In this document: positions 1-64,000 of the stretch, one piece after another
How positions within the stretch are numbered: the first letter of the stretch is position 1
Layout of the letters: every line of letters starts with the position of its first letter
DNA from: a bacterium
GTDB taxonomy: Bacteria; Patescibacteriota; Saccharimonadia; Saccharimonadales; Saccharimonadaceae
Direction: 5' to 3'
Length of the DNA stretch: 64,000 bases
Assembly: GCA_027451105.1 (NCBI GenBank)
Contig: DAIDKB010000024.1
Location: forward strand, 1-64,000
Program-made: the position numbers and the translations under genes
The notes under the pieces: generated by a model
The model's input: the letters and a program-made list of their open reading frames with translations, nothing else
The model's database searches: none
Told to the model about the DNA's origin: nothing

Positions 1-551
1 CCGGCGATGACCGATTGATCCAATATGGCAGCTTTGATTGTGGTACCGGCACGGCGCTTAAAGCGATCTTGAAATTCAGTCGCCGTAAAGTCTGCCTCAA
101 GTGGCTCGGGACCAACCTTTTTCATAAAATCAATATTTGGTATTTCGACCGTCGGCATTAATCGCACCCAGCCAAACTTACGCTGATCATTAAAATAGAG
201 ATGCGTGCCATCGCTAAATTCCAATGTAACGCGAGTCGATTTGTCGGGCAAATTCGCAATCAAGCTATCGTTTGGATGGCCAGCGCCAAAGCGCTGCTCA
301 CCAACAAAAACCAATTGGCCAGTCATTTTAAGGTGAATTATCAGGCTATAGTCGGTTGATAAGTCAATCATCAAAACCTTGGCACGGCGGCGAACATTAG
401 TAATGGCGGCATCAATTAAAAATTCCCGCACCTCGATATCAGAGTTTGGAAAGCTCTTTGGATTATCGGAAATAGCACTTTTTACCACGCGACCGATAAT
501 TAATTTATGCAGCCCAGCGCGAACAGTCTCAACCTCTGGTAGCTCAGGCAT
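1..551 (-). CDS. mutM: Formamidopyrimidine-DNA glycosylase, 3' part off the window
   Basis: Base-excision repair glycosylase/AP lyase that removes oxidised purines such as 8-oxoguanine. The first 183 codons are visible. They begin with the family signature MPELPEVETV, in which Pro2 is the nucleophile and Glu3 the catalytic acid, and carry a KMTGQL segment and the DQSVIAG motif of the start of the helical domain. The H2TH and zinc-finger parts lie beyond the window edge. The ATG overlaps the end of the upstream HAD gene by 8 bp, so it is translationally coupled as the last visible gene of the polA-dut operon. The repair context fits the assignment. Confidence 0.93.
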   Translation of the reverse strand, partial: MPELPEVETVRAGLHKLIIGRVVKSAISDNPKSFPNSDIEVREFLIDAAITNVRRRAKVLMIDLSTDYSLIIHLKMTGQLVFVGEQRFGAGHPNDSLIANLPDKSTRVTLEFSDGTHLYFNDQRKFGWVRLMPTVEIPNIDFMKKVGPEPLEADFTATEFQDRFKRRAGTTIKAAILDQSVIA

Positions 552-1125
552 TTTCTGCCTCAATCAATCGATCAAAGTCCTCTCTGGCCTGATCAACATC
601 GCCAAACAAAATCGCCCGCATACCGGCTCGTTCGGCACCATCGACATTATCGAGCAAATCGTCAATCATAACGCACTCCGAAATATCAACGCCAAGCCGA
701 CTAGCGGCCAGTTCATAAATTTCGCGTGAGGGTTTAATCATCCCCTCTTCGCCCGACAATACGACTGAGTCAAACAACCGATCACGTTCAGTTTTAGGGA
801 TAAAATCTTCAAGCCGCCAGACACTGATATTGCTGAGCATGCCAACTTTGAATTTATTCGATTTTTTTAAATCATTAATCCAGTCAAAAACCGGTTCATT
901 GCGAACTCGGCTATTCCAATAACGTTTTTGAAACTCTTCGGTAGTTAGCCCAGTCAGCTCGGCCGCCATCTGGTTATACTCATCACGACTGATATAGCCA
1001 TAGTCCGACCGCATTGATAAATCTCGAAAGTCTTCAACTGTTTCGGGAAAGTCGCGCGCCAACATTACTTGAGCCGGCACAATCAGCACACCAAAACAAT
1101 CAAAAATTACTGCTTTTATAGCCAC
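544..1125 (-). CDS. HAD-superfamily hydrolase (subfamily IA-like)
   Basis: Predicted cytosolic phosphatase of 193 aa. Motif I is FDCFGVL with the nucleophile Asp near residue 9. Phe replaces the second motif-I Asp, as in some YihX-like members, so the acid/base step may differ. Motif II is LSNIS, motif III KPSREIY and motif IV IDDLLDNV. The start is GTG, chosen because AGGAGG lies 7 nt upstream. The gene sits between a membrane-anchored hypothetical and mutM in the polA operon, so a nucleotide or sugar phosphate substrate is plausible but unproven. Confidence 0.8.
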   Translation of the reverse strand: MAIKAVIFDCFGVLIVPAQVMLARDFPETVEDFRDLSMRSDYGYISRDEYNQMAAELTGLTTEEFQKRYWNSRVRNEPVFDWINDLKKSNKFKVGMLSNISVWRLEDFIPKTERDRLFDSVVLSGEEGMIKPSREIYELAASRLGVDISECVMIDDLLDNVDGAERAGMRAILFGDVDQAREDFDRLIEAENA

Positions 1126-1149
1126 GTCGTCGCCTCCTTAATTTAAAGT

Positions 1150-1761
1150 TTATAGACCAATTTTATTAATTAATTGAGTTGCGTTCGGAATTTGACTGAC
1201 AAATAATTGCGTAAGCTGATCAACGCTGGCATCAAGCGAGCCTTTTGACCCCCGACAGGTCGAAGTCCACAAAGTCTTAACCGATTTGTCGGCCTGCAAA
1301 ATCGCAAACTCGTAAACCTGTCCAGTTGCACAAATGCCGCGCGTATCGTTCTTGTCACCTGTCAGCTCACTACCTTTTGCCATATTAGCCTTATCGAGTG
1401 AATAGACAAACTGCTCATAGGCGGGGACATTATTGCCCAGGCTAACGTTATCAACGGTTGTATCCAGATAGCCGGTATAGGTCGTCAAATCGCGTGACGA
1501 TGGCGTAATCGTTATTTGATAGGAGTGGAACTGTTCATCGGCCACAATTGCGCCCCGCACAGTCATACGAACCGATCGATCAGCCGTCGTGCTGAGTAGC
1601 GCTTGACGACTAGCATCGATTTGCGAGACGCTCGCCTGGTTAGAGCTAGAGGTGTTAAAAAAGATTGCACGAGTAAGCGACACAAGTGCGGCCACGGCTA
1701 CAGCGGCGATAATTAGGACGAGTGCAATTGGAAAAATTCGGGAATTTCGATAGCTTGCCAT
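1150..1761 (-). CDS. Membrane-anchored hypothetical protein
   Basis: 203 aa and not recognised. A positively charged N-terminus (SYRNSR) is followed by one hydrophobic helix at about residues 10-32. The rest is a polar, Ser/Thr-rich, presumably extracytoplasmic domain of mixed beta character with two cysteines (CATGQ and STCRG) that could form a disulfide. It starts 4 bp after the dut stop codon, so it is part of the polA-dut-HAD-mutM operon, though nothing in its sequence links it to DNA metabolism. It has the same build (short tail, one helix, exported domain) as the protein at 8268. Confidence 0.7.
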   Translation of the reverse strand: MASYRNSRIFPIALVLIIAAVAVAALVSLTRAIFFNTSSSNQASVSQIDASRQALLSTTADRSVRMTVRGAIVADEQFHSYQITITPSSRDLTTYTGYLDTTVDNVSLGNNVPAYEQFVYSLDKANMAKGSELTGDKNDTRGICATGQVYEFAILQADKSVKTLWTSTCRGSKGSLDASVDQLTQLFVSQIPNATQLINKIGL

Positions 1762-1764
1762 AGA

Positions 1765-2241
1765 CTATATCTTAGTATCTTTCTGACGAGTAGTCAATGG
1801 CGATGACACCCCAGTGCTGCCCATGCCACCTTGGCCACGGTTCGTCTGTCCGAGCCCATCAACCAACTGCCAAGCCGCAGTTTCGTACTTTGAAATTACC
1901 ATTTGAGCGATGCGCATGTTGGGTTCAATTACAAAATCATCGCTACCAAGATTTACAACCAATGCCGCTACCTCACCTCGATAATCGGCATCAATCGTGC
2001 CAATTCCATTAACCATCGTCAGACCGTGCTTAATCGATAGGCCACTGCGAGCCCTAATTTGCGCCTCATATCCAGGCGGCAACTCAATCGCTAGGCCAGT
2101 GCCAACCATAGCACGTTCAAGAGGCTGCAAAGTTATTGGCTGATCGATACAAGCGTGCAAGTCCATGCCAGCTGAATGCTCGGTTTGATACGTCGGCAGA
2201 ATAGCACTCGGTTGCAAGCGAATGACCTGAATTTTGACCAT
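1765..2241 (-). CDS. dut: dUTP diphosphatase (dUTPase)
   Basis: Hydrolyses dUTP to dUMP and PPi, which prevents uracil incorporation and supplies dTMP synthesis. It is a 158-aa homotrimeric-type enzyme with all five motifs: AGMDLHA (1), RARSGL (2), GTIDADYRGEV (3, with the catalytic Asp), RIAQMVI (4) and the Gly-rich RGQGGMGSTG (5). The ATG directly abuts the polA stop codon, so the two genes form one transcription unit. Length and motifs are ordinary for the family. Confidence 0.96.
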   Translation of the reverse strand: MVKIQVIRLQPSAILPTYQTEHSAGMDLHACIDQPITLQPLERAMVGTGLAIELPPGYEAQIRARSGLSIKHGLTMVNGIGTIDADYRGEVAALVVNLGSDDFVIEPNMRIAQMVISKYETAAWQLVDGLGQTNRGQGGMGSTGVSSPLTTRQKDTKI

Positions 2242-4773
2242 CTACAGTTCGCCCCAGTCCTTGCCGATGCTAACATCAACACGCAGTTTAATGCCCAGCT
2301 GGGGTGCAATATTTTCCATCGTATTTTTTAAGATTTCGGCAATTTTGTCGGCGTTTTCGATCGGTGCTTCGACTAAAATACTATCGTGGATTTGAAGAAT
2401 TTGCTCACCCAGACCGTCCAGTTTTTGATCGACTTCAAGCATCGCCAGCTTCATCAAATCAGCTTCAGTACCCTGAATTGGCATGTTAGCGGCCGCTCGC
2501 TCGGCGCTCTGACGAACAATAAAATTACTGCTATGGATGTCGGGTGTCGGGCGACGACGGCCAAAATAAGTCTCGACATAGCCATCAGTCCGAGCCTGAG
2601 TTAAGGTCGCTTCAATATAACGTCGAATTGGCGCCCGCAGCTCAAAATAGCGGTCGATAAATTTCTTGGCCTCAATAAAAGTCATGCCAGTTGCCGCACT
2701 TAAGCCATGCGGACTCATACCGTATAAAATTCCAAAGTTAATCACCTTAGCATCGCGACGCTGGCGCTTAGTGACGTCGTCCATCGGTACGCTATAGACC
2801 TCGCTAGCTGTCTTGGTATGAATATCGATATCACCATTAAAGTCATTAATCATTTCCTTGTCGCCAGCTAGAATCGCCGCCAGCCGCAGCTCGAATTGTG
2901 AGTAGTCGGCACTGATAAAAATCTTATCGCCATCAGGCACAAAGGCCGATCGAATTTGACGGCCCAAATCGGTTCGGACTGGAATATTTTGCAGGTTCGG
3001 ATTTGTACTGCTAAGTCGGCCGGTACTAGCAACATCCTGATTGAAAGTTGTATGAATCCGGTCTTGGTCATCAGCTAGTTTTGGCAGAGCGTCCACATAG
3101 GTATTTTTAAGCTTGGCTAGCTCCCTAGTGCGCTCAATTAACTCGATGATTGGATGTTGACCACGTAGCTTATCTAGCTCTTTTTGGCCAGTACTATAGC
3201 CCGTTTTGCCTTTTTTAATGCCCGTCGTCGGTAGCTGTAACTTTGTAAATAACACTTCTGAAAGCTGAGCTGGACTGCCGATGTTAAAATCGTAACCGAC
3301 CATTGAATACATTTCTTGTTCAAGCCGGGCATGCTCCTCACCCAGCTTTTGGCTCATTTCGCTAAGGACGGTCGGGTTAATTTTGATACCACGATACTCC
3401 ATTCTAAATAGTATGTAAGTTAGTGGAAAATCAAACTCACGGGCAATTTTAGCCAGCTTTGGTTCGGCCTCAAATTTAGTTAGCTGGGATTGATAAACAC
3501 TCCACATCGCCGCAATCACCCGCTCCGGTGAATCATCAATATCAATACCCGATAGACCGCTTAGGCTACGGTCACGCTGCAAAGGATTAATTAAAAAAGC
3601 TGCTTGATGAATATCGTGAAGTTCGCCAAACTTTACAAAAACTCCAAGCGCCGCTAGCTGATGATAAAGGATCTTGGAGTCGTGACTAACAACCGTCGCC
3701 AACTCAAACACCCGCCATGCACTGCGATCTAGGTCACTAACCCTTGTACGCGCGTACGTCTTATCATTCATCGACAACCAAATCGACTCGTCTTCAACAC
3801 GTAGGACAACCGGCCCATCGATATTAATGACATCAGGCCAAGCGACTTCTTTCATTTCAATTTGATTTAGAGGCGTATCGACTTCTTCCGACTTCTTAGC
3901 CTGCATATGATCTGGCAAACGCCTCACAAGCGAAGAAAACTCCAAACGCTTCAAAATAGCGGCAACTTTATCAAGATCAGTATCGTTGACATCGGCTACA
4001 TCCCAGTCTAATTTAACTGGCGCATCAACCCAAATCCGGCCGACTTCCTTGCTCATATAGGCCAGCTCTTTGCCGGCTACCAGCTTGTTGGCAATCGAAG
4101 GCTTGATATCGTCAATGTGTTCGTAAATATTATCAAGTGTCTTATACTCTTGTAGCAGCGAGATAGCGGTTTTTTCACCAATACCGGGAACACCCGGCAA
4201 ATTATCAGATGAGTCCCCTTTTAACGATTTCAGATCCAAAAATTGTTCGACTTCAATACCATATTTTTTTTCAAAATAATCAACGTCGAACTCTTCCAAA
4301 TTTGATAGACCATTTTTAAGTGCATAAACTTTTGTTAATGGACCAACTAGTTGCAAAGCATCGAGGTCGCTCGTTATAAGATCTGTTTCAATACCCTTAG
4401 CAGTCGCCTCTTTGGCAAAGGCGCCCAATATATCATCGGCCTCATAATCATCCAGCTCGTAAAGTGGCCAGCCAAAAGCGTCTAGCAGCTCAAATAAGAT
4501 TGGCATCTGAGCATAAAAGTCGTCTGGCGCTTTTTTGCGACCCGCCTTGTACTCAGGATATATCTCACGACGCTTACGAATATTAGTGCCTTTTTTATCC
4601 CAAGCCACCGCCACATAATCAGGTTTGAGTTTTTTAATCAGCTCAATTGCCAGCGACGCAAAGCCAAAAACGCCACCAGTTGGCGTGCCATCACTCAGCG
4701 ACAGTCCCGGCATCGAATAATAGCCGCGATAAAACACCGATTTTCCGTCAATTACCGCCAGTCGTTTTGTCAT
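2242..4773 (-). CDS. polA: DNA polymerase I
   Basis: 843 aa. An N-terminal 5' nuclease (PIN domain starting IDGKSVFYRGYY, then the H3TH segment KGDSSDNLPGVPGIGEKT) is followed by a degenerate 3'-5' exonuclease domain with no DxE motif, and a full polymerase domain. Motif A is SADYSQFELR, motif B RRDAKVINFGILYG and motif C QIHDSI. Two family-invariant spots differ: Phe replaces the motif A Ile (E. coli I709) and Ser replaces the Glu of HDE. I chose ATG at 4773 over a TTG six codons upstream because a TATACT -10 box (4780-4785) lies 6 nt before this ATG, which suggests a leaderless mRNA. First gene of the polA-dut operon. Confidence 0.96.
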   Translation of the reverse strand: MTKRLAVIDGKSVFYRGYYSMPGLSLSDGTPTGGVFGFASLAIELIKKLKPDYVAVAWDKKGTNIRKRREIYPEYKAGRKKAPDDFYAQMPILFELLDAFGWPLYELDDYEADDILGAFAKEATAKGIETDLITSDLDALQLVGPLTKVYALKNGLSNLEEFDVDYFEKKYGIEVEQFLDLKSLKGDSSDNLPGVPGIGEKTAISLLQEYKTLDNIYEHIDDIKPSIANKLVAGKELAYMSKEVGRIWVDAPVKLDWDVADVNDTDLDKVAAILKRLEFSSLVRRLPDHMQAKKSEEVDTPLNQIEMKEVAWPDVINIDGPVVLRVEDESIWLSMNDKTYARTRVSDLDRSAWRVFELATVVSHDSKILYHQLAALGVFVKFGELHDIHQAAFLINPLQRDRSLSGLSGIDIDDSPERVIAAMWSVYQSQLTKFEAEPKLAKIAREFDFPLTYILFRMEYRGIKINPTVLSEMSQKLGEEHARLEQEMYSMVGYDFNIGSPAQLSEVLFTKLQLPTTGIKKGKTGYSTGQKELDKLRGQHPIIELIERTRELAKLKNTYVDALPKLADDQDRIHTTFNQDVASTGRLSSTNPNLQNIPVRTDLGRQIRSAFVPDGDKIFISADYSQFELRLAAILAGDKEMINDFNGDIDIHTKTASEVYSVPMDDVTKRQRRDAKVINFGILYGMSPHGLSAATGMTFIEAKKFIDRYFELRAPIRRYIEATLTQARTDGYVETYFGRRRPTPDIHSSNFIVRQSAERAAANMPIQGTEADLMKLAMLEVDQKLDGLGEQILQIHDSILVEAPIENADKIAEILKNTMENIAPQLGIKLRVDVSIGKDWGEL

Positions 4774-4845
4774 GTTATCAGTATAGCCCAAAAGCAGGTC
4801 GCCCTACCAGAAATATAAATAACCATAATCTGTTAAACTTAAACT

Positions 4846-5415
4846 ATGAATACTTACAAAAACCTAAAAATAATCGCCTTTGTAGGCTTAGCTGGTGCCG
4901 GTAAAAGCTCAGCCGTCGAATATCTAACCGAAAAAGGTTATCCAAAAGTTTACTTTGGTGGCGTTGTCCTTGAGGCTATGACTAAGGCTGGACTAGAGCA
5001 TACCCTTGAAAACGAAAAGGTTTTTCGCGAAGATTTACGCGCCCGTGAAGGCAAGGACTTTATCGCCAATAGAATCATCGATCAGATTAACGAACTTGAA
5101 AAAAGTGGTCAGCATCGTATTATTGCCGATGGAATTTATAGCTGGACTGAATATAAAGCGCTCAAATCGGCTTTTCCGGGTGAACTAATTGTCGTAGCAG
5201 TAATTGCACCAAAACACCTTAGACACCGCCGTCTGAATGTCCGTCCGGTCCGTCCACTGACCGACAACGAAGCTAATCAACGCGACTGGGCTGAAATTGA
5301 GAATCTTGAAAAAGGCGGCCCAATTGCCATCGCCGACTACAGCATCATTAATGATAGCGATCTCGAAAACCTACACGATCAAATCGATCAGGTACTTGAA
5401 CATACTGATTTCTAA
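4846..5415 (+). CDS. P-loop kinase related to dephospho-CoA kinase / UPF0200
   Basis: 189 aa with a Walker A motif at the N-terminus (GLAGAGKSS), then a short segment resembling the archaeal UPF0200 and CoaE nucleoside-kinase families (GYPKVYFGGVVLEAMTKAG), and a basic RHRRLNVRPVRP lid-like region. It probably phosphorylates a small metabolite; dephospho-CoA is one candidate but not demonstrable here. It is transcribed divergently from polA and ends at a strong hairpin terminator. Two TAAACT repeats directly precede the ATG, consistent with a short or absent leader. Confidence 0.75.
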   Translation: MNTYKNLKIIAFVGLAGAGKSSAVEYLTEKGYPKVYFGGVVLEAMTKAGLEHTLENEKVFREDLRAREGKDFIANRIIDQINELEKSGQHRIIADGIYSWTEYKALKSAFPGELIVVAVIAPKHLRHRRLNVRPVRPLTDNEANQRDWAEIENLEKGGPIAIADYSIINDSDLENLHDQIDQVLEHTDF

Positions 5416-5417
5416 CA

Positions 5418-5447
5418 AATAAGAGCCCGAGTGGGCTCTTATTTTAT
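5418..5447. terminator. Bidirectional rho-independent terminator
   Basis: An 11-bp perfect stem (5418-5428 pairs with 5433-5443) with a GAGT loop, A/T-rich on both sides. It separates the convergent kinase gene and rpoD. Confidence 0.88.
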
Positions 5448-5460
5448 TATCGATTACGAC

Positions 5461-6477
5461 TTAGCCTAAGTACTCATGTAGCTTCTTGGCGTCTTTGTGC
5501 TTGCGTAGTTTGGCAAGCGCCTTGGCTTCAATCTGGCGAATGCGTTCGCGGGTGACGGCAAACTCTTGACCAACCTCTTCGAGGGTGTGTGACTTACCAT
5601 TTTCTAGGCCAAATCGCATTTTGACGATTTTTTGCTCACGATCACTTAGCGTCGATAGAATTGACTGAACCTGCTCTTTTAACAGCTGTGAGGTGGCTGA
5701 CTCTTCTGGCGTGGTGCTATCTTCATCTTCGATAAAGTCGCCCAGAACTGAATCTTCGTCTTCACCATCGCGACCAACACCAGCATCAAGTGAGGTGATG
5801 TCTTGCTTGATCTTGATGACGTACTCAACCTTGTCTGGTTCCATCTCAAGCTCTTTGGCTAGCTCTTCGATAGTTGGCTCGCGGTTAAGCTCTTGAGTCA
5901 TACGACGCTGGGTGCGCAGCAACTTGTTAATTGTCTCAACCATGTGCACCGGAATACGAATGGTACGAGCCTGGTCGGCAATGGCGCGGGTAATCGCCTG
6001 GCGAATCCACCAAGTCGCGTAGGTACTAAACTTAAAGCCCTTGTCGGGATCAAACTTCTCAACGGCACGTAATAAACCGGTATTACCCTCTTGGATTAAG
6101 TCCAAAAAGTCTAGACCGCGGCCGCTATAACGCTTGGCAATCGAAACCACCAAACGCATGTTGGCTTCGGCCATTTTGTCTTTGGCTTTTTTGTCGCCTG
6201 CCACAACGCGGTGCGCTAGCGCCAATTCTTCTTCAGAGTTCAGCAGAGGAATTTTACCAATTTCGCGCAGGTAAAGACGAACGCTGTCATCGCTAGCATC
6301 GTCAAAATATTGACCCTGGCTTAGGATGTCATCATCCTCTTCTTCCTCATCTTCCAGCTCTTCAATCGCCGGCTCTTCAATATCAGACAACGGCGCCACG
6401 ATATCGCCAATTATTGGATCATCGTCCTTTAAGATTTCATCATCGAGCGGAATATCATTAGTCTTATCTTTGGCCAC
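5461..6477 (-). CDS. rpoD: RNA polymerase primary sigma factor (sigma-70)
   Basis: 338 aa. An acidic N-terminal tail replaces region 1.1. It is followed by region 1.2 ([16 protein letters not shown]), region 2 with [16 protein letters not shown] and [13 protein letters not shown], region 3, and region 4 with the helix-turn-helix [14 protein letters not shown]. This is a compact housekeeping factor. The start is GTG with AGGAG 7 nt upstream, and the gene overlaps the dnaG 3' end by 14 bp, so dnaG and rpoD form a reduced macromolecular-synthesis operon without rpsU. It presumably recognises the TTGAC(A/T)-17-TATAAT promoters seen throughout the window. Confidence 0.97.
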
Positions 6478-8212
6478 TTTGTATCTCCTTTATCAGGTTA
6501 TTAATTTGGCCGCGTAAATTCGAGGCGAGAGCGTCGTCACCCGCCGTCTCGGCATCACGCAACTGTTCGGTTAATATGTCCTTTTGTTTTTTCTTGTATT
6601 CTCGTACAACCTGGCGGAGCAATCGAGCCGTTTCAAAGTAACGATCTTGATCGTTCCAATCGGCATAGCGAGCGTCGGCCTTTAATAGTAATATTTTTAC
6701 ATAGGTATCGTAATTTTGCAAGCTTACAGGGGTGTCTTTGATAGCCTTACCACCCTCATCTCTCAGATACTGCGCGACAGCTTGACGCTCTGGGCCAGTA
6801 AAATGGGCTGCATCAACATCGCGAAATAAATCGTGGGTGGCGCCATCAATCAAGGCTGCTGCCAGCAGATTATCTTGGTAGGCCGTCTCATCGTGTTCAT
6901 TGGTTGGCTTAATAACAGTTGTACGCATTTTTTGTTCAACCGGCGCCTCGGTATCAGTTAATTTTTTCTTTAAAACATCTAGCGATGAATCAGTATAGGC
7001 TGAAATTTTTTGCAAATAGTGCTCTTGTTCGACCGGGTCCCTTAATGCCCGAACAACGTTTAGGGCTGCGGTCGTAAAGTTCTTTTTACCGGTTGCCGAC
7101 GATAGGTCTTCACGCAATGAATATTGCTTTAACACCCAGTCAACTACAGGTTGTGAGTCATTAATTGCCTTTTGCCACAACTGTTCATCTTTTTGAATTA
7201 ATTCGTCAGGATCTTTGACGTCACTGGGTAAGGTCACGATGGTCAGCTCAATCCCAACCGCTTGAGCAATTGGAATTGCCCGCTCGGTAGCGGCTAAGCC
7301 GGCTTTATCGCCGTCAAACGACAACTTAGCCTTGCCGCTGAGACGCACCAGAGCGCGCAGGTGCGACTCGGTCATCGCCGTACCAGCCGTTGCCACAACT
7401 TGGGTGATACCAACCTGGTGGCTGCTAATAACATCTAGGTTGCCTTCGACAATTACGGCATAGTCATTGTTGCGAATCGCCTCTTTGGCCTGCGACAGAC
7501 CAAAAACATGTCGACTTTTGTCATACAGCATCGTTTGCGGCGTATTAATATATTTTGGCGCCTGCGGATCGTCAACAATAATTCGCGCCGTAAAACCAAT
7601 CACCTGGCCGACGCCGTCCATCAGCGGCACCATCATGCGACCGCGAAACATGTCACTGCCATAACGATTAACTAAGCCAGCTTGCGATAATTCCTCAGCC
7701 GTGTAGCCTTTTTTCTTTAAAAAATTAACCAGTGCATCACCAGTTGTCGGCGCATAACCAATTCGAAAATCTTGAACAATCCGTTTACTTAGCCCACGCT
7801 TTTTAAAAACATATTCCATGGCGTGCTGATTATTAAGTAGACTGTGTTGATAGTAATTAGTCGCCAAGTCGTTCGCGGCCAACAGGCGCTTTTTACGGCT
7901 GGCCGTTTCTTGGCTACTTTTGCTATCATACATTGATAAATCAACACCAGCACGTCGGGCCAATAATTCCAGCGCCTGGCGAAAGTCGATACCTTCGACT
8001 TCCATGACAAATGAAAAAATATCGCCACCCTTATTCGACGAAAAGTCATGCCAAATATGTTTGTCGGGGCTAACGTAAAAGCTGGCGGTTTTTTCGCCGC
8101 TAAATGGACTGAGGCCCTTAAAGTTCCGGCCAGCCCGCTTCAACTGGACATACTCGCCAATCACATCCTCAATGTTGAGGCGCGACCGTACTTCCTCTTT
8201 GGCATCCTGCAT
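6464..8212 (-). CDS. dnaG: DNA primase, zinc ligands missing
   Basis: 582 aa, synthesises RNA primers at the replication fork. The N-terminal CHC2-type fold is clearly present ([10 protein letters not shown] and WHDF, then [14 protein letters not shown]), but the four zinc ligands Cys-His-Cys-Cys are replaced by Ser35, Ser38, Asp56 and Ser59. The TOPRIM core is intact: VEGNLDV with the metal-binding Glu, and SFDGDKAG. The C-terminal helicase-interaction region is divergent. A TATAAT box at 8219-8224 lies only 6 nt before the ATG, so the mRNA is predicted to be leaderless. Cotranscribed with rpoD. Confidence 0.95.
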
Positions 8213-8218
8213 GGTTTT

Positions 8219-8224
8219 ATTATA
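8219..8224 (-). promoter_or_regulatory. -10 box of the dnaG-rpoD operon
   Basis: A perfect TATAAT on the minus strand, 6 nt before the dnaG ATG. Initiation 6-7 nt downstream would place the first transcribed base at the start codon. Confidence 0.65.
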
Positions 8225-8267
8225 GCACTATTTACCTCTGTTATTTCTTATGGTTAAATAGACTCAT

Positions 8268-8879
8268 ATGGATCCAAACCAACCACAGCCCAGCTTTACA
8301 CCCGATTACTTAAATCAGATAGCCGTTCAACCGACAAAAAAGCTACCAAATCGTAATCTATTAATTTTGGCAGGACTTGGCATTGCGGTCGTCGTTATCA
8401 TCTTACTGAGTGTTATTGTGTCGGCCTTTGCAAGCCACACGACAGAATATACGCAGCGCCTGGCCGCTCGGCTCAGCACCACTCAGACAATCGCCACTGG
8501 TGCCCAGGCAAACATCAAAAGTAGCGAATTACGCAGCCTCAATAGCAATCTACAACTCTACCTAACTAATACGATTCGCGATATTAATGCGCAACTAAAG
8601 AATGAGAATATTGATCCCACGAGTCTAGACAGCAAGATTGTTGCCAGCGAATCCGGCACCGATATGGCCGGTCGCCTAGAGGATGCTCGCTTGAATGCCG
8701 TCTACGATAGCACTTATGCCCGCGAGATGTCATTTCAGCTAGAATCAATCATGGCTTTAATTGATCAAGTTAAGGCATCAACTAATCAGCAAAGCTTAAA
8801 AGATTTCCTAAACAGCGCTTGGTCGAATCTACAGCCGACTCAAATCGCCTTTTCGAACTTCAGTGCCACTAGCAATTAG
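8268..8879 (+). CDS. Membrane-anchored hypothetical protein
   Basis: 203 aa, not recognised. A proline-rich cytoplasmic tail of about 25 residues precedes a single hydrophobic helix (about residues 30-55). A helical Ser/Thr/Gln-rich exported domain with no cysteines follows. It is divergent from dnaG; a TTAAAT box lies 8 nt before the ATG. The 3' end overlaps the convergent mmcQ gene by 4 bp. Probably a lineage-specific envelope protein. Confidence 0.7.
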   Translation: MDPNQPQPSFTPDYLNQIAVQPTKKLPNRNLLILAGLGIAVVVIILLSVIVSAFASHTTEYTQRLAARLSTTQTIATGAQANIKSSELRSLNSNLQLYLTNTIRDINAQLKNENIDPTSLDSKIVASESGTDMAGRLEDARLNAVYDSTYAREMSFQLESIMALIDQVKASTNQQSLKDFLNSAWSNLQPTQIAFSNFSATSN

Positions 8880-9220
8880 GTGGCTTGGCCGGTTACCAAA
8901 TCGTAACTAACGTGCATCAGGCTTTTTAACTCATCGTCGGGCACCTGACCAGTTAGAATAATCGTGTTCCAGTGCTTTTTGCTAAGATGATAGCCCGGTA
9001 AGACAGTTTCATAGACTTCACGCAGACGCTCTGCCAACTGTGGGTCACACTTTAGACTAATCCTCAGCGGCTTTGACTCATCGGCAATCAAAGCGAACAT
9101 TTTACCACCACTACTCTCGGTACGGCCGACCTTATAAACCGACGTACCCTCACCAAAAGGAAAGTCTAACCAGCTGTCGGGAAATGATAGTAAATAGTCG
9201 TGTAGTTCTTTGTGGGTCAT
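8876..9220 (-). CDS. MmcQ/YjbR family protein
   Basis: 114 aa with the CyaY/YjbR-like fold of the MmcQ family. Visible hallmarks are the opening HDYLLSFPDSWLDFPFGE, a central ISLKCDPQLAERLRE segment and the LSKKHWNTIILTG segment. Members are described as small DNA-binding-like proteins with no settled function. The start codon overlaps the orn stop by 4 bp, so it is the last gene of argS-mscL-orn-mmcQ. Confidence 0.85.
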   Translation of the reverse strand: MTHKELHDYLLSFPDSWLDFPFGEGTSVYKVGRTESSGGKMFALIADESKPLRISLKCDPQLAERLREVYETVLPGYHLSKKHWNTIILTGQVPDDELKSLMHVSYDLVTGQAT

Positions 9221-9759
9221 GATTTTAGCTTACTTAAATAATATTGTAATTCCATAATACTACCACGGATATCGCCGAGTGCGCGATGGTCTTGCGGCTT
9301 GGCAAATTTCTTCTTAAATTTACCTTCAAAAACGACCTTCCAAGCACTGACATCAAGCATGCGGTAATGGAGCTTCGCCTCAACACGTGGCCACTGGGCA
9401 CTGATAAACCGGCGGTCCATATGAATCGAGTTGCCGGCCAGCAGTACCGGCTGGTCTTTGTCGAAGTTTTTATTGATAAAAGACACTAATTTAGTTTCGG
9501 CCGCCTTTTGACTGACCTTACTCTGACGCGACCGTTCTGTTAGCCCACTCGAACCATGCTGAGCAATACACCATGGATTCATATTGGCTAAAATATCGTC
9601 CGATTGATGAATAACTGTTTCAAAACTAGCAATTTCATTAAAATCCCAATCGGTCGCAATCGCCGCTACTTCCAAAATTACGTCTTTATCAGCATCAAGC
9701 CCGGTCATTTCCAAATCAACCCACAAAATATGGTCGCTTGGCTTTATTTTTGTTGCCAT
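9217..9759 (-). CDS. orn: Oligoribonuclease (DEDDh 3'-5' exonuclease)
   Basis: 180 aa. Degrades 2-5 nt RNA fragments, and also pGpG in bacteria that use c-di-GMP. Motif ExoI is WVDLEMTGLD, ExoII lies around GNSIHMDRRF and ExoIII is DHRALGDIRGS with the catalytic His and Asp. All DEDDh residues are present. The ATG overlaps the mscL stop by one base. A GGDEF-domain gene occurs elsewhere in the window, which makes a pGpG role possible but not shown. Confidence 0.95.
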   Translation of the reverse strand: MATKIKPSDHILWVDLEMTGLDADKDVILEVAAIATDWDFNEIASFETVIHQSDDILANMNPWCIAQHGSSGLTERSRQSKVSQKAAETKLVSFINKNFDKDQPVLLAGNSIHMDRRFISAQWPRVEAKLHYRMLDVSAWKVVFEGKFKKKFAKPQDHRALGDIRGSIMELQYYLSKLKS

Positions 9760-10229
9760 TACTTATCTTCTTTCTTTTTATCAATACGGTCCAATTTAGT
9801 AGCGCGTACCAACCAATAAATCACTAGCGCCGTCACAAACAAAGTTATAATCGACGATAGCACTGCTCCCCAGCTAAAGATTAGGCCGCCCCGACTAGCC
9901 TTGCCCGGTGCCACAACTACCCATTTTAACTGCGCCAAATCAAGGCCGCCGATTAAAAAGCCCACAATTGGATTGATAATGCCATCGACAATCTGCTTAA
10001 CCGATGCACCGGCCGCCGTGCCTAGCGCCAAGCCAACCGCCAAGCCAATCACGCCTTGTTCGCGAATAAAATCAACAAATGCCGCAAAGTGCGACTTACC
10101 GACATTAGCAATGCCGGATCCAACTGTCTTAGCCGATGCCAGCTCCTTGACTAGTAATGCCTTTTCGGCCCGGGTTAGCTTCTGAACAGCCGTATCACCC
10201 TTCTTGGTATTTTTCTTCGTTTCGGTCAT
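9759..10229 (-). CDS. mscL: Large-conductance mechanosensitive channel-like protein
   Basis: 156 aa. Two membrane helices in the MscL layout: FIREQGVIGLAVGLALG for the amphipathic entry and TM1, then a loop with IINPIVGFLIGG, and TM2 (SSIITLFVTALVIYWLV). It would release solutes on hypo-osmotic shock. The N-terminus carries an extra Lys/Thr-rich tail of about 50 residues compared with E. coli. I used the ATG at 10229 because AGGAA precedes it and it does not run into argS, unlike the longer frame starting at 10274. Confidence 0.85.
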   Translation of the reverse strand: MTETKKNTKKGDTAVQKLTRAEKALLVKELASAKTVGSGIANVGKSHFAAFVDFIREQGVIGLAVGLALGTAAGASVKQIVDGIINPIVGFLIGGLDLAQLKWVVVAPGKASRGGLIFSWGAVLSSIITLFVTALVIYWLVRATKLDRIDKKKEDK

Positions 10230-10245
10230 AATTAATTCCTTTAGT

Positions 10246-11925
10246 CTACATCCTGGTTGGCACTTCAATGCCAAGTAACTCTAATCCCCGTGTTAACACA
10301 AAACTGACTTTCTTTAAAAGTTCGATTCTTGCCCATTTTTCAGCCGGTTCTGATTCATTGATACGCGTCGTCTCGTAATAACGGTTCAAATCACGCGCCA
10401 AATCGTATAGATAAGCAGCTACTTTGTGCGGTTCAAGGTCGCGGGCTGCCAGGCTAACAACTGCCGGAAAATCCAACAGACGGACGATAATTGGCTTCTC
10501 GGCTTCGTAATCATAACCACCCGCCTCGCCGGTCACATCGACATTATCTTGTAAAATTTTATTGACCCTCACAGCGGCATATTGAATGTATGGACCGCTA
10601 AAACCGCTCAAAGCAAAAATTGAGTCCCAGTCGAACAAAATATTAGTCCGACGGTCGGCTGCAAAGTCGCTAAACTTAATGGCACCAAGGGCGATTTTTT
10701 TAATATCGTCATCACTCACGTCGCGATCGGCCGTTAACTGCTTAGCGCGGGCCTCGGCTTGATCAAGCAGTTCCTCCATCAACACAACACCCTTACGACT
10801 ACTCATTTTTTCGCGTGTGCCGTCGTCATTTTTCTGGTCAATTGTGCCAAACCACAAGTGATACAGTTCGGTCTGAATACCAAGTTTTTTCGCCATGGCA
10901 AATAGCTGCGTGAAATAAAATAGTTGTTCGGCACCGACGCAGTAAATTACTTTATCAGGATGCCAGTTAGCTTCGCGATACAAAATTGTCGCCAGGTCAG
11001 TCGTAGCATACAGTGCCGCACCGTTACTTTTTTGCACCAATAGCGGCACGTCAAAGCCATAATCATCAAGCGGCACGATAATCGAATTGTCATCATTTTG
11101 AACGGCAACTTTACTATCCAGTAGCTTTTGAACCGCCTCTTTGCCGCGTGGCGCAAAGAAAGCCTCACCCATTTCGTAGTCGGTCGATATTTTAAGTCGC
11201 CCCATGACGTTATGAATGTGCTCGAGCGAAATTTTATTAAAGCGCTCGCTGTAATCTTTGGCTGCCTGGTCACCATTTTCTAGCTTGATGAGCCAGGACT
11301 GGACTTCATCAGCCAGCTCAGTTTCGCCGCGTTCTTTTTCTTCTTTTAGAGCTTTTTTTGTCTGAATATAGACACGGCCAAGTTCGTAAACGCCATCACG
11401 CTCCAGCGCCGCTTCGCTACTAAAGCGCAAAAAACCTGTTACCCAAATACCAAATGGTGCGCCGTAGTCGCCCAAGTGATTATCGGTAATCACCCGCCAG
11501 CCAGTGGCTTCGAGTAGTTTTTTAACGGCCCAACCTTGATTGCCCGGACGCAAGTGACCGACGCTATAAGGCTTGGCCATATTTGGGCTTGGATACTCGA
11601 CAACCGCGGTTTTGCCAGCGCCGTCTTGACTATCGCCAAACTGATCGTTCCAATGAGCTTCCAGATTATCATTCAAGCTTTTAGCCGCCAGACGCAGGTT
11701 AATAAAACCCGGACCAGCAATTTCCACGCTGCTGAATTCGCCTGTTGCCATTAAGGCCGCTTGCAGCTGCTGAGCAATATCACGCGGGTTTTGGCCCAGG
11801 CGACCAGCTAGCTGCATAGCAATGTTGGTTGCATAATCACCAAATGCCGCATCGGGCCGAGTTAACTTAACCTCAGTTGCGACGCTAAATAAATGCTGGA
11901 CTATTTGGGCGATTTTTTCATTCAT
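10246..11925 (-). CDS. argS: Arginyl-tRNA synthetase
   Basis: 559 aa class I synthetase. An N-terminal Add1-type tRNA D-loop-binding domain (DAAFGDYATNIAMQLAG) precedes the Rossmann core with its HIGH-like motif (VGHLRPGNQG) and the KMSSRKGV loop. The C-terminal anticodon-binding domain includes the FSGPYIQYAAVR segment. Charges tRNA-Arg, including the tRNA-Arg(GCG) at 56960-57036. A TATAAT box (11934-11939) lies 8 nt before the ATG, so a leaderless mRNA is likely. An inverted repeat, TAACAC-N8-GTGTTA, lies just upstream of it. Confidence 0.96.
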   Translation of the reverse strand: MNEKIAQIVQHLFSVATEVKLTRPDAAFGDYATNIAMQLAGRLGQNPRDIAQQLQAALMATGEFSSVEIAGPGFINLRLAAKSLNDNLEAHWNDQFGDSQDGAGKTAVVEYPSPNMAKPYSVGHLRPGNQGWAVKKLLEATGWRVITDNHLGDYGAPFGIWVTGFLRFSSEAALERDGVYELGRVYIQTKKALKEEKERGETELADEVQSWLIKLENGDQAAKDYSERFNKISLEHIHNVMGRLKISTDYEMGEAFFAPRGKEAVQKLLDSKVAVQNDDNSIIVPLDDYGFDVPLLVQKSNGAALYATTDLATILYREANWHPDKVIYCVGAEQLFYFTQLFAMAKKLGIQTELYHLWFGTIDQKNDDGTREKMSSRKGVVLMEELLDQAEARAKQLTADRDVSDDDIKKIALGAIKFSDFAADRRTNILFDWDSIFALSGFSGPYIQYAAVRVNKILQDNVDVTGEAGGYDYEAEKPIIVRLLDFPAVVSLAARDLEPHKVAAYLYDLARDLNRYYETTRINESEPAEKWARIELLKKVSFVLTRGLELLGIEVPTRM

Positions 11926-11997
11926 TGTATTTTATTATAACACTAGTAACGGTGTTAGGATTTTATAACGCGCAACTACTGACCAACCTGCTTATGG

Positions 11998-12027
11998 TTG
12001 ACACGACAAAACGCACCCAGCGATAAT
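11998..12027 (+). promoter_or_regulatory. Sigma-70 promoter of the HTH-pgl-gnd operon
   Basis: TTGACA (11998-12003), an 18-bp spacer and GATAAT (12022-12027). Only 7 nt separate the -10 box from the ATG, which predicts a leaderless transcript. Confidence 0.75.
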
Positions 12028-12034
12028 CTTATGT

Positions 12035-13348
12035 ATGAGCGAACAACTAGCCAATAATGAGCAGCTCGAGCGTCCTGGCAATACAGTTTTCGCTAAAGTC
12101 GATATTCCGATTGATGTTCGCCTGACTTTTACCGATCGTGGCGACCAGCATGGTTTATGGCTCCACGGTAAGGCTATTGGTGACCAGATCGGCACTAGCG
12201 AAAATCAAGTCATACGAATTGCTAATTTTCTGGGCATTCCGCGTGAACAAAATAGCGAGGGGCTATTAGTTTATCCACCATATGCGCAAGCCGTCATTAA
12301 CGAGGAACTGCAGTGGCGCGAATCTTACCACCAACTACCACCACGCATCCGGATGTCGACCATCGTCGAACGTACCGGCCGATCATATGTTTGGACCGCC
12401 AAAACCGTCCAAGAACTCGGCGTTTCGCCAGTCCGTAGTGAACTAGAAAGTGGTCGAGTTATTGAGCTTTACGCTAAGGGTGTACTTAAGGAACTGCGCC
12501 AAATTAACATGGCTGTGCCGATGGACGATGGCTGGTACAACCTTAGGCAGCTAGTAGAATACACCGGTGCCGACCGTGAATGGATTGAGAATCGACTGAC
12601 TAGCGGCGAACGGCGGCGCTCGGCTATAACCGGCAAAATTTATGATTATTATCCGCCCGAATCTCTACAGATAGTCCTTAGGGAAATTGCCGACAAGCCC
12701 CAACCGGGCGGCGAATGGTTAACAGCCTACGCTATTTCCATGCGAGTTGACCGATCCGAAAATTGGATCAGAAACCAACTTGAAGCTCACGCTAGCCTTG
12801 CCGTCATGCGCCTCGACGACAATGCCGTGGCGCGCCCGCACTACTCTCCCCAAATTGTTAGGTTGTTGCAACAAGAATCAGACCGTCGCCATGCCCTACC
12901 CGAAAAAGCCGATTATCTAAGCCTCAAAGAAGTCGCACGAAAACTGGGCCACGCCAGTTTATGGGCAGCGACGCGAATCAACGAATTAGGCATTAGTCCA
13001 GAAGAGCGAATTGATAAAAAAGGCCGGCCAAATTATTACTATAGCCCAACTATCCTATCGGTACTTACGTCATACGAAGCAAGTCGCCAAGCCGACAGCA
13101 CCGACCCCCTACTTGAAAGTTTATTTTGCCTCGGTAGCCTAAAGTCGCAACTACGCGCCAATCAGGCTGTTGCCCGAACTCTTCGATCAATTGACCGACA
13201 AGCTGGACAAGACCAATTACAAATCTTGGCACGCCAAAGAAAACTGATTTACCAAAACATTACCAGGCAACTCAAGCGCCATGAAGTCATAATCAACCAG
13301 GCTGATCAATTACCTAAATTTATTACTGGCGAAAATGATCCTGAGTGA
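12035..13348 (+). CDS. Tandem helix-turn-helix protein (five modules)
   Basis: 437 aa, not matched to a named family. I see five related modules of about 55 residues, roughly at 45-100, 105-155, 160-215, 222-278 and 286-340. Each has an opening helix pair of HTH type (for example LKEVARKLGHASLWAATRI), a basic segment and a closing Tyr-rich (Y)YSPxIxxxL motif, like a MerR/excisionase wHTH unit repeated in tandem. A helical, Gln/Arg-rich tail follows. It is first in an operon with pgl and gnd, so DNA binding and possibly regulation of pentose phosphate genes is inferred. It lies downstream of a consensus promoter and is probably translated leaderless. Confidence 0.7.
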   Translation: MSEQLANNEQLERPGNTVFAKVDIPIDVRLTFTDRGDQHGLWLHGKAIGDQIGTSENQVIRIANFLGIPREQNSEGLLVYPPYAQAVINEELQWRESYHQLPPRIRMSTIVERTGRSYVWTAKTVQELGVSPVRSELESGRVIELYAKGVLKELRQINMAVPMDDGWYNLRQLVEYTGADREWIENRLTSGERRRSAITGKIYDYYPPESLQIVLREIADKPQPGGEWLTAYAISMRVDRSENWIRNQLEAHASLAVMRLDDNAVARPHYSPQIVRLLQQESDRRHALPEKADYLSLKEVARKLGHASLWAATRINELGISPEERIDKKGRPNYYYSPTILSVLTSYEASRQADSTDPLLESLFCLGSLKSQLRANQAVARTLRSIDRQAGQDQLQILARQRKLIYQNITRQLKRHEVIINQADQLPKFITGENDPE

Positions 13349-13383
13349 TTTATTCAGCTAAAATCGCGTATAATTAGGGTTGA

Positions 13384-14064
13384 ATGCTTTATATTTACTC
13401 AGATCAGCCGACCGAACAAGCCGCCCGTGCCATATCAACTAGCATTACGGCGCAGTTGCAACACGGCAAACGTGTCTTGTGGCTCTTATCTGGCGGTTCT
13501 GGCATCGAGATCGCCGTTAAGTCTCAAGCACTTCTGCCAGCCGACCTTGATTTAACTAACCTTTATGTCAGTCTCACCGATGAGCGCTTTGGCGCGCCGA
13601 ACCACATCAACGAAAACTGGCACCAGCTGATAGCCGCCGGCTTCAGCTTGCCGCAAGCTCAACTTTATCGACCATTACAAGGCAAAGATTTTGCCACTAC
13701 CACGGAACTTTTTAATAATTGGCTAGGTGAACAATTTAGCGCCGCCGATTATAAGATTGGCATTTTTGGCATTGGCAGCGATGGCCACACAGCCGGCATT
13801 AAACCAGGGTCCGAACCGGATGACATGCAAGATTACGCCTATGATTTTGAAGGCGACGATTTTCAACGAATCACCATCAGCTCACTGGCTATTAAGCGCC
13901 TAGACGAAGTTGTCGCCCAAGCATCGGGTAATGAAAAATTAGCCGTAATTCGCCAGCTTTTACAGACTGACTCGCCTACCGATGCTCAACCCGCTCAAAT
14001 TCTTAAATCCGTTAAATTATCTAGCTTATATACTGATCAAAAAATAGAGGAGGCTCAACAATGA
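13384..14064 (+). CDS. pgl: 6-phosphogluconolactonase
   Basis: 226 aa of the SugI/DevB (NagB-like) fold. Hydrolyses 6-phosphogluconolactone, the second step of the oxidative pentose phosphate pathway. Diagnostic segments are LLSGGSG near residue 38 for phosphate binding, SLTDERFG, and the GIFGIGSDGHTAGIKPGS loop with the catalytic His. It is slightly shorter than typical pgl. It overlaps gnd by 4 bp (ATGA). zwf lies 2.6 kb downstream on the other strand, so all three oxidative-branch enzymes are in this window. Confidence 0.92.
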   Translation: MLYIYSDQPTEQAARAISTSITAQLQHGKRVLWLLSGGSGIEIAVKSQALLPADLDLTNLYVSLTDERFGAPNHINENWHQLIAAGFSLPQAQLYRPLQGKDFATTTELFNNWLGEQFSAADYKIGIFGIGSDGHTAGIKPGSEPDDMQDYAYDFEGDDFQRITISSLAIKRLDEVVAQASGNEKLAVIRQLLQTDSPTDAQPAQILKSVKLSSLYTDQKIEEAQQ

Positions 14065-14969
14065 AAATAGCAATCACCGGATTAGGTCGCATGGGCGGAC
14101 AAATTGCCCAAAAATTAGCCGAGAATGGCCACGAGGTTATCGCCCACAACCGTAGCCATGAACCAATCGACGAAGCCGCCGCTCACGGCGCAATCGCCGC
14201 CTACAGCCAGCAGGATGTTATCGATAATTTTAATGGCCAACCCGTCGTACTTTGGATTATGCTACCAGCCGAAATTATCGATGCTCAACTGGACAGTTGG
14301 CTAGATATTCTGCCTGCCGGCAGTGTCGTCATCGATGGCGGTAACAGTGATTTTAGGGGTGATGCCAGTCGCGCCGACCGAGCCAGAGCAAAAGGCATCG
14401 TCATGCTGGACATTGGTACAAGTGGCGGCATCTGGGGTATCACTAACGGCTTTTCGATGATGGTTGGTGGCGACGAAACGGCCTACCAAACAGTTAGTCC
14501 GGCTCTCGATACGCTCTCACAGCCCAACGGTGGCCATCGTTATTTTGGTCAAAACGGTAGCGGCCACTACGTCAAGATGGTTCACAACGCGATTGAATAC
14601 GGCATGATGGAGTCACTGGCCGAGGGTTACCGAATGCTTAAAGAAGGACCTTATCACGATATCGACCTAGCGGCGGCTGGTGACGTCTGGCAGCAAAGTA
14701 GCGTCGTCACATCTTGGCTAAATGATCTAACTCGTCAGGCCCTCCATGAAAATCCTGACCTAAATGACATAAGTGGCGTTGTAGCTGAATCTGGCGAAAC
14801 TAGATGGACACTAGAAACTGCTCAAAAATTTAACATCGCCATGCCGGCAATTCAAGCTGCTTTTGATGTTCGTATCGACTCACAAAATGGCACAACTAAT
14901 TTTGCAACTAAGCTACTAGCGGCCATGCGCAATAAATTTGGCGGCCATAATATTAACGGCCAACAATAG
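14061..14969 (+). CDS. gnd: 6-phosphogluconate dehydrogenase, short (YqeC/GntZ-like) form
   Basis: 302 aa, oxidatively decarboxylates 6-phosphogluconate to ribulose 5-phosphate. The N-terminal Rossmann motif is GLGRMGGQIA. The substrate-binding block runs VIDGGNSDFRGD, then DIGTSGGIWG, and the catalytic helix is GHYVKMVHNAIEYGMM with the Lys general base. The length is that of the short dimeric form rather than the 470-aa E. coli type. GGAGG lies 8 nt before the ATG, inside pgl. The cofactor cannot be settled from sequence alone; short forms often prefer NAD. Confidence 0.92.
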   Translation: MKIAITGLGRMGGQIAQKLAENGHEVIAHNRSHEPIDEAAAHGAIAAYSQQDVIDNFNGQPVVLWIMLPAEIIDAQLDSWLDILPAGSVVIDGGNSDFRGDASRADRARAKGIVMLDIGTSGGIWGITNGFSMMVGGDETAYQTVSPALDTLSQPNGGHRYFGQNGSGHYVKMVHNAIEYGMMESLAEGYRMLKEGPYHDIDLAAAGDVWQQSSVVTSWLNDLTRQALHENPDLNDISGVVAESGETRWTLETAQKFNIAMPAIQAAFDVRIDSQNGTTNFATKLLAAMRNKFGGHNINGQQ

Positions 14970-14972
14970 TTA

Positions 14973-16559
14973 TCAGTCTTTGTCTTTTATCGCCTGCATA
15001 AACCCAACGAATAATGGATGGGCTGCAAAGGGACGCGATTTAAATTCAGGATGAGCCTGGGTAGCGACAAAATAGCACGATTTTGGGGCTTCAACAAATT
15101 CGACTAATGTTCCGTCAGGTGAAGTTCCGCTCACAACTAAACCACCTTGTTCAATCTCTTTAATAAATTTCTTGTTAACTTCATAGCGATGCCGATGACG
15201 CTCAACCACGTCGGTGTCGCCATATAATTTCGACACGACCGATCCGGCTTGTAATTTTGCCGGATAATCGCCAAGTCGCAACGTACCACCGGTCGATTCC
15301 TTGCCCGCCTGGCCATCCATCAAATAGATAACATCATCAGTGGCATCAGGCACAAACTCTGTGCTATTGGCCGATTTTAAACCAGCCCGACGCGCCGCCG
15401 CAATCACGGCGACCTGCAGACCAAGACACAAACCCAAATAAGGCTTACTATTTGATAGCGCGTAATCAGCCGCTGCTATCTTTCCCTCAATGCCGCGTGG
15501 GCCAAAACCACCAGGTACCAGTAGCCCGTCGACACTATCAAAATCGACTGGCTGCGCCAACTCGGCATTAATCCATTTGATCTTTAGGCCGACGCCAACT
15601 TGCCAAGCTGCCGCTTTTAACGCCTCAAGAACCGATATGTACGTATCTTCGTTGTCCATATACTTCGCGACTAACCCAACGGTAATATTTTTAGCGTAAG
15701 TAGCAGATTGACTAGCGATAATTTCAGACCATTTTGATAAATCAGCTTCATTTTTATTACCAGTGAAGCGAACGAGCACATCATAGATGCCACTTTTAGC
15801 AATCGTTAGCGGCACGCGATAAACGGTATCAACGTTTGGCAACAAAACAACTGAGTCGCGCGCAACACCGCTGAACTGACTGATTTTATCACCAATTGAC
15901 TCTGGCGCTGGCTCGTCAGTGCGCACACCGACACAATCTGGCACAATACCAAAGCCGCGTAGGTCATTGAGCGCATTTTGAGCCGGCTTGGTCTTAAATT
16001 CTTTACTGGTGCCAATGAATGGAACGTAGACCACATGTACATAAAGACAATTTTCACGACCAACTCGTCCAGCAAACTCACGAATAGCCTCAATAAAGCT
16101 TAGGCCCTCATAGTCGCCAACCGTTCCTCCGACTTCAACTAAATGCACGTCGCTATCGCCAGCTGCAGCCTGAATCGCGTCCTGGATAGCACCAGTTAAA
16201 TGCGGCACCAGTTGAACGGTCTTACCGCCAAACTTGCCAGCCCGTTCATCAGCAATTAGATTAGACAATAATCTCCCGGCCAAGGTAGCGCTTTTTTGAG
16301 TTAATTCGATGCCCAAGAACCGCTCGTAATGGCCAAGGTCCAAATCTGTCTCAGCGCCGTCTTTTGTCACAAAACACTCACCGTGTTCTTTGGGGTTCAA
16401 AAGACCCGCATCGACGTTTAGATACGGGTCACATTTTTGAATCGAAACCGACATGCCCTTGGATTGTAAGATAGCACCGATGCTTGCGGCCGTTATACCC
16501 TTACCCACACCAGAGAGTACACCCCCAGTTACAAATATAAATTTCTGTTTTTTGCCCAT
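14973..16559 (-). CDS. pyrG: CTP synthase
   Basis: 528 aa. Makes CTP from UTP, ATP and glutamine. The N-terminal synthetase domain begins KFIFVTGGVLSGVGKGI (P-loop) and contains the DPYLNVDAG and VGGTVGDYEG segments. The C-terminal class I glutamine amidotransferase domain has the nucleophile elbow PYLGLCLGLQ and the closing AQAHPEF-type segment (ATQAHPEFKSRP). The SD-like GAGGG upstream of the ATG lies inside a five-codon upstream reading frame. Convergent with gnd, 3 bp apart. Confidence 0.97.
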   Translation of the reverse strand: MGKKQKFIFVTGGVLSGVGKGITAASIGAILQSKGMSVSIQKCDPYLNVDAGLLNPKEHGECFVTKDGAETDLDLGHYERFLGIELTQKSATLAGRLLSNLIADERAGKFGGKTVQLVPHLTGAIQDAIQAAAGDSDVHLVEVGGTVGDYEGLSFIEAIREFAGRVGRENCLYVHVVYVPFIGTSKEFKTKPAQNALNDLRGFGIVPDCVGVRTDEPAPESIGDKISQFSGVARDSVVLLPNVDTVYRVPLTIAKSGIYDVLVRFTGNKNEADLSKWSEIIASQSATYAKNITVGLVAKYMDNEDTYISVLEALKAAAWQVGVGLKIKWINAELAQPVDFDSVDGLLVPGGFGPRGIEGKIAAADYALSNSKPYLGLCLGLQVAVIAAARRAGLKSANSTEFVPDATDDVIYLMDGQAGKESTGGTLRLGDYPAKLQAGSVVSKLYGDTDVVERHRHRYEVNKKFIKEIEQGGLVVSGTSPDGTLVEFVEAPKSCYFVATQAHPEFKSRPFAAHPLFVGFMQAIKDKD

Positions 16560-16560
16560 G

Positions 16561-16592
16561 TTAGTTTCCCTCTTCCATGGGGTTTCATTATA
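16561..16592 (-). promoter_or_regulatory. pyrG -10 box and leaderless mini-uORF
   Basis: On the minus strand a TATAAT (16587-16592) is followed after 8 nt by ATG GAA GAG GGA AAC TAA (16578-16561), which ends one base before the pyrG ATG. The pyrG ribosome-binding purines are inside this mini-ORF. Confidence 0.5.
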
Positions 16593-16675
16593 ACACTCAT
16601 TTTCAGCAGACGCTACATGTAGGATGTTGTGCTATTTGCATTACACCATATAGCTGATATCAGAGCTGTTGTAGC

Positions 16676-17974
16676 CTAAATAATATTATCGCCGATAATA
16701 TCTTCTGGTCGCGAGCCTAGTTTATAAATTCGCAAACTATCACCGCTAGTCTGCCATTCACTTTGAACCGGTCGTAATATCTCCCACGAACGTAGCACTT
16801 CCTGGCTACCGGTAAACAGACTTTTACGCGATTTAATGGCATCGACAATCACCTGCTCGTAAGCATCTGGCAAGTCAGCGTCTTCGGGATAGCTAAATTT
16901 CAGCTGTTGACGCTCAAATTCACGGTCGTAACCAGGCTTTTTGACAAAAAACTCCATTTCGACACCTTCATCGGGTTGTATTTTAAATTTGATACAGTTG
17001 CTCTGGGCCTCGTGAGCTTTGCGCAAATGTACCCTAATTTCGGTAGTTTTCTGATCCAAGCCCTTACCAGTCGTCAGGATTAGAGGCACCCCATGCCACT
17101 CTGGAGCCAGCGAGTGCAGCCGCAGCGACACAAAAGTTTCGGTTGTACTGCTTGGATTATCAACCTCCTGGCGATAACTATCGTACTGTCCGCGTATAGC
17201 CAGTTCCGGCTTGGCAATATCAATTTGCTCCAGGGCGGCCAATCGCATATCGGGTAATTTTGACCACTCAAAATCTTCTGGAATCTGCATTAAGGTCAAC
17301 GACAATAGCTGCATCAAGTGACCCTGCACAAGATCCCTCAAGGCACCAGTCTGCTCATAAAAGTGGGCCCGGCCCTCGATACCGATCTTTTCCAGAGCCA
17401 AAACTTCAATCTTTTCAATCACATCACCATTCCAGATGTGCGAAAACAGAGCATTACCACCACGAAAAGCCACGATATTTTGAGCCATCTCTTTTGCTAA
17501 GTAGTGATCAATGCGATAAACCTGATCATCCGAAAAGTAACGATCTGTTCGATTAATTAAGTCGACCGCTGATTCATAGTCCATGCCAAACGGCTTTTCA
17601 TACATAATCTTAACGTTTGACGAATTCAGCCCAACCTGGCCCATCATATCGACAATCTGAGTTGCTGACAGCGGCGGTACTGACAGATACGCAATAACCT
17701 GTTCATCAGCTTCTAGGGCTAGTCGGTCTTTTAACCTGACGTATTCGTCGGCAGCAGATAAGTCCATCGTGAACATACTAAACCGGTCAACAATATCGTC
17801 AACGTTACCCAACGATGACTCTAGCAGTTGCCTGACGTCAGCTTCATGGCGAGAAACACCGATAATCTCGAGATTATCAAAGTCACCCGTACGTAAAATA
17901 CGGCTAATAGCTGGAAGAAGTTTACGATGGCCAAGGTCACCAGTGATGCCAAATATAACTAGTTTTGTTTTCAT
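16676..17974 (-). CDS. zwf: Glucose-6-phosphate dehydrogenase
   Basis: 432 aa, the first enzyme of the oxidative pentose phosphate pathway and an NADPH source. The Rossmann motif is FGITGDLGHRKLLP. The conserved YEKPFG and the active-site RIDHYLAKEMAQN (catalytic His) follow. The C-terminal substrate domain is somewhat shorter than the 490-aa norm. A TATAAT box lies 9 nt before the ATG, and a palindrome (18007-18022) overlaps the position where the -35 box would be. With pgl and gnd it completes the oxidative branch. Confidence 0.95.
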   Translation of the reverse strand: MKTKLVIFGITGDLGHRKLLPAISRILRTGDFDNLEIIGVSRHEADVRQLLESSLGNVDDIVDRFSMFTMDLSAADEYVRLKDRLALEADEQVIAYLSVPPLSATQIVDMMGQVGLNSSNVKIMYEKPFGMDYESAVDLINRTDRYFSDDQVYRIDHYLAKEMAQNIVAFRGGNALFSHIWNGDVIEKIEVLALEKIGIEGRAHFYEQTGALRDLVQGHLMQLLSLTLMQIPEDFEWSKLPDMRLAALEQIDIAKPELAIRGQYDSYRQEVDNPSSTTETFVSLRLHSLAPEWHGVPLILTTGKGLDQKTTEIRVHLRKAHEAQSNCIKFKIQPDEGVEMEFFVKKPGYDREFERQQLKFSYPEDADLPDAYEQVIVDAIKSRKSLFTGSQEVLRSWEILRPVQSEWQTSGDSLRIYKLGSRPEDIIGDNII

Positions 17975-18006
17975 ACTTCATCCATTATACACCGCCGATA
18001 AGAACC

Positions 18007-18022
18007 ATACTATATTTAGTAT
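18007..18022. promoter_or_regulatory. Palindrome at the zwf promoter
   Basis: ATACTA-N4-TAGTAT, 17 bp upstream of the zwf TATAAT box (17984-17989), so it occupies the -35 position. A candidate operator; the binding protein is unknown. Confidence 0.4.
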
Positions 18023-18031
18023 AGCAAACAG

Positions 18032-19030
18032 CTATTCCGACTTAGATTGACCGCCGCCCGAGTTAACTTCGTATGAGGTATTGGTGCTCTCAAAGAAGTT
18101 CACTAACTGCAATGTATCATTTGCCGCCGCCATCCATTTAGCCGGGTTCGACACCTTATAATGTGCCTCAAAGCCTAACTCTTCCAGGCGGCGATCGGCC
18201 AGATATTTAACGTATTGATTAATGTAGTCGCTATTTAAGCCCAAGATGCCATTTGGCAGCAGGTCGCGGTTGTAGGCCTCTTCCATCTCAACACCGTCTA
18301 AAATCATTTGCTTAATCTCGGCAGCAAATTCTTCAGTCTGCAAATCTTCATTTTCCTCTAACACCGTCAAGATCAGATTAATCCCAAACTTCAGGTGCAA
18401 GCTTTCATCGCGAACCACCCAGTCAATTAGTGAGCCAAAGTTACGCAGCAAATTGCGCTGGCGGAACGATAAAGCCACCATAAAACCGCTATAAAACCAA
18501 ATTCCCTCAAGAATGACATTGTAGGCAATCAGATTACGTACAAAATCTTTCTTGCCTTCGGTCGTCGTGATATCAAGCGTCTCTTCGGTCATCCGCTTGA
18601 TGTATTTCGTCTCAAATTCCTCCTTAACGGCCATTGACGGCGTATCGATATGCGCCGCATAAGCTTGGTCGCGGTCAATCGGAAAAGTCTCCAGGACATA
18701 CTCAAAACTCATACAGTGGTTGGCCTCTTCCCACATCTGCTTGGCCAAATACAAATGACACTCGGCGGCATTAACGTATGGATAAACGCCAAAGGCTAGC
18801 GCCTTATTAACCAGTAGCTCGTTCGGATTAAAATAGCTCATCAAAAATGTAATGGCGTGGCGCTCTTCCTCGCTCATTTTTTTCCAATCCGATAAATCCT
18901 GACCAAGCTGAATTTCATTTGGAAACCAGGTGTTAGATACCGCTTGATCATATAAGTCCATCGCCCACTGATATTTAACCGGTTTTAATAACAATGCGTC
19001 CTGTATGCCTGTTCCTAAGATTCCCGCCAT
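18032..19030 (-). CDS. nrdB: Class Ic-type ribonucleotide reductase small subunit
   Basis: 332 aa ferritin-like R2 subunit that generates the oxidant for ribonucleotide reduction. Metal ligands by alignment to E. coli R2 are Glu71 (Asp84 in E. coli), Glu102-x-x-His105, Glu175 and Glu209-x-x-His212. The radical tyrosine (E. coli Tyr122, four residues after the first His) is Phe109. Glu as first ligand together with Phe at the radical site is the signature of class Ic enzymes such as that of Chlamydia trachomatis, which use a Mn/Fe cofactor. Last gene of nrdA / redox tail / orf95 / nrdB, separated from orf95 by 1 bp. Confidence 0.95.
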   Translation of the reverse strand: MAGILGTGIQDALLLKPVKYQWAMDLYDQAVSNTWFPNEIQLGQDLSDWKKMSEEERHAITFLMSYFNPNELLVNKALAFGVYPYVNAAECHLYLAKQMWEEANHCMSFEYVLETFPIDRDQAYAAHIDTPSMAVKEEFETKYIKRMTEETLDITTTEGKKDFVRNLIAYNVILEGIWFYSGFMVALSFRQRNLLRNFGSLIDWVVRDESLHLKFGINLILTVLEENEDLQTEEFAAEIKQMILDGVEMEEAYNRDLLPNGILGLNSDYINQYVKYLADRRLEELGFEAHYKVSNPAKWMAAANDTLQLVNFFESTNTSYEVNSGGGQSKSE

Positions 19031-19031
19031 A

Positions 19032-19319
19032 TTATTTGACCTCCTCTAGTTCACTATTTAACATTTCATCCAAATCCGCATCAGTGATAGTGCTATCGCT
19101 TAGCTCACTAAGGCGGGTCGCTAACATTCCCATTTCGCGCTGCGCTACTTCGCGTTGAATTTGCAACTCGGCGATATTTTCGGTCGTACGTTCCGTGCTC
19201 GGCTCCAACAAATTGGCATTTAAATCTTGGTACCACTCCAGCGTATAGTCCAGCCGCGTGCTGACTGCCTGACGATCGTTAAAGTAGTAGTAATCAGTTT
19301 CTTGATTGCCGCGTGCCAT
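19032..19319 (-). CDS. Small helical protein in the nrd operon
   Basis: 95 aa, not recognised. An aromatic N-terminal segment (TDYYYFNDRQAVSTRLDYTLEWY) precedes an acidic, mostly helical C-terminus with likely coiled-coil periodicity (about residues 45-95). No cysteines and no signal peptide. It lies 4 bp after the redox-tail ORF and 1 bp before nrdB, so it is tightly coupled with the reductase. A role as an assembly or regulatory partner of R2 is only inferred. Confidence 0.7.
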   Translation of the reverse strand: MARGNQETDYYYFNDRQAVSTRLDYTLEWYQDLNANLLEPSTERTTENIAELQIQREVAQREMGMLATRLSELSDSTITDADLDEMLNSELEEVK

Positions 19320-19323
19320 AGTC

Positions 19324-19497
19324 CTACTGGCAACCTTCGCACATTGTTAAGTCGGCTGGATCAAGCGGTGCCGCTACCACACCAGCTGCACTAGCCGCTT
19401 CGTCGGCCTTTTGCTGAGCGTCGGCCATAGCGGCATCGATGGCAGCTAGCTTTTCTTCCAAGGTCATTTCGTCATTGATGATTGTTGATGCGTTCAT
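19324..19497 (-). CDS. Separate C-terminal redox tail of ribonucleotide reductase R1
   Basis: 57 aa. A strong GGGGGA Shine-Dalgarno lies 7 nt before the ATG. The sequence is an Ala/Glu/Asp-rich helix followed by a flexible Ala/Pro stretch, and ends LTMCEGCQ. A C-terminal C-x-x-C on a flexible arm is exactly what class I R1 subunits use to re-reduce their active site, and the nrdA product just upstream has no cysteines in its tail. The frame differs from nrdA and a 31-nt gap separates them, so readthrough cannot fuse them. Inferred to deliver reducing equivalents to NrdA in trans. Confidence 0.75.
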   Translation of the reverse strand: MNASTIINDEMTLEEKLAAIDAAMADAQQKADEAASAAGVVAAPLDPADLTMCEGCQ

Positions 19498-19528
19498 AAT
19501 TATTTCCCCCTAATCGATTTATTTAATG

Positions 19529-21919
19529 CTATTTCGCCTTGGCAAAGCCAAACCCAACTTTACGCGCGCCGCCCGTTGTCTCGGCTTTATTAACCTTAAC
19601 GGTGCTTTGCTCGGCGGTGTGACGTGGCTTAACGTGCAGATAATAAGTCGTCTTGAGACCACGTTGCCAAGCGGCCATATAGATATCAACCATGTCATTA
19701 ATATCGCGGGTTTCTAAGTACATATTGCGACTAATCGCCTGATCAACCCATTTTTGTGCCCTTGCAGCGACTTCAATAAAGGCGTACGGACTAAGTTGAA
19801 AACTGGTTTTGTATACATTTTTTATGCGCTGCGGAATAGCTTCAATCACTTGAACATCCCCCTGCGTACGCAGGACTTCCTCTTTAACTTCTTCCCACAA
19901 GCCCAATTCCTTCAGGTCATTAACCAAGTTGGTATTAACTTCCAAAAACTTACCATTTAAGGTTGCGCGACTAAAAATTTGTGCAAACTGCGGATCAAGC
20001 CCTGGCGTCGTACCGGCGATGTGGGCAATATTAGCGGTTGGTGCAATTGCCATCAGGGTGGCATTACGCATCCCCTTTTTGACCTTGGCGCGTAGCTTTT
20101 CCCAGTCCAAGCGCTTTGTGCGATTAACTTCAACTGGCACCTGGCGATCAGCCGCTAACTTATCAACCGTATCAATCGGCAAAATTCCTTGACTCCAACC
20201 ACTGCCCTTAAAGGTCGGATAAGCGCCAAACTTTTTCGCCAAAATGGTCGACTCGTCGATTGCTTGGTAGCTAATAAATTCAGTTAACTGATCCATCAGA
20301 TCGTAGGCTTCTTCAGATTCGTAACTATGGCCCAACTTTTCAATTACATCAGTAAAGCCCATCAGCCCCAGGCCAAGCGCGCGGTTTTGCTTGTTGCTAT
20401 TCATCGCCTCAGGTATCGGTGTACTCGTAATATCCACCAAGTTATCAAGCTGGCGAATAGCACTTCTAGTACTACTTTCCAGGCGGTCCCAGTCCCAGGT
20501 CTTGTCGGCCTTCAAATGAGCTGACAAGTTAATACTGACCAGGTTACAAACCGCCGTATTATCCTTGTCTTGCGGCAAAGTAATCTCGGTACACAAGTTG
20601 GATAAATGAATTGTACTGGTATTATTGTTCAACGCCCGAACGTTAATCGTGTCCTTCCAGGTCAGCCATGGGTGGCTTGTCGCCTGCAGTGTAATCAGAA
20701 TTTGGCGGAATTGTTCACGGGCTTTAGTTTTAGTAAAATCGCGCATCTTGCCAGCTTCAGCATCTTTGATGTACGAAGCATATCGAGCACTAAAGGCAGC
20801 ACCGTACAGTTCCGGCAAATCTTTGACTTCAGCCGGATCAAACAGATACCAATCTTCGTCGGCCTGCACTCGTTTCATAAATTCGTCACTAATAAAGACG
20901 GCCGTATTCGCTAGTCGCGTACGCAGATATGGATCACCTGAGTTTTGCTTTAGGTCCAAAAACTGCGGAAAGTTCAGGTGCCAGTTTTCCATGTAAAGTG
21001 CCGCAGCGCCTTGTTTTTTGCCCTTTCGGCTGACGGCGAATAGTGCCGTATCAATCATCTTCATAAATGGGATCGGACCAGTTGATTCGGTGTTGGTCGT
21101 TTTAACTGGACTACCGGCCGCACGCAGTTTGTTCATGCTAATGCCGATGCCCCCAGTGCCCTTGGCAATCCACATGACATCACGTACACCCTTGGCAATC
21201 GACTCCATGTCGTCCTGAACTTCGATCAAAAAACAGTTGGACAGTTGCGGAAATGATCCACCAGCATTGACCCGTGTCGAGCCGCCCGGCACATAATCCA
21301 ATCGGCTCATATGCTCGTAAAAATCAAGCGCACAAGCCGTTGGATCTTCGGCATTAAAACTAAGGCCCATAGCGATGCGCATGTGCGTGTATTGCGGCAC
21401 CTCAATCGGCTCGCCACTTTGGCGGCGCAAGGCATAACGGTTTTTATTCGTGACGACACCCAGGTATTTACTTAGGCTATCGCGCGATGGATCAAGGGCT
21501 TTAGCCAGCTTTTTTAAATTAAACACCTTACCATTCATGCGCTCATCAAGCAAGCCGTTGTCGCGACCAAACTTCAGGTAATCGGCAAACTTGGTCTCGT
21601 GCAACTTTTTCAGCTCGGCCTCACTTGAATAGTCACCTAGGATGTTTTTATAGATATTCTTGAGCAACAACCTCGCTGCAATGATGTCAAAATCAGGATC
21701 GTCTTTGACGTTCTGAAGCGCGGTATTAATCACCGCCTCATCAAGTTGCTCACTAGTAATACCATCAAACAGAGTCAGCTGTAGTTCGGCCGCAACCTGC
21801 ACAACCTTTGAAATTTGGTCGGCTAAACCTTCGCTGGCTTGGACTAACGCTAGGTTAATCTTGTTGGCATCAAATGGCTCGCGCGTGCCGTCCCTCTTAA
21901 CTACCTTTATTTCACTCAT
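19529..21919 (-). CDS. nrdA: Class I ribonucleotide reductase large subunit
   Basis: 796 aa. One N-terminal ATP-cone (residues 4-90) for allosteric activity control is followed by the ten-stranded barrel. Active-site features are Cys229 in LSNCFLIE, the NLCTE loop (Asn, thiyl-radical Cys, Glu) and AVCNLVS for the second redox cysteine. The radical-transfer tyrosine pair is Tyr759-Tyr760 in TTYYLHV. The protein ends 36 residues later in a Lys/Gly-rich tail with no cysteine, unlike the usual R1. The missing redox pair is in the next ORF. A 270-bp leader with NrdR-like boxes precedes the gene. Confidence 0.97.
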   Translation of the reverse strand: MSEIKVVKRDGTREPFDANKINLALVQASEGLADQISKVVQVAAELQLTLFDGITSEQLDEAVINTALQNVKDDPDFDIIAARLLLKNIYKNILGDYSSEAELKKLHETKFADYLKFGRDNGLLDERMNGKVFNLKKLAKALDPSRDSLSKYLGVVTNKNRYALRRQSGEPIEVPQYTHMRIAMGLSFNAEDPTACALDFYEHMSRLDYVPGGSTRVNAGGSFPQLSNCFLIEVQDDMESIAKGVRDVMWIAKGTGGIGISMNKLRAAGSPVKTTNTESTGPIPFMKMIDTALFAVSRKGKKQGAAALYMENWHLNFPQFLDLKQNSGDPYLRTRLANTAVFISDEFMKRVQADEDWYLFDPAEVKDLPELYGAAFSARYASYIKDAEAGKMRDFTKTKAREQFRQILITLQATSHPWLTWKDTINVRALNNNTSTIHLSNLCTEITLPQDKDNTAVCNLVSINLSAHLKADKTWDWDRLESSTRSAIRQLDNLVDITSTPIPEAMNSNKQNRALGLGLMGFTDVIEKLGHSYESEEAYDLMDQLTEFISYQAIDESTILAKKFGAYPTFKGSGWSQGILPIDTVDKLAADRQVPVEVNRTKRLDWEKLRAKVKKGMRNATLMAIAPTANIAHIAGTTPGLDPQFAQIFSRATLNGKFLEVNTNLVNDLKELGLWEEVKEEVLRTQGDVQVIEAIPQRIKNVYKTSFQLSPYAFIEVAARAQKWVDQAISRNMYLETRDINDMVDIYMAAWQRGLKTTYYLHVKPRHTAEQSTVKVNKAETTGGARKVGFGFAKAK

Positions 21920-21957
21920 GCCTTTATCCCCTAAACTAGTTAATTTCTAAATTCGAG

Positions 21958-22020
21958 CCACGACTTTACGGGTGCAAGAAAAACGCTGTCCTAGCGGATT
22001 GCTACCCTCCTTGCGTAAAT
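21958..22020 (-). promoter_or_regulatory. Possible structured 5' leader of nrdA
   Basis: The transcript here contains GCAAG and CTTGC arms enclosing a CGCT-AGGAC-AGCG hairpin and a run of U, about 40-100 nt before the ATG. I do not recognise a known riboswitch. It could be a regulatory leader or simply a G/C-richer stretch. Confidence 0.3.
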
Positions 22021-22038
22021 GTCTGTTTTGTTTGAACT

Positions 22039-22054
22039 ACCGTATATGTAGTGT
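22039..22054. promoter_or_regulatory. NrdR-box-like site
   Basis: ACCGTATATGTAGTGT matches the NrdR consensus ACACTATATATAGTGT at 13 of 16 positions. It lies 120 bp upstream of nrdA, near candidate -10 sequences. Confidence 0.55.
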
Positions 22055-22170
22055 CTGATAATGACTATATACCCCTAGATATATTCATTCAAGCCTAATG
22101 CTCATGTTTTTTTAACTACGAATGTGACTTAGGTCAATTTATACCTTATAGCGTAGTGTTTATTATTTAC

Positions 22171-22188
22171 AACGCTATATATAGCGTT
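22171..22188. promoter_or_regulatory. Perfect 18-bp palindrome, NrdR-box-like
   Basis: AACGCTATATATAGCGTT, between the stop codon of the GGDEF gene and nrdA. It differs from the NrdR consensus only by a symmetric pair. A weaker half match (22141-22156) is centred 31 bp away, the usual helical spacing of NrdR box pairs. Confidence 0.55.
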
Positions 22189-23004
22189 TTATATATGATA
22201 TTCAGCCGAATCGACCGGTTCACCTTTGGATGAGCGCTTCAATGCCTTTTGTGCATACATTTTTTTATCAACAACGTCCAATAATTCGGCCAATGGTCGC
22301 TTCAGATCTTCATTGTCAAAGACCGCACCACCATAAGAAAATTTAATATTACGTAGCTGCTCTACCAGCTGCTGATCAAAGCTAGTGTCGACATCAGTAT
22401 CAGTAAGTAATGATCCGGCCTCAAGCTTGGCCATAATGCGACCAGGTAAGTCTTTCACGTAATCTGCAATGTCAAGCTTGGCCGGCTCATATTTTAAATC
22501 ACCATCAACGCTCACAGCACGCCCCTCGGGTAAAGCCAGCACAAATTCATCACCAGCCCCATTTAGGCGAGCTACTATATCATCTTTACGTGCAGTTGCC
22601 CTTAAAGCACCGGCAAGGTGCTTAATAGCAATGTCGCCCCACTCATGAGAGTGTTTATCATTGAGCTTCTTTAAACCATCCATGTCAACAAAAATCAATG
22701 CAATTCGCCTATCTTCATTCTCGGCAGTTTCCTGTAGCCAATCGGCAAATTTTGCTTCAAAGCCGCGAGAATTTAAAAGCTCGGTCCTAGAGTCTATATA
22801 GAGGTTCTCTTTTGCCTCATAGAGTGCAGATTCAAGTTTGCTAATATGCCCCGCCATACCGCCAATCAGATCAGCGATTCTTTTGCGGTGTGCTTCACTG
22901 AAACCCTCTGGCGAAGCTGCACCATTTTTAATCACCTCAATAGCAGTACTGATTTCATCTGGTGTCGGTGGGGTAAATTCGCTGAACTCTGGCAGGTTTT
23001 TCAT
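22189..23004 (-). CDS. GGDEF-domain protein (putative diguanylate cyclase)
   Basis: 271 aa. An N-terminal helical region of about 90 residues with no membrane segment precedes a GGDEF domain: DSRTELLNSRGFEAKF, then LIFVDMDGLKKLND (metal-binding Asp) and the signature loop NGAGDEF. The motif is therefore AGDEF rather than GGDEF; some AGDEF enzymes are active. The RxxD inhibitory site is not evident. The start at 23004 is fixed by a consensus promoter ending 10 nt upstream, while a longer frame to 23115 would run through that promoter. An orn gene that could hydrolyse pGpG is also in the window. Confidence 0.85.
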   Translation of the reverse strand: MKNLPEFSEFTPPTPDEISTAIEVIKNGAASPEGFSEAHRKRIADLIGGMAGHISKLESALYEAKENLYIDSRTELLNSRGFEAKFADWLQETAENEDRRIALIFVDMDGLKKLNDKHSHEWGDIAIKHLAGALRATARKDDIVARLNGAGDEFVLALPEGRAVSVDGDLKYEPAKLDIADYVKDLPGRIMAKLEAGSLLTDTDVDTSFDQQLVEQLRNIKFSYGGAVFDNEDLKRPLAELLDVVDKKMYAQKALKRSSKGEPVDSAEYHI

Positions 23005-23014
23005 CGATGATTGG

Positions 23015-23043
23015 ATTATACCAGATTTTGTGATAAAAGTCAA
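23015..23043 (-). promoter_or_regulatory. Consensus sigma-70 promoter of the GGDEF gene
   Basis: TTGACT (23038-23043), a 17-bp spacer and TATAAT (23015-23020) on the minus strand. The predicted leader is only 3-4 nt. It lies 12 bp from the tRNA-linked repeat at 23056-23232. Confidence 0.8.
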
Positions 23044-23055
23044 TGACACGCAGTG

Positions 23056-23232
23056 TGGCAGAGAGAATAGGATATCACTTCGCTCCTCCGCTTGCTTACA
23101 AAAATATGTAAACACATTTTTGTTTCACGACGCTACGCCAAACCTTGCGACTTATGTTGCACAAAAGCATCGCAGGTTCAAACCAGAAATTGCAGTCAAT
23201 TTAAAAGGCGACCGAATGGTCGCTTTTTAAAT
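23056..23232 (-). repeat. tRNA-associated composite palindromic element, copy A
   Basis: Directly downstream of tRNA-Ser(GGA). In tRNA orientation it has the terminator hairpin (GCGACC-ATTC-GGTCGC, 23208-23223) and an inverted T-arm copy (23171-23184). The shared block GGCGTAGCG (23131-23139) follows, then a hairpin with a TGTTTACA loop, GCGGAGGAG and GATATC. It ends with a degenerate direct copy of the tRNA from the T-loop to the discriminator region (23056-23073). No protein is supported across it. Confidence 0.7.
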
Positions 23233-23322
23233 TGGCGGAGAGAACAGGATTCGAACCTGCGATAACGTTGCCGCCATACACGCTTTCCAAGCGTGCGCCT
23301 TCAACCGCTCGGCCATCTCTCC
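23233..23322 (-). tRNA. tRNA-Ser(GGA)
   Basis: 90 nt with encoded CCA. The 7-bp acceptor stem (GGAGAGA/TCTCTCC), long variable arm, T-loop GGTTCGAATCC and discriminator G fit tRNA-Ser. The anticodon loop TTGGAAA gives anticodon GGA, reading UCC and UCU. Confidence 0.96.
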
Positions 23323-23396
23323 AAACCTATATTTTATTCTAGCAAATATCGTCTAAATACGGCTCAAACCTATATTTTTACAAAATAAAAACGCCT

Positions 23397-23436
23397 GTTC
23401 TGGCCACGAGGGGGGGTTATCCCACGTGGCCAGAAC
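23397..23436 (-). terminator. Terminator of the pyruvyltransferase-like gene
   Basis: A 12-bp perfect stem (23397-23408 with 23425-23436) and a 16-nt loop containing a G run, followed on the minus strand by GCGTTTTTATTTT. Confidence 0.85.
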
Positions 23437-23481
23437 GGCGCACCTATTTTTACGGAATAGTAACCGTGTGACCAGTGCTCC

Positions 23482-24312
23482 TCAGAGGCGAAACAGCGCG
23501 CGGACCTCGTCTGCGAACTTGTTTACCTCGGTGCGGTAGTCGTCGAGCACGTCGGGGTACGCCCGAGCACGCTCTGCCGCGTCCTGCCACTGCTCGCCCT
23601 CTTCGAGCACCACCGGCTTGTGCCGGAAGTAGTTGAACTTCGAGGAGAACGGGCGCGTCACCACCACCTTCTTGCCCAGCAAGGTTGCCCACAGAGCACC
23701 GTGGTAGGCACTCGTCAGGACAACCTCAGCCGATCCAAGGAAAGCGATGACCTGGCTGACAGCAGCTCGCTTCGCGGCCGGCGAGGCGAACCGTCGGTTG
23801 TTGACCATCCGTGACAGGAAGGTGTCGTTCACCCAGGGGAACTGCCAGTTATCGTAGATAACGGCCTCCTGAGTCACCTTGTAGTCCTGCTGCAGTTCGG
23901 GCAACAGAACGCTCGAGCACGGTACCCAGCGGGTTCGTCCCGGCAGGTAGTCGCGAATCCCAACCAGCGCCAAGTCGTCCAGGTAGCTAGGCAGGATTGC
24001 CGTGGCGTTGTCGGCGCCGTGAGCATTGAGCCCCGCCCCCCACACGACTGTGCGCGCCGGGTCGGCGTGGCGAATGACTCGCTCCATCCCCCACTTGAAG
24101 GCAGGAAGGGTCGTCTCGAGCAGTCCACCGCCACCGATGATGACGTTGGCGCCACGAAGGCGACGGATTGGCAAGACTTTCGCCCCGACTCGGTCCAGCT
24201 GCATCTTCTTGGCCGACTGCAGCCAAGGAAAGTACAGCGATGGGTCGCTCGCGAAGTCGCCCAGGTTGCCGTTGAACGGGTCCAGGCGATTGCTGACGAT
24301 CAAGGTACTCAC
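23482..24312 (-). CDS. Polysaccharide pyruvyltransferase-family protein (GC-rich)
   Basis: 276 aa. It resembles the WcaK/AmsJ/CsaB pyruvyltransferase family: IIGGGGLLET near residue 60, VWGAGLN, GIRD, and the C-terminal block TSAYHGALWATLLGKKVVV, where the His and Gly-rich turn are typical. It would add pyruvyl or otherwise modify a cell-surface polysaccharide. GC content and codon choice are clearly higher than in neighbouring genes. It has its own terminator and a strong AGGAGG, all signs of recent transfer. I chose the GTG at 24312 because the AGGAGG lies inside the longer ATG-started frame. Confidence 0.8.
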   Translation of the reverse strand: MSTLIVSNRLDPFNGNLGDFASDPSLYFPWLQSAKKMQLDRVGAKVLPIRRLRGANVIIGGGGLLETTLPAFKWGMERVIRHADPARTVVWGAGLNAHGADNATAILPSYLDDLALVGIRDYLPGRTRWVPCSSVLLPELQQDYKVTQEAVIYDNWQFPWVNDTFLSRMVNNRRFASPAAKRAAVSQVIAFLGSAEVVLTSAYHGALWATLLGKKVVVTRPFSSKFNYFRHKPVVLEEGEQWQDAAERARAYPDVLDDYRTEVNKFADEVRALFRL

Positions 24313-24424
24313 AGTTCCTCCTAACATAAGAGTTGGATAGTCTGATGATTTGTAAATTATATCATAAATGTTACTTATTTACAACATAGCCAGCTCAGTT
24401 GTCATTTCCACTCCACAAATGGTG

Positions 24425-24453
24425 TTGCGCGATATTAAATATCATTCCATAAT
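24425..24453 (+). promoter_or_regulatory. Promoter of the ABC exporter operon
   Basis: TTGCGC, a 17-bp spacer and CATAAT, 6 nt before the GTG start. The spacer begins with a perfect palindrome, GATATT-A-AATATC, a possible operator. Confidence 0.55.
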
Positions 24454-24459
24454 AAAGGT

Positions 24460-25302
24460 GTGACAAAAATACCAAAAAACCCACCAGTTATAGAGCTTCA
24501 CGGTCTTAAAAAAAGATTTGGTATTGGCGATGCCGAGCATTTTGCGCTCGATGGTGTTGATTTAACGATTAATAACGGTGAGTTCATTGCCATTATGGGC
24601 CCTAGCGGCTGCGGGAAGACAACCCTACTTAATATCCTAGGGTTACTCGATCGCTCGACCGACGGTGAGTACAAGCTTGATGGTCGTGAGGTTAGCACTA
24701 TTAGCGCACGGCACCAGGCTTATATCCGCAGTCACCAAATTGGTTTTATTTTTCAAAGCTTCAACCTGATTCCGCGCCTTAGCGTGATTGAAAACGTCGC
24801 CCTTCCCTTAACCTATAAGGGCTTCTTGCGCACCAAACGGCTTAAAATCGCTAGTCGGATCCTGCACAATTTTCACCTTGGCGAACGCGAATACTACATG
24901 CCGAGCCAATTATCCGGTGGACAGACCCAGCGTGTCGCCATTGCTCGCGCCCTTGTTAACGAACCGTCGATTATCCTAGCCGATGAGCCAACCGGTAACC
25001 TTGATTCACGCTCAAGTCACGTCATTATGGAAGAGTTGTCCGACCTACACAAGCAAGGTAACACGATTATTATGGTGACGCATAATCCACGCCTGACCAG
25101 CTACGCCAGCCGCGTCATCACAATGCTAGACGGTAAAATTAATACTGATACTAAGGGTATTGATGATGACATGGCGCCCTTTGCTGACGCTTGGTCAACC
25201 AGTGTTAAAAAGCATAAAAAAGTCAAACTTGTTCGACCATGGGGCAAACGTCACCACAAATCCAGAGCCGTACTGGTGAGCTCCGGACGGAGAAAAAAAT
25301 AA
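24460..25302 (+). CDS. MacB/LolD-type ABC transporter ATPase
   Basis: 280 aa nucleotide-binding subunit. Walker A is GPSGCGKTT, the Q-loop follows [12 protein letters not shown], the signature is LSGGQ, Walker B is [10 protein letters not shown] and the H-loop MVTHNP. The IFQSFNL and DEPTGNLDS segments are typical of the MacB/LolD/FtsE group. A basic C-terminal extension of about 40 residues follows the domain. The start is GTG. The stop overlaps the permease ATG (TAATG), so the two genes encode one exporter with substrate unknown (peptide, lipid or antibiotic). Confidence 0.92.
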
Positions 25303-26531
25303 TGCGCTTTCTTCTTATTAATCACCTACAAAATGCCCGCCAGTCACTGCGCAGCAATCGTATGCGCAGCTATCTAACAATGTTGGGTGTTACGATTGGT
25401 GTTGCTAGCGTAACAATTATCTTGTCGTTAAGTTCGGGCGCTGGCAAAATTGTCAGCGATCAAGTTGACGCGCTCGGTGGTAATATTACCGTCATACGAC
25501 CAGGCTCACCACAAAATGCCGTCACCGACTTGACGCATATCAAGGCTCAGCAAAGCTTTTCGGCCAGTAGCTTAACCGAGTACGACCTAGGAGTTATTAA
25601 AAATATCAAGCACGTTGCCGAAGTTGCCCCACTAGTTGTCATGAGTGGTACCATCAAGGCCGACAACGTTGCCCCTAGCGATAGCCTGATTGTCGCCACA
25701 ACGCCAGAGCTAGCCACTATCAGTGACTTAACAGTTAAAACCGGGCAATTTCTAGACACAACAATCAACCAAGACACGGTCGTTATCGGCCCGCAGCTAG
25801 CGGTTAATGTTTTCGGGACCGACCAAGCGATTGGTAAAAGCTTAACAATTCACGGTAAATCTTTTGTTGTGATTGGCGTCCTACAACGCGCAAATAATCC
25901 AATTAACTATAACTCGGTCGACTTTGACAATGCTGCAATTATTAACCTTCAGACCGGCAAACAATTAGGTATCGGTCAGCCACAGATCCAGCAGATTGAC
26001 GTTCGTAGCGACTCGATAGCCAATCTTTCCCAGGTAATTATCGATATCAACAAGGCCCTGCTAGTTAGTCATGCTGGTGAAAACGATTTCTCTGTCCTAA
26101 GCGGGACACAAATTGCTCAGCCTACTAGTCAACTGTTCTTTGCAATTGCCGGTGCTACAACCGCTATTGCCAGCATCTCGCTGCTAGTCGGTGGCATTGG
26201 CATCATGAATATTATGCTAGTAAATGTCGCCGAACGTACCCGTGAAATTGGTATTCGCAAAGCGCTCGGCGCCAATAACGGTGATATTGCAGCGCAGTTT
26301 ATGATCGAGTCAATCGCCATCGGTCTTGGCGGCGGTATTTGTGGCTATATCGTCGGCTACTTGGCCGCATTCGGCATCAGCACATTCTTAACGTTCCAAC
26401 CAGCTATCAACTGGCAAATTGCTGGCATAGCCGCGTTTATATCCGTTATCATGGGAACTGTTTTTGGACTATATCCAGCTTTTAGAGCTTCACGCAAAGA
26501 TCCAATTGAATCATTGCGCGAATATAACTAG
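25302..26531 (+). CDS. MacB-like ABC transporter permease (FtsX family)
   Basis: 409 aa. TM1 near residues 20-45 (RSYLTMLGVTIGVASVTII), a large extracytoplasmic MacB_PCD domain (about 45-280), then three C-terminal helices with the FtsX core LLVGGIGIMNIMLVNVAERTRE and the GIRKALGA coupling helix. It pairs with the preceding ATPase. The start at 25302 overlaps the upstream stop and has GGAG nearby, making it better than a longer frame that begins inside the ATPase gene. Its 3' end overlaps the convergent PGI/PMI gene by 4 bp. Confidence 0.92.
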   Translation: MRFLLINHLQNARQSLRSNRMRSYLTMLGVTIGVASVTIILSLSSGAGKIVSDQVDALGGNITVIRPGSPQNAVTDLTHIKAQQSFSASSLTEYDLGVIKNIKHVAEVAPLVVMSGTIKADNVAPSDSLIVATTPELATISDLTVKTGQFLDTTINQDTVVIGPQLAVNVFGTDQAIGKSLTIHGKSFVVIGVLQRANNPINYNSVDFDNAAIINLQTGKQLGIGQPQIQQIDVRSDSIANLSQVIIDINKALLVSHAGENDFSVLSGTQIAQPTSQLFFAIAGATTAIASISLLVGGIGIMNIMLVNVAERTREIGIRKALGANNGDIAAQFMIESIAIGLGGGICGYIVGYLAAFGISTFLTFQPAINWQIAGIAAFISVIMGTVFGLYPAFRASRKDPIESLREYN

Positions 26532-27598
26532 ACTAGTTCGCGTTTGAGTTTTTCAATTAGATAAACCGGTGTTGGATCAACGTTATTAAGAATCGCAACA
26601 TAAATACTAACAAAGTCGGCCAGGATACTACCCCACAGCATTTGCTCAATCAAGATGTCACCAGCTAGGTTAATCGTAATTGCCTTTGGACGCATACCGC
26701 TAAGCAGGCGATCCGAGACCTCAAAACGCTTTAATATCTGTGGATGCTCTAAATTACTAATGATATCAAAGACGACAAACGGCTTTTCAATTGGGTGCGA
26801 GGTCCAGCCCAAAAATTCATTGTGATTAAACTCTGAGTATTCGTTCCAAAAGGCTACATTCTTGGCGTTCTCATTCCAACTAATTTTCCACTTGTAGGCA
26901 ACCGGCGCCGTTAGATTTCCGCCGTAAAATACTGGGGTTTTGCCAACAGCCTGAAGGGCAAGTTTTTTCGCATAGTTATTGTCGGCCGGCACTTCCTTAA
27001 CCCATTTGTCACTTTCGGAATTTAGCCAATCGACGGTTGCTCGAATTTCGTCTAGTTTTGACAAGTCAGTTACACCAAAGTTAGCCAGTAGGCCGATTAA
27101 AGCACAAAGATTGTAAATCACCGCCATACGGGGTTGCAAATTACCAGGCAGCGAGACGTGCGCAATCTTATAACTACCCGCTATGTCAATTAGCTGACCG
27201 CCAGCGGCGATAATGCCCAGTTGAGCGCCTTTACTTTCGGCTTGCTCAAGCGCACTTAGTGTTTCTTCAGTATTGCCCGAATAACTACTAGCAATAAATA
27301 GCGTGTTGGCGCCGACATAGGCCGGAATGTCATAGCTACGCAAAATCTCAAATGGTATATTTAGCTCAGCCTTCAACCAAATTTTAACTAATTCCGCCGC
27401 TAAAGCCGAGCCACCCATGCCAGCAATAACGACATTTTCAATTGGTCGCCCGTCGTTTTCACCGTTCCAAATATTAACGTCAAAGCCAGCCTGCAAACTT
27501 TCATTGCCAGCTACCGCCAAGGCGTCTGATGGGTCCCTATTTTGTATCAAGTTTAAATCGTCAAGCATGCTTCCCCACTCCCTACTAGTATTGCTCAT
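26528..27598 (-). CDS. Bifunctional phosphoglucose/phosphomannose isomerase
   Basis: 356 aa with two SIS domains. Interconverts glucose 6-phosphate or mannose 6-phosphate with fructose 6-phosphate, feeding glycolysis and sugar-nucleotide synthesis. Visible hallmarks are the VIAGMGGSALAAEL loop, the phosphate-binding ASSYSGNTEETL loop, EYSEFNHNEFLGW with the catalytic Glu/His region and the C-terminal isomerase segment. A TATCAT box lies 12 nt before the ATG at 27598. An ATG ten codons in (27568) with GGGAG upstream is an alternative start. Shares a divergent promoter region with the gene at 27661. Confidence 0.9.
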   Translation of the reverse strand: MSNTSREWGSMLDDLNLIQNRDPSDALAVAGNESLQAGFDVNIWNGENDGRPIENVVIAGMGGSALAAELVKIWLKAELNIPFEILRSYDIPAYVGANTLFIASSYSGNTEETLSALEQAESKGAQLGIIAAGGQLIDIAGSYKIAHVSLPGNLQPRMAVIYNLCALIGLLANFGVTDLSKLDEIRATVDWLNSESDKWVKEVPADNNYAKKLALQAVGKTPVFYGGNLTAPVAYKWKISWNENAKNVAFWNEYSEFNHNEFLGWTSHPIEKPFVVFDIISNLEHPQILKRFEVSDRLLSGMRPKAITINLAGDILIEQMLWGSILADFVSIYVAILNNVDPTPVYLIEKLKRELV

Positions 27599-27660
27599 CT
27601 ATACATTTCTATGATACAGTATTTATTAAATAAGCATAAGTATTAATATCGGGGGTGGGC

Positions 27661-28125
27661 ATGGATATTGAACCGCAGACAACAACTAAACCAATTAGCG
27701 ACGACCAGGAACTGGCCAAAGTTCTTGCCGGCGTTAGTCAGCAAGCTGATGACGCACTGCAGTTTGAAGAGACGCCTTCGTCAATCCCGACACCTACGCC
27801 AGTCGCCGCCGCTGAGCCTGTTCAGCCGGCTCCAGCCATGCCGACACCGACTATCGTTACACCTCCGTCTCCTACAAGCGATGACCTTGAAGGAATCAAA
27901 AAAGATGCCATTGTCGAACTTCGTCCACTAGTCGACAAGCTAGACATCAGCCCCGAAGAGAAGTTTGATACCTACCTGCTTTTGATCCGCAGCACTGACG
28001 ACAAAGCTCTAATCGCACCAGCTCACGCCGCTGCTCAAGCTATTACCGATGAGGCCCGTCGCGCCCAAGCTTTGCTTGATATCATCAAAGAAATCGATTA
28101 CCTATCGAACACCCAAAAAGCTTAA
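27661..28125 (+). CDS. Hypothetical protein with Pro-rich linker
   Basis: 154 aa, not recognised. An acidic, Gln-rich N-terminus (about 1-45) and a Pro/Thr/Ala-rich linker (about 40-80) lead into a compact helical C-terminal domain (about 80-154), in which LRPLVDKLDISPEEKFDTYL is the most conserved-looking segment. No signal peptide or membrane helix. A GGGGGTGGGC run precedes the ATG, and a GTG two codons upstream is possible. Ends before a double hairpin. Confidence 0.75.
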   Translation: MDIEPQTTTKPISDDQELAKVLAGVSQQADDALQFEETPSSIPTPTPVAAAEPVQPAPAMPTPTIVTPPSPTSDDLEGIKKDAIVELRPLVDKLDISPEEKFDTYLLLIRSTDDKALIAPAHAAAQAITDEARRAQALLDIIKEIDYLSNTQKA

Positions 28126-28145
28126 TTTAGCCTAAAAATAAATAA

Positions 28146-28196
28146 CCCCCGCACAAATTAATGTACGGGGGACGCCGGGCTTTCCGGCGATTTTAG
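28146..28196. terminator. Double hairpin between convergent genes
   Basis: CCCCCG/CGGGGG (28146-28151 with 28166-28171) followed by CGCCGG/CCGGCG (28173-28178 with 28184-28189) and ATTTT on the plus strand. Probably ends transcription from both sides. Confidence 0.7.
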
Positions 28197-28975
28197 GGTT
28201 TGACTATGAGCTCGACCTCTGCGTCGCTCAAGCCATGCGACCTGAGCGCCGCGGCAAGGCCAGACCGCAGGGACTGGATGGCAATCTCTCGAGCCGTGGT
28301 GACTTCGACGCGCAGTCGAGCTTGTTCACTGCCGGCAAACGACAGCCGATTGCGCAGGTCATGCTTTTCACTCGCCCATTCCGCCGTCTTGTTCTCGAGA
28401 ATCGACTTCAGACTAGCCACCCGGCTGTTGGCGGCAACCAGTTCGGTCTGACATAAGGCGAGTGCCGCCTCAACTTCGGCCAACTGGTCTGCTAGCCGTG
28501 TCTGGGCCGACAATTCGGCCAATTGCCTGTTGGCTTCCGCCAACTCTTGCTCCAGTTCGCGACTGCGCGCTTCTTGCATCTCCGCCAGCTCGAGCGCCGC
28601 GTCGATATCCGACTCCTCAAGTTGACGCTTGAGGGCCGCGTTGGTCGACAATAGCAGCGTGATGAACATCCAGCGGTCTTGATCGCCCTCGAACATGTCG
28701 GCATCTATATCAGCGTGGCTGAAGTCGGCACTGTCCGATAGATGGGCGGCAAACAGCTTGCCCCTTTCGTCTCGCTCCAGTACAACGTCCCCATCGGTCT
28801 CGAGGGCTTCGAATACCCGTTCCAGTGGGGCTATTCGCCCATACGAGTAAGCCTCTCTGGCCGATTTTTCGAAGACCCAGCGTAAGACTGAGTCATTGCG
28901 TCCGGAGGTTATTCGGCCACCGCGCGATGCGATAAAGCCCAACAGGCGTCGCTTACTGCGGTTGCTGACCTCCAT
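28193..28975 (-). CDS. GC-rich winged-helix-like coiled-coil protein
   Basis: 260 aa, not recognised. The first 80 residues look like a winged helix (RRLLGFIASRGGRITSG and VFEALETDGDVVLERDERG as helix and wing). They are followed by a long Glu/Ala/Leu/Arg-rich coiled coil (about 110-235) and a short tail. GC content and codon usage are far above the neighbours. It has its own consensus promoter inside the groEL terminator and a strong AGGTGG Shine-Dalgarno. This looks like a single-gene acquisition; DNA binding is only inferred. Confidence 0.7.
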   Translation of the reverse strand: MEVSNRSKRRLLGFIASRGGRITSGRNDSVLRWVFEKSAREAYSYGRIAPLERVFEALETDGDVVLERDERGKLFAAHLSDSADFSHADIDADMFEGDQDRWMFITLLLSTNAALKRQLEESDIDAALELAEMQEARSRELEQELAEANRQLAELSAQTRLADQLAEVEAALALCQTELVAANSRVASLKSILENKTAEWASEKHDLRNRLSFAGSEQARLRVEVTTAREIAIQSLRSGLAAALRSHGLSDAEVELIVKP

Positions 28976-29022
28976 CAGTCCACCTCATCTCTAAACACTC
29001 CTAACGGTTGTCAGGTTTATCT

Positions 29023-29051
29023 ATTATAACATTTTACTTTATAAAAATCAA
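29023..29051 (-). promoter_or_regulatory. Promoter of the GC-rich coiled-coil gene
   Basis: TTGATT (29046-29051), 17-bp spacer, TATAAT (29023-29028). The -35 box touches the tail of the groEL terminator. Confidence 0.7.
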
Positions 29052-29052
29052 A

Positions 29053-29080
29053 GGGGATGCCACTTGGACATCCCCTTTTT
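29053..29080 (-). terminator. groES-groEL operon terminator
   Basis: Stem GGGGATG/CATCCCC (29053-29059 with 29069-29075), 9-nt loop, then TTTGATTTTT on the minus strand. Confidence 0.85.
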
Positions 29081-29098
29081 AAATAAAATTTCACCGGC

Positions 29099-30736
29099 CT
29101 ACATCATACCCATGCTGCTGCCGGCTGAAGCTGGTGACTCGGGCTCAGGCACGTCAACCACCAATGCTCCCATCGTAGCAGCCGTTGAGGCGATCGAGAC
29201 AGCGCTTTGCAAGGCCTCTTTAGTAACACGCGTTGGGTCAATCACACCGGCTTTTTTAACATCAATCAAGCCAGCTTCTGGATGATTAACATCGACACCA
29301 AAACCAGGTTTACTAGCTTCGACTTGGGCTAGCAGCGCTTCACTATTAAGGCCGGCATTAGCTGTAATCTGCAAAAACGGCTGCCTTAGAGCGTTCTTGA
29401 GAACTTGCCGGCCCGCAGCGACTGAATCGCCACCGTCGGTCGCAATCCCGGCGGCTAGGTTAACCAACGTCACGCCACCGCCAGGGACAATGCCTTCAGC
29501 GAGAGCAGCCTTAGTAGCTGCGACGGCATCATCAACCCGATATTTCTTTTCATCAATTTCGGTCTCGGTGGCACCACCGACTTTAATGACCGCAACCCGA
29601 CCGCTAAGGGCGGCTGAGCGCTTGTTAAGCTGTTCTTTATCATAAGAACTGGTGACATTTTCAGCCTGAGCGTTAATTTGGGTAATCCGGGCTTTAATGT
29701 CCTTGGTATCACCAGCGCCCTCAATAATCGTTGTTGAGTCTTTATCGACAATCACCTTACGTGCCGTACCAACGGCATCAAGCTCAGCCGTTTCAAATGA
29801 CATACCCTGATCAGAGCTAATTACCTTTGCGCCAGTCAAAATAGCGATGTCGTTCAAAATATCCTTACGACGGTCGCCAAAGGCCGGCGCTTTCACGGCG
29901 ACGGTATTAAAGACACCCTTTAATTTGTTCAAGACTAGTATACTTAGGGCTTCACCTTCCAGCTCGTCGGCAATCAGGACAACATCCTTTTTACCAGCCG
30001 CCGCTAACTTTTCTAACATTGGCAGTAGCTCTTGGACATTGCTAATTTTTTTATCAGTAATTAAAATCGCCGGCTTTTCATAAACAGCCTCTTGGCGGTT
30101 AACGTCGGTAATAAAGAACTGGCTGACAAAACCACGATCAAACGTAAAACCTTCAACTACTTCGGCCTCCAGCTCCAGCCCTTGGCTAGCTTCAACCGTG
30201 ACAACACCGTCTTTACCGACTTTTTCAATCACATCGGCAATCAGCTTACCAATCGCTGCGTCTCCTGCGCTAATTGTAGCCACCTCGGCGACACGCTCGG
30301 TCTTGCCTTCGACACTTTCACTTAGGCTATCAAGTTTGGCAATCACTTCGGCGCCAGCGGCTTCAATACCTTTACGGAGTTCTTGCGGATTGTGGCCAGC
30401 GGCAATTAATTTGTTAGCTTCTTTTAGAATATTGTAAGTTAGCACCGTCACAGTGGTCGTACCATCACCAACAACTTTGTTTAATTTACTGGCAGCCTGC
30501 TTAATCAGCTCGGCACCAACTTTGTAACCCAAAGTTTCGTCATCAACTTCGGGCAAATCCAGCGACTCGGCAACCGTCACACCATCATGAGTCACAGTTG
30601 GTCCGCCGTAGCCCTTGGCAATTACCACGTTGCGACCTTTTGGTCCAAAAGTAACCTTAACAGCATCGTATAGCACCTTTGCGCCGCCTAAAACTCGGGT
30701 GCGGGCATCATCATCGTAGAAAACTTTTTTAGCCAT
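29099..30736 (-). CDS. groEL: Chaperonin GroEL (Hsp60)
   Basis: 545 aa, the 14-mer folding chamber with GroES. All classical segments are present: DARTRVLGGAKVLYDAVKVT, the nucleotide-binding GDGTTTVTVL, the ATPase Asp in the AALAEGIVPGGGVTL region and the C-terminal GGM-type tail (GSSMGMM). 10 bp downstream of groES in one operon under the CIRCE element. Confidence 0.98.
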   Translation of the reverse strand: MAKKVFYDDDARTRVLGGAKVLYDAVKVTFGPKGRNVVIAKGYGGPTVTHDGVTVAESLDLPEVDDETLGYKVGAELIKQAASKLNKVVGDGTTTVTVLTYNILKEANKLIAAGHNPQELRKGIEAAGAEVIAKLDSLSESVEGKTERVAEVATISAGDAAIGKLIADVIEKVGKDGVVTVEASQGLELEAEVVEGFTFDRGFVSQFFITDVNRQEAVYEKPAILITDKKISNVQELLPMLEKLAAAGKKDVVLIADELEGEALSILVLNKLKGVFNTVAVKAPAFGDRRKDILNDIAILTGAKVISSDQGMSFETAELDAVGTARKVIVDKDSTTIIEGAGDTKDIKARITQINAQAENVTSSYDKEQLNKRSAALSGRVAVIKVGGATETEIDEKKYRVDDAVAATKAALAEGIVPGGGVTLVNLAAGIATDGGDSVAAGRQVLKNALRQPFLQITANAGLNSEALLAQVEASKPGFGVDVNHPEAGLIDVKKAGVIDPTRVTKEALQSAVSIASTAATMGALVVDVPEPESPASAGSSMGMM

Positions 30737-30746
30737 TTTTTACTCC

Positions 30747-31010
30747 TTAAACCGTCGCTAGGACGTCTTCTTCTTTGACAATTAAGTATTCGACACCATC
30801 AATTTTTAGCTCGGTCGTCGAGTATTCTTTATAAACAATTTTGTCGCCAACTTTTAAGTCAGCCACTTTCGGGCCAACCGCCACAACTTTGGCAAGAACT
30901 GGTTTTTCTTTAGCGTTATCTGGCAAAAAAATGCCGCTTGCAGTCTTTGTCTGCGCTTCTTCGCGCACCGCAACAACACGATCTGCCAGAGGTTTAATAG
31001 GTGAAGTCAT
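30747..31010 (-). CDS. groES: Co-chaperonin GroES (Hsp10)
   Basis: 87 aa heptameric lid of GroEL, slightly shorter than E. coli GroES. Conserved features are IKPLADRVVAVREEA at the N-terminus, the mobile loop TKTASGIFLPDNAKEKP that contacts GroEL, and the closing KEEDVLATV. AAGGAGG precedes the ATG. First gene of the heat-shock operon. Confidence 0.98.
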   Translation of the reverse strand: MTSPIKPLADRVVAVREEAQTKTASGIFLPDNAKEKPVLAKVVAVGPKVADLKVGDKIVYKEYSTTELKIDGVEYLIVKEEDVLATV

Positions 31011-31055
31011 AATTAAGCCTCCTTATATTTTGTAGTTCTATTGTAGACAAATAAA

Positions 31056-31082
31056 TTAGCACTTGCAAGGCCCGAGTGCCAA
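31056..31082. promoter_or_regulatory. CIRCE operator (HrcA site)
   Basis: TTAGCACTT-N9-GAGTGCCAA matches the CIRCE inverted repeat TTAGCACTC-N9-GAGTGCTAA at 16 of 18 arm positions, with the standard 9-nt spacer. A TATAAA box (31084-31089, minus strand) next to it suggests repression by HrcA, whose gene is not in the window. Confidence 0.85.
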
Positions 31083-31101
31083 TTTTATAACCACAACCAC
31101 C

Positions 31102-31130
31102 TTGACTTTTTATTATATTTATGCTAATAT
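31102..31130 (+). promoter_or_regulatory. Promoter of the gene at 31161
   Basis: TTGACT (31102-31107), 17-bp spacer, TAATAT (31125-31130). The leader is about 23 nt. Confidence 0.7.
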
Positions 31131-31160
31131 CTTAATAACTTAAACAGGTCCGCCACGACA

Positions 31161-32093
31161 ATGATTAACACCTACGAACAAGCAGCCCTCCGACAATCCG
31201 CCGAACGTCTAGTCGCATCTGAGTGGTCAGAAGCAACCAAAGCCGTCGAAGCTATGACAAACGACGAACTTTTCAAGGAAAGCGTTGTACACCTAAAGGC
31301 CAATCCAAACGATCCATCAACTCCCGAATACGCAAAGGCTCTAGCCGGCTATGCAGTCGATTACTGTAAGATATATGGCGATGGCTTTAGTGATAAAACT
31401 GAGGATGAAATTATTCTACTTGCCGGTGCGCCAAACTTTTTTCACCTTCAAAATAGAATTGATGATCTTGAAAAGGAGAAAAGGCAACAAAGCAACCGAA
31501 GACTCGATAAACCCCAATGGGAAGAGTATAAACAGCTAAAAAAAGAGCTTGTTGGCTATAACCAGCTTTTATCAGATTTTATATATAATAACCCTGACGG
31601 TACAATGTCAGATCTCAATCAAGCTCTTACCGAACAGGCCATCACCAGTTTTCCAAAGCATGCCGAACAACTCTTTAGTACAATCACTCAAGAAACGCGC
31701 GGCGCTCGCACCGAGGCAGCCAGCCGTCGCCTATTAGACATCGCTCACGTCCCTTATGAGCGCGGTACGGTCTATGAAGATACGCGAGGCGGTGACATTA
31801 TTATCATTTTCAACAATAAACGCATCAAGGTAGACATTAAATCGTCACTCGACCAAATTGCTAAAATCAATGATGGTTATGATGATACCTATGAACATAA
31901 AAAGGCGTATGCTATTTCAAAATCACCTCGAGGCCGCAAGACGGCAGATGATGTAATCGCGATTTTTCCTGGCTTTACAGATCGCGATTTTGGTGATTCG
32001 CTAAATCTCCAATTGGACAGCGCTACTCTGCAAGAACGAAGTAATATGCTTGCCGCCCAATTGATGCGTGCCATTCGTGAACTAAATGTTTAG
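31161..32093 (+). CDS. Hypothetical protein with possible PD-(D/E)XK nuclease domain
   Basis: 310 aa. The N-terminal 165 residues are helical and charged with no recognised domain. The C-terminal part has Glu185 (GARTEAASRRLLD), Asp212 in RGGDIIII and Asp225-x-Lys227 in KVDIKSS on consecutive predicted strands, the spacing expected of a PD-(D/E)XK endonuclease core. It stands alone with its own promoter, so it could be an orphan restriction-like or DNA-repair nuclease. No methyltransferase is adjacent. The GC-rich mini-cassettes follow directly. Confidence 0.6.
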   Translation: MINTYEQAALRQSAERLVASEWSEATKAVEAMTNDELFKESVVHLKANPNDPSTPEYAKALAGYAVDYCKIYGDGFSDKTEDEIILLAGAPNFFHLQNRIDDLEKEKRQQSNRRLDKPQWEEYKQLKKELVGYNQLLSDFIYNNPDGTMSDLNQALTEQAITSFPKHAEQLFSTITQETRGARTEAASRRLLDIAHVPYERGTVYEDTRGGDIIIIFNNKRIKVDIKSSLDQIAKINDGYDDTYEHKKAYAISKSPRGRKTADDVIAIFPGFTDRDFGDSLNLQLDSATLQERSNMLAAQLMRAIRELNV

Positions 32094-32123
32094 TCTATTG
32101 CTTTTTTAATATAAATATGCTAT

Positions 32124-32129
32124 TATAAT
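32124..32129 (+). promoter_or_regulatory. -10 box of the gene at 32158
   Basis: A perfect TATAAT with only a weak, widely spaced -35 candidate (TTGCTT at 32098). Confidence 0.5.
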
Positions 32130-32157
32130 AGTGCTCCCAAATGAGAGGTTTACCACC

Positions 32158-32430
32158 ATGCCGTACCGATTCTTCAGCAATATTGGCACCGCCAACGCGC
32201 TGAGAGAACAGGTTACCGCAGCGATCCGCAATGATGAGCAGTTACTGCTCGAGCTTGATGACGCACCGGTAACGGTCACTATCAAGTCGGTGCTACGACA
32301 CGATGAAGAACTCGTTGTCACCACAAATGAGACGCAGGATAAATCCACCATTCTCCTGCACATTCCATACAGCACCGACCCCCAGACGGCCGCCCAGGCC
32401 GAACTCATTTCCTACACGGAGGGAGCATAA
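32158..32430 (+). CDS. Small hypothetical protein, GC-richer cassette 1
   Basis: 90 aa, not recognised. It is a mixed alpha/beta protein with one helix (ANALREQVTAAI) followed by Thr/Val-rich strands (APVTVTIKSVL, ELVVTTNE, STILLHIPY). No cysteines, signal or membrane segment. The ATG at 32158 is chosen for its GAGAGG upstream. It has its own -10 box and a following hairpin, so it is a free-standing single-gene unit. It shares a loose pattern with the next gene (REQ helix, then TxTV strand), so the two could be distant paralogues. Confidence 0.65.
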   Translation: MPYRFFSNIGTANALREQVTAAIRNDEQLLLELDDAPVTVTIKSVLRHDEELVVTTNETQDKSTILLHIPYSTDPQTAAQAELISYTEGA

Positions 32431-32433
32431 CAA

Positions 32434-32462
32434 GGCCTAGGTGAGATTTATCTCCCTAGGCC
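32434..32462 (+). terminator. Hairpin after cassette 1
   Basis: GGCCTAGG/CCTAGGCC (32434-32441 with 32455-32462), extended by an internal GAGA/TCTC pairing. The following U tract is poor, so it is a likely but imperfect terminator. Confidence 0.6.
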
Positions 32463-32502
32463 GCTTCTACATTTAAATTTCTTGGCTTCAACAGATTGAC
32501 TA

Positions 32503-32531
32503 TTGACTTTTTACCAATTAGTTGGGATAAT
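32503..32531 (+). promoter_or_regulatory. Promoter of cassette 2
   Basis: TTGACT (32503-32508), 17-bp spacer, GATAAT (32526-32531). A second TTGACT lies 7 bp upstream. Confidence 0.75.
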
Positions 32532-32567
32532 ATTAATAGCTCTTTACATCGATCTCGAGGAGGAGTC

Positions 32568-32873
32568 ATGACGGGCAGACCCAAGGGTCACGTTGCGGCC
32601 GTTGAAGACAATCCCGGTGGACGCTACGTGTGCACCGAAAGCGCTCGAGTCGTTCGTGAACAGCTCGAGTCCAGCATCGGAAGCTGGGTAACCATCTCTG
32701 TCAACGGCGCCAAAAGCGGAACAATGACCGTTTTCCCGCACAATGTAGGCCGCACAACTGCGGTCTGCAGGGTAAAGGATGGCCCATTCCTGATGGTTAT
32801 GCTGGGCGAAAAGGACGAAGAGGACAAGCAGCCGGTCATTCTGCTTGGTACCCTCATCCCAGATGCCCGCTAG
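32568..32873 (+). CDS. Small hypothetical protein, GC-rich cassette 2
   Basis: 101 aa, not recognised. A helix (ESARVVREQLESSI) is followed by short strands (SWVTISVNG, GTMTVFP, TTAVCRVKDG, FLMVMLGEKD, PVILLGTLIP). Codon use is GC-rich, unlike the FemAB gene that follows. GAGGAGG precedes the ATG at 32568, which fixes the start against a longer frame to 32496. It has its own promoter and terminator, so it forms a self-contained insert-like unit. Confidence 0.7.
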   Translation: MTGRPKGHVAAVEDNPGGRYVCTESARVVREQLESSIGSWVTISVNGAKSGTMTVFPHNVGRTTAVCRVKDGPFLMVMLGEKDEEDKQPVILLGTLIPDAR

Positions 32874-32875
32874 AA

Positions 32876-32916
32876 GGCCAGTGTCGCCGGTTAATTCCGA
32901 CGACACTGGCCTGTTT
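32876..32916 (+). terminator. Terminator after cassette 2
   Basis: An 11-bp perfect stem, GGCCAGTGTCG/CGACACTGGCC (32876-32886 with 32901-32911), then TGTTT. Confidence 0.85.
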
Positions 32917-32942
32917 CATATTATGAGATACAATAGATATTA

Positions 32943-33977
32943 ATGACCGTACGTTATGCCACCGAGCAAGAAGTTGCCCACTGGAACGATTACATCCTAG
33001 CCAATGATGATGGCGGCAATGTTTTTGCCAGTTACGAATTTGCGATGCAAAAAGAAACTGGTGGTTACAAGGCAAAATTTGTTTTTATTGATGATCTTGC
33101 CGTTACGGTGCTAGAAAAAAATACGCCACCACTTGGTAAGTTTTGGTATCTACCAAAAGGTCCAGGCGTAACCGCTACAAATGACCTCTTTGAGGTTTTA
33201 AGGTCGCTGAAAGGCCTGGCGCTTGATAATAATGTTTTTGCGATTCGAATTGAGCCCGAGCTTGACCGCTCGTATCAGCCGACTCTTGAACGCAATGGGC
33301 TGTTTAAAGCGCGCCCAATTATTCCTAACCCTTCAACAATCACCCTTGATATTGCTCCTGACCTGGAAGAAATTCTAACCGGCCTACCCCAAAAAGGTCG
33401 CCATGCTATTCGGCGCGCCGAACGTGATGGCGTCACTGTAAAATTAGTTAAAGCTACCGACAAGAATTGTAAGATTATGTACAACCTGCTGGAAGAAACT
33501 GCTAGGGGCCAGTTTGGGATTCGTAGTTTTGAATATTTTCGAACCTTTTGGCAAAGATTCGAGACCGCTGGTTATGGTCAGTTATTTTTCGCATACTTTG
33601 AAGGCAAGGTTGTCGCCGGCGCCTATGCCATGGTTTACGGCCAAAAGAGCACCTACAAGGACGGTGCGAGTATCCGCAAGCGCACCGTCTATGGTGCTAG
33701 TCACCTCTTGCAATGGCACGTCATCAAGTGGGCCAAATCGCACGGCGCCTTAATCCACGACTTTTGCGGCTCACCACCAAGCGAAGACATTAACAATGCT
33801 AATCATCCACATTTTGGCGTCGGACAATTTAAGACCGCCTTTAATAAAACTGTTACCGATTATATTGGTTGTTATGACTTTGTAATTAATCGTCCAAAAT
33901 ACCTGATGTGGATCAAACTTGGCGAACGTATTGCCCATCGCATACACTACTACAAGCACCACGATTCATATTATTAG
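32943..33977 (+). CDS. FemAB-type aminoacyl/peptidoglycan bridge ligase
   Basis: 344 aa with the two-GNAT FemX fold. Characteristic segments are FWYLPKGPG in the first domain, LPQKGRHAIRRAERDGV, the YGASHLLQWHVIKWAKSHGA substrate/tRNA region and HDFCGSPP. Members add amino acids from aminoacyl-tRNA to the lipid II stem peptide, or act on related acceptors. A second FemAB gene is at 50342, suggesting a two-residue or branched bridge. No membrane segment. Confidence 0.88.
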   Translation: MTVRYATEQEVAHWNDYILANDDGGNVFASYEFAMQKETGGYKAKFVFIDDLAVTVLEKNTPPLGKFWYLPKGPGVTATNDLFEVLRSLKGLALDNNVFAIRIEPELDRSYQPTLERNGLFKARPIIPNPSTITLDIAPDLEEILTGLPQKGRHAIRRAERDGVTVKLVKATDKNCKIMYNLLEETARGQFGIRSFEYFRTFWQRFETAGYGQLFFAYFEGKVVAGAYAMVYGQKSTYKDGASIRKRTVYGASHLLQWHVIKWAKSHGALIHDFCGSPPSEDINNANHPHFGVGQFKTAFNKTVTDYIGCYDFVINRPKYLMWIKLGERIAHRIHYYKHHDSYY

Positions 33978-33997
33978 ATTTATATAAGGAGTAGCCT

Positions 33998-34879
33998 GTG
34001 CCACTAATTAATAACCATGTCCTTATGTCAGATGCCAATAATTTCAGCACCGACCAGCCAATTAACCCTTACTACCACCATAGTCCACTCGATTTAGATG
34101 CCGCTCGCGTCGAGCACGAGGCAATCCACAAGCTGCTCGTTCAAGCAGGTATAGAAGTGATTCAAGTCGCCTCACCGACAGATAGCCAGGACGGCGTCTA
34201 TACCGCCAACTGGGCATTAGTACGCGGCGACAAAGCGATTTTAGCGCGCTTGCCGAGTGCTAGAAAGGCCGAAGAAGATTATGCCGAAGAAGTCTTAACC
34301 GACCTTGGCAAAACCGTCATCCGAGTGCCAAACAATCTACGATTTAGCGGTCAGGGTGACGCCCTACCGTGTGGTGATTATCTGTTTTGCGGCAGTGGCT
34401 ACCGAAGCGACGAAGCCGCTCAAGAATTTGCCGCTAAGGAGCTTGGTTTTAAGCGGATTCAGCTGCAAACCGTTCCCCAGCTTGACGCCCTCGGTAATCC
34501 GGTGGTTAATATGGCGTCTGGTTGGCCCGATAGCTTTTTTTACGATATTGATTTAGCCTTAGCAGTCATCAAAGCCCCTGATTCAACTCAAAAAGGCCTC
34601 ATCGCCTACTGCCCAGCCGCTTTTACGGCTGACAGCCACGCTATCTTAGCGGCAATGAACGATGTCGATAAAATCGAAGTCTCAATCGAGGAAGCTGAAT
34701 ACGCTTTTGCCACTAACCTCGTCTCAACCGGACAGACGGTTGTCATGAGTGGCCGAGCACCAAAACTAGCTGCCGATTTAAGAGCCCACGGCCTAACAGT
34801 TTTGTCGCCAAACCCTGATATTGTCGAGCTAGCCAAAGGTGGCGGCTTTATTCGCTGCACTAGCTTAACAATCGTCTAG
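33998..34879 (+). CDS. DDAH/amidinotransferase-fold protein with altered active site
   Basis: 293 aa of the guanidine-modifying (pentein) family: DGVYTANWALV, then RFSGQGDAL, FYDIDLAL and GGGFIRCTSLTI. The nucleophilic Cys (Cys287) is kept. The usual catalytic Glu of FEGxGD is Ser117 and the His of FYHLDT is Asp183. Ordinary DDAH or arginine deiminase chemistry is therefore doubtful; it may act on another substrate or only bind one. AAGGAG precedes a GTG start. It follows FemAB by 20 bp and is probably cotranscribed with it. Confidence 0.8.
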   Translation: MPLINNHVLMSDANNFSTDQPINPYYHHSPLDLDAARVEHEAIHKLLVQAGIEVIQVASPTDSQDGVYTANWALVRGDKAILARLPSARKAEEDYAEEVLTDLGKTVIRVPNNLRFSGQGDALPCGDYLFCGSGYRSDEAAQEFAAKELGFKRIQLQTVPQLDALGNPVVNMASGWPDSFFYDIDLALAVIKAPDSTQKGLIAYCPAAFTADSHAILAAMNDVDKIEVSIEEAEYAFATNLVSTGQTVVMSGRAPKLAADLRAHGLTVLSPNPDIVELAKGGGFIRCTSLTIV

Positions 34880-34906
34880 ATAATCACCATCTAATCATTA
34901 CTTGCA

Positions 34907-34935
34907 TTGACAGCCATATTGTCCAGGCATACGAT
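34907..34935 (+). promoter_or_regulatory. Promoter of the gene at 34971
   Basis: TTGACA (34907-34912), a 17-bp spacer and TACGAT (34930-34935). Confidence 0.75.
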
Positions 34936-34970
34936 GTATACATAAGCGATTAAACAGTAGACAAACAAAT

Positions 34971-35588
34971 ATGCCAGAGCTAGTAAAAAACCTACCAAAT
35001 ATTGAATTAGAAGAATTAGAAATAAAACAAAGGCCCAGAGCCGTATCGCCAGAAGACCTAGAGGCTGCCGGTATATCAGCTGACACATTCCAGCTTGACT
35101 ACACCAACTATGTTGAATGGTACGAAGAGAAGAAGCGCGAAGGGCGTGCGCTAAGTCTTGCGGCTATTCAGGCAATGGCGGACAAACTGGCCGAGACAAA
35201 TGATCCAGCCATTTACGCACGCAGGCTACAAGAATTTAATAACTTTGCAGATCCCATTAACCAAGCTTGGGGCAGAGAATTTGATGATGATATTATTAAA
35301 TACCTTGAAGTCCTTCTTATTATGCACAAAGATCTTACGATTGTTATGCGGCCCGGTACTCGTCTGTACTGGTACGACAGGCTTATGGGAGAAATCAACG
35401 GAAAACCCCCTGAAGATGATGCGTATTTTCAATATGACGAGGATAAGGGCGAAAATAACAATTGGTACCAAGAGCACCCTGGTCGGCCAGATAGGCCGGG
35501 TATCAAGATTAATACCTACGAACAGCCAGATAGCACCACTAAAATGCGACACCTCGCCCTAGTTAGAACAGTAGAATACCCCAATTAG
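34971..35588 (+). CDS. Hypothetical protein
   Basis: 205 aa, not recognised. It is acidic and Tyr/Trp-rich (TNYVEWYEEKKREG, RLYWYDRLMGEI) and has a low-complexity Asp/Glu/Asn stretch near residues 148-162. No signal, membrane helix or cysteine. It has a consensus promoter and stands alone between the DDAH-like gene and the convergent Mur ligase. Confidence 0.7.
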   Translation: MPELVKNLPNIELEELEIKQRPRAVSPEDLEAAGISADTFQLDYTNYVEWYEEKKREGRALSLAAIQAMADKLAETNDPAIYARRLQEFNNFADPINQAWGREFDDDIIKYLEVLLIMHKDLTIVMRPGTRLYWYDRLMGEINGKPPEDDAYFQYDEDKGENNNWYQEHPGRPDRPGIKINTYEQPDSTTKMRHLALVRTVEYPN

Positions 35589-35595
35589 ACAGTAG

Positions 35596-36912
35596 CTACT
35601 TTTTCGAACTCTCTTCACCCTGAGTCTGCAGTGCAATCCTAGCAATTTCAACTTCGTTCCACGGATAGGTTCCATCGGCACGTTCGATGGTTTTTTCGTG
35701 ACCTTTACCCAGCAATATAACCGTATCGTTACGGTTTTTGGCACGAGTCATGGCAAAACCAATCGCCTCTTCGCGGTCTAAAATCAAGAACATGTCTTTA
35801 TCAATTGTTTTGCCGGCTTTTTTAGCGCCACTAGCGATTTGGTCAAGGATTTGGTGACCGTCAACGTCACGATCATCCTCTTCGGTTAAAATCACCTCGT
35901 CACTAAAACGACCAGCAATCTCGCCCTGAATCGCTCGCTTGGTTTCGTCGCGACGACCGGCTGAACCAAATAAAGTAATCAGCTTGCCCTTGGTCGCTTT
36001 TCGCAAATCACCCAGTAATCGCTCGAATGAATCTGGCGTATGTGCAAAGTCAACGATAACCGTAAATGGTTGGCCCTCATCAACCACCGTCATCCGGCCT
36101 TCAACGCCAGCTAATGCTTCAATGCCAGTTTCAATCTGCTGAACGCTCAAACCAATTTCGCGGCCAACCGCAATTGCTGCCAAACTGTTATAGACATTAA
36201 ATTCGCCCGGTATATTGCAGTGAATATTGTAGTTATCATCACCGACATTTAGCTCATAGCGACAGCCGTCAGACTCAAGTTTAACTTGGTCAGCTCGTAA
36301 GTCACCTGATTTAATACCATACGAAATCGAGCTGGGTGTGGCTGCTAAAAAGACCTTGGCATTTGGATCGTCGGCATTGACCACACCAAATTTTTTACCG
36401 TGGCGGGCGGCAATCTTGAATAAACGTAACTTAGCTTCTAAATATCGCTCAAACGTGCCATGATAATCCAAATGTTCATGGGTAATATTAGTCATTACCG
36501 CAATTTCATAAGGAATACCCCAGACGCGATGTTGCGCCAAAGCGTGACTTGTTGTTTCTAATACAACCCATTCCACGCCTTGCCGTTTAAAGTTCTTAAG
36601 TCGCTTTTGCAACAGCGGCGCCGAAGCGGTTGTCATATGAGCAACTTGGGGCATAATCGCATTATCGACACCGTAAGCCACTGTAGTCATTAAGGCCGTC
36701 TTATAACCAGCCCGACTAAGCATCTTTTGAATCATAAAGGCAGTTGTCGTCTTGCCATTTGTGCCAGTCACGCCAATAACATGCATCTTACGTGACGGAA
36801 AACCATAGCGGATATTGGCCAGGACGGCCTCACCCAGGTGACCATATGGCTCAATCGTTTTAAAGACGCCGGTTGGAATAAATTTTTTAACTACACTACG
36901 GATACTAGTCAT
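35596..36912 (-). CDS. MurE-like Mur ligase with short N-terminus
   Basis: 438 aa. The central ATPase domain has GVTGTNGKTT at residues 47-56, TSHALAQHRVWG and TNITHEHLDYHG; the C-terminal domain has DFAHTPDSFERLL, LFGSAGRRDETKR and GKGHEK. This fits UDP-MurNAc-dipeptide:amino acid ligases. The N-terminal substrate domain is cut to about 45 residues (roughly 100 in E. coli), and the amino-acid-selecting DNPR motif reads EEDDRD. The amino acid added cannot be predicted. The ATG at 36912 lies 7 nt after a TACAAT box, which suggests leaderless translation. Confidence 0.88.
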   Translation of the reverse strand: MTSIRSVVKKFIPTGVFKTIEPYGHLGEAVLANIRYGFPSRKMHVIGVTGTNGKTTTAFMIQKMLSRAGYKTALMTTVAYGVDNAIMPQVAHMTTASAPLLQKRLKNFKRQGVEWVVLETTSHALAQHRVWGIPYEIAVMTNITHEHLDYHGTFERYLEAKLRLFKIAARHGKKFGVVNADDPNAKVFLAATPSSISYGIKSGDLRADQVKLESDGCRYELNVGDDNYNIHCNIPGEFNVYNSLAAIAVGREIGLSVQQIETGIEALAGVEGRMTVVDEGQPFTVIVDFAHTPDSFERLLGDLRKATKGKLITLFGSAGRRDETKRAIQGEIAGRFSDEVILTEEDDRDVDGHQILDQIASGAKKAGKTIDKDMFLILDREEAIGFAMTRAKNRNDTVILLGKGHEKTIERADGTYPWNEVEIARIALQTQGEESSKK

Positions 36913-36977
36913 GGATATTATTGTAACGCACCAGCTAATAACCGCGAAGTAAAATAGCAACCAGCTTACTCTCAGAA

Positions 36978-37014
36978 TGTGACAAAAATCACTTTACAAA
37001 ATATATGGTATTAT
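36978..37014 (+). promoter_or_regulatory. Promoter with CRP-like palindrome upstream of the glycan operon
   Basis: TGTGA-N6-TCACT (36978-36993) matches the CRP/FNR-family half-site layout and sits at the -35 position of an extended -10 box (TGG then TATTAT, 37009-37014). No clear TTGACA is present, so activator dependence is plausible. Confidence 0.5.
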
Positions 37015-37070
37015 AGATATAGACGAAGTCACCAGAGTTCAGAGATGGAAATTGATAATTAGGAGGTATT

Positions 37071-38738
37071 ATGCCAAAGTCAACCGACGAACTGCAAAAT
37101 TCCGCCAATAGGATAGAAAAACAACTCACCTCGCCAACAGTGACGCTAATCTTAACGATTGCGACATTCGGTGCTTTTATTTACTTAAATTATCTGTTGC
37201 AACCAGCTTATCGTGGCGACCCGTTGCCCTATACACTCGCCCTACTGGCTGAATTCTTTATCATCACTCAAGGTTTATTATCGTTCTGGACAATTCTCAG
37301 CGGTCGCGTCAATCCTCGTAATTACGAATACCACAGCGCTCAAGCTAAGCTTTACGATGCTCCGCTTGGCAAATCGGCTATTCACGTCTTGAAAAAACAA
37401 GACGCCGAAGTAGCCAGCACAGTGCCGATGTATGTGCATCATAATCCAATATCGGTTGATGTTTTTATTCCAGTTTATGGCGAGCCAATCGATGAGATTC
37501 GCAATACCGCTAAGGCCGCTAAAAATATTTATGGATTGCATGAAACCTACATTCTGGACGATGGCGCCTCGGATGAGGTTGAAGCGATGGCCAAAAAAAT
37601 CGACGTCAATTATATTCGTCGACCCGTTCACGAAAATGCCAAAGCCGGCAACATCAACTATGCCCTGGCCAACACCTCGGGTGATTTTTTCCTGATCTTA
37701 GACGCTGACTTTGTGGCCGATCCAACAATTTTGTACGAAACAATTCCGTTTTTTGAAAACGACAAGTTAGCATTCGTACAAACACCGCAATTTTATGACA
37801 ATCAAACTAATTTCGTCTCGACAGCCGCTAACTTTATGCAAAATGTTTTTTACTCACTGATTCAATCTGGTAAAAACCGCTTTAACGCTGCTTTTTGTGT
37901 CGGCACCAACGTTGTTTTTCGTCGCAGCGCCGTCATGTCGATTGGCGGCATGCACGCCCAATCCAAGTCCGAGGACATCTGGACGTCGCTTCGCCTTCAC
38001 GAACGAGGCTTTGACTCAATTTACATTCCAAACGTGCTATCAGTTGGTAAAACCCCTGAAACTTTGATGGCCTATTCCAAACAGCAGCTGCGCTGGGCCA
38101 CTGGTAGTTTTGAGATTTTTCTGCGTAGCAATCCACTCTTTATGCGCAAGTTAACGGTTGATCAAAGACTGCAATATTTTGCAACGACGTCATATTATTT
38201 CGTTGGTTTTTCGGTGCTGCTGCTACTACTTCTACCACCGCTACAAATCTTTTTTAACTTGTCACCAATCGCTACCACGATTCCAATTTGGCAATGGGGT
38301 CTAATGTATAGCGGCTTTTACGTCTCGCAGCTAGTCCTGGCCTTTTACACCATGGGCGGCTTCAAGTTTAAGACCTTGATGCTGTCGAACGTCTCATTCC
38401 CGATTTACATCAAAGCCTTTTTTAATGCCCTGACCCGCCGCGACCAAGCCTGGCACGCCACTAATACCGTGTCCTATGATTCACCATTTAACTATGTCCG
38501 TATTCAGGTTTACGTCTTTGTTTTCCTACTACTTACCACCATCGTTGGACTGCTTAAAGCTCTCTATACCAGCCAGCTATCAATTTCGCTGATTTGGAAC
38601 GCCCTCAATACTTTTGTCTTTGGATACTTCGTTGTCATGGCCTACAGTGAAGGTCGCTATCTAAAGAAACAGCGCAAGCAAACTAAAAAAACTACTAAAT
38701 TCAAAAAAGTGCCTATTCAGGAAGGAGTTACCTCATGA
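37071..38738 (+). CDS. Processive family 2 glycosyltransferase (cellulose/curdlan synthase-like)
   Basis: 555 aa membrane synthase. Two N-terminal helices (about 23-75) are followed by a GT2 domain carrying the processive D,D,D,QxxRW set: ILDDGASD, ILDADFVADP, SKSEDIWTSLRLHERG and QQLRW, plus FCVGTNVVFRR. At least four C-terminal helices follow. There is no PilZ domain. It would polymerise a UDP-sugar and extrude the chain. The next two genes encode a membrane-fusion protein and a beta-1,3-glucanase, so a beta-1,3-glucan product is inferred. A strong AGGAGG precedes the ATG. Confidence 0.9.
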   Translation: MPKSTDELQNSANRIEKQLTSPTVTLILTIATFGAFIYLNYLLQPAYRGDPLPYTLALLAEFFIITQGLLSFWTILSGRVNPRNYEYHSAQAKLYDAPLGKSAIHVLKKQDAEVASTVPMYVHHNPISVDVFIPVYGEPIDEIRNTAKAAKNIYGLHETYILDDGASDEVEAMAKKIDVNYIRRPVHENAKAGNINYALANTSGDFFLILDADFVADPTILYETIPFFENDKLAFVQTPQFYDNQTNFVSTAANFMQNVFYSLIQSGKNRFNAAFCVGTNVVFRRSAVMSIGGMHAQSKSEDIWTSLRLHERGFDSIYIPNVLSVGKTPETLMAYSKQQLRWATGSFEIFLRSNPLFMRKLTVDQRLQYFATTSYYFVGFSVLLLLLLPPLQIFFNLSPIATTIPIWQWGLMYSGFYVSQLVLAFYTMGGFKFKTLMLSNVSFPIYIKAFFNALTRRDQAWHATNTVSYDSPFNYVRIQVYVFVFLLLTTIVGLLKALYTSQLSISLIWNALNTFVFGYFVVMAYSEGRYLKKQRKQTKKTTKFKKVPIQEGVTS

Positions 38739-39463
38739 CATTCGGAAGCCGCTTCAGATTTATCTTCGGTATCATCTTTGTAATCGCAATCGTTGCCGCG
38801 CTCGCCTTTTACCTAACCGGTATTATGTCGGTTGCCAAATCAACCAAGGCTGAACTCGACGCCGCTTCGATTTCAATCGGCACCGACTATCCCGGTCTTG
38901 TCGTCAAGCAAAACGTTGAAGAAGGCGACAAGGTAACCAAGGGACAAGTTTTGTTTGAAATTCAAAGCGCGCCATTAAACGAAGCCTTAACAAGCGGCAC
39001 TGTTTCAGCCAGCTCATTGCCATTTACCGTCAGCCGCACGACTAACTATATTCAGTTAGTCGCCTCAGATGATGGCGTTGTCGATAAAATTAATTACCGC
39101 GCCGGCTCATACGTACCGGTCGGCGGTATTGTCGCCACAGTCTATACGGTCAATTCACTTTACGTCACCGCTAACTTCCGACTGTCGCCGCCCGACTACG
39201 CCCGGATTGATAAATCCAGCAAAATTAGTCTGCGCATGCCCGACAACACCACCCAAGATGCCACAATTTTCTCAATTTCGTTGGTCCGTAACGGTGATGG
39301 CGTTGATACGGTCGTCAAAGCTCGCCTGAAAAATGCCGATATTACTGACTTTCGATTCTCGGTCGGCACGCCTGTCGAGGCCACTATGCAGCTGGGTAAA
39401 ACTACGTGGTATCAAGGTCTAATCACCTACATCGAGCAACTATTTAAACCCTTAGGCCAGTGA
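38735..39463 (+). CDS. HlyD-like membrane-fusion protein
   Basis: 242 aa. One N-terminal membrane helix (about 10-30) is followed by a lipoyl-like beta hairpin (GLVVKQNVEEGDKVTKGQVLFEI), a second half-motif (ASDDGVVDKINYRAGSYVPVGG) and a beta-barrel domain. The long coiled-coil hairpin of typical HlyD proteins is absent. It overlaps the synthase by 4 bp (ATGA) and has GGAAGGAG upstream. It probably guides the nascent polysaccharide across the envelope, as Alg44 or other synthase partners do. Confidence 0.85.
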   Translation: MTFGSRFRFIFGIIFVIAIVAALAFYLTGIMSVAKSTKAELDAASISIGTDYPGLVVKQNVEEGDKVTKGQVLFEIQSAPLNEALTSGTVSASSLPFTVSRTTNYIQLVASDDGVVDKINYRAGSYVPVGGIVATVYTVNSLYVTANFRLSPPDYARIDKSSKISLRMPDNTTQDATIFSISLVRNGDGVDTVVKARLKNADITDFRFSVGTPVEATMQLGKTTWYQGLITYIEQLFKPLGQ

Positions 39464-41472
39464 TGCTAGATGGTAAAAAGACGATATTGCTATCAATATT
39501 GCTCGTCGCTATCGGCAGCGGCACAGTTTTAGCCTTGTCGATAACCAAGCACTTGCCACAAATTGTTTTACCCAGCACCAGCCCTAAGATCACATTAGTC
39601 GATCAAGCCACGCTCGACAGTTTGCCTAAAAAAAGCGCCTCGTCGGCTAATGTCGGTCGGCTCGCTAGCGGCATCATTCCGCCAACCAACAGTTGGTTAA
39701 GCGGTATGGTTTTACAATCGACACCACTGCCCGTCTATCCAATGCCGCTAAGCTTTTTAGCCAAAGACAATGGCTTTGAGATTGGTCTGCCGACAGTTTC
39801 ATCCAGCGCGACCGTCATATCGGGCGAGCATACGCCAGGTATTACCAGCCAGATTAGTGGCGCAACCGGTTTTCAGTTAAGCTGTTATGACAAGGTTTCG
39901 GCCACGCTTAGTTATTTGAATGGCAGCCAGCCGGTTGGTAAATTGACTTTGGCCGAAGGCTCGCCATTTGTGTTTTACCATGCTCTTGGCGCCTCGACTC
40001 TTAATTTATCTGGTCTTGGCGCTATTGTTTCATCGTCATCAAACTATTTACGCTACACCAAGGCCGGCCACGACTATGTCGTTGCGACCAATGGTGCCAC
40101 GATTAATAAATCGGCCAATACCGCCACAATTACGCTTAATAAAGATAATTTGGTGACTTTTTACACCCTGCCTGGCAGTGGCGATGACGCACTAAAAACT
40201 TATGCCGGTAACGAATTAAGTGAAGTTACGACCGGCTATGGCACCGATAAAAACAATTCAACGACAACTTTTAATTACAAAACCACCAACAACAAGCCGA
40301 CCGTCTTTGTACCGATGAGCTACAGTAGGCTAGCCAGCGGCGGCGCAAAACTTACCACCTACGACAGCATTTATGGTCCAATGTCAGCTGTTTCGGGCAA
40401 CAGTTTTACGCTTAATACGCCGCTTGTTTCGGCTAATACCAAACTTGATTTGTCGCACCTAACCACCACACACAGACAGCAGCTTATTGCGACTTTACAG
40501 TCCGATGTAGCAAAAACAACGATTACGCCGACTGACAGCTATTTTGCCGGCAAGCAATTAGCCCGCGCCGCTAACCTGCTGGATATAGCCGAGCAACTTG
40601 GCCAAACCACTCAGGTTAATCAGCTGAAGACGATTTTAGATAACGCCTTCACCGCCCGCTTGGGTGCTAAGTATTTTTACTATGACAGTACGATTAAGGG
40701 GATTGCCGCCCAAACCAGTGCTTTTGGTTCGCAGGATTTTAACGATCATCATTTTCATTACGGCTACTTTATTTATGCCGCCGCTATTTTGGGCAAATAC
40801 GATGTCGACTTTGTAATCAACAATCAAAAGCAAATCAATTTACTGGTCGCCGACATCGCCTCGTACGACCAAACACCTAACTTCCCTATCGAGCGTAATT
40901 TTGATCCGTACGCCGCGCACTCTTGGGCGGCCGGCCTGGCGCCCTTTGCCGATGGTAACAATCAGGAATCCAGCAGTGAAGCCATCAACGCCTGGAATGG
41001 CGTCGCCGCTTGGGCCGATATAACCAAAAACAGCCAGCTGCAAGCTTCGGCCACCTGGATGTTATCATCCGAGTCTGCCACTGCCAAAGCCGCTTGGCGC
41101 ACCGTCGATACCACACCTGGCTACCTAAAAAACTACAAAGCTCCACTCACCTCACTTAACTTTGGCGGCAAACGAACCTACGCGACGTTCTTTAGTGACG
41201 AGCTGGGCGTTAAACTGGCCATTCAGCTAATCCCAATGAGCCCCGTTATGACCGACCTGTCGGCCGACCCATATATCAATTCAGCCCTTGGCGCTTCGAT
41301 TACCAATAATAACTACAATGTGACACTTGGTGACTACGATTTGATGTATAAGGCCCTTGCCGACCCCGCCAAGGCACTTGGACTTGTTGGCAGTCAAAAG
41401 GACAGCTTTATAGATGATGGCAATTCCAGGACTTACCTTGAGGCCTGGGTTTACGCGCTGAACGATAAATAG
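39463..41472 (+). CDS. GH81 endo-beta-1,3-glucanase, exported
   Basis: 669 aa. An N-terminal signal/anchor helix (about 5-28) and a beta-sandwich precede the (alpha/alpha)6 catalytic domain with family-81 hallmarks: FNDHHFHYGYFIYAAA (catalytic Asp), PIERNFDPYAAHSWAAGL and the acid/base-rich FADGNNQESSSEAINAWNG. It cleaves beta-1,3-glucan. As third gene of the synthase operon it resembles the endoglucanase of cellulose operons (BcsZ), trimming or releasing the polymer. Attacking a foreign glucan is the alternative. The ATG at 39463 overlaps the previous stop; a GTG one codon upstream is also possible. Confidence 0.93.
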   Translation: MLDGKKTILLSILLVAIGSGTVLALSITKHLPQIVLPSTSPKITLVDQATLDSLPKKSASSANVGRLASGIIPPTNSWLSGMVLQSTPLPVYPMPLSFLAKDNGFEIGLPTVSSSATVISGEHTPGITSQISGATGFQLSCYDKVSATLSYLNGSQPVGKLTLAEGSPFVFYHALGASTLNLSGLGAIVSSSSNYLRYTKAGHDYVVATNGATINKSANTATITLNKDNLVTFYTLPGSGDDALKTYAGNELSEVTTGYGTDKNNSTTTFNYKTTNNKPTVFVPMSYSRLASGGAKLTTYDSIYGPMSAVSGNSFTLNTPLVSANTKLDLSHLTTTHRQQLIATLQSDVAKTTITPTDSYFAGKQLARAANLLDIAEQLGQTTQVNQLKTILDNAFTARLGAKYFYYDSTIKGIAAQTSAFGSQDFNDHHFHYGYFIYAAAILGKYDVDFVINNQKQINLLVADIASYDQTPNFPIERNFDPYAAHSWAAGLAPFADGNNQESSSEAINAWNGVAAWADITKNSQLQASATWMLSSESATAKAAWRTVDTTPGYLKNYKAPLTSLNFGGKRTYATFFSDELGVKLAIQLIPMSPVMTDLSADPYINSALGASITNNNYNVTLGDYDLMYKALADPAKALGLVGSQKDSFIDDGNSRTYLEAWVYALNDK

Positions 41473-41551
41473 AAATCTTGCTTAGTCTGAAAACTTAAAA
41501 TTAGTTTAGATTTGTCTTTTAAGTAAATACTGCTCGTGATATAGTCTAGTC

Positions 41552-42166
41552 ATGGAAAAAATTGTAAAAAAACAAACTTCAATTTTAAAAAGAATCTTAA
41601 TAATTATTGGAATAATCATAGCCGTACCAATTATCGGTCTTATTATTTTATTACTTATGCAGCCGATTATTGATGGAATTGATCATTCAAAATTTATCAG
41701 TTTACAGAATCAATCACGGTTAATTTATAATGACCTGCAAAAAGCCGCCGCTGGAGCAGACAACTGGCAGTATGAAGCAAAATGTAGCCCAGATAGGGCA
41801 GGAGATTGGTCAACAGGTAGCTATTACTGTAGTACAACCTCAAGCCTAAGGCTATCTATTACATCGGCAAACCAAATAGAAGCCCTGCATGATAAATATT
41901 TTTCAATTATAGATGGTTCGAAATCATTAAAGCCAATCGATAATCTATCGAAGGTTCAGCCGTCCCAGTTTGGCGCCCAATTCGTTATTAGTACGGCCGG
42001 TCGACAATATAAAACAACCGATGGCTATACCTGCACCTACTCCGCCGAGCTAGGGCAACCTAATGAACCCGGAATTCCATACGGTACTCCAATTAGCGGC
42101 AATGTTGGTCAAGCCACATTGATGTTTGACTGCACCGGAAAAGCCAAGGGCGATTGGTATAAATAA
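41552..42166 (+). CDS. Membrane-anchored hypothetical protein
   Basis: 204 aa, not recognised. A Lys-rich start and one long hydrophobic helix (about 14-37, very Ile-rich) anchor an exported domain with four cysteines (EAKCSPD, YYCSTT, YTCTYS, FDCTGK), probably two disulfides. It is AT-rich compared with its neighbours. It follows the GH81 operon by 79 bp with a separate TATAGT-like -10 box and is convergent with the SGNH gene. Confidence 0.7.
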   Translation: MEKIVKKQTSILKRILIIIGIIIAVPIIGLIILLLMQPIIDGIDHSKFISLQNQSRLIYNDLQKAAAGADNWQYEAKCSPDRAGDWSTGSYYCSTTSSLRLSITSANQIEALHDKYFSIIDGSKSLKPIDNLSKVQPSQFGAQFVISTAGRQYKTTDGYTCTYSAELGQPNEPGIPYGTPISGNVGQATLMFDCTGKAKGDWYK

Positions 42167-42175
42167 TCATAGCTC

Positions 42176-44860
42176 CTAGCGGCCATGTCGACGCTTAAAT
42201 ATTCGATAAGTTATTATCGTCATAAGAATCACAGAAATAATAGCACCTAGACTATAAGCTAGTCTGACAAGATTAAAGCTAGAACGGTTTAATGATAATC
42301 GATTAGTTTTTATACTACTGTCACCCAAAACCGCTGCGACAACACCATAATCACCCCGCCGCGACGATACTAAAACGTCGTCACTAGTCTTTTTACTAGT
42401 CATCATACCGTCATGTGAATTAGAGTCAGGTGTTATGGTTATATTTAGCTTACTATTTGGCCGAGGCAACGGAGTGGCTGTTATAGGCGGGCCACTGATA
42501 GGTAGTGGCGTTGTGTTTACGACATCATAATAATCGACATCTTCACCACTCGGCGAAGTTCCGTATAGGTGAATCGTATGATAACCGTCTGGAATATCAC
42601 TAGGTATATTAATATTTGCGATTAACCCACCGTCCATATTTGGCTGAAATGTCCCGAGCAATATTGAGTCGGAGTGAATCTCAGCATGAACTTGCACATT
42701 GGGATCAAATAACGAAGGTGGCATATTAATTACCTTCTGCTTGCCATTGATAGACCCAATTTTATCAGACGTAAATCTAACATTATGTTGATAGCTATAA
42801 TTATGCATTACCCCACCAAATAGCCAATAGTCATCGGGCCACGGTGGCAGCACGCTATTATAGCAACCTATATCAGATACACTACACGCATCTGCGGCTG
42901 AATTGTCGGTAATTGCTTTTGCGACCACTTTGCTAATAAGGTCCTGACCAATCGGAGTTGGATGAAAACTTTCACTACCTATAATTTTGCTAAAGTCATA
43001 ATCTTTAATAAACGGTATATCATCACCCGTCCTGATCCAATTCACAGCACTCGGCTTCTTACTTCCACAAAGCACTTGATCGCCAAGGCTACCCTCTATA
43101 TCAATATAATGTACACCAGCCTTCTTAGCAGCCGCGGCAATCACCTGATTGATATATTTTATACCTTCATCCATAAAAGGTCGCTCAAACCTATCAAACA
43201 TCAAGCCAAGTGGAACGCCACAACTTCCTTTCGGATCAATAATCTTAGGGTAGCCAACAGCGTATATTGTAGACTGTGGCGACAGGCGTCTTAAATTTGT
43301 GTATGTATCAAGTAGTGTCCAGAATAATCCGCGTATCTCCACCGCCGTCTTCTCACGACCCTCGGGCGTTAATGCCCACTCGCACGTATCTAGGCCCAGA
43401 CAGGTCTTCAATTTATCCATAAATCCGACGTCATTTCCGCCAATACCGATTGTTATAATTTTTGGTTGATATTGCTCCACAAAGACCGCCTGCAAAATTC
43501 TACCTGGTATAAAATTCTCCCTGGCTTCAGTTAGGGCCGACGTTTTCTGTTCGCTCGTAAGATTAGCCGCCTTAAACCTATCACCTTGACCCTGGTAATC
43601 TGTTGCCCAGCCGATTACATCATTGGTTGTCGCACCTGAACAAGCGATGCTTTTTGCATATATGTCGCTAATGCCCAGTATCCTTGCAGTTAGATAAGGA
43701 TAGGAGCGAGCACTAAGATGACACTTCTCATAATTATAGTTCGTACCTTTTTGGTAATAACTGTCCGACGTTTCGCCCTCTCCACTTGAATATGAGTCAC
43801 CAAGCGCCAGAAAATTTAATCTAAACGGTTCATAGCCGGCAGCAGCTAAAACGACTTCGCGCTGCTCACCATAGCGACCCATTGCATAAAAAGTAAGCTC
43901 GCCACCATCACTGTTAAATCTTGGATGCACAGCCGCAAAAAAATGCGGAATAAATTTATCAGTATTAATTGGCACCAACCCACACGGAGCCTTGATCGTA
44001 TAGTCAATCTCCATCTGAGCGCCCGTGACAGATTCGCCACAGCTATCATCAATATTAAAAATTTGAATGTAAGCGTTCATACCCATAACCGCAACATGCA
44101 AGCCGTCATTACTAATCGCCATCTCAGTTGTGGGCGCCATTCCTGTAAAATAACTAAGCGTCATAGATGATATTCGTCTTAGCTCTCGACTATGCAGATT
44201 AAGAACGTATATGCCTTTTTCGCGAATTTCAATTGCTAACCAGTCACCATTTTCGGAAGCACTATATCCACCAACTGGCCATGCCTTTAATGGGTCGTTC
44301 GTATACACGTAATCGGGGCTTGCATTATCAAAGGCATAAACCGGTGATAATGAGTTAGTATCAATAATTTTTCTGATTCGTTTTGAGAAATTATTAAATA
44401 ACACAATTGATTCACCAAGCCTTAAGCTTAAACGCTGTTTAGTAACCAGAACGTCAGCTCCCGGAACGTATGTGCACGGATCGTATAAATCACAAGATGC
44501 ACCCACTAGCCTATACATCTTTTCTTCACGTATATTACCCAACACCGGTATATAACTATTACCATTGCGATACATTCCAAATTTAAGCTTTGGTCCAGTC
44601 GTTATGCATGCATTAACGCTGTTAGTTTCTCCATCAACTTGTTCGTTCTGTAGTTGAGTCGGGCAAGTCGTCATAGCCAAGGCGTCACTAATTGGATTTG
44701 TATATATAACGGTTGCTTCGTTACTCCCCCAAGGCCAGATCCAACGCACACTGGCTGACCCTGGCTTATCAACAATTAACACCGTAAAAATCGATATAGT
44801 TAAGGCAAATATAAAGAAGTTAAGGATTCTACGCGATTTAGATTGAACGAACTTACCCAC
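42176..44860 (-). CDS. Large exported SGNH/GDSL hydrolase
   Basis: 894 aa surface protein. An N-terminal membrane helix/signal (about 12-30) leads to a beta-propeller-like region (about 60-350; repeats such as WLAIEIREKGIYVLNLHSRELRRI). The SGNH esterase core follows: block I LALGDSYSSGEGE (nucleophile Ser), block II SGATTND, block III GIGGNDVGF and block V SFHPTPIGQ with the catalytic His. A beta-sandwich region and a C-terminal membrane helix (about 865-885) end in RRHGR. It is probably anchored at both ends. The substrate (lipid, acyl sugar or cell-wall ester) is unknown. Confidence 0.88.
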   Translation of the reverse strand: MGKFVQSKSRRILNFFIFALTISIFTVLIVDKPGSASVRWIWPWGSNEATVIYTNPISDALAMTTCPTQLQNEQVDGETNSVNACITTGPKLKFGMYRNGNSYIPVLGNIREEKMYRLVGASCDLYDPCTYVPGADVLVTKQRLSLRLGESIVLFNNFSKRIRKIIDTNSLSPVYAFDNASPDYVYTNDPLKAWPVGGYSASENGDWLAIEIREKGIYVLNLHSRELRRISSMTLSYFTGMAPTTEMAISNDGLHVAVMGMNAYIQIFNIDDSCGESVTGAQMEIDYTIKAPCGLVPINTDKFIPHFFAAVHPRFNSDGGELTFYAMGRYGEQREVVLAAAGYEPFRLNFLALGDSYSSGEGETSDSYYQKGTNYNYEKCHLSARSYPYLTARILGISDIYAKSIACSGATTNDVIGWATDYQGQGDRFKAANLTSEQKTSALTEARENFIPGRILQAVFVEQYQPKIITIGIGGNDVGFMDKLKTCLGLDTCEWALTPEGREKTAVEIRGLFWTLLDTYTNLRRLSPQSTIYAVGYPKIIDPKGSCGVPLGLMFDRFERPFMDEGIKYINQVIAAAAKKAGVHYIDIEGSLGDQVLCGSKKPSAVNWIRTGDDIPFIKDYDFSKIIGSESFHPTPIGQDLISKVVAKAITDNSAADACSVSDIGCYNSVLPPWPDDYWLFGGVMHNYSYQHNVRFTSDKIGSINGKQKVINMPPSLFDPNVQVHAEIHSDSILLGTFQPNMDGGLIANINIPSDIPDGYHTIHLYGTSPSGEDVDYYDVVNTTPLPISGPPITATPLPRPNSKLNITITPDSNSHDGMMTSKKTSDDVLVSSRRGDYGVVAAVLGDSSIKTNRLSLNRSSFNLVRLAYSLGAIISVILMTIITYRIFKRRHGR

Positions 44861-45027
44861 CGTACATTCCTCGCAGTTTATAAAAAGATAATATACCCTA
44901 AGATAATTCTAAGCAATACTTATTTTTAATATAAGCTTATTTAAATTTATAATGACACTTCACCCAATCTATGTCATATTAAACCTATCCAATCCTGGAG
45001 TACCTACGACATGCACAAGGAGGCGAA

Positions 45028-45594
45028 ATGATAATCATCCCAGACATCCGACCCAGCAAGATCAACCCGGCCAATGCGTTCACGCTGGCGCGGATTCCGC
45101 TGCTGGTGGTTGGTATCTTGGTGTTCATCAACCAGTCGCGGATTCTTGGCGTTGCAGTGATGGCGCTGGCTGCGTTGACCGACTTCTTTGACGGTCGCGT
45201 GGCCCGCCGCTTTCACTGCAAGACCGAGTTCGGCCGACAGCTTGACCCCCTGACCGACAAGGTCTTCATGGCGATGATCGTGATTTTCGCGCTGACTCAG
45301 GTTAGCGGCCACGGCGGCTTGTACCTGCTGTGGGCGATTGTCGCTATCGAGGCGGTTTTGGCCTCGATCACTGTCGTCTCGCTGCGCAAGTTCCACCGCG
45401 TCCCCTACGTCGTCACGCTCGGCAAGTGGGGCATGTTGGGGCGCATGACATCGGTCGTGGCGCTGCTGCTGGCAACCGCCTTCACTGGCGTTCCCTACTG
45501 GGTGCTCGTCTATTTTGGCGTAATTAGCGGCACCTTTGGCGTCTTTTGCGGCGCCGACGCCTCGGTTGATTACATCAAACAGATGAGGAGCTAG
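45028..45594 (+). CDS. CDP-alcohol phosphatidyltransferase (GC-rich)
   Basis: 188 aa integral membrane enzyme with the complete family motif D-G-x2-A-R-x8-G-x3-D-x3-D, from DGRVAR to LDPLTD, and four to five hydrophobic helices. Likely a PgsA-type phosphatidylglycerophosphate or related synthase. GC content is far above the surrounding AT-rich genes, AAGGAGG precedes the ATG, and a private terminator follows, suggesting transfer as a single-gene unit. Confidence 0.88.
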   Translation: MIIIPDIRPSKINPANAFTLARIPLLVVGILVFINQSRILGVAVMALAALTDFFDGRVARRFHCKTEFGRQLDPLTDKVFMAMIVIFALTQVSGHGGLYLLWAIVAIEAVLASITVVSLRKFHRVPYVVTLGKWGMLGRMTSVVALLLATAFTGVPYWVLVYFGVISGTFGVFCGADASVDYIKQMRS

Positions 45595-45626
45595 CCGCCA
45601 TCGTCACCGCACCGCATTGCCGTAGG

Positions 45627-45670
45627 TAGCCGCGTCCGTTCACTCGGGCGCGGCTATTTACATTTTGGAG
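45627..45670 (+). terminator. Terminator of the CDP-alcohol transferase gene
   Basis: An 11-bp stem TAGCCGCGTCC/GGGCGCGGCTA (one mismatch allowed; 45627-45637 with 45646-45656), then TTTACATTTT. Confidence 0.82.
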
Positions 45671-45790
45671 CCATAACGCCCGCAATAACACTCTTGTTCT
45701 TGAGGATATAATTATTATCACCATGAAAACTTGACATGATGCAGTACAATAGTAGTTATAAAAACATAAGCACAATAGAAGGATACATCC

Positions 45791-46318
45791 ATGGTCAAAA
45801 AAGCAAAAAATAATGGAGTCAATTACGTCTGGGCAATTTCACGTATCACCTTAGGACTTATCCTTCTATGGGCATTTGTCGACAAGCTATTTGGCCTGGG
45901 TTACTCAACCTGCAATGTAAAGGGTATCACCACTGTTGGTTGTCATTCGGCCTGGCTGTCTGGCGGCTCACCTACTAGCGGCTTCCTGTCGCACGTAAGC
46001 GGCCCATTCGCACACTTCTACAGCACCCTAGCCGGCGTACCACTTGTTGACTGGCTATTTATGCTAGGCCTACTTGGCATTGGTGTTGGCCTGGTGTTGG
46101 GCATTGCTATGAAACTAAGCGCAGTCACGGGCAGTGTTCTGTTCTTTATGATGTGGACAGCATCCCTATGGCCAGCCACAAACCCATTCATCGATGAGCA
46201 CATCATCTATATCCTTCTTATCCTGGGCCTAGCCGGCGTCAACAAGGATCAAGTACTGGGACTACGCAAAGTCTGGGTTAACCTGCCAATCGTTAAAAAA
46301 TTCTCTTGGTTAGAGTAG
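45791..46318 (+). CDS. DoxX-family membrane protein
   Basis: 175 aa with four predicted helices. The family entry segment RITLGLILLWAFVDKLFG, then GWLSG-like loops and LLGIGVGLVLGIAMKLSAVTG, fit DoxX/DoxD-type proteins, which are linked to quinone or thiol redox at the membrane. AAGGA lies 9 nt before the ATG. It is convergent with a GlcD-type flavoenzyme, and an NDH-2 gene follows that, so a small electron-transfer cluster is inferred. Confidence 0.85.
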   Translation: MVKKAKNNGVNYVWAISRITLGLILLWAFVDKLFGLGYSTCNVKGITTVGCHSAWLSGGSPTSGFLSHVSGPFAHFYSTLAGVPLVDWLFMLGLLGIGVGLVLGIAMKLSAVTGSVLFFMMWTASLWPATNPFIDEHIIYILLILGLAGVNKDQVLGLRKVWVNLPIVKKFSWLE

Positions 46319-46319
46319 T

Positions 46320-47972
46320 TTAAAACTTATCCCGTAGGTGGGACATACTGTATGTCCAGTTTGCATCGGTCTTTTTATGCGGATTAAAGATGTTCTGCGG
46401 GTCAAAGATATGTTTAGCTTGCTTGAATAAATCATAAACTTGCTCGCCGTACATAGCCTTCAGCCATGGCCCGCGAATCATACCGTCATTGTGCTCACCC
46501 GACAAAGAACCGCCATATTTTAGAACCATTGCCGTGACTTCTTTCATGGCCGGTTCTAGCTTGGCTTTATCAGAGGCTTTTTCGATATTCATAAGTGGGA
46601 TAATGTGAAAATTGCCATCACCCATGTGGCCGGCAATCGTCGCCAACAATCGATACTTCTTAATCACACGTCGAACTTCTGGCAAGAAATTTGGCAAGGT
46701 CGCAGGCGGCACAACTAAGTCGTCCATAAATGGCGCCGTGTGCTTGTCCTTGATCTTGCTCCTTAGCAGCTGAAAACTAGCCCGGCGCATAATCCAAAAC
46801 TTGCGGCTTTTAGCTTCGGTCTCATCTTCCTCAAACAATGCTTCGTGTTTGTAAGACTTCAGGTCCTGACGCATCGCATGAACTCGCTCGGCCACCTTTT
46901 CTTTGGTATCATCTTGAAATTCTACCAATAAAATCATCTTTGGGATGCCGCGCGTCAATTTTAAGGCGTCCGGTATAAGCTGTAAGGCCATTTTAATAGT
47001 CTCAACCCAACCGATTTGTTTATGAAATAGTGGCAGCAAGCGCAGGCTTAACATAAGAGTGTAGTTGTCAAAACCTTCAAAAGTCGCTGGTTTATTCTTC
47101 ATAACGGTGTTAATCAAATCACCGAGGTCGTCGGTTGAGCGTAAAAAGACAACCAATGTGCCCGATTCTTTTGGCGCCTGGACTAGACGAAACTTTATAT
47201 CGGTGACAATCCCAAGCGTGCCCTGTGATCCGGTGAACAAATGAGTGATGTCAAAAATACCAGTCTCTCTGTCCCAAACATTCCACAAGTGATAACCCGT
47301 CGAATCCTTACTTACCTTAGGTTTAGCGTTGTAAATGGTGTCGTAATTATCGTCGATAAGTTTAAATAAATCTCTGTACAGATTGCCCTCGAAGTCATTT
47401 TGGGAAATTTTTTTATCGAGTTGCTTCTTGTTTAGTGGCTTCATCTCGTATTCATTACCGTCAGCCAAAACGACCTTTAATGATTCGACAAAATCCTCGG
47501 TCTTACCGTACTGCAATGAACGTTCGCCGCCGGCATTATTAGCCACCATTCCACCGATGGTACAGAGGTCACGTGAAGCTGGAAAACTCGGCATCAGTAC
47601 GCCATGTTTTAATGTTTCAGCCTCAAAGTCTCGATAATATACACCAGGTTGGGCGTGTCCAGTCGATGTATTCACCTCAAGAATCTGATTAAAATGCTTC
47701 AGCATATCAAGCACAATTGAATTATTCACAGCACCGCCCGACATATCGGTACCAGCACTTCGGGCTGTAATTGAAAGCTCTGGGTTTTTGGCTTTATTTT
47801 GGCTGACATATTTTACGATTTGCTGGACATCGGCACTGTCTTTTGGCGCAATCACTAGACTTGGGCGCAGCTCGAACATGCTGGCATCATGACTAAAGTT
47901 TTCTATCGTTTCAGGTGATTCCTCAAGGTCGCCCTTAACCAGCACCTCAAGGTCTTTTTTTATATTACTCAT
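46320..47972 (-). CDS. FAD-linked oxidase (GlcD / D-lactate dehydrogenase type)
   Basis: 550 aa. An N-terminal PCMH FAD-binding domain (SITARSAGTDMSGGAVNNSIVLD, FPASRDLCTIGGMVANNAGGE, FTGSQGTLGIVTDIKFRLV) and a C-terminal FAD-oxidase domain with the metal/substrate-site segment GHMGDGNFHI and SGEHNDGMIRGPW. Oxidises a 2-hydroxy acid, D-lactate or glycolate being most likely, and passes electrons to quinone or another acceptor. No Fe-S extension is present. It lies back-to-back with NDH-2 at 48028. Confidence 0.9.
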   Translation of the reverse strand: MSNIKKDLEVLVKGDLEESPETIENFSHDASMFELRPSLVIAPKDSADVQQIVKYVSQNKAKNPELSITARSAGTDMSGGAVNNSIVLDMLKHFNQILEVNTSTGHAQPGVYYRDFEAETLKHGVLMPSFPASRDLCTIGGMVANNAGGERSLQYGKTEDFVESLKVVLADGNEYEMKPLNKKQLDKKISQNDFEGNLYRDLFKLIDDNYDTIYNAKPKVSKDSTGYHLWNVWDRETGIFDITHLFTGSQGTLGIVTDIKFRLVQAPKESGTLVVFLRSTDDLGDLINTVMKNKPATFEGFDNYTLMLSLRLLPLFHKQIGWVETIKMALQLIPDALKLTRGIPKMILLVEFQDDTKEKVAERVHAMRQDLKSYKHEALFEEDETEAKSRKFWIMRRASFQLLRSKIKDKHTAPFMDDLVVPPATLPNFLPEVRRVIKKYRLLATIAGHMGDGNFHIIPLMNIEKASDKAKLEPAMKEVTAMVLKYGGSLSGEHNDGMIRGPWLKAMYGEQVYDLFKQAKHIFDPQNIFNPHKKTDANWTYSMSHLRDKF

Positions 47973-48027
47973 GCTTTAAGCGTACTTGATTTGCTCTTGG
48001 TTGACAATCTGATATATCATAGGCGAT

Positions 48028-49221
48028 ATGAAGCATATTGTAATCGCAGGTGGTGGCTTTGCTGGTATCAAACTAGCACGGAAATTACGCAAACAAAAAG
48101 ACGTTCGAATAACCCTTATCAATGATTTTGAGTATTTTCGTTATAGCCCCGCATTATATCGGGCCGTGACTGGATTCAAAATAGGTATCGCTCGACTGCC
48201 CATTGAGTGGATGTTGATAGATTCCGACAATGTATCAATTGTCGTGGGCCGAATCGTTGATCTTGACCAAAACAAAAAACAGCTAAAGCTCGAGAATGGA
48301 CAAAAAATCGATTACGACGAAGTCGTCTTTGCCCTTGGCTCCGTCAATAATTACTTTGGCATCGAAGGCCTAAATGAGTACTCGTATGGTGTCAAAACCG
48401 TGCAAGAGGCTATTAGCCTGAAGGCTCATATTCACAACAGTCTAACTCAGAAAGCTCAGGCAGCAGATGAAAATTATGTGATAATCGGCGCCGGCCCAAC
48501 CGGTGTTGAGCTAGCCGGAGCACTTGGGGCCTACCTCATCGGTGTAGTCAAGAAACACAAGCTCAGACACCACCCCGTAAAAATATACTTAGTCGAAGCT
48601 GGCTCGCGCATTTTGCCCCAAATGTCAGAAAAAGCCAGTCGTAAAGCCAGTCGACGCCTAGCGAAATTAGGCGTCGAGACACTACTTAACACTGCCGTAC
48701 AATCTGAAACTTTAAGCGAACTCAAGACTTCGGTTGGCATGATTAAGTCCAAGAACGTCATTTGGGCAGCCGGCACCCAAAATAATCCTTTTTTCAAAGA
48801 GCATCCCGAAATTTTCACACTTAACAAACGTGGTTACGTCATGGTCAATCAGCACCTTCAGGTTACACCCAGTATCTACGTTTGTGGTGATAACGCAGCT
48901 ACCCCCCACAGCGGCCTAGCCGAGACTGCAGTTGAACATGCTAGCTTTATCGCAAATGATATAATCGCTAGACTCCACCACTCTAAACGACCCAAAGTGT
49001 TCGAAAAAGCTTCAATGCAAGTCGTACCAGTCGGAAATCGCTGGTCAGTGTTTCAATACCAGTCGCTCGTAATTAGCGGTTGGCTAGTTAGCCTAATACG
49101 ACGATTTGCCGATATATTTGGCTACACCGACGTGCTTGGCCCGATTAAAGCCCTAACAATCTGGTCAAATAGTGACAGGTTCGAAGACGACTGTCCGATT
49201 TGCGACAAAAGTCGGCGCTAG
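48028..49221 (+). CDS. ndh: Type II NADH:quinone oxidoreductase-like flavoprotein
   Basis: 397 aa. The FAD Rossmann motif GGGFAGIKLARKL is at the N-terminus, the NAD(P)H-binding GAGPTGVELAGALG is near residue 155, and the FAD-closing motif is YVCGDNAATPHSGLAETAVEHA. It oxidises NADH without proton pumping at the membrane surface. The C-terminus ends with a CPIC pair (DDCPICDKSRR), not usual for NDH-2, which might bind metal or be redox-active. A sulfide:quinone reductase-type role is a less likely alternative. Confidence 0.85.
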   Translation: MKHIVIAGGGFAGIKLARKLRKQKDVRITLINDFEYFRYSPALYRAVTGFKIGIARLPIEWMLIDSDNVSIVVGRIVDLDQNKKQLKLENGQKIDYDEVVFALGSVNNYFGIEGLNEYSYGVKTVQEAISLKAHIHNSLTQKAQAADENYVIIGAGPTGVELAGALGAYLIGVVKKHKLRHHPVKIYLVEAGSRILPQMSEKASRKASRRLAKLGVETLLNTAVQSETLSELKTSVGMIKSKNVIWAAGTQNNPFFKEHPEIFTLNKRGYVMVNQHLQVTPSIYVCGDNAATPHSGLAETAVEHASFIANDIIARLHHSKRPKVFEKASMQVVPVGNRWSVFQYQSLVISGWLVSLIRRFADIFGYTDVLGPIKALTIWSNSDRFEDDCPICDKSRR

Positions 49222-49264
49222 CACTCGATATTGATATTATATAGATTTCAGCACTTGATATTAT

Positions 49265-49282
49265 CTGTTAAACTATTAACAG
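49265..49282. promoter_or_regulatory. Palindrome abutting the tsaD start codon
   Basis: CTGTTAA-ACTA-TTAACAG, ending one base before the ATG. It contains a TAAACT -10-like box 8 nt from the ATG. An operator or a start-site hairpin. Confidence 0.4.
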
Positions 49283-50335
49283 ATGAAAGTATTGGGAATT
49301 GAAAGTAGCTGTGATGAAACAGCGGCCTCTGTAGTGCAAGATGGCCGGATTCTTTTGAGTAACGTTGTTAATTCGCAAATCGATATTCACGCCTTATATG
49401 GCGGTGTTGTACCGGAGGTAGCCGCGCGCAGTCACATCGAGGTAGTTAACCCAGTTATAAATCAAGCCCTTACTGATGCCAACTTGACCTGGGATGATAT
49501 TGACGCGATTGCCGTTACTTATGCGCCCGGTTTAATCGGCTCACTGCTAGTCGGTACTCTAGCCGCACGCACGCTGGCGGTTTTAAAAAATAAACCACTC
49601 TACCCTATTCATCACGTTGAAGCCCATGTTTATGCCAATTTTCTCAATGAAAAAGCACCAGAATTTCCGATGCTAGCCCTAATCGTATCTGGTGGTCATA
49701 GCCAATTGGTATTATTCCGCGATCACGGTGACTATGAGCTGTTAGGCCAAACCCAAGACGACGCGGTTGGTGAAGCCTTTGATAAAGTTGCTAAAATTAT
49801 TGGCCTACCCTACCCCGGTGGCCCCTCAATTGCAAAGGCTGCCCTAGATGGTAGCCCTACAGCTTACAAACTACCCAAAGCCAAGTTAGATGGTAAATAT
49901 GACTTTAGCTTTTCTGGCCTTAAAACAGCCGTTCTGCGAGCCGTTCAGCATGAAGTAGGCGTCGACTTTACTTTCCCCTCCCATGACCTTCCTGGGCTTT
50001 TAAATGACGTTCAGCGGGCAAACTTCGCCGCCAGCTTCCAGCGCACAGCTGTAGAGACACTGGTTGATACGGCCGCCCGAGCTTTTCACGACTATAATCC
50101 TAAATCCGTCGTTATCGCCGGCGGTGTCGCCGCTAATCAGGAATTGCGTTGGATTCTATCCGAACACCTACCGATACAAATTGATTACGCTCCGATGAAC
50201 CTCTGTACAGACAATGGCGCCATGATTGCGACGCTTGGTTATTACTACGCGCAAAAGATGTCACCAATTGATCCAAATGACCTTGAAGTCATTCCAAGTC
50301 TTTCAATGACAAAAACCGCTTGGGCAAAGAGTTAA
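49283..50335 (+). CDS. tsaD: tRNA N6-threonylcarbamoyladenosine transferase
   Basis: 350 aa ASKHA-fold enzyme that transfers threonylcarbamoyl to A37 of ANN-decoding tRNAs, together with TsaB, TsaC and TsaE (not in this window). Signatures are GIESSCDETAASVV, the iron-binding HHVEAHVYANF (His-x3-His), VSGGHSQLVLF, GGPSIAKAA and the late Asp of LCTDNGAMIA. Length is standard. Confidence 0.97.
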   Translation: MKVLGIESSCDETAASVVQDGRILLSNVVNSQIDIHALYGGVVPEVAARSHIEVVNPVINQALTDANLTWDDIDAIAVTYAPGLIGSLLVGTLAARTLAVLKNKPLYPIHHVEAHVYANFLNEKAPEFPMLALIVSGGHSQLVLFRDHGDYELLGQTQDDAVGEAFDKVAKIIGLPYPGGPSIAKAALDGSPTAYKLPKAKLDGKYDFSFSGLKTAVLRAVQHEVGVDFTFPSHDLPGLLNDVQRANFAASFQRTAVETLVDTAARAFHDYNPKSVVIAGGVAANQELRWILSEHLPIQIDYAPMNLCTDNGAMIATLGYYYAQKMSPIDPNDLEVIPSLSMTKTAWAKS

Positions 50336-50341
50336 TCGTTG

Positions 50342-51325
50342 TTATTTGCGCAACGATTTGAGCCTTTGAACAGTCTTTTTGGCAGTCGGCAGCAGCCCAG
50401 ACCACAAACCATACAGTGGTGATAGCGACATATCAAAAGTTCCAGCTAGGACCGTATCGTGATCAGTCCAACTTCGCTTAAAGTTTGAAACACCGTCTTC
50501 TATCAGGCCACCAAAGTCATAATGTTTTAATCCCCACTCTTTGGTCTTGCGAATCGCGTGCCATTTAAGGGCATAATTGGCGCGCAGTTGAGCGCCCATG
50601 TCGTTCATACCGCCGTACAATTCGTAGGAGGTGTCCAGACTAACCGCCAACCATAAAAATGCCACTGGTTGATCATCGACATAGGCAGCAAACACCGGCG
50701 AATGATCCCCCATCAGACTAAAGACATCGTAGTAGTATTGATCGTCATGCAAACCAAATCCAGCACGATGCGAGGTTTGATGATAGACCTCCAGGCACTT
50801 TTCCAAATCTAAGCGGTTACGAACGGTTTTAATTGTAATATTTTCGGCAGCTGACTTGCGAATATACTGACGAGTTTTTTTAGCCATTGTCGCCAGCAAG
50901 TCACTTTCACTTTGTTCAAGATTTAGCGAGATGGTTGCAGCTGGCAAAATTGTATTATTAGACTTTTTCCAACCATTGAAGATTGGAAATTCAGCATTAT
51001 CAGGCTCTACCGACAACACAACCGAGTGGTGTTCGCGTTTCGCATAATTACCAAGGGCAAATAAAAACTCTTCACCTGTCCCCTGCTCTCCAAGCGGTCC
51101 ACGCGGCACATACGATATTGCTCGAAACGGAAATGGTAATTTTTTAGTTAAAATCTGTGCAGCGGCGACGATTTTTTCATCGTCATAACCTAAAACCCGG
51201 TCAGCAACCCAACCGTGTGCCGACTTGACCTGTCCCCAACCCCATAGCTGTAACGGATGACCGCCATTATCTAATATATAGTCATCCCATACCTCTTGTC
51301 TCGTGCACCGCTGTAGCTCAATCAT
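50342..51325 (-). CDS. Second FemAB-type ligase
   Basis: 327 aa with the FemX two-GNAT layout: WGWGQVKSAHGW, ISYVPRGPLGEQ, MAKKTRQYIRKSAAENI, the ELYGGMNDMGAQLRANYALKWHAIRK region and HYDFGGLIEDG. Probably adds an amino acid to peptidoglycan precursors or acts on another acceptor; partner of the FemAB at 32943. I used the ATG at 51325 because a TATAAT box (51332-51337) lies 6 nt upstream. The longer frame would cross this promoter. Confidence 0.88.
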   Translation of the reverse strand: MIELQRCTRQEVWDDYILDNGGHPLQLWGWGQVKSAHGWVADRVLGYDDEKIVAAAQILTKKLPFPFRAISYVPRGPLGEQGTGEEFLFALGNYAKREHHSVVLSVEPDNAEFPIFNGWKKSNNTILPAATISLNLEQSESDLLATMAKKTRQYIRKSAAENITIKTVRNRLDLEKCLEVYHQTSHRAGFGLHDDQYYYDVFSLMGDHSPVFAAYVDDQPVAFLWLAVSLDTSYELYGGMNDMGAQLRANYALKWHAIRKTKEWGLKHYDFGGLIEDGVSNFKRSWTDHDTVLAGTFDMSLSPLYGLWSGLLPTAKKTVQRLKSLRK

Positions 51326-51354
51326 ACCTCTATTATACACTGCCGGATTTATGG

Positions 51355-51473
51355 TATAATGATTATGAAAACAAACACGTGGAATTGGGAATATCATTTG
51401 TTTTCACACGAAAACAGGTGTTAGATTGATGCTAATTTCGCGTGAAAATAAACTAATAAAGAATTGATTTTTG
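51355..51473 (+). promoter_or_regulatory. valS promoter and hairpin leader
   Basis: An extended -10 box (TGG then TATAAT, 51355-51360) gives a leader of about 105 nt. It can form GAAAACAAA/TTTGTTTTC (51367-51375 with 51397-51405) or the competing GTTTTC-ACAC-GAAAAC. No T-box consensus is visible. Confidence 0.45.
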
Positions 51474-54023
51474 ATGAAGCTTGCAAAAACCTACGAACCT
51501 AACCAGTACGAACCAAACATTTATGCCATGTGGGAAGAAAAAAGTGCCTTTAAGCCTAGTGGCGCAGGGGAGCCTTTTAGTATTGTCATGCCGCCACCTA
51601 ACGCCAACGGCAACTTGCATATCGGCCACGCTCTAACCGTTGCGCTGGAGGATATTTTGGCACGTTACCACCGCATGAAGGGCCAAGATGTTGCTTATAT
51701 ACCCGGCGCCGACCACGCCGGTTTTGAAACCTGGGTTGTCTATGAGCGCGAACTGACCAAAGAGGGGAGAAGTCGTTTTGACTTTTCGCGCGAGCAGCTT
51801 TACAGCCAAGTTTGGAACTTTGTTGACCGTCAGCGCGGCAACATGGAACTACAGCTACGCGCCCTTGGTGTTAGCGCCAGCTGGGATGATTTGGTGTTTA
51901 CTCTTGATAAAAAGGTAATTGGCACGGTTTATTCAACCTTCAAAAAGCTTTGGGATGACGGCCTGATTTACAGAGGTGAGCGCATCGTTAATTACAGCAC
52001 CAAGTACCAGACCAGTTACTCGGACATCGAAGTTGATCACAAGATGGAAAAAGGAACATTGTACATGATTGCCTATCCAACACTTGATAAGATTGGTGAA
52101 ATTGTGATTGCGACGACTCGACCTGAAACTATGTTTGGCGACACCGCCGTGGCCGTTAACCCCAATGATGAACGCTACAAACATCTAATTGGTACGCGTG
52201 TGTTATTGCCGCTGACTAACCGCGAAATTCCAATTATTGCCGACGACTATGTTGACGCCGCTTTTGGTACCGGTGCGGTCAAGATTACCCCGGCCCACGA
52301 CCCGAATGACTTCGAAGTCGGACAGCGCCATGACCTGGAGCGTATTCAAGTTATCGACTTTGACGGCACTATGATTAATGTTCCGCCGCAATTTGCCGGT
52401 CTAACCGTCGATGTTGCGCGCAAGCGCGTTCTAGCCGCCCTTGAAGCCGAGGAGTTGATTAGAGGTAAAACCATCATTGAACATACTGTCGGCTACGACT
52501 ACAAAAGCGGTCTGCCAATTCAGCCATTAATCAAGGATCAGTGGTTTTTAAAGATTCAACCGCTAGCTCAACGCGCTAAACAAGCTCTGTTAAATGATGA
52601 GATTAGCTTTACGCCCGCCAGCCGCAAGCAGGTCTTGGTTCAGTACCTGGATAATCTGCACGACTGGAACTTGTCGCGCCAAATCCCATGGGGCATTCCA
52701 ATTCCAGCCTTTCAAAACGTCAATAACCCCGAGGATTGGATTTTTGATGATCGGGTTGACGAGAAGTTGATTGATGTAAACGGCACAACATATCGCCGTG
52801 AAGAAGACACCTTTGATACTTGGTTTAGTAGTGGTCAATGGCCATTTATTACTACCGAATTTCTTGAAAAAGGTGACTTATCGCGTTTTTACCCTAACAG
52901 CGTCATGGAGACCGGTGGTGATCTACTGGATCGCTGGATTGCTCGCATGATTATGCTTGGCCTGTACGTCACTGACCAAGTGCCGTTCAGGCATGTCTAT
53001 CTGCACGGTATGGTTCTTGATGAAAAGGGTCAAAAGATGAGTAAAAGTAAAGGCAATGTCATCAACCCGATGGAAACAATTGCCAGCCATGGATCAGATG
53101 CTTTGCGCCTAGGCATCGTCGCCAGTCGTAGCGCTGGTCAAAACCAAGCCTTCAGCCTTGCCAAGGTTGTCGCGGGCCGAAACTTTGCTAATAAACTGTG
53201 GAATATTGCTCGTTTTATCGAAGACAAACTAGGTGAGAACTATCACCCTAATATACCTGAGCCAAAAAGCATCGTTGACCACTGGATCATTAACGAACTT
53301 AACAGCGCCAGTGCTGATATTCAACAGCGACTCGATAATTACCGCTTCGCCGAGGCCAGCGATAGCATGTACCATGCCATCTGGGACAGTGTGGCCGACT
53401 GGTTCATCGAGGCCAACAAGCAACAGGAAAACCCTGATTTACTAGCTTGGGTTCTAGATACCAGCCTAAAGTTGGCGCATCCATTTGCACCGTTTGTTAC
53501 CGAGACAATCTGGCAAACCTTGCCATGGCACAATAGCTTGCTGATGACGACTCATTGGCCAGAAGATTTGCCGTGCGACACCATTGCCGCCGCCGAATTT
53601 GACCGCTTGAAAGACTTGGTCTCTGAGGTACGCTTTGTCACCTCTGAGCTACCCGGCAACGAACGTTACCGATTGTTATATCAAAATGATTCGCTGATTG
53701 CCGATAACGCTGTTTTAATTCAAAAGCTTGCTAAATTAAAAGAGGTTAGTTACGTCGATCAAATTCGTGGTCTGCGTCTGCCTAACAGTGGTCGTGAAGC
53801 CTGGTTGGACGTGTCTCAAGAGACAATTTACGAACATCAGCAAAACCTTGAGGCTCGTCTGGCCGAGACGCATGCCAATATCGCCAACCTCGAGGCTCGT
53901 CTGGCTAATAAAAGTTACATCGAAAAAGCCCCACGAGCGCTTGTCGATGAAACCAAGCAACAGCTAGACGCAAAACAAGCGCTTGCAAAAGCGCTCATCG
54001 GCGAACTCGAAGCCATTCAATAA
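51474..54023 (+). CDS. valS: Valyl-tRNA synthetase
   Basis: 849 aa class I synthetase. HIGH motif NGNLHIGHAL with the preceding MPPPNA, an editing (CP1) domain with TTRPETMFGDTAVAV, KMSKSKGNVI, the anticodon-binding domain and a C-terminal coiled-coil arm (about residues 785-849). The second KMSKS lysine is present. The ATG at 51474 is preferred over the adjacent in-frame TTG. Preceded by a hairpin-forming leader. Confidence 0.97.
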   Translation: MKLAKTYEPNQYEPNIYAMWEEKSAFKPSGAGEPFSIVMPPPNANGNLHIGHALTVALEDILARYHRMKGQDVAYIPGADHAGFETWVVYERELTKEGRSRFDFSREQLYSQVWNFVDRQRGNMELQLRALGVSASWDDLVFTLDKKVIGTVYSTFKKLWDDGLIYRGERIVNYSTKYQTSYSDIEVDHKMEKGTLYMIAYPTLDKIGEIVIATTRPETMFGDTAVAVNPNDERYKHLIGTRVLLPLTNREIPIIADDYVDAAFGTGAVKITPAHDPNDFEVGQRHDLERIQVIDFDGTMINVPPQFAGLTVDVARKRVLAALEAEELIRGKTIIEHTVGYDYKSGLPIQPLIKDQWFLKIQPLAQRAKQALLNDEISFTPASRKQVLVQYLDNLHDWNLSRQIPWGIPIPAFQNVNNPEDWIFDDRVDEKLIDVNGTTYRREEDTFDTWFSSGQWPFITTEFLEKGDLSRFYPNSVMETGGDLLDRWIARMIMLGLYVTDQVPFRHVYLHGMVLDEKGQKMSKSKGNVINPMETIASHGSDALRLGIVASRSAGQNQAFSLAKVVAGRNFANKLWNIARFIEDKLGENYHPNIPEPKSIVDHWIINELNSASADIQQRLDNYRFAEASDSMYHAIWDSVADWFIEANKQQENPDLLAWVLDTSLKLAHPFAPFVTETIWQTLPWHNSLLMTTHWPEDLPCDTIAAAEFDRLKDLVSEVRFVTSELPGNERYRLLYQNDSLIADNAVLIQKLAKLKEVSYVDQIRGLRLPNSGREAWLDVSQETIYEHQQNLEARLAETHANIANLEARLANKSYIEKAPRALVDETKQQLDAKQALAKALIGELEAIQ

Positions 54024-54024
54024 C

Positions 54025-54333
54025 TTAAATTGATGGCCAAAAGTACATGCTACCAAAGGTGTTAGCACTTAACTTTTTCTGGATTACATACTTTTTGTCG
54101 TTATCAGTACGGGGCTGGATGCTTGGCTCAACAGTGTTTTGGCCAAAACTAGCCCTTTCGGTATGAGTATGTAGGTCATTAACCTTCAACTCTTCAAGCG
54201 TTGTGATGGCACTCGATTGTGCCGGCAAAATTGACGCTGCCGCACGATCAAGACGCGAGTCGTGGACCAAAACGCCAAACATAGCGCAGAAGGTTAACAA
54301 GATTGGAATTGGATTAAATATCGATGTTGTCAT
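54025..54333 (-). CDS. Small exported or anchored hypothetical protein
   Basis: 102 aa, not recognised. A hydrophobic N-terminal segment (about 4-22) suggests a signal or anchor, followed by a polar Ser/Thr/Asn-rich region. Support comes from a perfect-spacing promoter upstream and a stop placed 1 bp beyond the valS stop codon on the other strand. The C-terminus MYFWPSI is hydrophobic. Confidence 0.55.
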   Translation of the reverse strand: MTTSIFNPIPILLTFCAMFGVLVHDSRLDRAAASILPAQSSAITTLEELKVNDLHTHTERASFGQNTVEPSIQPRTDNDKKYVIQKKLSANTFGSMYFWPSI

Positions 54334-54359
54334 GTTTATTTTTAAAGATTACAAGCATC

Positions 54360-54388
54360 AATATAGCATAAGCTTTGTAAATTGTCAA
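54360..54388 (-). promoter_or_regulatory. Promoter of the gene at 54025-54333
   Basis: TTGACA (54383-54388), 17-bp spacer, TATATT (54360-54365) on the minus strand. Confidence 0.72.
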
Positions 54389-54400
54389 CTGTGTGTCTAT

Positions 54401-54859
54401 CTATTCGTGATGGTAGGGATTACCATGGGCAATCTCTTGAGAACGGTATAACTGCTCTAATAGAATCAAACGAACAAGCTGATGAGGGAAAACTAATGGC
54501 GATAGCGACCAGACCAGATTGGCCCGTTGATGGACCGACTTATCAACCCCATATGCACCACCAATAATCAATGTAACCGGCCGTGAAACATCCAACTGCG
54601 AAGTTAATAGGCCAGATAGGGCGGGTGAATCAAGCGCTTTACCTCGCTCATCAAGCAAAATAACGTAATCATTAGCATCAAGCCGCAATAGTATGCGCTC
54701 TGACTCGTCCTGACGAGCTTTGAGGCCTTCGTAAGCCGAATGTGGCAAATACACCCATTCGACTTCATATGGTCGTTTTAGGCGCTTCTGATAGCGTTCG
54801 ATTCCCTCTGCTACCCAGGCTTCGTGCTTTTTGCCAACAACTAACAGTTTCAGGGTCAT
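54401..54859 (-). CDS. rlmH: 23S rRNA pseudouridine-1915 N3-methyltransferase
   Basis: 152 aa SPOUT methyltransferase acting on helix 69 of 23S rRNA in assembled ribosomes. Family segments are LLVVGKKHEAWVAEGIERYQKRL, VILLDERGKALDS, the AdoMet knot VTLIIGGAYGVD and the C-terminal HQLVRLILLEQLYRSQEI with NPYHHE. The ATG overlaps the end of the HIT gene by 4 bp, so the two are coupled. Confidence 0.96.
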   Translation of the reverse strand: MTLKLLVVGKKHEAWVAEGIERYQKRLKRPYEVEWVYLPHSAYEGLKARQDESERILLRLDANDYVILLDERGKALDSPALSGLLTSQLDVSRPVTLIIGGAYGVDKSVHQRANLVWSLSPLVFPHQLVRLILLEQLYRSQEIAHGNPYHHE

Positions 54860-55254
54860 GAAAAACGCAGCTTCTCGGCAACACGAGCCAACGCTTGGTG
54901 ATCTGGTTCCGCCATATCTCTAGTGGGATTGTGTGTTTCAGAGGTGGTAGCAAACGGCTTCAAGTGAAGATGGTTGTGGGGTATATCCGTACCAACAATA
55001 TCCATACGCACATACGGCTTGCCCGACACATCACGATAATGACGAGCAATTTTCTTTGCGGTAGACATAAGCTGCGCATACTCTTCGTCGTTCAAATCCC
55101 ACACAAACTGCGCGGGTGTCTTGTGTACGACTAACGTATGCCCTTCACAACTGGGGTGAATATCGAGAAACGCAAAGGTATATTCATCCTCGTAAATCTT
55201 GTGGCATGGAATCTCACCGTTGATAATGCGCGTAAAAATTGATGGGTTATTCAT
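54856..55254 (-). CDS. HIT-family nucleotide hydrolase/transferase
   Basis: 132 aa. The opening FTRIINGEIPCHKIYEDE and FLDIHPSCEGHTLVV are typical of HinT/protein kinase C inhibitor-like proteins. The histidine triad is HNHLHL in DIPHNHLHLKPF, where the last His of the usual His-x-His-x-His-x-x appears to be Lys or displaced. Probably hydrolyses AMP-linked substrates. Coupled to rlmH. Confidence 0.88.
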   Translation of the reverse strand: MNNPSIFTRIINGEIPCHKIYEDEYTFAFLDIHPSCEGHTLVVHKTPAQFVWDLNDEEYAQLMSTAKKIARHYRDVSGKPYVRMDIVGTDIPHNHLHLKPFATTSETHNPTRDMAEPDHQALARVAEKLRFS

Positions 55255-55276
55255 GGTTTTATTTTAACACCTCGAG

Positions 55277-55451
55277 GGCGGAGAGGGAGGGATTCGGTCA
55301 CGTTCCGCGACCCCGCGACTTCACGATTGGCAACCCAGTTGCCATCGGAAGGTCGCCTTGCGAAATGCCACTGGCATTTCTCACCCTATCGGGTTCGAAT
55401 ACTTCAATTCTCCAAATAGAAACGACGACCACAAGGATCGTCGTCGCTATT
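55277..55451 (-). repeat. tRNA-associated composite palindromic element, copy B (divergent core)
   Basis: Downstream of tRNA-Ser(CGA). In tRNA orientation it has the terminator (CGACGA/TCGTCG with AAATAG/CTATTT), an inverted T-arm copy (55390-55400, with an intact TTCGAA) and several hairpins, including GAAATGCCA/GGCATTTC and GGCAAC/GTTGCC. It ends with a direct 20-bp copy of the tRNA 3' part (55277-55296). It has the same plan as copies A, C and D but lacks their conserved core words. Confidence 0.6.
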
Positions 55452-55541
<90 letters not shown>

Positions 55542-55611
55542 GCATCTGTACTAGTGTAACAAAAAACTGTCTTTAATTGCTACAAAATAGGCGAATTGGT
55601 GCGATTAAATC

Positions 55612-55899
55612 CTAAAACGATAACTGGCTGTTTAGCGTCGTCAGATCGCTACCAGAGCTAGTGTCAGTCTGATCTAGCGCCGATTCGGCCGTAGTTAAAT
55701 CAGAGGCGCTATTAACGGTTGGAGTTGCCGTAACATCGGTGGCGACTGGAGTCTGAGCGGTAGTTGTCGTGCTAGCCGTAGAGGTTGAGTGCAGTTTTTG
55801 GTAAGCGGTGTAGCCAACAAAACTCAGTAGGCCAACGACGACTAGAACAATTACTAACTCAATAATCGAGAAGCCTGATTTTGCTTTATTAGATAACAT
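55612..55899 (-). CDS. Type IV pilin-like protein
   Basis: 95 aa. A short basic leader ends at the prepilin peptidase site SG|FSIIELVIVLVVVGLLSF, with Glu at mature position +5, followed by a Thr/Ser/Ala-rich low-complexity C-terminus. It is smaller than major pilins, so it is a minor pilin or pseudopilin. Its start overlaps the stop of the 55899 gene by one base, so they are cotranscribed. Confidence 0.85.
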   Translation of the reverse strand: MLSNKAKSGFSIIELVIVLVVVGLLSFVGYTAYQKLHSTSTASTTTTAQTPVATDVTATPTVNSASDLTTAESALDQTDTSSGSDLTTLNSQLSF

Positions 55900-56579
55900 T
55901 ACTGGTTACCTCCCGTGGTTCCGGTTGTTGAAGTAGTTGACGTGGTCGCTTTGGTAGTTGTATCGGCGTTTGTGGTTGTAGCCGTCTGTGACTCGACCGA
56001 TTTAACACCGACAATTAGGTTTTTGATTGAGGTTTTGTAGTCGTTTAACGATGAAATCTCAATCTTTAACATACTCTTGAAGCTATCAGCAACACCCATT
56101 GGGTTAGTACCGTCACAGGTAAACGCTGTTGATGATGATTTAACGGCGTTGACCGCCAGCTGGGCAGCTGACTGTTTAGCATTTACGTCAGCGACCAGTG
56201 TAGCGTAGTTGCTTAAGATCTTGCCCTTACTGGTGTAAAAATTCTCAACGCGAGTAGCGATACCGCTAAACAAATCGAGTTGTTTTTGGCCACGATCGCT
56301 GATTCGAGTCATAATGTTCGTAATAACAGTCTGGCGGTTCTGGCAAGCACGCAACCTGGCATCTGTCAGACGAGCTTCAACCTCAACCTTGCGCTCGGCA
56401 GCTTGGCTAGCAACTGTCGAAGCCCGAGTCGATGTTTCGGCTGTAGGTTGCACCGCCTGGTTGGCCTCGGCATTGGCATGATTGCTAATGGCGGCGACGG
56501 TTAAGGGTACTGCTAGTACAAACAAAACCCCAGCCACTAGGGTGGCCAATAAGTTTCGTTTTAGGGTTCTTTTTTGCAT
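55899..56579 (-). CDS. Exported helical protein upstream of pilin
   Basis: 226 aa, not recognised. A basic N-terminus and hydrophobic segment (about 10-33, ending near AISNHANAEA) look like a signal peptide. The mature part is helical, with a Cys-containing segment (LRACQNRQTVITNIMTRI) and a second Cys (FTCDGTNPMG). It ends in a Thr-rich tail of about 35 residues. It is cotranscribed with the pilin-like gene, so a surface or pilus-accessory role is inferred. Confidence 0.7.
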   Translation of the reverse strand: MQKRTLKRNLLATLVAGVLFVLAVPLTVAAISNHANAEANQAVQPTAETSTRASTVASQAAERKVEVEARLTDARLRACQNRQTVITNIMTRISDRGQKQLDLFSGIATRVENFYTSKGKILSNYATLVADVNAKQSAAQLAVNAVKSSSTAFTCDGTNPMGVADSFKSMLKIEISSLNDYKTSIKNLIVGVKSVESQTATTTNADTTTKATTSTTSTTGTTGGNQ

Positions 56580-56748
56580 GCTTGCTCCTATGTTATTGTT
56601 CTTATTTAAAGCTTACGCTTAGTGAGGGTATGGGGTCAATATTAATTGCTTCACATGGTCGACGTGATAAGCGTCACTATCTTTGGGATGGTTTTGTAAA
56701 AACAACAATGGTTATTATGCAGTTTACGCTAGTGTGGTTATGTAACGT

Positions 56749-56959
56749 TACCAAAGTAAAACCCCCACTAAAAAAGTGGGAATACTCGGCAAGATATCGG
56801 CCTTCGGCCTCCTCCGCTTATTCACGAAAAATTATAAATATTTTTTTCGCTTCTTGCGCTACGCCGAACCTATTTTTGCGTTACGCAAAAAAAGTCAGGT
56901 TCTCATCTGCGCAATGTGACCAAAGTAAAAACCCCACTAAAAAGTGGGGTTTTTACTTT
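56749..56959 (-). repeat. tRNA-associated composite palindromic element, copy C
   Basis: Downstream of tRNA-Arg(GCG). In tRNA orientation it has a 19-20 bp-arm terminator (56918-56937 with 56945-56963) and an inverted T-arm (from 56894). Next come an internal hairpin, GTTCGGCGTAGCG (56857-56869), a hairpin with a TATTTATA loop, GCGGAGGAG and GATATC. It ends with a direct copy of the tRNA 3' end (56784-56795) and a second copy of the terminator (56749-56780). Confidence 0.72.
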
Positions 56960-57036
56960 GGTGAACTCGGCAAGATTCGAACCTGCGACCTTTGGCTCCG
57001 CAAGCCAACGCTCTATCCAGCTGAGCTACGAGTCCA
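56960..57036 (-). tRNA. tRNA-Arg(GCG)
   Basis: 77 nt with encoded CCA. The acceptor is GGACTCG, the D-loop carries the Arg identity A20 (AGCTGGATAG), the anticodon loop is TTGCGGA and the discriminator is A. The anticodon GCG reads CGC/CGU without the usual ACG (inosine). Confidence 0.93.
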
Positions 57037-57171
57037 TAATAACGTATCCATATATGTTGCCATCTATGAATACGTTTTATTTGTAACTAGAAGGTGCTTT
57101 CGACGTCATAAAAACGTTGCGAACATCGGCTATTGTAACATGTTTATCGACTATTAGGCAACAAAAGACAC

Positions 57172-57747
57172 CTAAAGGCGTAGTTTACGAACGACAATGT
57201 CAATCATGTCGAGTTTGAGGTTTTCCATCGGCAAGATGCCGCCCAGAATGTCGACGATTCTTTCGCCAGCTTCCTCTGGAAAATAGACCGAAACACCAGT
57301 CGCGAAGCGCTTAAGTGGAATCAACATAATCGAGTGATGCTCGCCGTCACGAATCAAGCCAAATGACTTAAAATCAGCTAGGTTATACAGCTTTTCGCCA
57401 ATATATAAACCCTGCTTGGCGCTAAGTGTATATTGCACCTCCCGAGGTGGTCGACGAATATACACAACCAGCGATATCGCCATCACAACCACCAACACCG
57501 AGAAAGTGTATGACTTCAATAAAAAGATATCACTAGCGATTAATCCCAGAACAATCACAACAAACAGCACATACCACAGACCGTTTTTATCCGGATGAAC
57601 ATACTCACTGGCCGTCCAGTTAACAGGTACGTCGGGCACCGACTGGACTTGTTGACTTGGCGTCTGTTCGGCTTGATCGGCGGTATCGGTTGAAGCTTCA
57701 GCCACTGGCTTATTTTCCCAATAATTCTGCTGTTGATCAGGATTCAT
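57172..57747 (-). CDS. Two-helix membrane protein with PH-like C-terminal domain
   Basis: 191 aa. A Gln/Pro-rich N-terminal tail (about 1-45) is followed by two hydrophobic helices (about 58-100), then a cytosolic beta-rich domain (EVQYTLSAKQGLYIGEKLYNLADFKSFGLI) resembling the small PH-like domains of bacterial membrane proteins. Function unknown. It is transcribed towards tRNA-Arg. Confidence 0.75.
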   Translation of the reverse strand: MNPDQQQNYWENKPVAEASTDTADQAEQTPSQQVQSVPDVPVNWTASEYVHPDKNGLWYVLFVVIVLGLIASDIFLLKSYTFSVLVVVMAISLVVYIRRPPREVQYTLSAKQGLYIGEKLYNLADFKSFGLIRDGEHHSIMLIPLKRFATGVSVYFPEEAGERIVDILGGILPMENLKLDMIDIVVRKLRL

Positions 57748-57798
57748 AATTTTAGTATAGCATGAGCATTAACATATTAATGAGGCTGGGAGGCGAAT

Positions 57799-58308
57799 TT
57801 ACCCTATAGGGTGCATCGAATGGTCGTGCTCGGTATGATTGTGATTATGAAAACTGTGAGTCAAAGCGTGACCCTTACCTTTCTTCAATAGGTAGTAATT
57901 AACCGGCCAGGCTACAATAAAGGCCGCTGCAGTCGCTATTAGGCGCGACAGCCAATAAACAGGGTGTGATAAATCTTTATCAAATGCCCCTGGAATCAGA
58001 ATCATACAAATATTATCAACGGCTATCATCGTCACGATCGACAACGTATCCGCCAAAAACACCAGCTTTAGCGCCGCCCAAAATTTCAAACCCGCGCGCA
58101 CAATTGGCACTGTTGAAAACGCATAGCCTGAAATAAACGATAAAGACCCGGCCAAGACTACTGTCGGAACAATGCCTATGCCCGTATGGGTACCGATGGT
58201 TACACCAATCAGTTCACCGATCGTACAGCCTATCAAACAATGTAGCGTCGCGCTAGCAGCCATCTTCAGGGTCGCCCTGTGGTCGTTGTCGGTTTTTAAT
58301 GCCTGCAT
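57799..58308 (-). CDS. DUF4396-family membrane protein
   Basis: 169 aa with about four helices. The family-like opening LKMAASATLHCLIGCTIGELIG places Cys, Glu and His in the first helix. The C-terminal tail is His-rich (HALTHSFHNHNHTEHDHSMH), suggesting metal binding. A copper- or other metal-related membrane role is inferred, not shown. Confidence 0.8.
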   Translation of the reverse strand: MQALKTDNDHRATLKMAASATLHCLIGCTIGELIGVTIGTHTGIGIVPTVVLAGSLSFISGYAFSTVPIVRAGLKFWAALKLVFLADTLSIVTMIAVDNICMILIPGAFDKDLSHPVYWLSRLIATAAAFIVAWPVNYYLLKKGKGHALTHSFHNHNHTEHDHSMHPIG

Positions 58309-58350
58309 GCTTATATGATAGCAAAGCCGCCAGGTATAAGTCAGATTCAG

Positions 58351-58872
58351 TCAGCCAATATGTCTTCGCATATACATCGCCTCAGCCTGTAGTCCGTCGG
58401 GCCATTCTGGCCAGTGGCGATAGAAATGCGGTTTTGTGGTATCTTCCCTAAATCCCCAGTGCCTATAGAGTTCGATCGTCTTCTTATTGTGAGTATAAAT
58501 ATCCAGTGTTATATCTTTATTTCTTGTGAAGCCAAGGACGCGGGACCATAGTTGCTTGCCAATTCCTTTGCCCTGATAGGAGGGCAGTACATAGAAACCT
58601 GTCATTTCACAACTATCACCTTCGCATTCTATGGCGACAGATCCGACTATCCTATCTCTGTCAAGCGCTAGCCAGGATTTTTGCTGGGTTGTATTAACAA
58701 GTTTTGTCTTCAAATAGTTTTGCGTATCGTCGCTTTTAAACACCTCGGGGGAGAAACATTCCTTCGTAAGCCCCAATTCATCGTCAACATAGGCGTCCTC
58801 ATAGGTTGCTTGCATCATGACCGTAAAGGCCTCCAGGTCTTGTGATGTGCTTTCTCGAAAAACGATTTCCAT
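58351..58872 (-). CDS. GNAT-family N-acetyltransferase
   Basis: 173 aa. It has the single GNAT fold with the acetyl-CoA loop GFYVLPSYQGKGIGKQLW (Q/RxxGxG/A type) and NKKTIELYRHWGF near the end. The substrate is unknown. The ATG at 58872 is preferred because a TATTAT box (58879-58884) lies 6 nt upstream, giving a leaderless mRNA. Confidence 0.88.
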   Translation of the reverse strand: MEIVFRESTSQDLEAFTVMMQATYEDAYVDDELGLTKECFSPEVFKSDDTQNYLKTKLVNTTQQKSWLALDRDRIVGSVAIECEGDSCEMTGFYVLPSYQGKGIGKQLWSRVLGFTRNKDITLDIYTHNKKTIELYRHWGFREDTTKPHFYRHWPEWPDGLQAEAMYMRRHIG

Positions 58873-58924
58873 ATATTTATAATAGCAAAACAAAAGCACC
58901 TTGCTTTCGTAACGCGCTCATATT

Positions 58925-59106
58925 CGGAGGAGGGGAGATATCGCAAGCAAGCTTGCTCCTCCGTTCATTTGCTAGAAAATGTAAACACTTTCTAGCTTCA
59001 TTCGCTACGCCGAACTCCGCGCTCGTTCGCTATCCAGCGAACCGCGGGAGTTCGGATCTCAACCTGGCAAATTAAAAACGAGAACCGAAAGTTCTCGTTT
59101 TTAATT
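58925..59106 (-). repeat. tRNA-associated composite palindromic element, copy D
   Basis: Downstream of tRNA-Ser(GCU). In tRNA orientation it has a terminator (59074-59102) and an inverted tRNA 3'-end copy (59043-59067), followed by a nested hairpin (CGCGGAGTTCGG pairing around GTTCGC-N6-GCGAAC). GTTCGGCGTAGCG (58993-59005), GCTAGAAA/TTTCTAGC with a GTGTTTACA loop, CGGAGGAG and GATATC come next. It ends with a direct copy of the tRNA from T-loop to acceptor end (58925-58939). Confidence 0.72.
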
Positions 59107-59199
59107 TGGCGGAGGAGGGGAGATTCGAACTCCCGCTCCAGGTCTCCCCAGACTAATGATTTAGCAAACCATCCCCTTAAGCCACTTGGGTACCCCTCC
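59107..59199 (-). tRNA. tRNA-Ser(GCU)
   Basis: 93 nt with encoded CCA, long variable arm, acceptor GGAGGGG with one G-T pair, discriminator G. The anticodon loop TTGCTAA gives GCU, reading AGC/AGU. Confidence 0.95.
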
Positions 59200-59333
59200 G
59201 TGCAAAGGCTTGTGCTGAACGCATATTAACTCATTCAACTCGGACAATTGTAGCACATCCAAGAGGTCGGGGCTAGATTTTTCATTAAATATTTGCTACA
59301 ATTAAAGAATAGTGGCGTAATATAAGGAGTTGT

Positions 59334-59747
59334 ATGAATAATAAACTAAATATCACTCTCGGACTTACACTAGCCGTCCTTATGATTGGTATTTTTTCAG
59401 TTTTCAACACTCACGCTCTTTATGCTATATCTGACATGACTATACAGTCTGGTGTTAATGCCGCCCACGGCACCAACCAGCCAACTGACTTATTCGGCGC
59501 CAATGGAATTTTTACGACAATCACTAACGTTTTGTTGTTTGCCGTCGGTGTCCTAAGCGTCGTCATGGTGATTGTCGGTGGTCTGCGTTATGTAGTATCC
59601 GGTGGTAATTCTGCCGCCGTCACCGGTGCAAAAAACACCATATTATATGCCATCGTAGGTGTTATCGTGGCCTTCTTGGCCTATGCTGTCGTCAATTTCC
59701 TACTTGGATCACTTGTCGGCAATGGCGTACCGGGCACAAACGTCTAA
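59334..59747 (+). CDS. VirB2/TrbC-like two-helix pilin (paralogue 1)
   Basis: 137 aa. A signal peptide (about 1-32, ending near HALYA) is followed by two membrane helices around a short loop with the locus motif VIVGGLRYVVSGGNSAAVTGAKNTI and IVAFLAYAVVNFLLG. This is the layout of type IV secretion pilins. It is encoded apart from, and opposite to, the five paralogues at 61502-63717. It has AAGGAG before the ATG and ends at a shared bidirectional terminator. Confidence 0.85.
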   Translation: MNNKLNITLGLTLAVLMIGIFSVFNTHALYAISDMTIQSGVNAAHGTNQPTDLFGANGIFTTITNVLLFAVGVLSVVMVIVGGLRYVVSGGNSAAVTGAKNTILYAIVGVIVAFLAYAVVNFLLGSLVGNGVPGTNV

Positions 59748-59762
59748 TATTAACTGTTTTTT

Positions 59763-59799
59763 AAATTAAATAACGACCACACGGGTCGTTATTTAATTT
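59763..59799. terminator. Bidirectional terminator between pilin gene and tRNA-Ser(UGA)
   Basis: A 16-bp perfect stem (59763-59778 with 59784-59799) and a 5-nt loop, with A/T-rich arms on both sides. It abuts the tRNA CCA end. No tRNA-copy element is attached here. Confidence 0.9.
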
Positions 59800-59888
59800 G
59801 GCGGAGAGGGCGAGATTCGAACTCGCGGTACCATTGCTGGCACGACGGTTTTCAAGACCGTTCCCTTAAACCGCTCGGGCACCTCTCC
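59799..59888 (-). tRNA. tRNA-Ser(UGA)
   Basis: 90 nt with encoded CCA, long variable arm, acceptor GGAGAGG, discriminator G. The anticodon loop CTTGAAA gives UGA, reading UCA and other UCN codons. Confidence 0.96.
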
Positions 59889-59933
59889 TGACGTACGTAA
59901 AGTACGAGGCCTATAATAACAGATACCAGACGT

Positions 59934-60599
59934 TCAGTCGAGAGTCTGGCGCGCTAAAACCGCGACCCAAACCCGATCGGCGCCAGCCTCTTTTAGGGCC
60001 TTAGTCGCGTAACGGATCGTCGCCCCAGTCGTCATAACATCATCAATAACTAAATAGTTGACATTCTGCTTAATTTCTCCAGCTACTTTGAAGGCAAACT
60101 TAGCCTGACGACTTCTTGATGCCGCCGTCGCATGTCGCTGCATTGTATTATTACTTCGCGCCAGCACTCTCGCGACCGACAGTCCGCGTAATGTCGCCAG
60201 CCTTTTGGCTAGTAACAGGGTATGATCATAGCCGCGCTCTCTTATATGCGCCGGTATAGTCGGTATCGGCACAATCACCGTATTTTCAGGTAACTGCGGC
60301 AAAATATCATCAAGTAGACCAGCTAAATCCCGGTAAGCCGATTTTGTACGTTCAAACTTGTAAAGACCAACTAATCGTTGCAAAACATCCTTACGATCAC
60401 CAACGCACCAGGCTTGACTGTAAGGCGCCTTACAGGTGTTACAAACACCTTGGCTAAAAGTTGGTCGCCCACATGCCAAACAGACGTTTTTAGTCTCATA
60501 GGTGATGTTATATTTACAATCATGGCATAGTAAACTGCCAGTTTTACCACATCCACAACAGTGGTGAGGAGCGACGTATGAGAGCAGCGTATCTATCAT
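59934..60599 (-). CDS. comFC: ComFC/GntX-type phosphoribosyltransferase
   Basis: 221 aa. An N-terminal double zinc ribbon (CCGCGKTG and LLCHDC, then CLACGRP and VCNTCK) precedes a PRTase domain with the PRPP loop VIDDVMTTGATI. In transformable bacteria ComFC acts with ComFA in DNA uptake or processing, and Saccharibacteria commonly carry competence genes. No other com gene is visible here. Confidence 0.92.
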   Translation of the reverse strand: MIDTLLSYVAPHHCCGCGKTGSLLCHDCKYNITYETKNVCLACGRPTFSQGVCNTCKAPYSQAWCVGDRKDVLQRLVGLYKFERTKSAYRDLAGLLDDILPQLPENTVIVPIPTIPAHIRERGYDHTLLLAKRLATLRGLSVARVLARSNNTMQRHATAASRSRQAKFAFKVAGEIKQNVNYLVIDDVMTTGATIRYATKALKEAGADRVWVAVLARQTLD

Positions 60600-60630
60600 T
60601 GTGTTTTTTACGTTTCCATAGCCTGTTTTG

Positions 60631-60659
60631 TTGATTATACTGCATATGTTGGTTATAAT
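60631..60659 (+). promoter_or_regulatory. hsp20 promoter
   Basis: TTGATT (60631-60636), 17-bp spacer, TATAAT (60654-60659). No CIRCE repeat is visible, so it is apparently regulated differently from groES-groEL. Confidence 0.78.
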
Positions 60660-60705
60660 GTGAGAGACTATTTGTCAATAGAGCCTAGAGAAAGTGGAGG
60701 ATATC

Positions 60706-61173
60706 ATGGCCCGTAAGCAAAACGATGATTTATTGATTGAGGACGAGCTGGCAGCAGCTTTCCTTAATGACGACGAACTAACAACTAATGATACACCAGC
60801 GCCTGAAGCACCAGCCGAAGACACTTGGGACGACAGTGATGAAGAGTTTCCAGGACAGCTTGCTATCGATGTCTACGAGACAGCCGAGAAACTTGTTGTT
60901 AAGGCTCGTACTGCCGGTGTCAACAAAGAAGACTTGGATGTCAGCATTAGCGACGGTATCTTGACCATCAGTGGCACCCTAAGTAGCGGCGACGAGAGCG
61001 ATGCAATCAACTGGCACATTCAAGAATGCTATTGGGGCGAATTTAGCCGTACATTGGCTTTGCCAGTTAACGTTAAAGAAGATGAGGTAGAAGCCGTTCT
61101 GAAAGATGGTGTACTAACAATCAGCTTTAGCAAGGTCAAGCAAGAGCAAGCCAAGAAGATCCAGGTTCTTTAA
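60706..61173 (+). CDS. Small heat-shock protein (Hsp20/alpha-crystallin)
   Basis: 155 aa ATP-independent holdase. A long acidic N-terminal arm (about 1-50) precedes the alpha-crystallin domain (ELAIDVYETAEKLVVKART-type start, GVNKEDLDVSISDGILTISG, and the closing VLKDGVLTISF). The usual I-x-I tail is only weakly kept (KKIQVL). The ATG at 60706 is chosen because GGAGG lies 7 nt upstream. Followed by its own terminator. Confidence 0.93.
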   Translation: MARKQNDDLLIEDELAAAFLNDDELTTNDTPAPEAPAEDTWDDSDEEFPGQLAIDVYETAEKLVVKARTAGVNKEDLDVSISDGILTISGTLSSGDESDAINWHIQECYWGEFSRTLALPVNVKEDEVEAVLKDGVLTISFSKVKQEQAKKIQVL

Positions 61174-61193
61174 TACAAAAACCGATCAAAATT

Positions 61194-61224
61194 ATATAAC
61201 CCTCATTACGAGGGTTATATTTTT
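61194..61224 (+). terminator. hsp20 terminator
   Basis: A 10-bp perfect stem (61194-61203 with 61211-61220), loop CATTACG, then TTTTG. Confidence 0.85.
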
Positions 61225-61453
61225 GATTAAATATTATGCAATCCCTACTTTTACCAAAGTCAAATGTCTTGATACTTTGGAACTGCAAAAGTATCCAAAA
61301 CTGCTAGGGTTGCTTGGTAGAGCCGCGCGCCTAACTACTACGAACAATTACTCTGCAGCCCGAGTACGACAAGACGCCGAGGCTCTTGTTCGTACCCGGA
61401 GCGAAGCCCGGTTGGAGGAGTGGTTAGGTGCGCCGTTGAGGTGGCTTGGCATT
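61225..61453. other. Unassigned segment between two terminators
   Basis: About 230 bp flanked by the hsp20 terminator and the pilin-operon terminator. It holds GATACTTT/AAAGTATC and CCGG-AGCGAAGC-CCGG hairpins and G/C-richer blocks. One reading frame (61223-61498) spans it but runs through the second terminator and lacks protein-like features. It could be a small RNA, tRNA-derived debris or nothing; I cannot identify it. Confidence 0.35.
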
Positions 61454-61486
61454 AAAAATAACCCCACACTTGGCGGGGTTATTTTT
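61454..61486. terminator. Terminator of the pilin operon
   Basis: A 12-bp perfect stem (61454-61465 with 61475-61486), 9-nt loop, T/A runs on both sides. It lies just past the stop codon of the last minus-strand pilin gene. Confidence 0.88.
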
Positions 61487-61501
61487 AAAGAAAGGTAAAT
61501 C

Positions 61502-61906
61502 TTATTTACTTAGGCTTGTAAGAACCCAGTTGACGATAGCATAGGCTAGGAAAGCAATTACCAAACCAACCAAGGCGTACATAATAGTGTTCTTAGCTGC
61601 TGTAACCTGTGCGGCCGTACCGTTTGATACAGTGTAGCGAATACCGCCGACGATCAGCATAACAACGCTTAAGGCACCGATAACGTAAAGTAGGGTGTTG
61701 ATAATGGTAGTAAAGACACCGCCGGTACCAAACAAGCTTTTAGCTGAACCACTTGTACTTGCGCAGTCAACGCCATCAGCAACACTTGTACCGTCAGCAC
61801 AGGCGGCTGAAGCGGTTGATACTACTGGTGTGAACAGGGTTAATCCTAAGGCCAGTGCTGGCACTGCAAGCAGACCGGCGATGGCTGTTGTTATTGATTT
61901 TTTCAT
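61502..61906 (-). CDS. VirB2/TrbC-like two-helix pilin (paralogue 2)
   Basis: 134 aa. A signal peptide (about 1-33, cleaved near STASA) is followed by a loop with two Cys (CADGTSVADGVDC), a first helix, the family motif LIVGGIRYTVSNGTAAQVTAAKNTI and a second helix (VIAFLAYAIVNWVL). Closest in sequence to paralogues 1 and 3. AAGGAAA precedes the ATG. It lies 77 bp downstream of the 61984 gene. Confidence 0.87.
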   Translation of the reverse strand: MKKSITTAIAGLLAVPALALGLTLFTPVVSTASAACADGTSVADGVDCASTSGSAKSLFGTGGVFTTIINTLLYVIGALSVVMLIVGGIRYTVSNGTAAQVTAAKNTIMYALVGLVIAFLAYAIVNWVLTSLSK

Positions 61907-61983
61907 TATTTTATTTCCTTTCTTAGAAACTATATATTAAAGTTATACCAGACTCTGGGTCTTTTGTTAAGCCCCTACGGCCT

Positions 61984-62418
61984 CTATTTACTACATGTCT
62001 TAGAGGAGGCGTTGTAAACACCGCCTTTTTGTTGACATTGTTGCTGAGCCGACGGGTTAAACAATCCATAAACCCAGTTAACTAAAGCGTAGGCCAAAAA
62101 GGCGACCGCCAAACCGACTAAGGCATAGGTTATTGTGTTTTTAGCTCGCGTCACATTACTGGCATTGCCCGCCGATAAGGTATACATAATGCCGCCAATA
62201 ATCACCATAACAACCGAAACTAGTCCAACCAAAAATACGAGGGTATTAATAACCTTCGTAATAAGCGGCTGAGCAGTATTGCTGGTGTTCTTACATACCA
62301 AACTGTCAGTTACCCCGTTACAAGGCTGAAAGTTGTCTATCGCGTGCGTGGCCACTGGCGCAAACAAGGTGCCAACCAGCACAGCAAGACCAGCGACAAT
62401 TAATCCTATTTTTTTCAT
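61984..62418 (-). CDS. VirB2/TrbC-like two-helix pilin (paralogue 3)
   Basis: 144 aa. Signal peptide (about 1-26), a Cys-containing segment (FQPCNGVTDSLVCKN), two helices around IIGGIMYTLSAGNASNVTRAKNTI and LAYALVNWVYG, and an additional Gln/Cys-rich C-terminal tail (QQQCQQKGG to KTCSK) not seen in the other copies, probably disulfide-bonded. It starts directly next to the 62419 stop codon. Confidence 0.87.
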   Translation of the reverse strand: MKKIGLIVAGLAVLVGTLFAPVATHAIDNFQPCNGVTDSLVCKNTSNTAQPLITKVINTLVFLVGLVSVVMVIIGGIMYTLSAGNASNVTRAKNTITYALVGLAVAFLAYALVNWVYGLFNPSAQQQCQQKGGVYNASSKTCSK

Positions 62419-62697
62419 TTAAAATCTTCCTGTTACAAAGTGGGTAATAGTAAATGCTAGCAATATTACGACCAAGCCAATCACTGCATATAAAATAGCA
62501 TTTCGGGCCTTAGCGACATTAGCTGGGTTGTTACCAGATACAGTCATATTAAAGCCAGAAATGATAATCACAATCACCGCAACGACACCTGCAACGAAGT
62601 AAAACAAATTTAAAATATTTGTCACCAGCTGATCCCCAGTCTGAGATGGAATCCCAATATCGCTAGCAGCTAAAGCAAACTTATCTAAAATATTCAT
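62419..62697 (-). CDS. VirB2/TrbC-like two-helix pilin (paralogue 4, shortest)
   Basis: 92 aa, without an obvious cleaved signal: a short amphipathic start is followed by the two helices. The pilin motif reads IIISGFNMTVSGNNPANVAKARNAI, then VGLVVILLAFTITHFV. It is the most divergent member by length and could be an anchored assembly subunit. Abuts paralogues 3 and 5 within 2 bp. Confidence 0.83.
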   Translation of the reverse strand: MNILDKFALAASDIGIPSQTGDQLVTNILNLFYFVAGVVAVIVIIISGFNMTVSGNNPANVAKARNAILYAVIGLVVILLAFTITHFVTGRF

Positions 62698-62698
62698 A

Positions 62699-63187
62699 TT
62701 ATTTAATTATCCCCATTACTAAGTTAACAACTCCGACCGACCCAATTGAAATAACCAGTCCGATAACAGCGTTCAAGATTGTCTTGCGGCCACGTGCGGT
62801 TGCATCGGGCGAACCATTACTGACGATCATCGTAAAGCCACCGTACAAGATAAAGCCGACCGCAACATATCCGACAGCCCTTAGGACAATATCCATAATG
62901 TTTAGGACAACGCGCCAAATAAAGTTAGATAGGCCGTTATTCCCGCCATTTGTGTCTGTATTCAACGCGTCGGGCGACACCAGACTACAGTCAGCTTGGC
63001 TAACATTTAAGCCTCGATACCATACCGGGAACCCCAAGAACGACTTAGCGTTAGTACAGGTGTACGTTGTGACCGCAGCAGATGCAACACCACTGTTTGT
63101 TGGGTTGGCAACCGCTACAACCGTTCCGCCCACCAAACTAGCGAAGGCCAGTCCTAATACTAGTGATGTGAATTTAGTCGTTATCAT
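62699..63187 (-). CDS. VirB2/TrbC-like two-helix pilin (paralogue 5)
   Basis: 162 aa. Signal peptide (about 1-35), a long exported linker with two Cys (YTCTNAK, QADCSLV) and an Asn/Gly-rich stretch, then the helical pair around LYGGFTMIVSNGSPDATARGRKTI and VIGLVISIGSVGVVNLV. The pilin motif is more diverged (Arg-Lys instead of Lys-Asn). Overlaps paralogue 6 by one base. Confidence 0.85.
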   Translation of the reverse strand: MITTKFTSLVLGLAFASLVGGTVVAVANPTNSGVASAAVTTYTCTNAKSFLGFPVWYRGLNVSQADCSLVSPDALNTDTNGGNNGLSNFIWRVVLNIMDIVLRAVGYVAVGFILYGGFTMIVSNGSPDATARGRKTILNAVIGLVISIGSVGVVNLVMGIIK

Positions 63188-63717
63188 TAGTTAAACAAGC
63201 CTCCAGGAGTTATAAAGTTCAGGATTGCGTACATAAAGGCGTAGGCAATGATTCCAATAACTACATTAGTAATAATCGATCGAGCCTTTTTGACATTTTC
63301 GGGGTTACCACCAGCACTAGCGTACATAACCGACCCATAGATGATTCCAGCGACGGCTACGATACCCACGCCAGCGGTCAATATGTTAATCAACATCAGC
63401 AATAAGCCCCAAACACCAGACTGTTCGACAGATGTATTTGGCGCACTACCGTTGGCGCATTTACCGTATTCATGATGATATTTTGCTAAATAATCAGCTT
63501 GCTTTGCAACCAACTTGGTGGCATCTGTATCGCTCGGCTTAGTACCCTCGTACGGGTCGGTGCCGTCGGAGCAAAGACCTTGCTGGCTACAGTTTATTAT
63601 GCTCGTCTGTACACCGGCACAAGTTGCCGCATGCGACGATGGGCCAATAAGACCAGATGCGCCTATAGTCACCGCTAGTCCGATTACTATAGTTTTAATT
63701 GTTTGTTTTATCTTCAT
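63187..63717 (-). CDS. VirB2/TrbC-like two-helix pilin (paralogue 6)
   Basis: 176 aa. Signal peptide (about 1-30, cleaved near SSHA), a Cys-rich exported region with four Cys (ATCAGVQ, INCSQQG, LCSDG and KCANGS), then two helices around GIIYGSVMYASAGGNPENVKKARSII and IIAYAFMYAILNFI. It is first in the five-gene pilin operon. It probably forms part of a type IV secretion-like or surface filament whose ATPases lie outside the window. Confidence 0.87.
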   Translation of the reverse strand: MKIKQTIKTIVIGLAVTIGASGLIGPSSHAATCAGVQTSIINCSQQGLCSDGTDPYEGTKPSDTDATKLVAKQADYLAKYHHEYGKCANGSAPNTSVEQSGVWGLLLMLINILTAGVGIVAVAGIIYGSVMYASAGGNPENVKKARSIITNVVIGIIAYAFMYAILNFITPGGLFN

Positions 63718-63774
63718 AACTACCTATAAAATACGACAAAACCACACACAAGGCAAGTTTTTATGTTGCTGCTA

Positions 63775-63803
63775 TTGCTTTTTTTAGTAATATAGTGTAT
63801 AAG
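63775..63803 (+). promoter_or_regulatory. Promoter of the gene at 63864
   Basis: TTGCTT (63775-63780), 17-bp spacer, TATAAG (63798-63803). Divergent from the pilin operon. Confidence 0.6.
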
Positions 63804-63863
63804 TATTACCAACACCAATCATTAAAGTTTTCCAAAACAGTATAGAAATACAAGGAACCACCT

Positions 63864-64000
63864 ATGAGCCACGAAACAGAACCTCGCACCTCAACGCCAA
63901 CACCTAACGCTACCGAGGTTAGGAATCTAGTTCACCCAGACCGTAAACCATCAATGTTCGAGAAGCTAGATACTCGAGGCAAGAAGTTTGGTGCTGCTGC
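63864..64000 (+). CDS. Start of an unidentified gene, runs off the window
   Basis: 45 codons are visible from an ATG with AAGGAACC upstream. The N-terminus is polar, Thr/Pro/Asn-rich (SHETEPRTSTPTPNATEV), followed by a Lys/Arg-rich segment (DRKPSMFEKLDTRGKKFG) that may precede a membrane helix. It is divergent from the pilin operon with its own promoter. Too little is present for a family call. Confidence 0.6.
   Translation, partial: MSHETEPRTSTPTPNATEVRNLVHPDRKPSMFEKLDTRGKKFGAA

Follow-up and report, generated by a model that had tools for sequence, protein, structure and literature searches.

The class I ribonucleotide reductase (RNR) of this Saccharibacteria genome is very probably a split enzyme, of which a 57-amino-acid protein encoded just downstream of nrdA would be the trans-acting redox subunit; this activity is inferred, and there are no biochemical data for it. 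It is near certain, on the other hand, that the tail is a separate gene under selection. As judged by sequence, the redox cysteines are located on a second polypeptide, as in the NrdJa/NrdJb split, their redox activity being likewise inferred. The window (the whole 64,000-nucleotide stretch that was analysed) is contig 23 in an assembly of 46 contigs and 919 kb, and the genes in question are arranged on its minus strand in the order nrdA, 57-codon tail ORF, 95-codon ORF, nrdB.

The nrdA locus and its tail gene

The nrdA gene (19529..21919, minus strand) encodes a class I catalytic subunit of 796 amino acids, in which one ATP cone (PF03477), the all-alpha domain (PF00317) and the barrel (PF02867, E 1.7e-162) were recognized. 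The sequence-only reading of this DNA had claimed that the protein lacks a C-terminal cysteine pair, and it indeed ends in KVGFGFAKAK, without any CxxC. Its match to the NCBIfam R1 model NF005101 (822 positions; 1354 bits) covers positions 2-788; since the match stops at 788 of 822, the last ~34 positions, where a tail would be expected, are missing from NrdA. The protein belongs to class I by the models, scoring 658 bits against NrdE_NrdA (TIGR02506, cut-off 341), and the class II test was not met, the score against NrdJ_Z (TIGR02504) being 370, under the cut-off of 400. C229, C443 and C458 (numbering of the L034 row) are invariant in the 25 rows of NrdA alignment A2, and the sequence contains KTTYYLH, with the Tyr-Tyr dyad of R1; we take these active-site cysteines and tyrosines to match the corresponding E. 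coli positions.

The nearby nrdB (18032..19030, minus strand) encodes the ferritin-like, radical-generating subunit of 332 amino acids (PF00268, E 2.5e-74). The solved structure closest to it by sequence is R2c of Chlamydia trachomatis (1syy), in which Phe replaces the radical Tyr; alignment of EANHCMSF of the window NrdB to EAVHTHTF of 1syy places Phe at the same site. The enzyme is thereby assigned as a class I, Ic-like RNR, although its Mn/Fe cofactor content is not known from sequence. Unlike in the class Ic RNR of C. trachomatis, whose NrdA carries its own tail, the tail of the Saccharibacteria NrdA is separate.

The tail gene (19324..19497, minus strand) reads from 19497 to 19324 as 57 codons with the translation MNASTIINDEMTLEEKLAAIDAAMADAQQKADEAASAAGVVAAPLDPADLTMCEGCQ and the stop codon TAG, and its product consists of an N-terminal part, a helix (13-38), a variable linker and the C-terminal DPADLTMCEGCQ. 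It is separated from nrdA by a spacer of 31 nt (19498..19528, minus strand), which contains the Shine-Dalgarno-like GGGGGA just upstream of the ATG. It had been proposed from the letters alone that a small ORF, 31 nt downstream of nrdA, in a different frame and with a Shine-Dalgarno sequence, has 57 codons and ends in LTMCEGCQ like the CxxC arm of ordinary R1 proteins; the coordinates proved exact and the translation confirmed the ending, and the likeness holds as well, DPxxxxxCxxCQ being found fused in related R1 proteins.

The 95-codon ORF between the tail gene and nrdB (19032..19319, minus strand) matches no family and has no assigned function; among 87 loci, its relatives were found only in L034 and L035, and the same gap in several other Saccharibacteria loci holds different small ORFs. 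Upstream of nrdA, at 22030-22170 (minus strand), are two stretches containing ACACTAC, which resemble NrdR boxes; a scan for promoters and terminators returned signals no commoner than in shuffles. The same genome (G000) also encodes a class II NrdJ on contig 34, where a thioredoxin gene (20042-20344, minus strand) is divergent from nrdJ; the two classes of RNR thus occur together, perhaps with different reductants.

A short ORF ending in CxxC, taken alone, is not rare: such an ending was found in 2 of 213 ATG ORFs of 30-100 amino acids in the window, and in 73 of 2080 in loci L034-L100 (tails included). What raises the tail above chance, and rules out a chance ORF, is its conservation, its purifying selection and its genome-by-genome co-occurrence with class I NrdA, described below. 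All 45 aligned tails share the two cysteines, the DP and one Ile without exception, and mean identity is 0.75 in the helix and 0.78 at the C-terminus, against 0.36 in the linker. Among 20 tails of equal length, pN was lower than pS in 190 of 190 pairs, with a median pN/pS of 0.24. No Pfam or NCBIfam family scored over cut-off against the 57-residue protein with its two cysteines, and the test for a glutaredoxin or NrdH redoxin gave no PF00462 match in it. The AlphaFold model of the tail alone predicted helices at 3-6, 13-38 and 47-51 with a pLDDT of 81, falling to 59 at the cysteine end. When NrdA and tail were modelled together (in-frame read-through, L034; 25 sequences), the mean pLDDT was 59, with ~55-75 in the tail helix, and no contacts could be judged.

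Distribution and origin of the separate tail

A scan of GTDB genomes with the window NrdA returned 107 relatives, of which the best 80 were kept, comprising 62 Saccharibacteria-clade loci and 18 others as assigned by sequence; tail ORFs were sought by a regular expression for at least 25 codons within 1.3 kb, and copies lying farther off were then added. In 59 of the 62 Saccharibacteria-clade loci of this best-80 set, NrdA has no CxxC end and is accompanied by a separate downstream ORF of 34-76 codons that ends in CxxC; the remaining three (L089, L091, L092) stop at or near contig ends. The separate tail is therefore present in all loci of the clade with enough sequence. Outside the clade, the motif is fused to NrdA in 17 of the 18 loci of the same set (L095, L097-L099, L101-L113), and in the remaining one (L093) the tail ORF and the NrdA stop share 4 nt (ATGA). 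Among L098-L113, the R1 proteins of Nomurabacteria and Falkowbacteria bear the same motif, DPxxxxxCxSCQ, fused through a linker of varied length; along with L095, these are the closest fused relatives of the window NrdA sampled in the best 80 of 107. The comparison of Saccharibacteria nrdA loci for fused and split tails, suggested by the sequence-only reading, thus came out in favour of the split. In L059 (+6 to +84 after nrdA), L062 (+11 to +92) and L079, cysteine-rich ORFs of 25-33 codons precede the tail gene.

Co-occurrence was recorded in 394 genomes of the family. A P0001 match of any kind was found in 142 genomes, of which 37 (including G141 and G103) were dropped as NrdJ-like or marginal, leaving class I NrdA in 105; the tail profile also matched 105. 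Both were present in 101 genomes, NrdA alone in four, the tail alone in four and neither in 285. The four genomes with NrdA alone (G146, G173, G260, G269) all have partial NrdA matches, and those with the tail alone are G109 (67% complete), G141, and G165 and G178 (weak partial matches); G141, though dropped from the NrdA count, holds a class I NrdA end, the tail and nrdB. It is to be noted that the 59 loci and the 394 genomes share GTDB species, so that the two counts are not independent. In the sample of the order, the eight genomes with class I NrdA were the same eight that had a clear tail, and the genomes with NrdJ only had no tail, except for one weak match in G078. This pattern ties the tail to class I RNR and not to class II. 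A role of the tail in serving NrdJ was accordingly ruled out by the NrdJ-only genomes; in addition, the NrdJ of the window genome (L181) has a cysteine-rich C-terminal end of its own.

The tail gene was found downstream of nrdA on the same contig and strand in 98 of the 101 genomes that have both, lying within 130 nt in 66 genomes and 1-2.7 kb away in 26 of the 98 same-contig pairs. L100 and the members of one clade (16 tree rows) have the tail last, after nrdA, nrdB and other genes. Where this order occurs among L060-L094, a PNPOx-like ORF and sometimes a DUF84 NTPase ORF precede the tail, and the identity of NrdB to that of the window is 66-72%, versus ~83-98% in loci of the order nrdA-tail-nrdB.

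For the origin of the split, an NrdA tree was built from 74 cores chosen from the rows in hand, with the tail columns removed and a fast model without mixtures. All 49 Saccharibacteria-clade rows with a separate tail fell into one group (SH-aLRT 99), which this tree puts at the base of that clade; long-branch warnings at L151 and L142 did not touch this group. The tree requires three changes between split and fused forms, namely in the Saccharibacteria clade, at L093 beside the fused L095, and at L143 (genome G601) within a fused family. In G601 (L143/L184), nrdA without a cysteine end is followed by nrdB and then by a tail ORF (L184:6479-6688, plus strand) ending in GDPNLNVCESCQ, the fused counterpart in its sister genomes being GDPNLNICESCQ; the separate ORF, seen in only 1 of 10 genomes of this other Patescibacteria family, is apparently an independent split of the R1 tail. 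L163, from another family of the class, has a separate 54-residue tail ending in ACPIDPAERALCDSCQ, nearly the fused tail of L141, ACPIDPQERLQCDSCQ, and on this sequence similarity it links the separate and fused forms. L093 (tail ORF at 5439-5540) and L095 are contigs of 68% GC that bear the labels Microbacteriaceae and Actinomycetes, and have the closest NrdAB sampled outside the Saccharibacteria clade; a transfer between Saccharibacteria and Actinobacteria is possible. The R1 of G696 (L151, L183), from another member of the class, ends in a long linker that lacks paired cysteines; the 18 kb searched around it contain no ORF of 20 codons or more with a CxxC end, which leaves this case unexplained.

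Tail genes in phages and prophage-like regions

A second tail gene, away from nrdAB, is present in two genomes of the family. The copy in G236 precedes the gene for a terminase large subunit by 2.6 kb; portal and tape-measure genes come next, and typA, ligA and uvrC are found further along the contig. The copy in G280 (L176/L224, contig 29) adjoins a chaperonin-60 gene, with tail-spike and amidase genes nearby and typA and ddl further on. By their gene content, both regions look like prophages in Saccharibacteria chromosomes. A stretch that looked by eye like an integrase fragment (L177:182-478) matched only an HNH endonuclease family, and that weakly.

When IMG/VR was scanned with the tail alignment, 30 viral contigs with a tail were retrieved, some of them near copies (L193, L197, L198 and L199; also L205 and L207). 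The CxxC is kept in all 30, in ORFs of 47-72 codons. The sampled contigs carry terminase, portal, tape measure and exonuclease genes, by which they were identified as phage; that their hosts are Saccharibacteria is inferred only from the similarity of the tails and from the two prophage-like regions. Neither the R1 barrel (PF02867) nor R2 (PF00268) was found in any of the 30 whole phage records, which may be fragments, while the same searches gave matches in 11 and 7, respectively, of 14 control genomes; an NrdA scan of the same viral collection also returned no match. Two tail queries found no match in 50,697 GenBank phage records. Nine of the 30 phage loci have an ORF of the glutaredoxin family no more than 0.5 kb from the tail (five of the nine were checked against Pfam), either downstream (L193, L197, L198, L199, L203, L210) or upstream (L213-L215); it shares ~1-10 nt with the tail ORF in L210, L213 and L215. 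In the stretches examined around the tail, glutaredoxin was not found in the other 21 loci, and no further ORF matched those glutaredoxins.

Proposed mechanism, alternatives and significance

All class I RNRs are described as having the C-terminal cysteine pair in NrdA (PMC6187632), a criterion that the window NrdA does not meet, and in a large RNR phylogeny the terminal CxxC was present in 1737 of 2022 class I sequences (PMC9531940). The tail is most likely a trans-acting redox subunit, with NrdJb of the Pseudomonas class II RNR as its analogue. In the NrdJa/NrdJb system of Pseudomonas aeruginosa and other Proteobacteria, the catalytic subunit likewise lacks the redox cysteines, and a gene of the operon supplies C-terminal cysteines in trans; NrdJb carries out the disulfide exchange, has a Kd of 54-690 nM for NrdJa and is required in vivo, and the pair was called, as of 2015, the only split RNR of a non-viral organism (PMC4520616). 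NrdJa/NrdJb is, however, a B12-dependent class II enzyme, whereas that of Saccharibacteria is class I with NrdB and an ATP cone; the Saccharibacteria tail is also far smaller than NrdJb, with 57 residues, two cysteines and no known domain, and its gene varies in position and also occurs in phages. In the available portion of PMC9669993, split RNR is named for class II only. A class I NrdA encoded in pieces is known from Aeromonas phage Aeh1, in which the homing endonuclease gene mobE interrupts nrdA in a region critical for function, and the pieces form an active enzyme (PMC2988022). That case concerns one phage, whereas in Saccharibacteria only the flexible tail is detached, across a 31-nt gap without an endonuclease gene. 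The Grx-NrdB fusion of Facklamia ignava is similar in that the class I reductant relay is rearranged, but there it is glutaredoxin that has moved, and not NrdA's own tail that is detached (PMC6187632).

The open-access literature, searched partly by titles and abstracts and without subscription papers or preprints, yielded no report of a separate RNR tail in Saccharibacteria or Patescibacteria and nothing on Nanosynbacter and RNR, and only PMC4520616 for a separate polypeptide with the C-terminal cysteines of RNR; nrd is not mentioned in the main text of a Saccharibacteria Tn-seq study (PMC10633639). The claim of a new arrangement made in the sequence-only reading is upheld in part. Split RNR itself, with redox cysteines acting in trans, was known; what is new is the split of a class I enzyme, the very small tail, its extent over a whole bacterial group, and phages with the tail alone.

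In the mechanism that we propose, the conserved helix (MTLEEKLAAID..) would dock the small protein on NrdA, for which the model offers no docking evidence, and the variable linker would let the CxxC reach the active-site disulfide of NrdA, for its reduction at the end of every turnover. Glutaredoxin would in turn restore the CxxC, once oxidised, to the reduced state. Among 10 NrdA-bearing genomes, glutaredoxin (PF00462) was detected in nine, the search not finding it in one, and thioredoxin (PF00085) in three; since, moreover, the thioredoxin gene of the window genome adjoins nrdJ, glutaredoxin is the more likely electron donor.

Could the tail be truly fused to NrdA, and the split merely a sequencing or assembly indel? 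An indel plus a false stop could indeed place the tail in another frame 31 nt downstream, but the same split recurs in 59 loci from different assemblies, the tail has its own start and SD-like sequence, and its frame relative to NrdA shows all three relations (17, 17 and 12 of 46 adjacent cases). It is refuted by the copies of an entire clade in which nrdB separates the tail from nrdA, and the sequencing error that was earlier named as a possible refutation of the split is practically eliminated. The short spacers, and L045 in particular, where the tail is in frame and its ATG follows the NrdA stop after a single codon, would suit a programmed frameshift, a ribosome hop or stop readthrough that joins the two in some product. 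Neither the frame relation nor the spacer length is conserved, however, and phages have tails without any nrdA being found, which leaves such joining barely credible. With a variable frame, tails behind nrdB and tails 1-2.7 kb off, neither indel nor frameshift can explain the split, and a tail that lies behind nrdB, as in many genomes, cannot be a frameshift product.

The remaining alternatives accept the tail as a protein but assign it another role. It may bind NrdA or NrdB as a regulator, assembly factor or redox sensor, and not act as the turnover reductant; its helix is as conserved as its cysteine end, and phages often encode regulators of host enzymes. Nonetheless, the invariance of both cysteines in the aligned cellular tails and their retention in all phage copies, the exact replacement of the missing tail by the small protein, and the adjoining glutaredoxin in nine phage loci make this improbable. 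It is still harder to maintain that glutaredoxin or thioredoxin acts on NrdA directly as reductant and that the tail is an optional helper or a relic, although DTT can directly reduce the active site of RNRs without tail cysteines and NrdJa alone has low activity (PMC4520616). Purifying selection on the tail speaks against it, and within the Saccharibacteria clade no full-length class I NrdA with adequate flanks was seen without a tail. The trans-acting redox subunit is thus retained as the preferred reading.

A separate redox subunit would amount to a free, exchangeable tail. We hold, with moderate confidence only, that phages encoding just a tail of 47-72 residues, some with a glutaredoxin of their own, plug it into the host NrdA and take over or boost its reduction during infection, such that dNTP synthesis would probably be sustained. 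If true, the phage gene would stand in for a single functional arm of a host enzyme, as a minimal auxiliary metabolic gene, and the lone tail gene in phages suggests that re-reduction may limit the dNTP supply in these cells. The tail represents a small-protein family missed by standard annotation. Since the tail is disordered in fused enzymes, the re-reduction step is hard to see in them; the detached tail of Saccharibacteria offers a natural system for titrating, mutating and swapping the re-reduction step of RNR independently of catalysis.

Follow-up and report, generated by a model that had tools for sequence, protein, structure and literature searches.

What lies directly behind the tRNA-Arg(GCG) gene of a Saccharibacteria bacterium, and how could it have come to be there? 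The window analyzed is a stretch of 64,000 nt of contig DAIDKB010000024.1 (assembly GCA_027451105.1), from a member of the Saccharimonadaceae (Patescibacteriota), and all support given below is sequence data. A first-pass annotation had described a composite palindromic element at this gene, and all the parts that it described were found on the minus strand (57036-56749). The order starts with the intact tRNA-Arg(GCG) (56959-57035; ARAGORN and Rfam RF00005), which would be both the target and the regenerated gene. It continues with a first palindromic terminator, T1 (AAGTAAAAACCCCACTTTTTAGTGGGGTTTTTACTTTGGT, 56919-56958, seen from inverted repeats and sequence), an inverted copy of the T-arm (56895-56912) whose T5' side is host-specific across 90 copies, and a small inner hairpin (56872-56894, from inverted repeat and fold). 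Sequence comparison then identified a direct copy of the T-arm 5' strand (the T5' copy, AGGTTC, 56866-56871), ending in GGTTC and followed by the word GGCGTAGCG, an AT-rich hairpin (hairpin 2, 56824-56850), whose stem is variable and covarying in the alignment, the conserved word GCGGAGGAG (56809-56817) and a further small hairpin (hairpin 3). After GAT, the tRNA 3' end resumes from the T-loop onward as ATCTTGCCGAGT; this displaced direct repeat begins at ATC of the T-loop (56784-56795) and leads into a second terminator, T2, a partial direct copy of T1 (56751-56783). The full covariance-model match of this copy, hereafter copy A, comprises the T5' copy, core A and the GAT/ATC junction (56793-56871, 84.6 bits). 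The element had been estimated at about 85 bp, a length that corresponds to the core inside the T-loop copy; the repeated unit, including the tRNA 3' end and terminator, is about 150-200 bp long and lies between two copies of the tRNA 3' end, the upstream tRNA being intact and the downstream fragment displaced.

The words, their order and the break point are common to two other copies in the window, both on the minus strand and both behind serine tRNA genes, in agreement with what had been noticed initially. Copy C (core A, 23071-23145, covariance model) lies behind tRNA-Ser(GGA) (23233-23322), with its 3' end copy at 23056-23073, and copy D (core A, 58937-59017, covariance model) behind tRNA-Ser(GCT) (59107-59199), with its 3' end copy at 58925-58939. 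The three A copies of the window score 78-86 bits, and a fourth one is found elsewhere in the genome, at a tRNA-Pro gene. The view of a single repeat family had to be revised, as at least two core families use the same site: behind tRNA-Ser(CGA) (55452-55541), the same site and layout house an unrelated core, named B (55288-55388, minus strand, 114.5 bits). In total, the source genome carries seven matches to the core A covariance model (R1) and ten to the core B model (R2), against about 41 tRNA genes; E-values of both models are rough.

To assess the distribution of these units, 295 genomes of the same family, Saccharimonadaceae, were surveyed, covering 61 genera. This is the only taxonomic family covered in depth, mostly with one metagenome bin per species, and short-term polymorphism lies outside the reach of such a set. 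The two-word pattern GGCGTAGCG-N18-48-CGGAGGAG gave 36 matches in 25 of the 295 genomes, as compared with one for the reversed control, which is far above chance. With the R1 model, core A was detected in 108 of the 295 genomes and 36 of the 61 genera, and a single genome contains at most 12 copies. Within the source genus, 26 of the 28 genomes have it. Database records with true A copies belong to Candidatus Saccharibacteria or to unnamed bins; matches to the two-word pattern in other phyla are devoid of hairpins and chance-like. The link to tRNA 3' ends that had been suspected for a new repeat family was confirmed: 92 of the 108 A copies examined have an intact, same-strand tRNA gene no more than 300 bp upstream, and 20 isoacceptors are used, a count that depends on ARAGORN. 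The tRNA and the T-arm copy are spaced almost uniformly, at a median of 90 nt (83-98 from the 10th to the 90th percentile).

Confinement to tRNA 3' ends, which the annotation had proposed to check, was seen directly for these 92 copies. For nine of the copies that have no adjacent tRNA, the cognate gene lies on the same strand 1.5-8.2 kb upstream, separated from the copy by an island, and free transposition was rejected as their origin. These islands duplicate just the terminal 6-7 nt of the tRNA (e.g., GGAGCCA, CCGACCA); they are independent insertions separating the tRNA from the unit. Such islands, of 1.4-8.1 kb and located exactly at tRNA 3' ends, were seen at loci L294 (150-6020), L296 (7720-12600), L292, L300, L302, L304 and L310, and their repeats include CCA. 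Two of them carry large serine recombinases (PF00239 and PF07508) beside the tRNA, and one a TdeIII-type restriction-modification pair.

The stems of core A vary in sequence while the fold is retained. The alignment was structure-guided, MAFFT alone having misaligned hairpin 2. Among 110 distinct copies, 93.8% of the pair cells are standard, as compared with 72.6% after shuffling, and two-sided changes amount to 361 cells against 106 shuffled and 23-44 with partners slid. Covariation reaches a score of 0.565, as opposed to 0.21; the alignment was fitted to the model, which favors structure, and the slid controls partly share this bias. The covariance model and genome search suggested by the annotation thus yielded both further copies and covarying stems. 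A single conserved G.U wobble, present in 72 of the 110 copies, tentatively suggests folding of the tRNA-sense strand. Beyond this wobble, G.U and A.C are nearly even (55 vs 48), which speaks against such a strand preference in A. The motif GTAG precedes hairpin 2 in 66 of the 110 distinct A sequences, and GGAG occurs in 79. Rfam gave nothing above gathering score for core A or core B, the weak matches corresponding to the terminator palindrome. As a separate observation, most tRNA genes in the window and in relatives end in a terminator palindrome of unusual perfection, which pairs back to the CCA (CCAAA...TTTGG).

Core B consists of three hairpins unrelated to those of A and is housed in the same frame, which is kept at tRNA-Ser(CGA) and at many other tRNAs: terminator, inverted T-arm, hairpin, T5' copy and tRNA 3' end. 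It was detected with R2 in 75 of the 295 genomes, and 26 of the best 30 B loci are located no more than 150 nt behind a tRNA. A and B occur together in 63 genomes (odds ratio 20). Pairing is again maintained in core B (98.2% of cells vs 81.3%, with 233 two-sided changes vs 49), a G.U pair is conserved in 40 of 45 sequences, and the T-stem of the host tRNA closes the three-hairpin core, with 97.8% paired. A longer B-like core, with GGCCGGAAG...CACTGAGGCGGGGTC, was found behind tRNA-Arg and tRNA-Ile genes (L328, 2552-2700; L329; L040; L179) and is probably a third structured subfamily.

Comparison of orthologous tRNA genes gives clues regarding the history of these units. Across the genus, tRNA-Arg(GCG) is followed by A, B, a truncated A, remnants or no unit. 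Empty orthologous sites, which the annotation had asked for, do exist: in genome G198, tRNA-Arg(GCG) is bare and followed by the terminator AATAAAAAAGATGAG..., while G036 has a different, genus-type terminator, unit A, the tRNA 3' end and then the GATGAG terminator of G198. Either a gain in G036 or a precise loss in G198 would account for this pair. Presence that is identical in all relatives, with drift and no covariation, is thus not what was found, and neither was a lack of further copies. Copy A of the window is also carried, truncated, by G218, and it therefore predates the split between the source genome and G218. In G200, a new T1 follows tRNA-Lys(CTT), and the T2 beyond the unit is identical to the terminator of G000. 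T1 and T2 are exactly identical within G000 and within G206, and their sequence differs between the two genomes, which suggests duplication in place or gene conversion at these loci, and not a carried-in 3' end. Perfect direct duplications of 64, 63 and 56 bp, running from the T-loop through the terminator end, look like signs of recent events. Units are also stacked in arrays: B, a diverged A and a B remnant at tRNA-Pro in G101, A then a B remnant in G180, and B then an A remnant in G174. In all three arrays the most eroded unit is the last one. The displaced old terminators at two loci, the perfect duplications and this order within arrays argue for integration at the T-loop.

The T-arm copies were then compared with the host tRNA. 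Both the inverted T-arm and the displaced tRNA 3' end that follows the core are closer to the local tRNA than to other tRNAs. The inverted T-arm matches the tRNA at 8.3 of 11 positions and the T5' copy of its own unit at 7.8 of 11, so there is no clear sign that inverted T-arm and T5' copy are kept complementary. We also considered a 'splint' model, with a double-stranded attP formed where the inverted T-arm spans the two halves of the T-arm. Host specificity was seen on the T5' side (17.5 vs 11.5) but was lacking on the T3' side beyond the loop (9.2 vs 8.7), and the model was thus not supported. Cores at the same tRNA in different genomes show no excess similarity (-0.006; 185 of 300 permutations were as high), and tRNA-specific lineages maintained by vertical descent were rejected on this ground. 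Host-matched T-arm copies around cores that do not cluster by tRNA are not what simple island-like integration would predict. Together with the identity of T1 and T2, this would mean either that the target serves as source of the flanks when insertion takes place, or that gene conversion is frequent, both among units and from T1 to T2 or back. Core swaps by intragenomic recombination between units could also be involved.

We consider it probable that units A and B are gene-less miniature integrative elements with the tRNA T-loop as attachment site. They are found behind many different tRNAs, vary in presence among relatives and are stacked in arrays; the earlier description of an att-like element devoid of cargo agrees with the regenerated tRNA, the displaced 3' end and the lack of genes. 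Each insertion would be a site-specific integration at the T-loop that regenerates the tRNA, as for a genomic island. A small circle or a folded single strand may serve as intermediate; since no recombinase is encoded by the unit, one would have to act in trans. Overall, the elements are probably moved in trans as a folded single strand.

We sought for a possible mover among three enzyme families, tyrosine recombinases (PF00589), reverse transcriptases (PF00078) and Y1 transposases (PF01797). The units contain no genes and are too short for any, an integrase included. The copy-rich, near-complete genomes G101, G124, G132, G148, G162 and G180 have a single PF00589 match each, of the size of a housekeeping Xer, and no dedicated tyrosine recombinase is co-distributed with the units in such genomes. 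Viral, phage and plasmid collections gave no convincing match (two viral pattern matches are devoid of hairpins and chance-like), and phages and plasmids were rejected as carriers. No free circle or excision product was seen in the sequences. These negative results count against the preferred reading. Among the candidates surveyed, a housekeeping Xer acting in trans is the best remaining putative mover, reached by elimination only. Xer is known to act on folded DNA in the case of the phages that use it.

A tentative alternative, to which we give less credence, is a target-templated insertion. The core alone would move, into a tRNA hairpin loop, and the T5' copy, the inverted T-arm, the 3' end and the terminator would be copied from the target by template switching or by an RNA/DNA-copying step. 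This would be consistent with flanks that match the host tRNA around cores unclustered by tRNA, with the identity of T1 and T2 in G000 and G206 despite their differing terminators, with duplications that stop at the terminator end, i.e., the transcript end, with an inverted copy no more similar to the T5' copy than to the tRNA, and with cores located in an anticodon loop (L420) or, inverted, in the inverted T-arm. However, the new terminator placed before the old one in G200 and G036 is material that does not come from the resident locus, and no PF00078 reverse transcriptase was matched in G000, G101, G124, G132, G140, G148 or G174. A broader version of this alternative, also rather doubtful, is that a structured gene-less core enters tRNA hairpin loops, builds its own flanks from the target and colonizes any isoacceptor without damage, with unrelated cores (A, B and the 5'-side anticodon-arm inserts described below) sharing one host-encoded machinery. 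A Y1 (IS200-like) transposase that acts on the hairpins of core A, with GTAG and GGAG at their feet as in REP/RAYT systems, is improbable. The frequency of these feet in A sequences and the enrichment of Y1 genes in element-bearing genomes (40 of the 50 Y1 genomes carry A or B; odds ratio 8, uncorrected for relatedness) would fit such a function. Nevertheless, no PF01797 match was obtained in 80 of the 120 genomes with A or B, including the near-complete and copy-rich G101, G148 and G114, the Y1 genes examined are flanked by palindromes of their own and not by A or B, and B uses the same site with no GTAG/GGAG feet as a feature.

The layout of the units is also that of the ends of tRNA-integrated islands, and islands with large serine recombinases are found at the same tRNAs; units could then be residual ends of larger islands that lost their genes. 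We regard this origin as quite unlikely, given a near-constant size over 100 copies, a covarying structure that is maintained and the lack of any full-length island with unit ends among those seen. Moreover, the islands that were found use a different site, the final 6-7 nt of the tRNA, and lie between the tRNA and the unit. Very unlikely is a function as structured RNA or tRNA decoy produced by read-through behind tRNA genes, a role that the annotation had envisaged and for which no positive evidence was found here. The sense-strand covariation, the conserved G.U pairs and the closing of core B by the host T-stem would be compatible with it. In contrast, the units are patchy at orthologous tRNAs, occur at twenty isoacceptors and come after a terminator, older array members are decayed, unrelated cores occupy the same site, and Rfam gave no match.

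How do the proposed miniature integrative elements compare with known systems? CIMEs and MITEs are gene-less elements moved in trans, and the units resemble them in being non-autonomous, small and present in many copies; they differ by their T-loop specificity over 20 isoacceptors and by the lack of the usual terminal inverted repeats, and no parent element with the same ends was found. Integron attC sites are structured single-strand sites of variable sequence and conserved fold, and their arrays grow at one end. The units, like attC sites and lone attC arrays, are fold-conserved, sequence-variable and arrayed with growth at one end, but they have no cassettes, their targets are tRNA genes, and the attC boxes GTTRRRY/RYYYAAC are found in none of the 110 A or 45 B sequences. 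CTXphi is an Xer-exploiting element that relies on the housekeeping recombinase, a folded single-strand site and a dif target. By analogy, a folded single-strand site of the units would be recognized by a housekeeping recombinase, with the tRNA T-loop as target instead of dif; the units have no phage genes and are known here from sequence alone. REP/BIME elements associated with RAYT are short hairpins with GTAG/GGAG feet in many copies. Family A consists of short hairpins in many copies as well, and GTAG or GGAG is present in 66-79 of 110 of its sequences; the units lie strictly behind tRNA genes, have no adjacent RAYT and mostly occur in genomes devoid of PF01797.

Islander recognizes islands in tRNA genes by the regenerated target and the displaced fragment (PMC4383910). 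Both hallmarks are present at the units, as is an unoccupied site in a relative (G036 vs G198). An intact upstream tRNA, a displaced 3' fragment, reuse of the site and tandem occupancy are shared with islands of this type (PMC4383910). Unlike them, the units carry no genes or integrase, have a fixed size of about 150-200 bp and a covarying structured core, and contain internal host-matched copies of the T-arm, one of them inverted. We found no prior description of such units in the open-licence papers searched. These hairpin-bearing noncoding units of about 150-200 bp thus appear to form an undescribed and widespread class of gene-less integrative element in Saccharibacteria.

If this is true, a large share of the tRNA genes in these minimal episymbiont genomes bears such an element, and essential genes can be colonized by DNA that has no genes of its own. 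Such elements would be a naturally occurring, minimal integration system with many targets. The units would account for stray pieces of tRNA 3' ends and for hairpins left without annotation in the genomes of Patescibacteria. The neighborhoods of tRNA genes would also be hot spots for true islands, such as restriction-modification and serine recombinase elements.

Several other arrangements were observed near tRNA genes. Genes encoding Y1 (IS200-like) proteins of about 210 aa, with near-perfect palindromes on both sides (e.g., AGAAGGTCCGTCCTTCT or GCAAGGATGATCCTTGC), are present at L189, L191, L194, L195, L197 and L198, and some adjoin tRNA genes. An inverted core A is located within the inverted T-arm at L266 (1145-1290 and 5776-5918) and L311 (3451-3525), and at L266 it is head-to-head with a direct core A. 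At L420 (around 1470-1720), a pseudo-tRNA-Gln upstream of an intact tRNA-Gln has a B core in its anticodon arm and a second one in its T-loop. Finally, mirror-image units on the 5' side are found upstream of intact tRNA-Gln genes at L230 (1168-1305), L284, L107, L063 and L066. In these, the promoter and the 5' half of tRNA-Gln (-37 to +29) recur as a 66-bp direct copy with 97% identity, and an insert of 67 bp comes next, at the anticodon arm.

Follow-up and report, generated by a model that had tools for sequence, protein, structure and literature searches.

What is the run of nested hairpins that follows the tRNA-Ser(GCU) gene at this locus, and why does it carry pieces of that tRNA's own T-arm? 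We have examined it in the 64,000-nucleotide stretch of DNA analysed here (the window), in the 919 kb genome to which the window belongs, and in other Saccharibacteria, where we find hundreds of related elements. We consider it probable that these elements are gene-less mobile DNA that inserts in the T-loops of tRNA genes and is moved, as folded single-stranded DNA, by a trans-acting enzyme. The insertion model is well supported; the copying step and the enzyme that we propose with it are more conjectural.

Anatomy of the insertion at tRNA-Ser(GCU)

Read on the minus strand of 58925-59199 from the tRNA towards the displaced end, the segment (copy D) consists, in order, of the tRNA-Ser(GCU) gene (59107-59199), a terminator, an inverted T-arm GAGATCCGAACTCCCGC, an apical hairpin, a direct half T-arm GCGCGGAGTTC, GGCGTAGCG, a hairpin with TGTTTACA, GGAGGAG, a small hairpin, GATATC and a displaced tRNA end CTCCCCTCCTCCG. 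We assign its parts as follows.

59107-59199, minus strand: host tRNA-Ser(GCU) gene (ARAGORN and Rfam)
59107-59126, minus strand: last 20 nt of that gene, from tRNA position 57, the putative element-supplied copy of the 3' half, with the native 3' half displaced downstream
59068-59106, minus strand: symmetric, element-borne terminator hairpin, AATTAAAAACGAGAAC-TTTC-GGTTCTCGTTTTTAATTTG (from the sequence)
59044-59070, minus strand: mirror (inverted) copy of the host tRNA 3' end, best conserved in its T-arm part, GAGATCCGAACTCCCGC (59044-59060)
59023-59043, minus strand: apical part of hairpin 1, element-owned, GGTTCGCTGGATAGCGAACGA (from the fold)
59012-59022, minus strand: direct copy of the host T-stem 5' half with TTC at its end, GCGCGGAGTTC (from the tracking comparison)
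58940-59011, minus strand: type-1 core Y, comprising GGCGTAGCG, hairpin 2, GGAGGAG, hairpin 3 and GAT (conserved in other genomes)
58971-58996, minus strand: hairpin 2 of the core, loop GTTTAC
58956-58962, minus strand: GGAGGAG of the core
58925-58939, minus strand: displaced native tRNA 3' half, ATC TCCCCTCCTCCG, from tRNA position 59 (15/18 match to the tRNA tail)

The inverted copy matches the reverse complement of the 5' half of the host T-arm at 10/10 positions, and the tip of hairpin 1 in relatives is usually TTTTGC-GNA-GCAAAA. As a single strand copy D folds at -37.6 kcal/mol (z = -6.3), and 0/200 shuffles were equally stable. GGAGGAG-N-GATATC occurs four times in the window against none expected; three of the matches are elements, the fourth being an overlapping match on the opposite strand within copy D. 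The other copies in the window are these.

23071-23139, minus strand: core of copy A, at tRNA-Ser(GGA) 23233-23322
55277-55451, minus strand: copy B, a type-2 element at tRNA-Ser(CGA) 55452-55541, ending GTGACC and then displaced GAATCCCTCCCTCTCCGCC
56793-56865, minus strand: core of copy C, at tRNA-Arg(GCG) 56959-57035, with a degraded terminator copy after the displaced end

The exact three-motif pattern has three occurrences in the genome, all within the window (contig C23). Profile R1 finds elements beyond these, copy B is matched by a second model, R2, at 55289-55399 (E 2.4e-30), and insertions were found at no fewer than 13 of the 41 tRNA genes in this genome. The elements are about 165 bp long and sit at the T-loop. 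Along the tRNA, the left part of the layout runs from the 5' half through the T-stem S, ending TTC, to a 3' half with CCA and a symmetric terminator; the right part consists of an inverted tRNA end (best in the T-arm), the hairpin-1 tip, a direct copy of S, the core Y and the displaced 3' half. In type 1, Y is GGCG...GAT and takes the place of tRNA positions 57-58, so that host sequence picks up at position 59: at the right junction GAT is followed by GTC in Pro and Tyr elements and by ATTCC in a Met element, each as in its own tRNA. The sequence-only reading took GATATC as constant element sequence; GAT is indeed the element's own, but ATC is host sequence (tRNA positions 59-61). In type 2, Y starts after T-stem position 53 and ends GTGACC, with host sequence from position 57 onward; this genome has copy B and elements at Lys, Leu, Met and Arg(TCT) tRNAs. 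A third type, at Gly and Phe tRNAs, ends GACCGCC. Overall the hosts are tRNAs for 14 amino acids. A search for open reading frames inside the elements found none of substance, hence no encoded integrase.

Confirmed elements all lie at tRNAs or decayed tRNAs, with no dispersed extragenic positions; the few model matches in G000 that lack a called tRNA are at decayed tRNAs or at sites of uncertain nature. On contig C15 of the present genome (L278) there are two type-2 matches 2.5 kb apart, at 670-791 and 3226-3355, without a called tRNA, the first of them coming after a CCA-like tRNA end. A type-2 variant in which GGCCGGAAGCCGGATGACGAACGTCACCGACTGAGGCGGGG replaces the usual second hairpin occurs at Ile and Arg(TCT) tRNAs (L128 1005-1340, and L112). 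We also note that tandem small pilin/VirB2-like paralogues (window 59334-63717) adjoin both tRNA-Ser genes, in a cluster conserved in the genus.

Host-derived arms and an element-owned core

The observation from which this work started, that the arms of copy D match its own tRNA's T-arm and differ from those of copies A and C, holds: D has GAACTC/GAGTTC, A has GAACCTGCGA with an imperfect AAGGTTT, and C has GAACCTG/AGGTTC. To it had been joined the claim that the variable part has tracked the host tRNA. We scored the inverted and direct copies of each element against its own tRNA and against permuted tRNAs; because the elements are only partly independent, the permutation figures that follow are inexact as probabilities. 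For type 1 (n=67) the inverted copy scored 8.57/10 with its own tRNA against 6.98±0.12 when permuted, the maximum in 5000 permutations being 7.52, and the direct copy scored 7.09 against 5.84 (sd 0.11), a few cores being anchored somewhat late, to the detriment of the direct-copy score but not of the inverted one. For type 2 (n=29) the inverted copy scored 7.86 against 6.71±0.15, and the T-stem side of the direct copy 6.07/7 against 5.09. The tracking is thus real, and statistically it is strong. It is not universal: about one third of type-1 elements follow their host weakly, and arms that ignore the adjacent tRNA, which the sequence-only reading had named as the outcome that would count against it, are found in a minority, 22/67 inverted copies being best matched by a tRNA other than their own. 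A minority of elements, including some at Tyr, Arg and Asp tRNAs, have no more than the generic arms GAACC/GGTTC, in some cases around a bare GNA loop.

The core behaves differently. In 44/67 type-1 cases the nearest core Y is found beside a tRNA of different amino-acid specificity, and between genomes mean Y identity is 0.686 for same-anticodon pairs and 0.675 for different-amino-acid pairs; G033 has near-identical Y sequences, one at a tRNA-Ser and the other at a tRNA-Arg, and each is flanked by the arms of its own tRNA. Since the arms track the tRNA and Y is decoupled from tRNA identity, the proposed division into element-owned and tRNA-derived sequence was correct in kind, but its boundaries need correction. 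The terminator hairpin, the hairpin-1 tip and the core Y are element-owned. Both T-arm copies, mirrored and direct, appear to be target-derived, as does the 3' half, and, to judge from arms that track the tRNA beside a decoupled Y, all three would be matched to the target when the element arrives at a new tRNA. The supposed constancy of TGTTTACA fared less well, as it is present in A and D only, C having ATATTTATAAT; it is nevertheless common, the loop being GTTTAC in 33/65 hairpins, yet replaceable.

Filled, empty and stacked sites

In one genus, the syntenic tRNA-Ser(GCU) beside a pilin-like gene is filled in G000, G218, G101 and G124, and no element was seen at this site in G132, G190, G203, G080 and G114. 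At one occupied site (L179), comparison with empty sites gives 0.83 for the terminator after the displaced end, which is the one seen at empty sites, and 0.74 for the proximal terminator, which is of the symmetric kind; a clear empty-site match was found at 1/11 occupied Ser(GCU) sites. In occupied sites the terminator that directly follows CCA usually bears no relation to that beyond the displaced end, and where the displaced 3' half is nearly intact the two are at least 0.8 alike in 3/44 cases. As proximal and distal terminators mostly differ, the exact limits of the mobile unit vary. Perfect duplication of the 3' half plus terminator is seen at two sites, Lys-CTT and His.

Elements also stack. 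Beyond a type-1 element, the right end of a type-2 element is seen in L070, L144, L145, L163 and L180, the order in L294 (G101) is type 2, type 1, type 2, and in such stacks the newest element adjoins the tRNA. Y lies in the opposite orientation at two tRNAs, the remaining parts keeping that of the tRNA, a pattern that fits insertion into the near-palindrome TTCGAA and is hard to square with a fixed RNA function. Taken together, the patchy sites within the genus, the stacking and the two inverted cores indicate mobile DNA and not a fixed RNA gene, although loss could account for part of the difference between filled and empty sites. No excised form or autonomous relative was found in the genomes searched. 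In L024 (1990-2125), a tRNA-Gln-like pseudogene, whose anticodon loop reads TTA, has its T-loop directly split by a type-1 core.

With profile R1, type 1 was found in 97/394 genomes of the family, representing 30/61 of its genera. Type 2 is present in 62/244 genomes and 38/109 genera of Saccharimonadia, with up to at least 14 copies per genome, and in a phylum-wide sample (n=379) a single match, itself marginal, lay outside the class. About one quarter of sampled Saccharimonadia genomes carry these insertions. An exact-pattern scan of 84,980 species gave genuine matches only in Saccharibacteria and like Patescibacteria records; matches outside Saccharibacteria and on one viral contig were dismissed, having no tRNA and lying inside coding-like DNA. 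Phage, plasmid and viral collections held no match beyond chance, only tRNAs reached the gathering score in Rfam, with no match worth reporting for the element, and we found no description of such elements in open-access full text.

How the elements might move

The hairpins offer some indication of the moving form. In type-2 stems 13 pairs have changed on both sides and 100% of cells are paired, so that structure is conserved more than sequence, as is expected of attC-like sites. GNA or ANA triloops cap 37/63 hairpin-1 tips and 0/67 terminators. GNA loops form unusually stable DNA hairpins (PMC4686876), and attC recombines as folded single-stranded DNA (PMC8946536). The triloops and the likeness to attC suggest that these elements, too, may move as folded single-stranded DNA. 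As to which strand folds, G-T pairs outnumber A-C pairs by 46 to 11 in raw counts, an apparent excess that shrinks to 14 to 8 with repeated contexts collapsed.

On our model the element inserts into the T-loop after position 56 of a tRNA gene, setting its copy of the 3' half and its terminator against the tRNA 5' half. As the element supplies both, the tRNA stays functional, and the native 3' half is pushed downstream; the anatomy shows this, as does, at one site, the displaced terminator that matches empty sites. The mirrored and direct T-arm copies would be taken from the target at each new tRNA. Hairpins of the folded strand could form a site resembling a T-arm, at which one strand is exchanged with the T-loop and replication follows, much as in integron cassettes. 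Candidates for the trans-acting enzyme are the Xer recombinase of the host, a HUH transposase of the RAYT-like kind, and an enzyme encoded by some plasmid or phage that we have not seen. We found no dedicated enzyme common to the carrier genomes. Across 28 genomes of the genus, Y1 transposases are present in 17/28 and reverse transcriptases in 11/28, and these, like extra tyrosine recombinases, were rejected as the common enzyme for their inconsistent presence; no element ends were seen at the loci around second integrases. The tyrosine recombinase (Pfam PF00589) is usually one gene per carrier genome, which we take to be Xer, as it is uniform in size and universally present.

For the copying step, the strongest rival is fold-back (template-switch) replication, which could give rise to the mirrored arrangement with no dedicated enzyme. 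A nascent strand would turn at the terminator palindrome, copy the tRNA end in reverse, turn again at hairpin 1 and enter Y, so that Y would be the sole foreign piece and no integrase would be needed. This predicts the observed zig-zag order of tRNA end, palindrome, inverted end, palindrome and direct end, and it accounts for the tracking and for the tRNA orientation that the rest keeps even with Y inverted. We nevertheless judge it unlikely: hairpin-1 tips carry recurrent element-like sequence (TTTTGCNNAGCAAAA), the terminator often differs from the native one, and the repetition of one layout at tRNAs of many amino acids, with three Y types and class-wide, points to an organised process. Rather unlikely, too, is movement in trans by RAYT-like HUH (Y1) transposases, as in REP/REPIN systems. 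In 244 genomes RAYT-like genes are found in 29/62 type-2 carriers and 16/182 non-carriers (odds ratio 9.1, p 5e-10, uncorrected for phylogeny), and several such genes, encoding about 208-224 aa, lie just past tRNA-Met and tRNA-Glu genes (L202, L203, L205 and L210). The gene is, however, absent from 33/62 type-2 carriers; among them is G459, a complete genome with at least 14 element copies, and no Y1 transposase was found there or in G101, which has many type-1 and type-2 elements. The RAYT loci near tRNAs were also rejected as autonomous versions of the element, since unrelated palindromes of their own flank them.

The elements might, on another view, be old attachment-site scars of ordinary phages or integrative elements using tRNA T-loops, for such sites typically show duplicated tRNA 3' ends and stacking. 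We think this improbable, given that more than 60 copies have the full architecture with the core at a nearly constant 75-100 bp after the tRNA; no longer, gene-bearing version was seen, the phage, plasmid and viral collections gave no match, and carriers usually have one tyrosine recombinase only. Least probable of all is that the tRNA or its terminator is regulated here in cis, by an RNA or by a second T-arm acting as a switch. The hairpins are conserved with compensatory changes and the two T-stem halves are able to pair in alternative ways, but the segment sits beyond a strong terminator, varies in presence at the same tRNA among close relatives, occurs with Y inverted and has no noteworthy Rfam counterpart.

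We return, then, to gene-less DNA moved in trans, and ask which known systems it resembles. The elements share with integron cassettes (attC) imperfect palindromes, variable stems, the absence of a recombinase from the unit and stacking at a preferred site. Unlike cassettes, they target tRNA T-loops and not attI and copy the host T-arm, no integron integrase was recognised here (the PF00589 gene being presumed Xer), and in place of the fixed R/L box consensus GTTRRRY/RYYYAAC the hairpin-1 arms follow the host tRNA (GAACTC, GAACCTACG, CCAAACCT and others). Like REP/REPIN sequences with RAYTs they are gene-less palindromic units (of about 100 bp in REP/REPIN) with a statistical association to RAYT-like genes, but they are site-specific in tRNA genes, contain tRNA copies and are abundant without RAYT. 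With tRNA-targeted prophages, ICEs and satellites they have in common T-loop insertion, a restored tRNA 3' end, a displaced copy and tandem accretion, but they differ from these in having about 165 bp, no genes, a mirrored T-arm hairpin and tRNAs for 14 amino acids as hosts. Hairpin ends are also a feature of IS200/IS605 and derived miniature elements, for which single-stranded intermediates are known (PMC6006769); here there is no Y1 gene inside the elements or in all carriers, the targets are tRNA T-loops, and target sequence is both duplicated and mirrored.

The elements thus fail at least one defining, testable feature of each known kind compared, and on this ground we class them as gene-less, tRNA-targeted mobile DNA. 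Our more tentative suggestion is that they may form a new class of mobile element, remaking part of their own sequence at every new target: gene-less folded single-stranded DNA of less than 200 bases that enters the T-loop, copies its target's T-arm both ways, rebuilds the tRNA it splits, and uses only a host recombinase (e.g. Xer) or the replication machinery. The elements would be among the smallest known site-specific mobile elements, with target-derived sequence written in, and they offer a natural setting in which to study how insertion into an essential gene can leave the host alive.

The insertions also distort annotation: each of them creates a spurious tRNA 3' end and a spurious repeat. 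A tRNA-like end, CTTCCTGAAACACRTCCACTAGCCCCAGCCA, precedes Gln-type elements in L118 (1600-2300) and L148 (450-850); it is common to two genera and is possibly a decayed or unusual tRNA. Lastly, L107 has a distinct repeat 3' of a tRNA-Ala(GGC); it contains pieces that resemble a T-arm, GGTACCTGAACCCT ... GGTTCGAGTCCTGTTAGGTCCC, and is possibly a fourth type.
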